A stretch of DNA of 25,324 nt. Origin: a virus. The position numbers and the translations under genes were made by a program. The notes under the pieces are model-generated. The model searched no databases. It was not told the DNA's origin and saw only the letters and a list, made by a program, of their open reading frames with translations. How positions within the stretch are numbered: position 1 is the stretch's first letter; each line of letters opens with the position of its first letter. The stretch is from positions 1 to 25,324 of the IMG/VR virus record IMGVR_UViG_3300008107_000359; one strand, 5' to 3'. Positions 1 through 25,324 of the stretch are shown piece by piece.

Positions 1-1
1 T

Positions 2-400
2 TATGTTAGCGGTGGCTATGTAAAGAAATGCCTAAATCTTATGTTTGGTTGGGATTGGGATTTTGAAATACTTGACGAAAAAATATTGCATGGTGAGGCA
101 ATTGTCAAAGGTCGGTTAACTTGCAGAACTAACGGGCATACAATCATTAAAACTCAATACGGAAATAAGGGCATTGTTTTTAAGAAGCAAAGCCCAGAGG
201 ATACTGCAAAAGGATTGGATCGTATTCCCCTTTCAATTGGTAATGATTTAAAGTCAGCCGCTACGGATTGTTTAAAAAAGTGTGCTTCTGAAATTGGCAT
301 AGCATCCGACATCTATAACAAAGATGAATTTAGGGAGGTAAAAGTTAACACGGTATCAATCAAATCAAATAAAGAAAAACTCAATGGTAAAGGTAATTGA
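2..400 (+). CDS. Rad52/22-like single-strand annealing protein, 5' truncated
   Basis: The reading frame is open through the left edge of the window (residues YVSGGYVKKCLNLMFGWDWD...), so the true start lies upstream and the first ATG at 41 is only internal. The segment with L-S-I-G-N-D-L-K-S-A-A-T-D-C-L-K-K-C-A-S is characteristic of the Rad52/22 family of phage annealing proteins, where a (G/A)xDLKxAATDxLKKxA helix follows the beta core. Such proteins bind single-stranded DNA and pair it with complementary strands during phage recombination. The next gene is a YqaJ-type exonuclease overlapping by 17 bases, the standard partner, which strongly supports the role. The C-terminus is Lys/Asn-rich and probably disordered. 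The Rad52 assignment is by motif only; another annealing family with a similar helix is possible but less likely. Confidence 0.75.
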   Translation, partial: YVSGGYVKKCLNLMFGWDWDFEILDEKILHGEAIVKGRLTCRTNGHTIIKTQYGNKGIVFKKQSPEDTAKGLDRIPLSIGNDLKSAATDCLKKCASEIGIASDIYNKDEFREVKVNTVSIKSNKEKLNGKGN

Positions 401-1136
401 AAGGTTTATTCTTGACACTAAGCAAGAATGGGCAGCGGTTCGCAAAGGATTGTTTACCGCCTCAAGGATTAATGAGATACTAGCCAACGGCAAAGTATTG
501 ATGAATGAATCGGAACTAGCCGAATACAAAAAGGCTAATCCGAAAAGTACGGCTAAGTACAAAGAAGATGAAACCGTTTTAGGTGACGGGGCTATCACTT
601 ACATTCTTGAGATCGTTCAGGATTTAGAAGGTGCGCCTAAAGAAGTGTTTTATAATTCCGCGATGGATTGGGGAAATGTTACCGAACCAGAAGCGGCTAT
701 AAGATACTGCGAAATGTTTGGTTATGACCTAGAGGCAGACGATGTAATTTACACAAGCGAGGGCGGAACTGTTTTCTTTGTAGGTGATAACTTGGTAGGG
801 TGTACGCCTGACTTAATCTTAAGAGACAGAATAGTTCAAATGAAATGCCCCGAAAGTTCAACTCATTTGTATTACAAACTACATGTTAACGAGGCAAACT
901 TTCAAAAAGAGTTACCAGATTATTACGCTCAAGTTCAACTTGAAATGATGCTAACTGAAAGAGATGTTTGCGACTTCTTTTCTTTCGATCCTCGTTACCC
1001 AAGAACAGAATTGCAGACTCATAAGATTGAAGTCAAAGCGGATAAAGATTTTCAGAATAAAATATATCGGAAAGCACTCCTTTGCGAAGCAAAAAAACAG
1101 TCTTACATTCAATTAATAAACAACCTAAAAAACTAA
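384..1136 (+). CDS. YqaJ-like (lambda-exonuclease-type) viral recombinase nuclease
   Basis: A 250-residue protein with the ordered motifs of the YqaJ/lambda-exonuclease PD-(D/E)xK family: R20-x-G-x-FTASRI near the N-terminus, the MDWGNVTEPEAA segment (E101/E103), G-x-TPD with D143, the catalytic strand IVQMKCP (Q152, K154) and the helix YYAQVQLEMM (Q183, Q185). It should degrade one strand of linear duplex ends to give single-stranded DNA for the annealing protein encoded just upstream. The oddity is Q152 where lambda exonuclease and most relatives have Glu (ExK); QxK variants are known in other nuclease families of this fold, so activity may be kept. The start at 384 overlaps the previous gene by 17 bases. 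Length is typical of the family. Confidence 0.85.
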   Translation: MVKVIERFILDTKQEWAAVRKGLFTASRINEILANGKVLMNESELAEYKKANPKSTAKYKEDETVLGDGAITYILEIVQDLEGAPKEVFYNSAMDWGNVTEPEAAIRYCEMFGYDLEADDVIYTSEGGTVFFVGDNLVGCTPDLILRDRIVQMKCPESSTHLYYKLHVNEANFQKELPDYYAQVQLEMMLTERDVCDFFSFDPRYPRTELQTHKIEVKADKDFQNKIYRKALLCEAKKQSYIQLINNLKN

Positions 1137-1137
1137 C

Positions 1138-1320
1138 ATGGAAAAGAAATTCATTGGCAAAACAAAGCTAGGCAAGTACCCTGACCAGGTAGAGATCGGC
1201 ATCCAACAAAAGGACATTGACCTATTGCAGAAAGAGCTAGACGCGAAAGGTACTGGATGGACAAACATCCGAGTCAACAAGGGAAAGGAATCTGGCAAAC
1301 TTTATTCCGAGGTAATATGA
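1138..1320 (+). CDS. Small hypothetical phage protein (60 aa)
   Basis: A 60-residue charged protein starting one base after the exonuclease stop, and ending in an ATGA overlap with the next gene. It begins MEKKFIGKTKLGKYPDQVEIG and has a central Lys/Glu/Asp-rich helix-like stretch (QQKDIDLLQKELDAKG) followed by a probable beta segment. No recognised family. Tight packing between the recombination nuclease and further small genes suggests an early-gene accessory role, but no function can be read from the sequence. Confidence 0.7.
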   Translation: MEKKFIGKTKLGKYPDQVEIGIQQKDIDLLQKELDAKGTGWTNIRVNKGKESGKLYSEVI

Positions 1321-1496
1321 AAGCCAACCGAACCACAAAGACGGGAATGATGCAGCCGTATTTAAAGGTAAGTTTCTTCGATGATAAAAGTAATCATTGG
1401 TGGGAGCGTGACATTTACCCGACAAGTGTACGTGATAGGATGCAAGCGATATGGCAAAGCATGGTTTCAAGTGAACGTAATAACTCTAAACTTTAA
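1317..1496 (+). CDS. Small hypothetical phage protein (59 aa)
   Basis: The ATG at 1317 overlaps the preceding stop codon as ATGA, so this start is preferred over the in-frame ATG at 1257, which would overlap the neighbour by 64 bases. The protein begins MKANRTTKTGMMQPYLKVSFF and contains a Trp pair (WWERDIYP) and a C-terminal helix (RDRMQAIWQSMV). No known domain is recognised. It belongs to a run of translationally coupled small genes after the recombination pair. Confidence 0.6.
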   Translation: MKANRTTKTGMMQPYLKVSFFDDKSNHWWERDIYPTSVRDRMQAIWQSMVSSERNNSKL

Positions 1497-1499
1497 TTT

Positions 1500-1622
1500 A
1501 TGACAATCTACACAGACAGTTTTGAAACCGTGGCGCGCAACGTGCGCATGGGCGGTGTAAAGTCCCTGGACTATAAATTTGTATTGCGTTTTTTCAGGTT
1601 CATGTATGTATTTGAACTATGA
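1500..1622 (+). CDS. Very small hypothetical protein (40 aa)
   Basis: An ATG at 1500 opens a 40-codon frame (MTIYTDSFETVARNVRMGG..., ending FMYVFEL) whose TGA overlaps the ATG of the next gene as ATGA at 1619. The same stop/start coupling occurs at neighbouring genes, and the frame fills exactly the gap between them, which is the main reason to call it. The C-terminal third is aromatic and hydrophobic (FVLRFFRFMYVFEL), perhaps an amphipathic or membrane-associated helix. No family is recognised. Confidence 0.5.
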   Translation: MTIYTDSFETVARNVRMGGVKSLDYKFVLRFFRFMYVFEL

Positions 1623-1825
1623 AGCAGCGCACCAAGAAGATAATGGAAGGCAAAGAATGCTTTCTGAAAGACCTCAAAGAAGGTGACACTTTCCGAATGA
1701 GGCACACGGGCGGAACGGTTTACACGTTTTACCAAAAAGGCGATTACAACTACATAGTCACAACGGAAAGCGGTTCTTTCTTTGCCTCACCTACAACACC
1801 AGTTAAACCTTTAAAACAATTTTGA
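1619..1825 (+). CDS. Small hypothetical phage protein (68 aa)
   Basis: A 68-residue basic protein (MKQRTKKIMEGKECFLKDLK...) with a compact beta-rich middle: KEGDTFRMRHTGGTVYTFYQKGDYNYIVTT. The pattern (LKEGDxFxx..GxVY) resembles small SH3-like barrels found in many phages and used as DNA- or protein-binding modules, but this is only a resemblance. The start overlaps the previous stop as ATGA. It is followed after one base by a small membrane protein gene. Confidence 0.65.
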   Translation: MKQRTKKIMEGKECFLKDLKEGDTFRMRHTGGTVYTFYQKGDYNYIVTTESGSFFASPTTPVKPLKQF

Positions 1826-1826
1826 C

Positions 1827-1997
1827 ATGAAAAACACAAAACTAAAAGACCTCAAGTACGAGATACCCGGAACGGAGACCAACCGTCCCGCGCTGGAACT
1901 GTTAAAGGGATTGTTGATAGCTTTCCTTTTATCGATCGGTGTTTTTCTCGCCATCGCTTGGGTATTGGCAAACACTAACGCAATAGATAACTTATGA
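1827..1997 (+). CDS. Small single-pass membrane protein (56 aa)
   Basis: An ATG at 1827, one base after the preceding stop, opens a 56-codon frame ending in an ATGA overlap with the next gene (ATG at 1994). Residues 1-25 are polar and charged. Residues about 27-48 (KGLLIAFLLSIGVFLAIAWVL) form one clear transmembrane helix, with a short polar C-terminal tail. The positive N-terminal half suggests an N-in orientation. No family is recognised; small one-helix proteins in early phage operons are sometimes superinfection or host-membrane modulators, which is speculation here. Confidence 0.6.
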   Translation: MKNTKLKDLKYEIPGTETNRPALELLKGLLIAFLLSIGVFLAIAWVLANTNAIDNL

Positions 1998-2281
1998 AAA
2001 CAAAAATTAGGGACACCAGCCTGGACGCACACAGATCGATCAGGCGCGAATTACAGGGTAAAGAGAAGTTGGTACTGGGTGCGCTGATTGCGCTCAAGGG
2101 CAAGGCCACAAACAAGGAACTGGCCAACTATCTGCAATGGGAAATCAACAGAATCACGGGGCGCACCAATAGCCTGTTTGAGCAGGGCATCATAAAGGCA
2201 GGGGAAAAAGTGGTGGACCCACAGACCAACCGCAAGGCCGTCAAGTGGGTTTTTACATCTTTACAATTGAAATTGTTATGA
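1994..2281 (+). CDS. Winged-helix DNA-binding protein (95 aa)
   Basis: Residues about 17-88 read as a winged helix-turn-helix: helix EKLVLGALIAL, turn, KATNKELANYL (N40-L47), recognition-type helix INRITGRTNSLFEQGII, and a wing ending AVKWVFTS. The core TNKELAxYLxWxINRITGRxNxL is a form seen in many Bacteroidota phage genes, usually near replication genes. It probably binds DNA as a regulator or replication accessory. Both ends overlap neighbours as ATGA, so it is translated with its neighbours. It has no catalytic motif. Which sites it binds is unknown; the palindromes at 4920-4933 and 15313-15327 are candidate operators in this window but nothing links them to it. Confidence 0.7.
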   Translation: MKTKIRDTSLDAHRSIRRELQGKEKLVLGALIALKGKATNKELANYLQWEINRITGRTNSLFEQGIIKAGEKVVDPQTNRKAVKWVFTSLQLKLL

Positions 2282-2370
2282 AAAAAGCAATCGAACTTAA
2301 ACAGGGCGACCTGGTGTGGATGGCCGGGATGATAATGGGGTTCAACGGATTTGTAAATGAAACGATATGA
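2278..2370 (+). CDS. Very small hypothetical protein (30 aa)
   Basis: A 30-codon frame (MKKAIELKQGDLVWMAGMIM...) bounded by ATGA overlaps on both sides: its ATG overlaps the winged-helix stop at 2278-2281 and its TGA overlaps the next ATG at 2367-2370. The exact double overlap is the evidence for a real gene. The peptide has a KQGDLVW beta-strand-like start and Met-rich middle. No family is recognised. Confidence 0.45.
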   Translation: MKKAIELKQGDLVWMAGMIMGFNGFVNETI

Positions 2371-2570
2371 TCGAGGCCAGCGAGTTAAACATAGCCCAGA
2401 TCATCGAGGCCAACAAGCTTCACATTCAAGGCCGCTCGGAGTTTATCTTTTCCAACGTCAGGCATCTTGAGGATCGCTACACGATCAGGATTAACAAGGT
2501 CAGCAAAAAGAGTAAATCCAGTACGATAAAAGAGTACGTTAACGGAAAAATAGTTTATAAGAAGCGTTGA
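2367..2570 (+). CDS. Small hypothetical phage protein (67 aa)
   Basis: A 67-residue protein, MIEASELNIAQIIEANKLHI..., whose C-terminal half is strongly basic (RINKVSKKSKSSTIKEYVNGKIVYKKR). It is the last gene of the coupled small-gene run. Its stop at 2568-2570 overlaps the predicted -33 element of the next promoter. No family is recognised; the basic tail would suit nucleic-acid binding, which is inference only. Confidence 0.65.
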   Translation: MIEASELNIAQIIEANKLHIQGRSEFIFSNVRHLEDRYTIRINKVSKKSKSSTIKEYVNGKIVYKKR

Positions 2571-2596
2571 ATTGTGTAAGGTTTTGAGTATGTTTG
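2566..2596 (+). promoter_or_regulatory. Bacteroidota-type promoter
   Basis: GTTG at 2566-2569, exactly 19 bases, then TATGTTTG at 2589-2596, which fits the Bacteroidota -33/-7 form TTTG-N19-TAnnTTTG with one mismatch in the -33 box. Transcription would begin near 2602-2604, giving a leader of about 107 bases before the ATG at 2710. It sits at the boundary between the small early genes and the replication genes. Confidence 0.6.
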
Positions 2597-2602
2597 TACT
2601 CA

Positions 2603-2709
2603 CTTTAAGATACTAAAATTTATGCCTGTTGCAGAGGCGTTTACAACCAAAACTAAAGACCCTTGTGGGGAAGAGCTGCAACCTCGACTCCGCAAGGGTT
2701 TTCTATTGT
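2603..2709 (+). ncRNA. Structured 5' leader RNA with complementary (kissing) hairpin loops
   Basis: Two hairpins are visible. Hairpin 1 pairs 2622-2627 with 2635-2640 (one G-U) around the 7-nt loop GTTGCAG (2628-2634). Hairpin 2 pairs 2659-2668 with 2690-2699 (10 bp, one G-U), has an internal loop, then a GAG/CTC inner stem (2673-2675/2683-2685) presenting the 7-nt loop CTGCAAC (2676-2682). The two loops are perfectly complementary, so a 7-bp kissing interaction is possible. Hairpin 2 is followed by TTTTCT, so it could also act as a weak terminator or attenuator. The ATG of the next gene comes 10 bases after hairpin 2. A 33-codon frame (2622-2723) runs through the leader and could be a leader peptide. 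The structure is seen; the regulatory role is inferred. Confidence 0.5.
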
Positions 2710-2961
2710 ATGGCGTATTTTAGTAACGGTTCAGAAGGTCACGTATTCGATGACCAATGCGGACGCTGCAAATTTGGAAAGTCACCTTGCCCGATTGCAC
2801 TCATCCAAATATCTTACAATTACGATCAGTTGAAAGATACTACCGGAACAGCTCGAAAGATAATGGACACGCTTGTAAATGATAGCGGGGATTGTGCTGT
2901 CTACGAAATGGCTAAGACTGATTTTGCCATTGATCCTAACCAATTGGAGGACTTGTTTTAA
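2710..2961 (+). CDS. Small Cys-rich phage protein (83 aa), possible zinc site
   Basis: Start chosen at the ATG at 2710 (MAYFSNGSEGHVFDDQCGRC...), because the longer version from a TTG at 2629 would run through the structured leader. Residues 11-27 contain H11, C17-x2-C20-x6-C27, with a further Cys at 62, a possible metal site. Proteins beginning M-x-FSNGxEG with a CxxC...CP motif are common in phage genomes near replication genes but have no established function that I know. It is followed one base later by the replication-initiator-like gene, so the two are probably co-expressed from the promoter at 2566-2596. Confidence 0.75.
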   Translation: MAYFSNGSEGHVFDDQCGRCKFGKSPCPIALIQISYNYDQLKDTTGTARKIMDTLVNDSGDCAVYEMAKTDFAIDPNQLEDLF

Positions 2962-2962
2962 G

Positions 2963-3655
2963 ATGGCAAAAAGATTCACCGATACCGAGAAGTGGAAAGA
3001 TGAATGGTGGGGATCATTGCCTAATGATTACCGAATGATTTGGCTATACTTAGTTGATAGTTGTTCAATTGCTGGAATATGGAAGAAAGATTTTCGCGGC
3101 TTAAACTTCAACTGCAACACAAATATTTCAGAAAAAGAATTTAAAGAGGTATTTGGATCGCGTCTAATTGACAAGGGTAATTTCTTTTTTATTCCAAAGT
3201 TTCTTCGTTTCCAATGCCCAAAAGGCCTAAATTCAAATAAGCCGGCAATCCTTTCAATTGTAAAAGAGATCGAACAAAACAATTTAACAGTAATGGTTCA
3301 GGAATCATTAGGTAATGATTTTTTAATCATTAAAGACAAAGGAAAGGGAACAGACAAAGGAAAGGGAGAAGGAAAGGACAAAGGAAAAGACACGCCAGAA
3401 GTTTACATTGAGGTTAACGGAGAGGTGATCACCGACCCAATGCGCATGCTGGAATATTACGAAATTCAATTGAATGGTATGCAGTCTGAATTTGATAATC
3501 TTGCATGGCGACCATTGGTTAGTGTATGGCTAAAACAGCATGTCGGAGAGGCTTTCAATGACGCTATGCACGTAAAGAACAGCTTTAAAAAGTTCTACAT
3601 GTTTTATAAACCGGAAAAAGTACAAACCAAAAGAAAACTAGCATTTGATTTATGA
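2963..3655 (+). CDS. Replication initiator-like / helix-turn-helix phage protein (230 aa)
   Basis: The start at ATG 2963 (MAKRFTDTEKWKDEWWGSLP...) lies one base after the previous stop; an ATG at 2879 would overlap that gene. The N-terminal module (residues 1-120, with WKDEWW..L...YR..WLYL.D....AGIW) is the form found at the front of many Bacteroidota phage replication proteins. A Lys/Gly/Asp repeat linker follows at about residues 125-143 (KDKGKGTDKGKGEGKDKGKD), then a C-terminal region that may bind a partner (WRPLVSVWLKQHVGEAF...). It probably recruits the replication machinery, by analogy with lambda O or DnaD-like proteins. The linker DNA carries direct repeats that could be iterons. No catalytic motif is seen, so the initiator role rests on family pattern and neighbours. 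Confidence 0.6.
   Translation: MAKRFTDTEKWKDEWWGSLPNDYRMIWLYLVDSCSIAGIWKKDFRGLNFNCNTNISEKEFKEVFGSRLIDKGNFFFIPKFLRFQCPKGLNSNKPAILSIVKEIEQNNLTVMVQESLGNDFLIIKDKGKGTDKGKGEGKDKGKDTPEVYIEVNGEVITDPMRMLEYYEIQLNGMQSEFDNLAWRPLVSVWLKQHVGEAFNDAMHVKNSFKKFYMFYKPEKVQTKRKLAFDL
3303..3390 (+). repeat. AT-rich inverted repeats and GACAAAGGAAAGGGA direct repeats inside the initiator-like gene
   Basis: AATCATTA occurs at 3303-3310 and 3325-3332, with its reverse complement TAATGATT between them at 3313-3320 (8-bp stem, TTTT loop on the right). Immediately after, GACAAAGGAAAGGGA occurs exactly at 3335-3349 and 3353-3367 (18-bp step), with a degenerate third copy at 3377-3390. The layout, AT-rich dyad next to direct repeats within an initiator gene, recalls the lambda origin in gene O. 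The repeats also encode a low-complexity linker, so they may simply be a coding effect. Confidence 0.5.
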
Positions 3656-4287
3656 AAGAGTTCTTTGAAAACTGCCTCCGAGATTTGGAGGCTTTAACAG
3701 GCAAGCGTCAGGTTTACTACTGGCAGACCGAAACTGACACCGACAGCACAGGGAAAGCGAAGGGAATGCGTAAATTTGAAGTGTGCGTCCAAGGCATGGT
3801 TATCCAATCTGGGAACTTTTCCTACATCCCAGAAGCCGACCAGAAGCGTATCATTACCCAAATGATGGTAAAAGATCAGGACTACGAGGCCTTGAATAGC
3901 TCGGTTATCTACAAGTGGCTATCGATGTACAAAGACAAGTACTTTATGGCAGCCAATGCACCAGAGCCTGACCCGATCAGGAAGCTAACACCTGAGGAAA
4001 GTGAACGCGTTGACAAACTTGCCAAAGAGTACCTAGCTCAATTGGCCGGAACATTTCATCCCAGTTTTAAAGGCATCGAAAAGGACATGGAGGCCATCGA
4101 ACAAGAGGATAAAGCACGCATTGAAAAGCCTCAATCAACCTCAAAGAAGTCAGGCTACGTCCAGCCGAGCGCGGAATACGTGGCCATGAGCGAGGCAAAA
4201 AGGCTATGGGCATTGGAGAACACCGACCTGCTTACTGGCAAAAGGTTGCCCGATTCGCTTTCTTTTGAGGAATGGATTTTATTGTGA
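3652..4287 (+). CDS. Hypothetical replication-associated protein (211 aa)
   Basis: The ATG overlaps the initiator-like gene's stop as ATGA, implying coupled translation. N-terminal residues 1-105 look folded, with the segment SYIPEADQKRIITQMMVKDQDYEALNSSVIYKWLSMYKDKYF. A charged, probably disordered stretch follows (residues 110-165, Pro/Glu/Lys), then a short helical C-terminus. The position directly after an initiator-like gene is where helicase loaders or primosomal partners are often found, but there is no Walker A motif, so an AAA+ loader of the DnaC type is excluded. Similar proteins with a DQ-x-x-I-I-x-x-x-M-x-x-DQ pattern seem common in Bacteroidota phages; their function is not known to me. 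Confidence 0.6.
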   Translation: MKEFFENCLRDLEALTGKRQVYYWQTETDTDSTGKAKGMRKFEVCVQGMVIQSGNFSYIPEADQKRIITQMMVKDQDYEALNSSVIYKWLSMYKDKYFMAANAPEPDPIRKLTPEESERVDKLAKEYLAQLAGTFHPSFKGIEKDMEAIEQEDKARIEKPQSTSKKSGYVQPSAEYVAMSEAKRLWALENTDLLTGKRLPDSLSFEEWILL

Positions 4288-4291
4288 AACC

Positions 4292-4525
4292 ATGGAAGAC
4301 TCACCTAAATACAAAATCCGGCACCATGACGAAATCCTTGCCATCGAACTCACCGAAGCGGAAAAGGAAGAGGCACTCTACGAATGGAAGCTGCGCAAGT
4401 TCTTCAAAAACAGGGGCATACACGTAACGGGCGTGGGCCACATAAAGGCAAGCGACTATTGGGCTGCCGTGGACAAGGTGCGCGAAACAAGGCAACTCAA
4501 CGAAACAATCAAACTTAAAGAATAA
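4292..4525 (+). CDS. Small hypothetical protein (77 aa)
   Basis: Start chosen at ATG 4292 (MEDSPKYKIRHHDEILAIEL...), four bases after the previous stop, in preference to an in-frame TTG at 4265 inside that gene. The protein is mostly helical and charged: ELTEAEKEEALYEWKLRKFFKNRGI, then a C-terminal VTGVGHIKASDYWAAVDKVRETRQLN. No family is recognised. The DNA around 3652-4525 looks more GC-rich by eye than the AT-rich stretch before it, hinting at a different recombination history. Confidence 0.65.
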   Translation: MEDSPKYKIRHHDEILAIELTEAEKEEALYEWKLRKFFKNRGIHVTGVGHIKASDYWAAVDKVRETRQLNETIKLKE

Positions 4526-4529
4526 ACAC

Positions 4530-4919
4530 ATGGTACCGTTCCTAGTACTTTTGGCCTTCGAACTGTTCCGCAACTGGTTTGCGATCGTAAAGATGAAACA
4601 AACGCCCAACCACCCACGCGGATGGGCATTGCGCGCGCTTGTGGTAATATTTATCGCTTTCTTTAAGTTTGACCTAGAGCTTTCAACCGTGGTCATTTTT
4701 GGCAGAGAGTTAGTGTTGCCTGTAACCACGGTTGTTTATTGCATCGGATGCGGCCTCGCGTTCTGGTTCCCGTTCGATGTGCTACTAAATGTTTCACGTG
4801 GAAAGGTTTGGAACTACACCGGAAAGGATGCGTTACTCGATCGGCTAAGTTCTGACGCTTGGTGGGCTGTAAAGTTCGTTTTGATGTTAGTAGGGATTTG
4901 GCTAATTTTGGGGGTGTAA
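4530..4919 (+). CDS. Multi-pass membrane protein (129 aa)
   Basis: Four hydrophobic stretches are clear: residues about 1-20 (MVPFLVLLAFELFRNWFAIV), 33-48 (ALRALVVIFIAFFKF), 62-86 (LVLPVTTVVYCIGCGLAFWF) and 110-129 (AWWAVKFVLMLVGIWLILGV). They are joined by short basic or polar loops. No family is recognised and it lacks the typical holin layout of a short charged tail. It sits at the end of the replication block, and the promoter for the packaging genes lies within its 3' end. Confidence 0.65.
   Translation: MVPFLVLLAFELFRNWFAIVKMKQTPNHPRGWALRALVVIFIAFFKFDLELSTVVIFGRELVLPVTTVVYCIGCGLAFWFPFDVLLNVSRGKVWNYTGKDALLDRLSSDAWWAVKFVLMLVGIWLILGV
4880..4910 (+). promoter_or_regulatory. Strong Bacteroidota-type promoter for the packaging/structural module
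   Basis: TTTG at 4880-4883, exactly 19 bases, TAATTTTG at 4903-4910: a full match to TTTG-N19-TAnnTTTG. It lies in the last codons of the membrane protein gene and points at terS (ATG 4944). Transcription would start near 4916-4918, just before the 14-bp palindrome. This is the best promoter match found by eye in the window. Confidence 0.65.
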
Positions 4920-4933
4920 TTTGTTTAAACAAA
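4920..4933. promoter_or_regulatory. 14-bp perfect palindrome upstream of terS (candidate operator or packaging site)
   Basis: TTTGTTTAAACAAA is a perfect palindrome lying between the -7 box (4903-4910) and the terS ATG (4944), i.e. at the expected first transcribed bases. A dimeric repressor bound here would block the promoter. A terminase recognition site is a second possibility, because cos/pac sites are often beside terS. Confidence 0.4.
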
Positions 4934-4943
4934 AGAAATCAAA

Positions 4944-5198
4944 ATGCCAAGTGGAGGCGCAAATAGAGGGCAAGGTAGAAAGCCAGTAGCCGAAGAACTT
5001 AACACCCGAATACTAAGTCAAACGGCTATTATAGCAAAATACGGCTCATTGGAAGCTGGACTGCAAAAGCTTTTAGAATCAGACCGCGACCCGTTGGTGA
5101 AGTTTGTCTTTGAACACGCGCTGGGCAAGCCAGTAGATAAACTTGAGGCCAAAGTTGACGGTGAGGTTATCCACATCCGGTTTAGGGATGCCGAATGA
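4944..5198 (+). CDS. terS: Terminase small subunit-like DNA-binding protein (84 aa)
   Basis: An 84-residue protein beginning MPSGGANRGQGRKPVAEELN. The GGxNxGxGRKP N-terminus is the usual start of small terminase-type proteins in Bacteroidota and other phages, followed by helical segments (AIIAKYGSLEAGLQKLLES and PLVKFVFEHALGKPVDKLEAK). It should recognise the packaging site and recruit the large subunit encoded immediately downstream, with an overlapping start (ATGA). At 84 residues it is short for a TerS, so it may hold only the DNA-binding and oligomerisation parts. It is the first gene after the promoter at 4880-4910. Confidence 0.7.
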   Translation: MPSGGANRGQGRKPVAEELNTRILSQTAIIAKYGSLEAGLQKLLESDRDPLVKFVFEHALGKPVDKLEAKVDGEVIHIRFRDAE

Positions 5199-6391
5199 CG
5201 GAGGTAATAATTGACATAGAAAGGCCAAACCTAACGGGCTACCAAAAGGATATTCTTTATTGCAATGAGCGGTTTACGGTAACGGAAGCCTCCACAAAGG
5301 TAGGTAAGACATTCAGTCACCTATATTGGATATTTGAACAGGCAAACGATACGGAGTTGATAAACAAGAACTATTGGTGGGTTGCTCCAGTTTACTCACA
5401 GGCCAAGATTGCCTTTACTCGAATGAGGCGAACCATTGCCAGTTATCGGCAATACTACCGAATTAATGAATCTGGTCTTTTTATTCAATGTCCCAACGGA
5501 AATACTATCTGGTTTAAGTCAGCAGAAAAACCCGATAACCTTTACGGTGAGGACGTGGTGGCAGCAGTATTTGACGAGTTCACCAGGGCAAGGGAGGAAG
5601 CTTGGACGGCTTTACGATCGACATTAACCGCAACACGTGGAAAGTGTAAGTTTATCGGGAACGTTAGGGGTAAGAACAATTGGGGCTATCGGTTAGGCGT
5701 TCGGGCTAGGTCGGCTACAAAGGATTACAAATACTTTAAACTGACAGCATGGGACGCGGTTGACGCTGGCATATTGGAACGCGAAGAGGTTGAACAGGCA
5801 AAGATCGATCTACCAGATAAAGCATTTAGGCAGTTGTATCTTGGGGAAGCCTTAGACGATAACGCTAACCCGTTTGGCGAAGAGTTTATAAAAAAGTCCA
5901 TCCGTAAGCTATCAACCCAACCTACCGTAGCTTTTGGCGTTGATCTTGCAAAGTCCCACGATTGGACGGTAATAGTTGGACTAGATCAACACGGCCTAAT
6001 AAGCCACTTCGACCGCTGGCAGTCAGATTGGGGGCAAACCACTAACCGAGTCATTCAAACCATTGGCCGCGTTCCGGCTTACATCGACAGCACCGGAGTA
6101 GGTAATCCGATTGTAGAAAACATTACCCGGGCGTGTAGCGAGGCCGAGGGGTTTACCTTCACGTCAAAGTCTAAACAGGAAATAATGGAAGGGCTTGCAA
6201 GTTCGATCCAAAAAGGTGACCTTTACACCATCGAAGAAATGCGCGATGAGTTGGAGTCTTTTGAGTTTGTCTACTCAAGTACGGGGGTAAAGTATAGCGC
6301 GCCAGAGGGGATGCACGATGACATTGTTTGCGCGCTGGCATTGGCCAACGCCATGAGATCGAAACCTAAAATAAAACTTAGAGTCCTATGA
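5195..6391 (+). CDS. terL: Terminase large subunit (ATPase/nuclease), 398 aa
   Basis: Both catalytic halves are visible. In the ATPase half: Q17 in GYQKDIL (adenine motif), the Walker A variant ASTKVGKT (residues 32-39), Walker B VVAAVFDEF with D127/E128, and the coupling motif FIGNVRG (153-159). In the RNase H-like nuclease half: D250 in FGVDLAKSHDW, D298 in AYIDST and D375/D376 in HDDIVCALALAN, the three expected acidic positions. It powers DNA translocation into the prohead through the portal and cuts the concatemer. It overlaps terS by four bases. Length is compact, as in many Bacteroidota phages. Confidence 0.95.
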   Translation: MTEVIIDIERPNLTGYQKDILYCNERFTVTEASTKVGKTFSHLYWIFEQANDTELINKNYWWVAPVYSQAKIAFTRMRRTIASYRQYYRINESGLFIQCPNGNTIWFKSAEKPDNLYGEDVVAAVFDEFTRAREEAWTALRSTLTATRGKCKFIGNVRGKNNWGYRLGVRARSATKDYKYFKLTAWDAVDAGILEREEVEQAKIDLPDKAFRQLYLGEALDDNANPFGEEFIKKSIRKLSTQPTVAFGVDLAKSHDWTVIVGLDQHGLISHFDRWQSDWGQTTNRVIQTIGRVPAYIDSTGVGNPIVENITRACSEAEGFTFTSKSKQEIMEGLASSIQKGDLYTIEEMRDELESFEFVYSSTGVKYSAPEGMHDDIVCALALANAMRSKPKIKLRVL

Positions 6392-6576
6392 GCCAGTACG
6401 GAAACTACACAAAGGATTTAACCAACCCCAACTATATGAAAAAACTCCTAACAGTAATCGCCACCATCTTGCTGCTCCCTTTTATGCTTTCTGGCTTTCT
6501 GATTGCCATTCCGGTAACCGCGTTTGTGAAAGGGTTTGAACTTTGTAAGTCAATGATCGATAGCGGTAGGATATGA
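6388..6576 (+). CDS. Small membrane protein (62 aa)
   Basis: The frame starts at 6388 in an ATGA overlap with terL. A second in-frame ATG at 6436 gives MKKLLTVIATILLLPFMLSG..., which starts directly at the hydrophobic helix and follows the same CCCCAACTATATGAA sequence that precedes the gene at 7620, so 6436 may be the used start. A single long hydrophobic segment (about residues 19-46) is followed by a short polar tail. No family is recognised. It is the first of two small membrane proteins after terL. Confidence 0.6.
   Translation: MSQYGNYTKDLTNPNYMKKLLTVIATILLLPFMLSGFLIAIPVTAFVKGFELCKSMIDSGRI
6426..6440 (+). repeat. 15-bp direct repeat, copy 1 (copy 2 at 7610-7624)
   Basis: CCCCAACTATATGAA occurs identically at 6426-6440 and 7610-7624. 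Each copy contains an ATG that can start a protein with an N-terminal membrane helix (6436 and 7620). It may be a shared translation-start module or the trace of a duplication or insertion of the genes in between. Confidence 0.55.
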
Positions 6577-6755
6577 GCATAGAAATCACCTTACTATCAA
6601 TCGCGTCTTACTTTTTTATAGGCGGTGCATTGAACGGTTTTTTGAGAGAGCATGAATACGAGGATGGAGTTCACGTTGTTTTACTTTGGCCTATTGTAAT
6701 TTGCACTTGGATTGGTAATGAGTTTGGAAAACTAATTGGCAAATTTACTAAATGA
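6573..6755 (+). CDS. Small membrane protein (60 aa)
   Basis: Overlaps both neighbours as ATGA. Residues 4-23 (EITLLSIASYFFIGGALNGF) and about 33-50 (HVVLLWPIVICTWIGNEFGK) are hydrophobic, separated by a charged loop REHEYEDG, so a two-helix hairpin in the membrane is likely. No family is recognised. Its place between terL and the next unknown gene is not that of a lysis gene. Confidence 0.65.
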   Translation: MSIEITLLSIASYFFIGGALNGFLREHEYEDGVHVVLLWPIVICTWIGNEFGKLIGKFTK

Positions 6756-7426
6756 TTATCCTCGTCACCAACGACAAAGCAAAGGTTAAATGCCCGGCTG
6801 GCTGGCACGAAGTCACGACCGACACAGCCCAGAAGATAGCCCAATGGACGGGCGACAAGATAGAACTGTTCAACATCCTAACTGGGACGAATTACGCCAA
6901 AGTAAAGGCCGACACGTCACTTGGATCGGCTTTCTTCGATGCGATAAACTTTGCTTACTTTCCGTCCGTTGTGGCTAATGCACCGCTTCCAAAGGTATTA
7001 CAGATCGACCGAGGACACATTATCGAAATACCTAAAAAGATAGGAGGGCTTTCAATTGGTCAGTCTATCGCGGTACGTGAACGGCTTGAGCAAGTGGAGG
7101 CGCGAATAGCCAAGTCAATCGAAACCAGTCCGAACAAGTTTTGTTTCACGGCAAACTTTATGTATGACGAGGCCATTAGTTTTGCCGTTGCCGTTTACCT
7201 TCAACCATTTTACGACAAGGCCGAGTTCGATCTTGACAGGGCTAAGAACCTAGAACAGTTTATTTTGCAGATGCCGATAACAGAAATATACCCAGTTGGT
7301 TTTTTTTTGTTAACGCAACAATTGAAACCTGGCAACGGATTCATCAGAGCCTTTCAACTGAAAGTGTGGGCTTTGAAGGAGAGATTCGCAGGCAAGCGAG
7401 CGAAGGCGCGGAGGTTGAAAAGCTAG
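6752..7426 (+). CDS. Hypothetical phage protein (224 aa), possible 0-frame product of a -1 frameshift
   Basis: Begins MIILVTNDKAKVKCPAGWHE and continues with FNILTGTNY (residues 40-48), a GHIIEIPKKIGGLSIGQSIAVRERLEQ segment and a helical core up to ITEIYPVGFFLL. I associate this general shape with a common but unassigned Bacteroidota phage protein encoded between the terminase and tail genes; a tail-assembly-chaperone-like role is possible. At residues 184-186 the mRNA has nine T (7300-7308), including a T_TTT_TTT slippery heptamer in frame. After it, the 0-frame tail is short and strongly basic, while the -1 frame stays open for 100 codons to 7608. A homopolymer sequencing error would give the same picture. 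Confidence 0.65.
   Translation: MIILVTNDKAKVKCPAGWHEVTTDTAQKIAQWTGDKIELFNILTGTNYAKVKADTSLGSAFFDAINFAYFPSVVANAPLPKVLQIDRGHIIEIPKKIGGLSIGQSIAVRERLEQVEARIAKSIETSPNKFCFTANFMYDEAISFAVAVYLQPFYDKAEFDLDRAKNLEQFILQMPITEIYPVGFFLLTQQLKPGNGFIRAFQLKVWALKERFAGKRAKARRLKS
7300..7308 (+). other. T9 run containing a T_TTT_TTT -1 slippery heptamer
   Basis: Zero-frame codons are 7298-7300 (GGT), 7301-7303 (TTT), 7304-7306 (TTT), 7307-7309 (TTG). Thus 7300-7306 is X_XXY_YYZ with all T, a canonical -1 slip site. Slipping joins 185 residues of the upstream frame to 100 residues of the downstream frame (285 in all). No strong stem-loop lies within 10 bases downstream; a small CTTTC/GAAAG hairpin is about 45 bases away. 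Confidence 0.4.
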
Positions 7427-7608
7427 ACCCTGTAAAGGATTTACTTGTTATAAAAAGATTGGCGAAAATGTTTAACTTAGACCCAGATGTAATTTACTTG
7501 AAGTCAGCGGATTGGTGCTTTGCGTGGTTGGTTACGGATAAGTTAGAACGGGAATATCAGGAAAGGTTTAATGAGGAGTATAAAAGACTTAAAGAGAATA
7601 TAAAATAA
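7366..7608 (+). CDS. Overlapping -1 frame ORF (80 aa from GTG); separate gene or frameshift extension
   Basis: Overlaps the preceding gene by 61 bases in its -1 frame. Its only early start is a GTG at 7366; the first ATG is at 7468. The frame is open back to 7237, so it can be entered by slippage at 7300-7306. From the GTG it encodes (M)GFEGEIRRQASEGAEVEKL, then PVKDLLVIKRLAKMFNLDPD, DVIYLKSADWCFAWLVTDKL and a charged helical end (EREYQERFNEEYKRLKENIK), which looks like real protein. Lambda-type tail assembly chaperones are made by just such a -1 frameshift, though they normally lie next to the tape measure, 5 kb away here. No family is recognised. Confidence 0.5.
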   Translation: MGFEGEIRRQASEGAEVEKLDPVKDLLVIKRLAKMFNLDPDVIYLKSADWCFAWLVTDKLEREYQERFNEEYKRLKENIK

Positions 7609-7609
7609 C

Positions 7610-7624
7610 CCCCAACTATATGAA
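7610..7624 (+). repeat. 15-bp direct repeat, copy 2 (copy 1 at 6426-6440)
   Basis: Identical CCCCAACTATATGAA to 6426-6440. The ATG within it at 7620 is the start of the next gene, which also begins with a membrane helix. Confidence 0.55.
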
Positions 7625-8009
7625 TGAATTACCCGCTTTCTATTGGATTTTAGTCGGAGTCCTTTTTTCGGCTTTAGGTTTTATTATCTACAAGGTTTCA
7701 TTTTGGTGCGCAAAGTTAAAGCCTAAAAACATTTATGGGAAAGGAGGTATTTGCGTTGAAAGAGATATTTTAGATGCAAAAAGGCGCATTTTTTTTCTTG
7801 AAAACAAAGATAAAAATTGGTGTCATTCATCAAGTTATGGCGCTGCTGCAATAAAATTACATTATGACCCAGTTCATAAAACCACATCTATCGTATTCCA
7901 GTCTGAATACTGCGAACAGTTTAGTGCTTTACTATTGAAAGAACAGGCTGAAAGATTGATAGACGATCTTAAAAGAGTTTCAAAAGAACCATTAACACCA
8001 ACAAAATGA
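7620..8009 (+). CDS. Membrane-anchored hypothetical protein (129 aa)
   Basis: One N-terminal transmembrane helix (residues about 8-29, FYWILVGVLFSALGFIIYKVSF) anchors a soluble domain of about 95 residues. That domain contains ICVERDILDAKRRIFFLENK and a beta-rich stretch (AAIKLHYDPVHKTTSIVFQS). No family is recognised. The local DNA looks AT-rich. It ends in an ATGA overlap with the next gene. Its place among terminase and neck genes is no strong guide; it may be a moron-like insertion. Confidence 0.6.
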   Translation: MNELPAFYWILVGVLFSALGFIIYKVSFWCAKLKPKNIYGKGGICVERDILDAKRRIFFLENKDKNWCHSSSYGAAAIKLHYDPVHKTTSIVFQSEYCEQFSALLLKEQAERLIDDLKRVSKEPLTPTK

Positions 8010-8230
8010 AACAGCTAACTAAGGAACAGCACTTTGAGGTATTTACATGGCTAGTAAAAACGGCTGGTTGTACGCTTGCCAAACAATTTGAGCAAGACTT
8101 TCCTCCCTCCTGCTGCGACTCATGCGCGGACGGGGAGCATTGCAAGAGTGAGCCAATAACAATATCTCAAGAAGATTACCAAACAACGGTAAAAAAGGTA
8201 AATGGGATTATAAAAGATAGTAGAATATGA
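8006..8230 (+). CDS. Small Cys-rich hypothetical protein (74 aa)
   Basis: Begins MKQLTKEQHFEVFTWLVKTA. The middle contains C36-C37-x2-C40-x5-C46 after FPPS, with a further Cys at 22, which could bind a metal or simply form a reduced Cys cluster. Both ends overlap neighbours as ATGA. No family is recognised. Confidence 0.6.
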   Translation: MKQLTKEQHFEVFTWLVKTAGCTLAKQFEQDFPPSCCDSCADGEHCKSEPITISQEDYQTTVKKVNGIIKDSRI

Positions 8231-8700
8231 AGGTATCAGACCAAGCCAAAACCATAGCCGAGTCGATCGGCTGCATGTTCTTCGAGGGGACGTTGCAAGA
8301 ATTGAACATAGACATCGAGCGCGGAAACATTGAAAAGGACGCGTGGGTGTTCGGACTTATTACGCCTGACCGCGTGACGGATGAATTGGAAATAGACAAT
8401 CCAAGTATTTATACTACCTACCCTTTTTCGGGCTTTGTTGCAAAACAATCCAACGAGGCCACAATAGACCATAGGACAAAGGATATGCGGGCTACATACG
8501 ATGCAGCCTTAAAATTGGCACGGTCATTCGTTCACCAGTTTTCGTCACTTGATGACGTTGACCAGCCTACAAAAATAACATATCCGATAATCGACAGCCA
8601 TCAATTAAACCAGCAGTTCGGTCTAGACCTACACTTGTTCGGGGTAGGCATTCAATGCGAGTTTGTTATTTCCGAGGGCTTAACGGGGTGCGAGTTGTGA
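8227..8700 (+). CDS. Hypothetical structural protein, possibly tail terminator/completion (157 aa)
   Basis: A 157-residue alpha/beta protein with SDQAKTIAESIGCMFFEGTL at the start, a DHRTKDMRATYDAALKLARSF helix and a C-terminal beta region (YPIIDSHQLNQQFGLDLHLF). It lies two genes before the gp10-like gene, where head-tail joining and tail terminator proteins usually lie, and its length is right for a tail terminator. The role is inferred from position and size only. It ends at 8700 with a GTGA overlap with a 32-codon frame. Confidence 0.5.
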   Translation: MKVSDQAKTIAESIGCMFFEGTLQELNIDIERGNIEKDAWVFGLITPDRVTDELEIDNPSIYTTYPFSGFVAKQSNEATIDHRTKDMRATYDAALKLARSFVHQFSSLDDVDQPTKITYPIIDSHQLNQQFGLDLHLFGVGIQCEFVISEGLTGCEL

Positions 8701-8795
8701 AGCTACCTTGGTACATGAAGCAAACAAAGCGCGATGAGATTACGTTTCATTGGCTTTGGGTTATGTGGCATAAAATTATTTTTCTATTCAGATGA
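8697..8795 (+). CDS. Very small protein, GTG start (32 aa)
   Basis: Between 8700 and 8792 the frame GTG-AAG-CTA-CCT-TGG... encodes (M)KLPWYMKQTKRDEITFHWLW..., ending in a TGA that overlaps the next ATG as ATGA at 8792. The GTG also overlaps the previous stop as GTGA. The exact coupling on both sides argues for a real gene. The Lys-rich, Trp-rich peptide with an LPWYMK start resembles short phage peptides encoded ahead of neck genes, as I recall them. An ATG start at 8715 is the alternative. Confidence 0.45.
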   Translation: MKLPWYMKQTKRDEITFHWLWVMWHKIIFLFR

Positions 8796-9334
8796 CCACC
8801 CAAGAAGCCTTAGACATATTTTTCAAGTCTGTAATCGGCCAGATCAGAACCGATCAAGGCGCGAAGGGAATAACCGCAAGCGGTCGCAGTTCGGACTCTT
8901 TGGCGTATGTAACGGATGCAACGGGCGGTCAGATGACGGGATCGAATTACTTTTACTGGCAGATAGTTGGACGGAAGCCAGGGAAGGGGACACCTTTTGA
9001 CCCTGGCTCAACAAAGTACGGGGTAAAAACACGCGGTAAAAACAAAGGGCAAGGCAGGGGTGACTTTCCAAATCTTAGCGAATGGATGGAAAACAAACCA
9101 AGTGCGCAAAGTAAATTTGATTGGACATCTAAAAGTGAATCTGGAAAGATAGGGTTGTTATACATTATAAATAGAAAAATTAAGTCTGAAGGTACCGACA
9201 TCTTTGTAGGTAAGCGTTCTGGTTTGTCATTCAACCAGATTGTAGATAAAAATATCTCGATTCTTTTGGGTAATATTGCACAATTAAAAGTAAAAGAGTT
9301 TACCACATTCTTAAAAGCTGAATTGCAGAAATGA
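8792..9334 (+). CDS. HK97 gp10-like / neck or tail completion protein (180 aa)
   Basis: The central pattern YFYWQIVGRKPGKGTPF, with DFPNLSEWMENKP and then IGLLYIINRKIKSEGTDIFV, matches the form GRxPGKxPP...I..WI..K.....A..IARKI...GT common in phage neck/tail completion proteins of Bacteroidota, which are placed near HK97 gp10. It would join the tail tube end to the head connector. Length is typical. The ATG at 8792 overlaps the preceding small frame, and the 3' end overlaps the next structural gene as ATGA. The assignment rests on the motif pattern and gene order. Confidence 0.6.
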   Translation: MTTQEALDIFFKSVIGQIRTDQGAKGITASGRSSDSLAYVTDATGGQMTGSNYFYWQIVGRKPGKGTPFDPGSTKYGVKTRGKNKGQGRGDFPNLSEWMENKPSAQSKFDWTSKSESGKIGLLYIINRKIKSEGTDIFVGKRSGLSFNQIVDKNISILLGNIAQLKVKEFTTFLKAELQK

Positions 9335-10725
9335 GTCTAACGGTAACCCAGCGGCCTAGCACAACGATAAGCGGAAATACGTCAAAGTGGAACGCTGCAA
9401 AGAATCCTATCGTCTACAAAATGACGCGAAAGGATTACAACATTACAGCCGTTGCAAATAGCGGAGGGGCTTTACAGATCACGGTTAACACTAATTTAAC
9501 CACATTAACAACGGCTCAAGGCGGCCCGGTGGTGATCGGTTCAAAGTTATGGGTTGTTACTGACAACGGAGTTTACAACGCTCTTTACACGGTTGTAACG
9601 GTTACCAACGCGGCAAACAGCGTGGTCACATTCGGTGCAAGTACATACACATCAGCCGCGACTACAGGTTATGTTAATTTGATGCAGCGCACAAACTACC
9701 GTGTTAGTGTTGGTATTTATAACGCTGCAAATACGCTGCTTCAAACCTTAGCTTATTCACCTGATAAGTCAGGAAACATTATAGTGGATGTGGCTACTCC
9801 ATTACTCAATACACTTTCAGTTGATAATGTAGCAGACTATGTGGCTGGCTTTATCACCAATGACGAGACAACGGCATACGTCAAGTTTTACATCCGGTAC
9901 TCGGAGCTTTGGACATCATCGGCAGAATCAGAAACAAACGACACAGCCAATCAATTCTTTGCCATCTACGGAGCGCGTCAGATAGGCGAGCTATATGGAG
10001 GCAACATGGCCGAATACGTTAACTACGAAAACGGAACGCCTCCAGCGAAATTCTTAACGAAGTTTAGCCGTCCTTCGATTTGGCGTGGCTATCCTTTCTC
10101 AATATCAACATTAACAAGCGACAACGTAAGCACCAATTCAAGCTTTACCGTAGGATATTTTGATTTAAACCTTACGTTTATATCTTCTGCTTTTGTTACA
10201 AAGGTGGCCAATGCTGGTAAACTGTTAAGGTTTAGTCCAGAAGATCAGTTAGCTATACCAAGCAATGCAAGTATTTTACGAGTAGCATACGAGGGATCAG
10301 CTACGTTATCGGAGCTTTTGTTTTGCGACATCAAAGACCCATGCAGCAATCCTGTTTTCCTTTGGTGGAGAAACTCATTGGGCGGTGACGCGTTTTGGAT
10401 GTTTGATTTCAATCAAAATTATTCGTACCGCTACGACAATGGACGCAAAGCAGAACGCTTTGTTTTGTTTGCATCCAATTTAACAGATAACGAGTTTGAC
10501 GCTATCAGTGAACTAAACACTTTGGGCGAGGTTTACGATGTTGCATTTACAGAGTTAACTACATCGGTCAATAAGTCGCAGGCGCGCATCGGTGCGCAGG
10601 TTTACATGATGGATGCAACCGGAAAGAAGACAGGCGTTATCGTTATCCCCACGGAGGTAAGCACCAAGACAAAGTTTAGCAGAAACAAAATACAGATCAC
10701 GATTGAACTACCTGAAATCTATTGA
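9331..10725 (+). CDS. Large phage tail/baseplate structural protein (464 aa)
   Basis: Ser/Thr/Asn-rich beta protein. The N-terminus reads as beta-sandwich repeats (SGNTSKWNAAKNPIVYKMTR), the middle includes FAIYGARQIGELYGGNMAEY, and the C-terminal part has PVFLWWRNSLGGDAFWMFDF and ARIGAQVYMM followed by alternating strands. The NPI(V)YK and WRNSLGGDxxWxF patterns recur in tail proteins of Bacteroidota siphophages, where they are encoded before the hub-like protein and tape measure. A distal tail or baseplate role is plausible but not proven. Codons and composition look like the surrounding late genes. Confidence 0.55.
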   Translation: MSLTVTQRPSTTISGNTSKWNAAKNPIVYKMTRKDYNITAVANSGGALQITVNTNLTTLTTAQGGPVVIGSKLWVVTDNGVYNALYTVVTVTNAANSVVTFGASTYTSAATTGYVNLMQRTNYRVSVGIYNAANTLLQTLAYSPDKSGNIIVDVATPLLNTLSVDNVADYVAGFITNDETTAYVKFYIRYSELWTSSAESETNDTANQFFAIYGARQIGELYGGNMAEYVNYENGTPPAKFLTKFSRPSIWRGYPFSISTLTSDNVSTNSSFTVGYFDLNLTFISSAFVTKVANAGKLLRFSPEDQLAIPSNASILRVAYEGSATLSELLFCDIKDPCSNPVFLWWRNSLGGDAFWMFDFNQNYSYRYDNGRKAERFVLFASNLTDNEFDAISELNTLGEVYDVAFTELTTSVNKSQARIGAQVYMMDATGKKTGVIVIPTEVSTKTKFSRNKIQITIELPEIY

Positions 10726-10728
10726 TTG

Positions 10729-11205
10729 ATGTTACTAGCCTTTATGATTTTCTTTTCATCGGTTACCGAATATGACAACATTTGCGAGGGGCTTTCAAAA
10801 GAGTTTGCTAGTAATTCAGTTGAGTTTTTTGGTTACATCACAGAAGATAATAGACTGATTGTTTCAAACAAAGGTACTTTTTCAAAGGTTGAATCAAAGG
10901 CTTTGCAGTTTTTTAATGGGAAATGGTACGCAAGAGTAAGTGTTTCAAAAACATATCAGGGGCAAATCAATAATCGTTTTGGTTCTTTTGTTCCTGTAAA
11001 AGCAACCATTCATAGCCACAACCCACAATGCGAAATGCCTGTTACTGGTTTAGATGAGATGAGCGAAGAGGACTTACTTTTTGCTAAAAAATACAATTCC
11101 ATTAAGCATTACATTTATGGGTGTGGTGGCATAGCCGAGTTTAACAGTGAAGGGTTTGTAAAAGTTGAAGTTTCAAAATTTACAATTTGTCATAAATGGA
11201 TGTAG
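10729..11205 (+). CDS. JAMM/MPN-like putative metalloprotease (158 aa)
   Basis: Start taken at ATG 10729, three bases after the previous stop (a TTG at 10726 is the alternative). The sequence holds a possible JAMM set: E32 in VEFFGYI, H95-S-H97 after a beta strand (VKATIHSHNP), then S112-E-E-D115 in MSEEDLLFAKKY. That fits E...HxH...SxxD, but with 14 rather than about 7 residues between the second His and Ser. JAMM domains occur in lambda gpK-type tail tip proteins, so a tail-tip role fits its neighbours. The N-terminal FMIFF is hydrophobic and might be a short anchor or signal. The DNA looks more AT-rich than that of the previous gene. It overlaps the next gene by 10 bases. Confidence 0.45.
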   Translation: MLLAFMIFFSSVTEYDNICEGLSKEFASNSVEFFGYITEDNRLIVSNKGTFSKVESKALQFFNGKWYARVSVSKTYQGQINNRFGSFVPVKATIHSHNPQCEMPVTGLDEMSEEDLLFAKKYNSIKHYIYGCGGIAEFNSEGFVKVEVSKFTICHKWM

Positions 11206-13043
11206 TTTACATAGACAGCCAGATAATCGACATCGACCCTAACACAAAGATTGCATGGACAATCCAAAGGGTTGATATTGGTGACCTGTCTAAAAACTTC
11301 ATTTCATTTTCAAACACGATAAAAGCGATCGACACCGAACGCAACAACCGTACTTTTCAAAACGCCAAACTTGTCAATTCAGACGGAACTTTTCAATACC
11401 GCTTCCAAGATTGTAAAGTAGTCCAAAATGGCATAGAAACTATTTTTGGAAAAGCTCAGATCACTGGCTTTGATGGTAGTTACTATACAATTGTAATCTA
11501 CGATTCCTTTGTCTCGTTGCTTTCTTTCATTGAAGGTAAAAAACTTTATGATATTGATATATGGGGGACGGACGCTTGGACTGCTTCCGGTATAGATACT
11601 GCACGATTAAAAACGACTGGAGTAGTTAACGCATTTTGTAATTTCGGAAGGACTTTAGCTTATGAGCAAAACTATTACTTGCCATTTTTTTACTACAGTA
11701 CTGCAATAACAGAAATATTAAAGTCAACTGGGTTAAATCCACAAGGTTCTGTTTTATCTTCGACTGATTTTAAAGATTTGGTTTTTTCACCGTTTGATAA
11801 GTTTTTGTATCCTGAATCGGGTTTGAATAGCATAAAAAGAACAGCAACCTCTTCAAGTCAATCATTAACACTATCAATCAACCAAGCCTTTTTATCAATT
11901 GTTTTTGACCAGATTGATTACGGGACAATACCTTTTGTTGACACATTTGTTTCTGACGTATCGGTTAACATTCGATACAATACCCTTAATTTTTCCATAG
12001 ACCCTTTTTCTACTTCAACAGGAGACATTAGAATTTTTGGTTCAATACAAGGTCAAATAGCTGTTTCTGCACCAATTACCCTCAACTACACAAATAGCGA
12101 TCAAGTTTATAGTTTTACAAACGTTGAGTTCGTATCAGGGGAAACAATTGAGATAAGGTTTTATTTTAATAAAGATGCGCTTTACCCGGCTGATTTTGTT
12201 TCTGTAGATATTGGAAATACTGGTAACGGAACATCATTTTCTATTGTCGAAAACGCTACCGTTGCTCGTTCAAAACCATATTGGAAAAAACTCCTAAACA
12301 AAGAAATTGATTTAATAAATGTGTTAAAGGATTTTTTTGTCAGATTTGGTATCATCTACAAGGTGGATGGGAATAACTTGATTTTAAAGACGCTCGAAGA
12401 AATTAGCACCGACACCGCAAACGCGGTAGATTGGACCTTCAAGCGTGTCAACCGTAACAAATCAAAGTTGGATTTTAAAACCAATTACGCGCAGTCAAAC
12501 AACTTTTTGTTTAATACAGATATTGATTTGCCAGAACTTGGAATTGGTGTTTTAACTGTTTTAAACTCTACATTACAATCTGTTAAGACATTCTTTACTT
12601 CTGTTTTCAAAAACGCTAATACGTGGTCTGGCTCAATAAAATCTATCACTCTTCCTGTTTATGATTCAACATCAACGGGAATTTCAGACATAAAAAATGC
12701 TACTCCTTTTGTCCTTGCTACACTTCGTAATAGAACAACAGAAAGCTCAATAACTTTTGATTCAATTGCAAGGACAGATTACAAGATTGCATATTTCGCA
12801 GACCCCACGCGACCAAAGGACACTTCGTTCAGGTATTTTTTATCAAAATACTACCCAACGCTTTCTTTGGCATTGCAAAAAAACAAGATTTGCAAATACG
12901 AATACAACCTAAACGAAACGGATATTGCAAATTACGATCCGCATAAAATGATATTTGACAATGGAAGTTATTATTTGATAAACAAAATCAAAAACTTTCG
13001 CAGTGGAAAGATTACGGAAGTAGAATTATTCAAGATACAGTAA
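11196..13043 (+). CDS. Tail hub-like structural protein (615 aa)
   Basis: The N-terminal region (DIGDLSKNFISFSNTIKA, NNRTFQNAKLV, FQYRFQDCKVVQNG, then ITGFDG) has the form xFSxTIxxxxTxxNxxxFxNA...G..x.G.A that recurs in large tail proteins of Bacteroidota phages. The C-terminal half contains LINVLKDFFVRFGIIYKVDG followed by NLILKTLEEI. It ends with DIANYDPHKMIFDNGSYYLI and a KITEVELFKI strand, resembling gp27/gp44-like hub domains. It would sit at the tail tip and may contain carbohydrate-binding insertions in the middle (residues about 200-340, Ser/Asn/Thr-rich beta strands). The local DNA looks AT-rich. It is followed by the tape measure gene, as expected for a tip or hub protein. Confidence 0.55.
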   Translation: MDVVYIDSQIIDIDPNTKIAWTIQRVDIGDLSKNFISFSNTIKAIDTERNNRTFQNAKLVNSDGTFQYRFQDCKVVQNGIETIFGKAQITGFDGSYYTIVIYDSFVSLLSFIEGKKLYDIDIWGTDAWTASGIDTARLKTTGVVNAFCNFGRTLAYEQNYYLPFFYYSTAITEILKSTGLNPQGSVLSSTDFKDLVFSPFDKFLYPESGLNSIKRTATSSSQSLTLSINQAFLSIVFDQIDYGTIPFVDTFVSDVSVNIRYNTLNFSIDPFSTSTGDIRIFGSIQGQIAVSAPITLNYTNSDQVYSFTNVEFVSGETIEIRFYFNKDALYPADFVSVDIGNTGNGTSFSIVENATVARSKPYWKKLLNKEIDLINVLKDFFVRFGIIYKVDGNNLILKTLEEISTDTANAVDWTFKRVNRNKSKLDFKTNYAQSNNFLFNTDIDLPELGIGVLTVLNSTLQSVKTFFTSVFKNANTWSGSIKSITLPVYDSTSTGISDIKNATPFVLATLRNRTTESSITFDSIARTDYKIAYFADPTRPKDTSFRYFLSKYYPTLSLALQKNKICKYEYNLNETDIANYDPHKMIFDNGSYYLINKIKNFRSGKITEVELFKIQ

Positions 13044-13056
13044 ACGATTAGAGGCG

Positions 13057-14958
13057 ATGGCAAAAGAGGAGATACTAATTGATTTGAAAATTGACCAAGC
13101 ACAAAGTGCAAGAAACTTAGACGAGGTTGCAAAGTCAACGCGTGAACTTGAAAAAGCAAAAAGGCAACTTGACTTTAGAACTGAAGAAGGAAGGAAAGCC
13201 ATCTTACTGGCAAACGAACAGCTAAATAAAAATAATGCCATTATAAAAGAAAACGCTTCGGCTCTAAATAAGCAGCGAATGAATGTCGGTAACTATACCG
13301 ATTCAATCCTTCAAGCAGTTCCGGGGCTTGGTAAGTTTTCCGGAGGCATCAACGGTTTAAACATGGCGTTTAAGGCTAACCCGATCGGCTTAGTAATTAC
13401 TGCTTTGGTTGCTTTAAAGGGTATCTTTTCGCAAAATGCGGTAGTAGCCGACAAGTTATCTTTTATTTTTGAAGGTTTTAATAAAGGTCTTCAAAGTATA
13501 ATTGATTCAATAGTTACAACTGTCAGCTCATTGGATAATTTAAAGGCAGCATTTCTAAATCCAATTGACACTATCACTTCATTTTTTTCCAAAACAAAAC
13601 AGGCGGCAGTTGCAGGATATGAAGCAGCGGAGGCAGCAGACGCATTTGGAGCAGCACAGGCAAGGGCGGCTCAACAAATAAAGATTGCAGACATTCAGAT
13701 AACGTCACTTGAAAAAAGCCTAAAGGATAGGACTAAAAACGAACAGGAACGGATTGCAATAGCTAACCAGATTGCTGACATGGAAATAGCCAATTCAGAA
13801 AGGCGGGCTAAAATTGCATCCGATGAATTGGCTAACGAGCAATTAAGATTAAAAGGTAAGACGCTATCAGGCGAAGAGGAAACAAGATTAGTAGAATTAG
13901 AAACAGTTGTTTTTGAGGCAAACGAAGAAAAGAAAATTGCAGCAGCAACAAGATCAACCAGAATAAATATTTTGCTGGCCAAAGAGGAAGCTAGTTTAAA
14001 ATCAGATAATGCCATAACAGCGCGTGAACGAGAACAAGCGGAATCCGATTTTAGGGTTCAACTTTTGCGCGAAGAAAACGAACAGAAAAAACAGGTTTTA
14101 CAAGAATTACAAGATTGGATCAATGCCAATAATGAAGCGGCAGAGGTTGCAGAAATTAGGAGAAGGGATGCTGAGTTTGAAAGGACTGTCCAAGAGATGC
14201 AACAAAACCAAGAGTGGCAACAAGAAAAAACGGAAGCTGATGAAATTATAAACGAACAGTGGATCAATGGGATTTTAAACAGAAAAAAACAAGAAGAACA
14301 ATTCGCGAAAGAAACAGCCGAACGCGAAAAGGCACTTTATCAAAATAGGTTTCAAATCGCTTCTGGTTTTTTTGCAAGCATTACTCAATTGCTTGGAAAA
14401 AACACAGCAGAGGGAAAAGCAGCAGCGGTGTTAAGCATAGCCAGTTCAACTGCCGAAGGTATTGCCAAAGCTACTGCCGCAGGTGCAGGTTTGATTTTTC
14501 CTAAAAATATTGTTGCGATATTGTCAGGAATAACAGCCGTTTTATCTGGAGCTGCACAAGCTAAATCCGTTCTAGGTTTTGAAAGAGGCGGCTTACTAAA
14601 ATTCAATAACGGAGGCGTACTCAATGGTCCTAGTCACGCTAACGGAGGTATTCCTTTTTCGGTCGGTGGCAGACTAGGCTTTGAGGCCGAGGGAGGCGAA
14701 ACGATAATCAATAAGAAATCAAGCGCAATGTTTCGGCCTATGCTATCAGCTATCAACGTGGCTGGGGGTGGGGTACAATTTGCGGAAGGTGGTGTTTTGG
14801 GCTTCCCATCTTCAGCAATAGACAGCTTTGCAAACCCGGGCTTTGACATTTCACGGCTTGAGTCATTTATAGCCAATCTAAAAGTACAAGTAGCGGTTGA
14901 GGATATAAACGATGGCCAAAAGAACTACGCAGAAATAACCGACAGGGCGCAATTTTAA
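13057..14958 (+). CDS. Tail tape measure protein (633 aa)
   Basis: Long helical protein with a charged coiled-coil N-terminus, a hydrophobic stretch at residues about 106-123 (ANPIGLVITALVALKGIF), a long Glu/Lys/Gln-rich coiled coil (about 205-430) and a second hydrophobic, Ala/Gly-rich region near 450-505 (e.g. NIVAILSGITAVLSGAAQAK). The C-terminus has Gly-rich repeats ending GGVLNGPSHANGGIPF and GFEAEGGETIINKKSS, typical of tape measures. It sets tail length and probably helps DNA injection. At about 1.5 angstrom per residue, 633 residues suggest a tail near 95 nm. No lytic transglycosylase or peptidase motif is seen. Confidence 0.85.
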   Translation: MAKEEILIDLKIDQAQSARNLDEVAKSTRELEKAKRQLDFRTEEGRKAILLANEQLNKNNAIIKENASALNKQRMNVGNYTDSILQAVPGLGKFSGGINGLNMAFKANPIGLVITALVALKGIFSQNAVVADKLSFIFEGFNKGLQSIIDSIVTTVSSLDNLKAAFLNPIDTITSFFSKTKQAAVAGYEAAEAADAFGAAQARAAQQIKIADIQITSLEKSLKDRTKNEQERIAIANQIADMEIANSERRAKIASDELANEQLRLKGKTLSGEEETRLVELETVVFEANEEKKIAAATRSTRINILLAKEEASLKSDNAITAREREQAESDFRVQLLREENEQKKQVLQELQDWINANNEAAEVAEIRRRDAEFERTVQEMQQNQEWQQEKTEADEIINEQWINGILNRKKQEEQFAKETAEREKALYQNRFQIASGFFASITQLLGKNTAEGKAAAVLSIASSTAEGIAKATAAGAGLIFPKNIVAILSGITAVLSGAAQAKSVLGFERGGLLKFNNGGVLNGPSHANGGIPFSVGGRLGFEAEGGETIINKKSSAMFRPMLSAINVAGGGVQFAEGGVLGFPSSAIDSFANPGFDISRLESFIANLKVQVAVEDINDGQKNYAEITDRAQF

Positions 14959-14961
14959 AGC

Positions 14962-15186
14962 ATGGAGATAAAAATAATTGATGGAAAGGAATTTGTAGAC
15001 CTTTCAACCGTTCGAAGTGTTTTAGATTCTCGCGGCTTTATTGAGATGTTTGAAAGTAACCTATCGAGGTGTAAGACGTTCGTAATGGCTTATGAAGAGG
15101 TCGAGGTAATTCACGAAAAAATAACAGGGCGAAGAAGATACAGCGGTTACGATAGTTTTTCCCATGTAAAGTATAGGCTAAAATAA
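14962..15186 (+). CDS. Small hypothetical protein (74 aa)
   Basis: Starts three bases after the tape measure stop: MEIKIIDGKEFVDLSTVRSV..., with a basic segment KITGRRRYSGYD near the end. A winged-helix-like fold is imaginable, but no clear motif supports it. It is the last gene before the 176-bp control region; its stop lies within the A-rich stretch that reads as a U-tract for a minus-strand terminator. Confidence 0.6.
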   Translation: MEIKIIDGKEFVDLSTVRSVLDSRGFIEMFESNLSRCKTFVMAYEEVEVIHEKITGRRRYSGYDSFSHVKYRLK

Positions 15187-15216
15187 AAAGAGGGCATAGC
15201 TAAGTGTCCTCTCTTT
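15181..15216 (-). terminator. Intrinsic terminator, best on the minus strand
   Basis: AAAGAG (15187-15192) pairs with CTCTTT (15211-15216), then GG/CC and CA/TG with two one-base bulges, about 10 bp around an 8-nt loop. On the minus strand the stem is followed by TTTTTATTTT, a good U-tract. On the plus strand only TTTGG follows, so plus-strand termination of the tape-measure transcript should be weaker. Confidence 0.5.
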
Positions 15217-15255
15217 GGCAATTTTGTTTTCTCGAACGAGTTGCTATACTCCCCG

Positions 15256-15289
15256 CAAGTCAGTTAAAGGCGACTTGGTTTACCTTTAA
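15256..15289 (+). promoter_or_regulatory. Possible H-type RNA pseudoknot upstream of the prohead protease
   Basis: CAAGTC (15256-15261) pairs with GACTTG (15272-15277), a 6-bp stem. Its loop contains TTAAAGG (15264-15270), which pairs perfectly with CCTTTAA (15283-15289), a 7-bp stem. Loops of 2, 1 and 5 nt fit a classic H-type pseudoknot on the plus strand. It could control translation or mRNA stability of the capsid-morphogenesis genes if a transcript covers it. Confidence 0.4.
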
Positions 15290-15298
15290 ATCTTAGTG

Positions 15299-15328
15299 CA
15301 AATATACACAATTTGAACAAAGTTCAAT
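15299..15328 (-). promoter_or_regulatory. Minus-strand promoter (TTG-N18-TATATTTG)
   Basis: The complement reads ATTG (15328-15325), an 18-base spacer (15324-15307) and TATATTTG (15306-15299), matching TAnnTTTG fully and the -33 element as TTG. The spacer and -33 are covered by a 15-bp inverted repeat. Expected start is near 15292. It points away from the capsid genes, into the candidate small RNA. Confidence 0.45.
15313..15327. promoter_or_regulatory. Candidate operator TTGAAC-AAA-GTTCAA
   Basis: A perfect 6-bp inverted repeat with a 3-bp spacer. It overlaps the -33 element and spacer of the minus-strand promoter, the position expected of a repressor site. A dimeric helix-turn-helix protein is the likely type of binder, but which one is unknown. 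Confidence 0.4.
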
Positions 15329-15362
15329 AGTTCACAGCCCCAACGGTGCGAATTTTACGCGC

Positions 15363-16400
15363 ATGGGAGACATATTCATTGTCGGTCAGATAGGGTCAGG
15401 GCAAGATGAGCAAACAGGCGCATTCATTAAAGGCGTTGAGCTTGTCGATGTTATTGCCCAATTCAGAGCCATCCCAGAATCAAAAAAAGATATTGAGGTA
15501 GTTATTGATTCACCGGGTGGATATGTAGACACGGGAGACTCAATCTATAATTATCTCGAATCAAAGAAAGCAGAAGGTTACAATATTACAACCGTCCAAC
15601 GCGGTATAGTTGGATCGATTGCCACAAAGATATTTTTAGCAGGTGACCAAAGGATAGTAAACGATTCTCAAGAGTTCTTTATACACAATCCTTTAGTGCA
15701 AAATGTGTCAGGTGACGCCAACGTAATGCAGTCAATCGCTAATCAATTAGAGCAATCCAAGAAGCGTTTAATGCAATTCTACATTGACAAAACGGGAAAT
15801 AATCAGGCGGCTATTGAGCCATTAATGAATGAAGAAACAAGCCTTTCGGCAGATCAGGCGGTGGCGTTAGGTTTTGCCACAAAAAAAGTATCTACCCAAA
15901 AAGAGTACGCAACAATTAAAAAAAATATGGACTTCAAAAAAATGTTTGAGGATTTCAAATCTGAAATCAAAGCAATGTTACCAATGCAGCCAGAGCAAAA
16001 GCCTAAGGCAATGGAATTAAAACTTGCGGACGGTTCAATTGTAACGAGTGACGCGGCTGACGCTTCTGCTCTTGTAGGTAGCGCAACAAATGCACCTGAT
16101 GGAACTCACCCTCTTGCAAACGGTTCGTCAATCGTAGTTGCAGGCGGTAAGATTACCGAGGTGAAGCCAGCGGCAGAAATAGAAGACAAATATGTAACCG
16201 TAGCGCAATTCCAAGAATTTGCTGCGATGGTGAAAGACTCTTTGAGCGCGGTGGTAAAACCTGTGAACGAGTTGAAAGCAAACTTTGACAGCGAATTGGT
16301 GAACATAAAAAACCAAATCAAAGGAAAACACACGCCACCCACACAGCGCGTAAACGAGGGGGGATTAAGTCCAGCAGAGCAGTATTTAAAAAGAAAATAA
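15363..16400 (+). CDS. ClpP-type (S14/S49-like) prohead maturation protease with C-terminal scaffold-like region (345 aa)
   Basis: The N-terminal ~190 residues are ClpP-like: VVIDSPGGYVDTGDSIYNYL (48-65), the nucleophile S85 in GIVGSIATKIFLAG, and H108 in EFFIHNPLV. After residue about 195 the sequence is helical and charged, then Ala-rich (LADGSIVTSDAADASALVGS, then THPLANGSSIVVAGGKITEV), and it ends in a coiled-coil-like region (QFQEFAAMVKDSLSAVVKPV). That fits a fused scaffold. It should process capsid and scaffold proteins during prohead maturation. The start at ATG 15363 follows the 176-bp control region. The next gene is the major capsid protein, as expected. The exact family (S14 versus S49) is judged by eye. 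Confidence 0.85.
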   Translation: MGDIFIVGQIGSGQDEQTGAFIKGVELVDVIAQFRAIPESKKDIEVVIDSPGGYVDTGDSIYNYLESKKAEGYNITTVQRGIVGSIATKIFLAGDQRIVNDSQEFFIHNPLVQNVSGDANVMQSIANQLEQSKKRLMQFYIDKTGNNQAAIEPLMNEETSLSADQAVALGFATKKVSTQKEYATIKKNMDFKKMFEDFKSEIKAMLPMQPEQKPKAMELKLADGSIVTSDAADASALVGSATNAPDGTHPLANGSSIVVAGGKITEVKPAAEIEDKYVTVAQFQEFAAMVKDSLSAVVKPVNELKANFDSELVNIKNQIKGKHTPPTQRVNEGGLSPAEQYLKRK

Positions 16401-16415
16401 AAACGAAAAAACAAA

Positions 16416-17354
16416 ATGCCAAATCCATCAATAACCAGCAACTACGCAGGTATAACCACCGGAGAAGCCCTCCAGCTGCTTGTACTTGGTAACGAAGCGT
16501 TTGAAAAAAACAGCTTCATGTTTCACGAAGACATTGACGATAAAGGTCTTGAATTGACTCGTATGGTTGTAGGTGCAAACCTAATCCAACCTTACGCGGC
16601 ACAACCTTCAAACCCTAGTGAAGCGATGACCTTTAGTCCTCGCAGACTTGACCCTGTCGAGGTAATGCTTTACGACCATTTCAACCCTAAGGAGTTCCGT
16701 TCTTATTGGAAGGAGTTTCAAAAAGAGGGATCATTGGCGGACAAAGACATTGCGCCAGAAATCAAAAATGCAATCGTAGCAAACTACGCAAAGCGTGTGA
16801 ACAACCAGCTAGGTCAATTGATCTGGTCAGGTGACACCACTACTACCGGGGCGTTGCGATTCATCAACGGTATTATCACAAAGGCCACAGCCGATGCGAA
16901 CGTTCCAAAGGTTAGCCCAGCTGGTAACATCGATGCGACTAACGTTATCGCTCGTTTGACGGCCACACACGCTCTTATTTCGGATGCGTTGTTTGCAGAT
17001 GCAGATGGAACATTGCACATGAGTACACGCGATTTTCGCTTCTATCAAGATGCGTTGATTGCAATAAGCGCAAAGGGGCCTACTCCTGATTCATTGAATG
17101 CACCTGTGACTACCTTCAAAGGTATGCCAATTAAGCATTACAGCACTTTCCCTACAAACCGGATTTTGTTTGCAAAGGCTTCTAACGGAGCTACTTCAAA
17201 CTTGGTAGCGGGAATGAATAAGAACTCGGACGTTGACGATATTAAGATCGAGCGTTGGAGACCAGAAGGCGACACGTATTTCATCAAAGCTAATTTCAGC
17301 TTGGATGTAAACTACGGTTTTGGTGAAGAATTAGTATTGTATAACCCTTCTTAA
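16416..17354 (+). CDS. Major capsid protein, HK97-like fold (312 aa)
   Basis: A 312-residue protein encoded right after the prohead protease. The pattern NNQLGQLIWSGDTTTTGALR, FINGIITKA, then ALFADADGTLHMSTRDFRFY, FKGMPIKHY and LVAGMNKNSDVDDIKIERWR matches compact Bacteroidota phage major capsid proteins, including the LIWSGD...GI P-domain segment and the late FKGMPI. It forms the icosahedral shell. A pre-cleavage delta domain is not obvious at its N-terminus, which suits a separate scaffold region on the protease. Its start context (AAAACAAAATG) is A-rich as at other strongly expressed late genes here. Confidence 0.85.
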   Translation: MPNPSITSNYAGITTGEALQLLVLGNEAFEKNSFMFHEDIDDKGLELTRMVVGANLIQPYAAQPSNPSEAMTFSPRRLDPVEVMLYDHFNPKEFRSYWKEFQKEGSLADKDIAPEIKNAIVANYAKRVNNQLGQLIWSGDTTTTGALRFINGIITKATADANVPKVSPAGNIDATNVIARLTATHALISDALFADADGTLHMSTRDFRFYQDALIAISAKGPTPDSLNAPVTTFKGMPIKHYSTFPTNRILFAKASNGATSNLVAGMNKNSDVDDIKIERWRPEGDTYFIKANFSLDVNYGFGEELVLYNPS

Positions 17355-17363
17355 TTTAAGAAT

Positions 17364-17765
17364 ATGCCAGTAACAACAAGATTCTCAAATCAAAATGATC
17401 CTAACGTCCTCGGCAACGAGGGCATTAGCTCAAACGGTGCAGCCATTGCATACGCGGCAACTTTAGAAATGCCAAGACCTCCTAAGAGAGCGTTAAAACA
17501 TTTTGTTCAAATTGCGCAACTTACAGGAGCGTTAACACTCAATGCAACAAACATTGTAACGCGTGGCGATTACGAAGACGGTGACGAAGTAAATATTTGC
17601 GTAACGTGTGACGGTACTGCTAGGACTATCACATGGGGCACTTTGTTCCGCCCTGCGGTAGCCGCTACATGGGTAATCCCTATTAACGGAACCGGTTTGG
17701 CTAAGTGTTTATTCTTAGATGGCAAACTGCACGTCTATTCTCAAACCATGCTTGTAACGTTATAA
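17364..17765 (+). CDS. Small beta-rich virion protein, possible capsid decoration (133 aa)
   Basis: The second half reads as a beta-sandwich: HFVQIAQLTGALTLNATNIV, GDYEDGDEVNICVTCDGTAR, TITWGTLFRPAVAATWVIPI and CLFLDGKLHVYSQTMLVTL. The DGTARTITWGT pattern recurs in phage virion proteins. Its position directly after the major capsid gene suggests a decoration or head-stabilising protein, although a tail role is not excluded. It is separated by one base from the tail-tube-like gene. Confidence 0.55.
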   Translation: MPVTTRFSNQNDPNVLGNEGISSNGAAIAYAATLEMPRPPKRALKHFVQIAQLTGALTLNATNIVTRGDYEDGDEVNICVTCDGTARTITWGTLFRPAVAATWVIPINGTGLAKCLFLDGKLHVYSQTMLVTL

Positions 17766-17766
17766 T

Positions 17767-18621
17767 ATGGCCGATTGCGGGAACATACAAATTGGGGCGG
17801 TCTATGACTGCCTTAACCTACCACAGCCGGGCAACTCGCCCTACTTAGTATTGGTTAACAAAGACGATTTGAACGCTGGGTCTATTACTTACAACACCGC
17901 TGGGACGCTTATCACGAACTTAACGCTTGCCACAAACAAGCCCGCGTATTTGTTCGAAGGGTTTAAGGATTCTGTAAAGTCAAAGATTGACTTAGTTCAG
18001 ACCGATACAGGCCCGATGTATAAGCACATGGTAGACTTAGTTGTTTACGATGTTAGCCCGGTGCAGCGTCAAAACTTAGAGCGGATGTGTCGCGGTTCTG
18101 TTTCTGCTTTTGTAGAAAAGAGAAAGAAGAACTCGGATTCATTTGAGCTTTACGGTGCAGATGCGGGATTGTATGTAGTACCCGGAACGCTTTATTCGTC
18201 TAACGAAAACGGTGGGGTATTCAAAGTAAGCCTTGCTTCTTTGGATGGTCAGGAAGAGTCTAAGATGCAGCAGACAATTCTAGCTACTGATTGGGCTACA
18301 ACCAGAGCTTTAGTGCAAGGGTTAGCATTCCAGCCTACTATCACTTCGTTAAACGTTACAGCAATAGCAGCCGCAGGAGGTACAGCGGTAACCGTAACAG
18401 GTACGAACTTCTTCGGAGGTGCAGGCGTGAATCAGGTAATAAGCGTTGTGTGGGTAAATCAGAATACAGGTGCGAGGGTAACTCAAACGGGTTTGTCTGG
18501 TATCACTAACACGAACATTACAATCGCTTCATCAGTAGCGGTAACGGCTGGTAACAGTCATAAACTTGAGGTAACTACTACCAGAGGCGTTGCGTTGACG
18601 GTCGCACTAGTGACTTCGTAA
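17767..18621 (+). CDS. Tail-tube-like major structural protein with C-terminal TIG/Ig-like domain (284 aa)
   Basis: Residues 1-188 look like a phage major tail protein, with CGNIQIGAVYDCLNLPQPGN, the strand-rich middle (KPAYLFEGFKDSVKSKID, MVDLVVYDVSPVQRQNLERM) and VSAFVEKRKKNSDSFELYGA. Residues about 190-284 (PTITSLNVTAIAAAGGTAVTVTG...) have the form of an IPT/TIG Ig-like domain. Such domains decorate tail tubes and capsids and may bind host glycans. A strong terminator follows at 18659-18696. Tail-tube identity is moderately sure; a capsid decoration role is the alternative. Confidence 0.55.
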   Translation: MADCGNIQIGAVYDCLNLPQPGNSPYLVLVNKDDLNAGSITYNTAGTLITNLTLATNKPAYLFEGFKDSVKSKIDLVQTDTGPMYKHMVDLVVYDVSPVQRQNLERMCRGSVSAFVEKRKKNSDSFELYGADAGLYVVPGTLYSSNENGGVFKVSLASLDGQEESKMQQTILATDWATTRALVQGLAFQPTITSLNVTAIAAAGGTAVTVTGTNFFGGAGVNQVISVVWVNQNTGARVTQTGLSGITNTNITIASSVAVTAGNSHKLEVTTTRGVALTVALVTS

Positions 18622-18658
18622 GGAATTAGGGGTTTAGGTTTTCATAGAAGTTGGAAGA

Positions 18659-18696
18659 GGGGCGGGGTTTAAATATGAGCCTTGCCCCTTTTTTTT
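18659..18696 (+). terminator. Strong rho-independent terminator
   Basis: GGGGCGGGG (18659-18667) pairs with CCTTGCCCC (18680-18688), 9 bp with two G-U, loop of 12, followed by eight T (18689-18696). It separates the capsid/tail-tube genes from the portal genes. No clear promoter was found between it and 18717, so the portal genes depend on read-through or on a start inside an upstream gene. Confidence 0.8.
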
Positions 18697-18716
18697 AAAA
18701 ATTCAAATTAAAAAAT

Positions 18717-18911
18717 ATGGCACAAGTAAAATTGAAAGACGAAACAGAGCGGATAACCTTCAATGGTCGGTCGGCCGACATCACAAGAGAAAATCTCACA
18801 TGGGAAAAATATGAGTGGGTGAAATTAAATCACCCGGCACTCGTTCCAAAATTTGTAGTAACTGAAGATGAACCAAAAACAAAAGCAAATGGCAAAGGAG
18901 AAAAAGAGTAA
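18717..18911 (+). CDS. Small hypothetical protein (64 aa)
   Basis: Begins MAQVKLKDETERITFNGRSA, with a folded segment (DITRENLTWEKYEWVKLNHP) and a Lys/Gly/Glu tail. The form resembles small phage proteins encoded beside portal or head-tail genes, but no assignment is safe. It is the first gene after the terminator at 18659-18696. The start context (AAAAAATATGG) is A/T-rich like its neighbours. It overlaps the next gene. Confidence 0.6.
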   Translation: MAQVKLKDETERITFNGRSADITRENLTWEKYEWVKLNHPALVPKFVVTEDEPKTKANGKGEKE

Positions 18912-19098
18912 CGATAACGAAGCGTTGGCAAAAACATTAAAGCCACGTTATTCAGTTGTTTCCGTTCCTAATGGTGAAGGATGGAAAAACATAACAAAGG
19001 AAGATTTCACCGATGTTGACGCATACGCGATCCTAGAATTCTGGGATACTATCGAAGGTTTCGACAAAGAAAAAGCTATCAAATCAATATTTGAGTGA
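18868..19098 (+). CDS. Small hypothetical protein (76 aa)
   Basis: The frame opens at ATG 18868 (44-base overlap with the previous gene); an in-frame ATG at 18889 giving MAKEKKSNDNEALAKTLKPR is an equally good or better start with a 23-base overlap. The C-terminal part (YSVVSVPNGEGWKNITKEDF, DAYAILEFWDTIEGFDKE) looks folded. It ends in a GTGA overlap with the portal gene, so it may couple translation of the portal. No family is recognised. Confidence 0.55.
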   Translation: MNQKQKQMAKEKKSNDNEALAKTLKPRYSVVSVPNGEGWKNITKEDFTDVDAYAILEFWDTIEGFDKEKAIKSIFE

Positions 19099-20483
19099 TT
19101 ATTCCCGGACGTGAGGTATTAGTTAAGCGGTTGCCTATAAGGACTCGCAATGTTGATCGAGTACAATCTTTCGACACGGATAACCTATACCCTCAAAGGT
19201 CTCAAGAAACGTGGTATAGGAGCTACACGCTTTCGGGCATCATTCCTAAAAAAGCCGGGTTTCTGAATGGTGAGGGCTTCGAGCAAGTAGAGCTTAATGA
19301 TTTAGTAGTTCACGGTGAAGGTCTTGAGGCCGTTACCATGCGCGAGCTTTTAGATAACACGGCCTATGCAAAAGCATGGGCTAAAGGTTTTGCGTGGCAT
19401 ATCAACTACAATCTGAATTACACCATTGCATCGATCAAGCCAATCCCTTTTGAGTATTGCAGATTAGGTATTGCAGACCATGACGGCAACGTTGAAAAGA
19501 TAGCTTATTGCACCAATTGGGAGCGTGACTACGGCAAGGAAGAAAAGCAAAGGGAAATTATCTTTTACGATAAGTTTGACCCAGATCCTGAACATCTAGC
19601 TGAAGAGTTTGCCGAGTATGGGGTAGAAGGCTACAAAGGCCAGATCATGTACTGGACACCAGAGAAAAATAAATACCCTCTTTGTTCTTTTGATTCTGTT
19701 TTCGAGTTAGCACAAAACCAATACGAGATAATGCTATACTCGCTTAACCAGTCGGCTAACGGTTTTAGCGCGGGACATATCTTTGTTTTCCCAGGTTCGT
19801 TTCAAAACGACCAGGAGCGGGAAGCATACAAGAAAAGGTTATTATCTCACAAAGGAGGTCTAGGTGCTGGTTCAATAATGATAATCGAAGCAGGAACTAA
19901 GGACATCAAAGTAGGTGACCTGCTTGCAAAAACTGATTTGCAAAACAACGATACCATGTTCCAAAACACATTGAACTGGATCGAAAAAAGCATACTTCAA
20001 AACTACGGGATGCCTTATGAGATCGTAGGCAGGCAGACCGAGGGCGCTATGTTCAGCCGTCAACAAATCGAAGACGCTTACACGTACTACAACTCGGTAA
20101 CCCGTGACGAAAGGGTAGAGTTAAGCCGAGTGTTTAAAAAGGTTTTCCAGTTTTGGAATAAGCCTATAAATTCAGACTTTACCATTAAGCCACAGGTTTA
20201 TGACGTTGCGGGGGCAGCTTTACCAGCTCAAGGAGCGCAACAAGCCCAGCCAAACCAACCTACCGAAGTTAAAGCAGTTGACGAAGCCCAGCAAGCCATT
20301 GACACGGTAATACGTGGACTGTCTCGAAGAGATGCTTCAAAAGTATTCGCTTACGTGAACGACTTTAAGAATGGGCGAATGAATTTAGAACAGGCCAAAA
20401 CATTTTTAATGCCATTCCTCGGAACGGATGAAAACGTAATGAAATTCTTACAAGACCCAGAAGGGGACGGAGCCGATGCCTAA
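19095..20483 (+). CDS. Portal protein (462 aa), GTG start
   Basis: The GTG at 19095 overlaps the preceding stop (GTGA). The sequence has a portal-like layout: an N-terminal wing (DNLYPQRSQETWYRSYTLSG, IIPKKAGFLNGEGFE), a central region (AKGFAWHINYNLNYTIASIK), a stem/clip region (GAGSIMIIEAGTKDIKVGDL, NTLNWIEKSILQNYGMPYEI), MFSRQQIEDAYTYYNSVTRD and a helical crown VELSRVFKKVFQFW. The C-terminus is Ala/Gln/Pro-rich, then helical. The dodecameric portal is the DNA channel to which terminase and the connector dock. It is encoded after the capsid and tail-tube genes instead of straight after terL, which is unusual. Confidence 0.8.
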   Translation: MIIPGREVLVKRLPIRTRNVDRVQSFDTDNLYPQRSQETWYRSYTLSGIIPKKAGFLNGEGFEQVELNDLVVHGEGLEAVTMRELLDNTAYAKAWAKGFAWHINYNLNYTIASIKPIPFEYCRLGIADHDGNVEKIAYCTNWERDYGKEEKQREIIFYDKFDPDPEHLAEEFAEYGVEGYKGQIMYWTPEKNKYPLCSFDSVFELAQNQYEIMLYSLNQSANGFSAGHIFVFPGSFQNDQEREAYKKRLLSHKGGLGAGSIMIIEAGTKDIKVGDLLAKTDLQNNDTMFQNTLNWIEKSILQNYGMPYEIVGRQTEGAMFSRQQIEDAYTYYNSVTRDERVELSRVFKKVFQFWNKPINSDFTIKPQVYDVAGAALPAQGAQQAQPNQPTEVKAVDEAQQAIDTVIRGLSRRDASKVFAYVNDFKNGRMNLEQAKTFLMPFLGTDENVMKFLQDPEGDGADA

Positions 20484-20985
20484 TATAATCACGATACAGG
20501 ATATAAAAGAGGTCAGGCCATTTGCGCAACTAGACCCGCAAAGGGTTGACCCGTATATTGCCGAGGCGCAGGAGAATGATTTGCGCCCGGCTCTTGGTGA
20601 CGCTTTGTTTTATGACTTCATCACAAATATTGAGACTACAAAGTATCGCGAGTTACTAAACGGGAAGACTTACACCAAAGACGGTTATTCAATATTCTTT
20701 CCAGGTGTTAAACCTATGCTTTGTTATTTCTCATTGGCAAGGATTACACAAAACAACGCGATCAATTTGACCTCCTACGGTGCGGTTCAAAAGCGTGTCG
20801 AAGGGTCGGAGCCGATCGATCAAAGAATACTAGGCGCATTGGTTACGGAATTACGGGACGTGGCGAATAGCTACCAAACGAGGGTAGTTACTTTTTTGAG
20901 AGATAACCAAACTACATATCCTTTGTTCGATGTTTCAAACGGAAAAGATGAGGCAGAATTTGGCTTAAACTTTTTTAGTGCATAA
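20476..20985 (+). CDS. Head-tail connector/adaptor protein, DUF6712-like (169 aa)
   Basis: Helical protein with IQDIKEVRPFAQLDPQRVDP, then YIAEAQENDLRPALGDALFY, YRELLNGKTYTKDGYSIFF and PGVKPMLCYFSLARI. The pattern (I..AQ..DLxPxLGxxLYxx...Y..LL.G..Y...G....PGLKxxLxYYxxAR) matches a connector family frequent in Bacteroidota phages, which I recall as DUF6712. It should bind the portal underside and form the head-tail interface. It overlaps the portal gene by eight bases. Confidence 0.65.
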   Translation: MPNIITIQDIKEVRPFAQLDPQRVDPYIAEAQENDLRPALGDALFYDFITNIETTKYRELLNGKTYTKDGYSIFFPGVKPMLCYFSLARITQNNAINLTSYGAVQKRVEGSEPIDQRILGALVTELRDVANSYQTRVVTFLRDNQTTYPLFDVSNGKDEAEFGLNFFSA

Positions 20986-21341
20986 TGGAAAAGGCATTTA
21001 TCAGAGGGTCAAGCCTCACAATAGAAGCAACGATTTACACTGACCATACCAAGACGGTAGCGGCTGACATTACAGGGGCTACAATATTTTGCATCGTAAA
21101 AAAGCGACCTGAAGATTTAGACAGCGAGGCATTATTCAGCAAATCGGTAGGTTCTGGAATTACAATAGTCACACCATTGGCCGGGCGTTGTAATATTGCT
21201 TTTACAGCAACCGATACAAATCTTACATTAAAGCAAGTTTATTACGAAACGGTTGCTAAACTTGCGGACGGTGTGACTGTAATCAGGAACGGGATAAACG
21301 AGGTAAGAATTTACGGTAACGTTAGAAAAGCATTGCCATGA
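20985..21341 (+). CDS. BppU-like / Ig-like baseplate protein (118 aa)
   Basis: A beta-rich 118-residue protein beginning MEKAFIRGSSLTIEATIYTD, with DITGATIFCIVKKRPEDLDS and then VTPLAGRCNIAFTATDTNLT. The layout (F.RG....I...I.......DITGATI.F.VKK) matches N-terminal domains of baseplate upper proteins (BppU-type). It would link the baseplate with receptor-binding parts. It shares one base with the preceding stop (TAATG) and overlaps the next gene as ATGA. Confidence 0.6.
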   Translation: MEKAFIRGSSLTIEATIYTDHTKTVAADITGATIFCIVKKRPEDLDSEALFSKSVGSGITIVTPLAGRCNIAFTATDTNLTLKQVYYETVAKLADGVTVIRNGINEVRIYGNVRKALP

Positions 21342-21532
21342 CGAACAAGATCGTTTACGGAGTAATAGACGATTCATTTTCAACAGGCAAAATTTCAGAC
21401 TCTTTCAGGTCAGGAATTATAGATGAAGTCTTTAAATTTGTTACTGCATCAGGGGCGGTTCTTACTGGAATATTAACCGAGGACGGGTTTAACATTATCA
21501 CAGAGGACGGTCAAGTAATAATACCAGAATGA
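21338..21532 (+). CDS. Small virion-associated protein with GxIxDxF repeats (64 aa)
   Basis: Residues 8-32 carry three nine-residue units of the form G-x-I-x-D-x-F (G8-F14, G17-F23, G26-F32), and T-E-D-G occurs twice near the end (47-50 and 55-58). Short acidic repeats of this kind are found in phage fibre or attachment proteins. No enzyme motif is seen. It overlaps both neighbours by ATGA, next to a BppU-like gene and a fibre gene, so it is probably a structural or assembly part of the host-binding apparatus. Confidence 0.6.
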   Translation: MTNKIVYGVIDDSFSTGKISDSFRSGIIDEVFKFVTASGAVLTGILTEDGFNIITEDGQVIIPE

Positions 21533-22926
21533 AAAAACTAATTATACTTTTCTTTTCGATTTTAAGTTTGTCGGCTTTAGGTCAGGTAAAGATTTCGGAT
21601 ATGCCTGCCGCAACATCTTTGACTGGTACTGAATTAGTGCCAATCGTTCAAAGTGGGGTAAATAAAAAAGCTACTCCTTTACTTTGGCAAACATACCTAT
21701 CGCCTATTTTTCAGGCTATGTTAGTATCTGGCACAAACATTAAAACAGTAAATGGGAATTCATTACTTGGTAGTGGAAATCTTGCCATCTCTGAATTTAC
21801 ATCTGCATCTCTTCCATTTAACGACAACGTATCATTGCTGCAAAACCAAGCAGACAACACTAAGCAGGCGCGTTTTGATTTGGCTGGCATTAGTACAGGT
21901 ACCACAAGAACTTACACAATGCCTGATTTTAGCGGTAACGTTTTTGTTATGGGTGGCATAAACAGTTATTCAGCATCAGCGACAACCATATCAGGTTCGG
22001 GTATCTGGAATTTTCAAAATTCAAACACAACAGGTACACTTAGAACCATTAACATCAACCCGACAGTTACTCAAACCAGCATTAATCCAGGAAGGCCTTT
22101 TTCGGTTTCACCTAACTACACGATTTCGGGAACACAAACAAATTCAACAGTCAATCTTTTGGGCTCATTTACGTCAACACTAGCCTCAAGTGTTCATCGA
22201 TCTTTAGAAATCACTGAAACTTTCAATGATGGTGGTTTTAATGATACGTGGACAGGGATTCATTACAATCCGTCTACAACAGGATTGACAGGTGGTTCAA
22301 CACACTACGCAGCTGTGTTTGGCTCTGGCCGAGTAGGTATAGGCACTCTGACGCCTACCGAGGTTTTAGACGTGACTGGAAACGTAAAATTTTCGGGCGC
22401 ACTGATGCCCAACAATACGGCAGGCACCAGTGGCCAAGTGCTTACCTCGCAGGGCAGCAGCAGCGCACCAATATGGAGTGCTGTATCTTTGACGAGCGGT
22501 GTGACTGGTACTTTACCAATTGCCAACGGTGGCACAAACAAAAGTTCTTTGGGTTCACCATTACAAGTATTGAGGGTAAACGCTGGTGGTACTGATACTG
22601 AGTGGGCAACAATAAGCGGTGGTGGCGGCACATACTACGCGCCCAACGTACTTAGCCCCAACGCCACTGATGCAAACTTCACAGCAGCAGTAAACTCAAT
22701 ACGCCATTTGCCAGATGGTGTATTGACAGCAAACCGCACCATCACAATCCCAACGGGCGCGGATGGAGATGTGATAAAATTGCTGAACAATGAAGACACC
22801 TTTATCTGGTTCTTGAGTGGCGCTCCCGTGTACTTGGCTGATCGGACAACGGTAGTAACGCAGTTGTTGTACAACGTGCCCACTATCATTCAAAAAATAA
22901 ACGGACTTTGGATAATCGAAAACTAA
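21529..22926 (+). CDS. Tail fibre-like protein with Sec signal peptide (465 aa)
   Basis: Residues 1-19 (MKKLIILFFSILSLSALGQ) form a classic signal peptide with a probable cleavage before Q19. Next comes VKISDMPAATSLTGTELVPI, a common fibre start, then a Ser/Thr/Asn/Gly-rich repetitive shaft. Segments include RVGIGTLTPTEVLDVTGNVK and VTGTLPIANGGTNKSSLGSP, typical of phage tail fibres. No peptidase S74 chaperone end is evident. It probably helps recognise the host surface. The signal peptide is odd for a virion protein, which normally folds in the cytoplasm. A second signal-bearing protein follows at once. Confidence 0.65.
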   Translation: MKKLIILFFSILSLSALGQVKISDMPAATSLTGTELVPIVQSGVNKKATPLLWQTYLSPIFQAMLVSGTNIKTVNGNSLLGSGNLAISEFTSASLPFNDNVSLLQNQADNTKQARFDLAGISTGTTRTYTMPDFSGNVFVMGGINSYSASATTISGSGIWNFQNSNTTGTLRTININPTVTQTSINPGRPFSVSPNYTISGTQTNSTVNLLGSFTSTLASSVHRSLEITETFNDGGFNDTWTGIHYNPSTTGLTGGSTHYAAVFGSGRVGIGTLTPTEVLDVTGNVKFSGALMPNNTAGTSGQVLTSQGSSSAPIWSAVSLTSGVTGTLPIANGGTNKSSLGSPLQVLRVNAGGTDTEWATISGGGGTYYAPNVLSPNATDANFTAAVNSIRHLPDGVLTANRTITIPTGADGDVIKLLNNEDTFIWFLSGAPVYLADRTTVVTQLLYNVPTIIQKINGLWIIEN

Positions 22927-22931
22927 ACCAC

Positions 22932-24434
22932 ATGAAAAAAATACTTTTCTTTCTTTTAATCTCAACGGCTGCATTTGGTCAAGCGGGGCCACCTTATAAC
23001 GGTTCTTCGAGATCAATTAATACAACTCCGCAAGGCAATGAACTCGGAACGCTTGTTCGCCAAATACCTCAAGACATTGATCGTATCGGCTTCACAAAGG
23101 CACTTTCAAATTCAGTAGATTCAGACTGGGGTACTATTGTTTCTGGAATTGGATCAGGAATGGACGTTGACCAGACAGGCGGTAACTTAGTTATTACAAC
23201 TGGCACTACAGCGCGAAGCGAAACGATTATCCGTTCAACAGAATCATGGATAGGTGGTCTTAGATTAAGAGCTAGGTCAATATTATCAAATAGGATTATC
23301 AATACTAACTTCTTTGTTGAATTGGTTGATGTGATTGGTGACGGGCTTGCCTATACCATAAGTTCAGCCACAGCAATGACCGTAACATTTCCAAGCGGTC
23401 ACGGATTTACTTCTGAAAACGTAGGACAATCAATGTATGTAGGATTGTTTTCAGGAACGGGAACATTTCTATCAGGTCGTTATCCAATAGCCTCGGTAAG
23501 TGGTGACAATATTACATTTACTGTTTCAGGCTTTGCGGCAGGTACGGGTACTTGTTCGGCTTTTGGTTGGAACTACTACCAATTACACTATACGGGTACG
23601 ACAGCAACAAGCGCAAACTTTGACACGCAAAGAAACGGATATGCAACTGGAGCAACCAATGCCACAATTAACACAACAGCATCTCCTGGACACCTAGCTA
23701 TCATTACTGGTAACGATTTGCTTTCAACGTTTTCAGATCAATTGGTAGCTACTTCTACTGGAGCAAGCGTTACATACCGGGCAGATCGAAAAGAAAATAT
23801 ACCGGACGATAAAAATCTAAGGTTGCAAATCAGGATCGCTAACGGATCGACAGCCCCGGCAAGTTCAATAACATGGACGATAGGTTTTATAGGCATTGCT
23901 CATTATGCCAATACAGACGTAAGTATTCAAGACGTAAGGCCAATGAATCCAGGCAGTCCTTTAGCTGTGGAGATTATGAGGCCAGTTACTTTACCTGTTT
24001 CCGGAACAATCACCGCTAATCAAGGTACGATGGTGGCTCTTCCAGCAGGAACTAACGCCATTGGTGACGTAGGTATTCAATATCGTGCATCTGCAACTGG
24101 AGCAGGTACACCAACGGTTTTAAATTCTCCAGCGACCCCAGCGATTCAAACTGTGAAAGGCTCAGCAGGTAGATTGATCGGGTTTTTACTTGTAAACTCA
24201 AACGCAGCAACTCGATACTTAAAAGTTTTTAACGTTGTAACCCCAACATTGGGGACTACCCCAGCAACTCTTGACATTCCAATACCATTGAGCAGTAACC
24301 CTGTGTTTATCTCTTTTGAAGGAGGTATTGCTTTTGGAACAGCTATCACGGTAGCAATAACTGGAGGTAGGGGTACGACTGATAACACCGCAATTACCTT
24401 GAACGATGTAACCGGATTCACTATACACAACTAA
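22932..24434 (+). CDS. Putative receptor-binding/fibre protein with Sec signal peptide (500 aa)
   Basis: Start at ATG 22932, five bases after the preceding stop (22926); an in-frame TTG at 22908 lies in the previous gene. Residues 1-16 (MKKILFFLLISTAAFG) are a signal peptide with likely cleavage before Q17. The mature part is Thr/Ser/Gly/Asn-rich beta: TIVSGIGSGMDVDQTGGNLV, then an Ig-like mid-region (TAMTVTFPSGHGFTSENVGQ), and a C-terminal domain with VTLPVSGTITANQGTMVALP and AIGDVGIQYRASAT, seen in phage tail proteins. The export signal, shared with the previous gene, is the main puzzle. It may instead be a secreted moron protein. Confidence 0.6.
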   Translation: MKKILFFLLISTAAFGQAGPPYNGSSRSINTTPQGNELGTLVRQIPQDIDRIGFTKALSNSVDSDWGTIVSGIGSGMDVDQTGGNLVITTGTTARSETIIRSTESWIGGLRLRARSILSNRIINTNFFVELVDVIGDGLAYTISSATAMTVTFPSGHGFTSENVGQSMYVGLFSGTGTFLSGRYPIASVSGDNITFTVSGFAAGTGTCSAFGWNYYQLHYTGTTATSANFDTQRNGYATGATNATINTTASPGHLAIITGNDLLSTFSDQLVATSTGASVTYRADRKENIPDDKNLRLQIRIANGSTAPASSITWTIGFIGIAHYANTDVSIQDVRPMNPGSPLAVEIMRPVTLPVSGTITANQGTMVALPAGTNAIGDVGIQYRASATGAGTPTVLNSPATPAIQTVKGSAGRLIGFLLVNSNAATRYLKVFNVVTPTLGTTPATLDIPIPLSSNPVFISFEGGIAFGTAITVAITGGRGTTDNTAITLNDVTGFTIHN

Positions 24435-24447
24435 AAAAAATAAAACT

Positions 24448-24894
24448 ATGGCAACTTTCACAATTGTATCTGAGGGAACACCAATCATTCCCTACAACCT
24501 AAATGTAGTAATCAATGTAAACCACAGTGCTTTTGAAAACAGCCAGTGGGTAACCGCTACTCCTTATCCAAGTCAGGCGTTTTCGGATGCTGTTGATACA
24601 CATACATCAAACTGGGAAAATGCTATCAAGACAAATTCAGATTTCACAACTCAGGACACTAACAGAAACGGAACGTGGCAAGTTGAGGTTGTCGGACCAT
24701 TTCCAGAAGACGAGTCAAGAACACTTTATAATCTAGTTACATCATGCACTGTTGAAAACGCTGTTGCAGAAGTTTCAACATCAACTCAAAGCGATAAAAC
24801 AGGGGCAGAGCTTACGGCAGACCTCCAGTTAGCGGCAGACGCTAAGGAGGTAGAATTTTTCGGAAACAGACCTGCATGGAGTCCATTACCTTAA
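24448..24894 (+). CDS. Hypothetical virion-associated protein (148 aa)
   Basis: Begins MATFTIVSEGTPIIPYNLNV, with repeated aromatic/Thr segments (SQWVTATPYPSQAF, FPEDESRTLYNLVTSCTVEN) and an acidic end. It lacks a signal peptide, unlike the two genes before it. No family is recognised. Its place after two fibre-like genes suggests a tail-associated part, but a role in host takeover cannot be ruled out. Confidence 0.55.
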   Translation: MATFTIVSEGTPIIPYNLNVVINVNHSAFENSQWVTATPYPSQAFSDAVDTHTSNWENAIKTNSDFTTQDTNRNGTWQVEVVGPFPEDESRTLYNLVTSCTVENAVAEVSTSTQSDKTGAELTADLQLAADAKEVEFFGNRPAWSPLP

Positions 24895-24940
24895 CATTTA
24901 GTAACAATGAAAAAACTTATCACAATCATCTTTAGATAAT

Positions 24941-25324
24941 ATGGAACACTTCTTAATTTTCGTAATTCAGATTCTAGGGATCGGATTTAACGCATGGCAA
25001 AAAGTCCTTGTACTGGATAAACTATATCCAGACGATACCCTTGAGGACGTGTTCAAACTGTTCTGGAAAACAGACAGGATAACGGTTTTTATCTCCTTGT
25101 GGATCATGGCCGCTTATGGACTGTTTTACTTTGTGACTTTAAACTATGCGCCTCCGAGTGTAATCGGCTTCGAATACTTAGACCTGTCATTCTTTGGCGG
25201 GGCTTTAGTAATCGGTTACGGAGGTCAGGCAATAGTCTACAAGGCACTAGGTAAAGCGGTGGATATTGCAAACAAAAAAATAGACGATCAAAAAGAAATT
25301 AAAACTATATGGCAAAGAAAAACA
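24941..25324 (+). CDS. Holin-like or other small membrane protein, cut by the window end
   Basis: An ATG at 24941 opens a frame that stays open to the last base (128 codons seen). It has an N-terminal amphipathic/hydrophobic segment (MEHFLIFVIQILGIGFNAWQ), transmembrane helices at about residues 48-65 (ITVFISLWIMAAYGLFYFVT) and 82-100 (DLSFFGGALVIGYGGQAIVY), and a Lys-rich tail (ALGKAVDIANKKIDDQKEIK). Such two- or three-helix proteins near the fibre genes are commonly holins or lysis modules in phages. The assignment is by topology and place only. The next gene may start inside its 3' end. Confidence 0.55.
   Translation, partial: MEHFLIFVIQILGIGFNAWQKVLVLDKLYPDDTLEDVFKLFWKTDRITVFISLWIMAAYGLFYFVTLNYAPPSVIGFEYLDLSFFGGALVIGYGGQAIVYKALGKAVDIANKKIDDQKEIKTIWQRKT
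25309..25324 (+). CDS. Possible start of the next gene (truncated)
   Basis: An ATG at 25309 in a different frame gives M-A-K-K-N..., preceded by the A/T-rich AAAACTAT context seen at other starts here. Only five codons are present, so it is a weak call. A lysis enzyme would be a common next gene. Confidence 0.3.

Follow-up and report, generated by a model that had tools for sequence, protein, structure and literature searches.

A phage transcript leader with two perfectly complementary hairpin loops, a candidate kissing attenuator with counterparts in other phages

Why should a phage place two hairpins with perfectly complementary loops directly in front of a gene, and is their complementarity more than chance? 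The question is raised by a 25,324-nucleotide stretch of viral DNA (IMG/VR record IMGVR_UViG_3300008107_000359, positions 1 to 25,324; the window), in which hairpin 1 (hp1) and hairpin 2 (hp2) occupy the interval between a TATGTTTG promoter and the ATG at position 2710. A sequence-only reading had noticed two hairpins with fully complementary seven-nucleotide loops and had proposed that the leader switches between a kissing fold and an attenuating hairpin to control replication genes. The loop pair, GTTGCAG/CTGCAAC, is present as described.

The promoter, which had been called good, bears closer inspection. The -7 box TATGTTTG (2589-2596, + strand) matches perfectly the TAnnTTTG that, together with TTTG near -33, constitutes the Bacteroidota promoter (PMC7366714), and the close relative L002 has the same box; TTG at 2567-2569 (+) is a candidate -33 element, judged by its sequence and by the -33 TTTG motif of Bacteroides (PMC7366714). 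Transcription is predicted to start at about 2600-2604. The stem of hp1 (2622-2640, +; pair probabilities 0.78-1.0), which is identical in L002, has six pairs, one of them T.G, and closes exactly around the loop GTTGCAG (seqA, 2628-2634). A predicted single-stranded, A-rich linker (2641-2655, +), whose counterparts in other members of the class described below are A/U-rich, leads to the terminator-like hp2 (2656-2702, +). In the predicted folds hp2 consists of 15 contiguous pairs (2656-2670 with 2688-2702), an AA/GA internal loop and a 3-bp inner stem (2673-2675 with 2683-2685) that exposes CTGCAAC (seqB, 2676-2682). The hairpin had been recognized earlier but drawn too short, with 10 bp from 2659 to 2699; accordingly, the ATG lies ten bases past the stem as drawn and seven past the full stem. 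Both loops are on the + strand, 48 nucleotides apart, and can form seven perfect Watson-Crick pairs, the complementarity ending exactly at both loop boundaries. The predicted fold of the leader has -34.2 kcal/mol (z = -3.6), with pair probabilities of about 0.7 to 1.0 in the two stems.

At the foot of hp2 stands the U-run TTTTCT (2699-2705, +; U count 6/8 in our scan). With a 15-bp stem followed by 6/8 T, in a leader before the ATG at 2710, hp2 has the layout of an intrinsic terminator, and U-run and position support the earlier suggestion of an attenuator-like hairpin; the U-run is modest, which counts against the attenuator reading. In the predicted fold TACTAAAAT (2611-2619) pairs with the gene start (about 2717-2726) once the coding sequence is included, and the fold is shifted. 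This long-range pairing is absent in L002 and was ruled out as part of the element.

Kissing hairpins as such are not rare. In 5.9 Mb of strands from related phage contigs there were 75 distinct pairs against about 70 (67-78) after dinucleotide shuffling, and two hairpins with 7/7 kissing loops within 90 nucleotides are expected roughly 0.6 times per 25-kb window, which is the shuffle rate. Because such pairs are equally frequent in shuffled sequence, the pair in the window needs independent support, and its significance comes from its position and from conservation in other phages.

The gene behind the leader (2710-2961, +) encodes an 83-amino-acid protein of the MAYFSNGSEG family with conserved cysteines, which has 17 relatives in viral contigs and no match in Pfam or PHROGs. 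In L002 the downstream protein is 95% identical and the leader nearly the same, one G.U pair of hp2 being replaced by A-U. In L004 the protein is 77% identical and the leader is of unrelated sequence, with a promoter-like box followed by two hairpins; the loop of the first, GTGGAACT, and that of the terminator-like second, AGTTCCAC, are both altered together and are still perfectly complementary. Partner loops of the seqA/seqB type covary also in L092, L106 and others; variation of the loops with compensation, which the sequence-only reading had named as its test, was found in L004 and about 25 other leaders. The RNA does not go with the MAYFSNGSEG gene as such, because a leader of this kind is missing immediately upstream of most relatives of that gene (L003, L005-L018 and others). 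Behind the other leader of L004 lies a gene (L004:1991-2386) whose relatives occur in Streptomyces, Gordonia and Sinorhizobium phages and are without exception hypothetical proteins.

About 25 further leaders share a common plan: promoter, 5' element, terminator-like hairpin with complementary loop, U-run and start codon. A descriptor scan, which proceeds from TAnnTTTG to a terminator hairpin and from there to the longest complement between leader and loop, retrieved a second RNA of L004 (GGTCAAG/CTTGACC), L092 and L106 (GTGCGA/TCGCAC), and L005, L062 and L063. The second L004 RNA, L092 and L106 are probably homologous, because they have short sequences in common, namely a GAAAGGATC hairpin, a AAAACTTTAA linker and a GGnGGC...GCCAAACTC inner loop; their loops differ between L004 and L092/L106, yet stay complementary. 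A search with the pattern GAAAGGATC...AAAACTTTAA gave one further member, L106. A second RNA of this contig (L106:1040-1140) carries the inner motif of its sister RNA (GGG-GGM-GGC / GCC-AAA-CTC) with the strands apparently swapped, hinting that the internal loop itself may matter.

The remaining members have no sequence likeness: L007, L079, L094 (minus strand), L186 (minus), L189, L202 (9/9), L274 (minus, 11/11), L278 (minus), L290 (minus, 7/7), L305 (three leaders), L311 (minus, 7/7), L332 and L351 (7/7). In L189, for example, GTTAT-GAGCAAG-ATAAC stands with CACAG-CTTGCTC-CTGTG. By eye, a weaker, wobble-containing case was seen in L091 before a replication-like ORF. Among the terminators that precede ATGs in these phages, some lack a complement (e.g. 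L365 at 21067 and L366 at 9865). In L305 (IMGVR_UViG_3300028610_000533) at least one such leader follows a sigma-70-like promoter (TTGACA...TATACT), and the element therefore may not be limited to Bacteroidota phages. Exact patterns were of little use: that of hp1 (TGCCTGTTGCAGAGGC) had 26 matches, all due to chance except L002, and that of hp2 gave 45 chance matches and no member in 11.3 million genome contigs. Host genomes are no source of members either, because relatives of TerL are rare among the 396 Bacteroidota genomes searched.

Since the members have too little sequence in common to be aligned meaningfully, we used permutation tests rather than a covariance model. For each terminator-like hairpin standing just before an ATG, the 75 nucleotides in front of it were searched for the longest Watson-Crick complement to its apical loop, and this was scored (1.5 per G-C and 1 per A-T pair) against permuted loops. 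In the discovery set, with a U-run of at least 7, a score of at least 8 was reached by 8/10 hairpins versus 1.0 expected. Newly fetched contig parts, held out from discovery, gave 5/11 versus 0.98, a number attained in 0/60 permutations; the sets are small, and several hold-out pieces share contigs with discovery loci. When all data with a downstream ATG were taken, the count was 12/20 versus 2.45 at U 7-8 and 6/34 versus 2.75 at U = 6 (4 versus 0.65 for scores of at least 9), and at lower U complementarity was near chance. Hairpins without an ATG behind them were at chance level except for a slight excess at U 7-8 (7/59 versus 2.6). The kiss is thus tied to terminator-like hairpins, because the enrichment appears only where a strong U-run and a downstream ATG come together.

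The same rule applied to nine cultured Bacteroidota phages gave 4/16 versus 1.03 expected (p about 0.01). The loop pairs are CGGGCAGG/CCTGCCCG in Flavobacterium phage 11b, GTGCAG/CTGCAC in Croceibacter phage P2559S, CCGCCAA/TTGGCGG before the Rha regulator of Bacteroides phage B40-8, and CTCTCACAA/TTGTGAGAG in Cellulophaga phage phi13:2, here before gp006, the gene ahead of gp005, which is annotated as a DNA replication protein. Two relatives of B40-8 have an identical hp1, one of them (Bacteroides phage BF766P1) with one loop pair lost. By eye, the genes behind the leaders of L062, L274 (minus), L278 (minus) and L311 (minus) have HNH/homing endonuclease-like starts. The proposed link to replication genes holds in part, as similar leaders precede HNH endonuclease-like, Rha-regulator and unknown genes too. 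In the window itself, the next ORF (2963-3655, +; 230 amino acids), earlier called replication initiator-like, could not be confirmed as such: it has no Pfam or PHROGs match, and a pattern search found no relatives.

Do the complementary stretches meet as loops? The upstream element had been picked solely by its match to the terminator loop, and in 8/21 leaders versus 0.47 expected it is closed by a stem of its own, which often begins exactly at the edge of the complement. This geometry fits a predicted loop-loop kissing rather than linear pairing; in L079, L278 and L305 there is no clear hp1 around seqA. Contigs with two or three such RNAs have different loop codes (L004:1876-1990 and L004:2905-3000; L106:1073 and L106:3329; L274; L305) that do not cross-pair, with 2-4 nucleotides matching across versus 6-11 within. 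Such orthogonal codes favour recognition of self, as self-pairing predicts, which covers pairing within one molecule and between two copies of the same RNA alike. L278 has the loop complement a third time on its minus strand (2916-2970), where ACACGTTAC immediately precedes the start codon of an HNH-like gene, as with seqA/seqC in phage P4. As a general feature a third copy near the start codon was ruled out, a strong downstream copy being found only there (1/54).

The best reading, which we hold with moderate confidence, is a transcription-attenuator leader with a built-in loop-loop contact, because the kiss is linked to the U-run and the start codon. Transcripts of the gene at 2710 would have positions 2600-2709 as their 5' leader, in which the loops of hp1 and the terminator-like hp2 would pair to give a compact kissing-hairpin RNA, followed by the U-run and then by the start codon. 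RNA polymerase coming from the TATGTTTG promoter would often stop at hp2; the contact, made in cis, would set the efficiency of hp2 by stabilization or timing, and the downstream gene would be expressed at a limited or regulated level. Besides the modest U-run, the terminators that lack a complement, the members with no clear hp1 and the lost loop pair of BF766P1 weigh against this reading. Across the phages the loops are complementary, covary and are restricted to terminator-like hairpins abutting start codons, within folds that are predicted; that hp2 terminates, that the contact is made in cis and in which direction it acts is what we infer. The contact probably adjusts hp2 rather than taking its place, because full-loop kissing fits both hairpins and no antiterminator complementary to the 5' arm of hp2 was found in the leader, the strongest pairing of the leader with that arm being weak and rich in wobbles (score 4.5). 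For the same reason the proposed alternation of a kissing fold with an attenuating hairpin finds no support, as kissing spares both hairpins.

An alternative that we regard as possible, if unlikely, is control in trans between copies of the same RNA: the terminated leader would be a small antisense-like RNA that pairs with the nascent leader of another phage copy and silences the gene, in an RNA-only feedback or immunity circuit like those of P4 CI RNA or plasmid attenuators. Fully complementary loops of 6-11 nucleotides would join two copies just as well, every RNA carries a code of its own, and P4 CI RNA governs replication genes by premature termination (PMC4825925); at low copy, however, intramolecular pairing should beat pairing in trans, and the rarity of P4-like third copies speaks against it. 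A further reading, which strikes us as rather doubtful, is that individual genes each own a 'self-addressed' kissing attenuator whose terminated fragment recognizes its own nascent leader by a private loop code; this would be RNA-only, gene-specific autoregulation in swappable promoter-RNA-gene cassettes, widespread in phages.

The hairpin might also act on translation or processing, hp2 blocking the ribosome, being cut by RNase III or protecting the 5' end, with the kiss merely stabilizing it and the U-run being no terminator. Bacteroidota are not known to rely on Shine-Dalgarno pairing, the stems are long and near-perfect, and in most members the hairpin abuts the start codon; we nevertheless judge this to be quite unlikely, as the enrichment of the kiss needs the U-run, and hairpins before an ATG that have no strong U-run are at chance level or marginal. 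Improbable in our view is an independent small RNA, equipped with a promoter and a terminator of its own, to which the gene behind would be a neighbour and not a target. This is the architecture of intergenic small RNAs in Bacteroides (PMC7366714), and there is a weak, sub-threshold likeness to the suhB/mmgR RNA (E = 0.006, 23.1 bits versus a cut-off of 41), but in one member after another a start codon stands close behind the U-run, and enrichment is slight or absent at terminators that have no ATG nearby (at U of at least 7 the small excess given above, otherwise chance). Least of all do we believe in chance complementarity in an ordinary terminator between operons: the genome-wide shuffle rate speaks for it; against it stand the covariation seen at the orthologous position of L004 and the permutation tests, two of them on hold-outs.

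How does the element compare with known systems? In pT181 attenuators a terminator in the leader works together with a kissing antisense RNA and an antiterminator (PMC4878617). As in the repC leader of pT181, an intrinsic terminator would lie just upstream of the gene and a 5' hairpin would act via loop-loop contact (PMC4878617). In pT181, however, the 5' hairpin conceals an antiterminator that matches the terminator arm, and its kissing partner is a separate antisense RNA, whereas here the 5' hairpin complements the terminator loop of the same RNA and no antiterminator was found. The P4 CI RNA pairs with leader sequences (seqA, seqB, seqC) and thereby halts the transcription of replication genes; the system shares with our element the short complementary stretches, the untranslated phage leader and, if hp2 acts as we propose, premature termination, in P4 before replication genes (PMC4825925). 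It differs in that a second target copy (seqC) is not general here and that the loops here belong to two adjacent hairpins of one RNA. The CI RNA is a processed, stable, short RNA acting in trans. From P4 itself our descriptor retrieved nothing convincing of this kind. Neither the P4 nor the pT181 description includes pairing of a terminator loop with a hairpin in the same leader.

The analogy drawn earlier to RNAI/RNAII of ColE1, whose loops have seven nucleotides with all bases pairing, stands for the geometry of the fully complementary loops and fails for the mechanism, as both loops here lie in one transcript of the same strand, not in two opposite antisense RNAs, and no primer function is indicated. 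No known riboswitch had been recognized in the leader, and a search of Rfam agrees: neither the window nor any of seven related loci contains a match that reaches the gathering threshold. The best hit was the suhB/mmgR small RNA (RF00519), known from Alphaproteobacteria, which likewise has a 5' hairpin, a single-stranded linker and a terminator hairpin, with a score below threshold. In the open-access literature we found no description of such an RNA. The leaders point to a putative RNA switch, apparently undescribed and common to unrelated phages.

If this is true, they represent a new type of phage gene-control element, one easily missed since its sequence is hardly conserved and only plan and loop complementarity are kept. 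It may answer how Bacteroidota phages with long same-strand gene blocks separate genes in level or time, and it would provide naturally occurring orthogonal attenuators, coded by their loops, such as synthetic biologists have sought to construct. Direct testing is possible in cultured phages with known hosts (B40-8, phi13:2, 11b and P2559S).

The PeSL of T4-type phages are cassettes of a promoter plus a stem-loop between phage genes that apparently shuffle between phages; to our knowledge they have been described without loop-loop complementarity. Similar shuffling is seen in two related phage contigs, L062 (2211-2340) and L063 (1269-1420), where an identical promoter and upstream flank are followed by different leader RNAs, each with its own matching loops, and different genes, which looks like an exchange of RNA-plus-gene cassettes.
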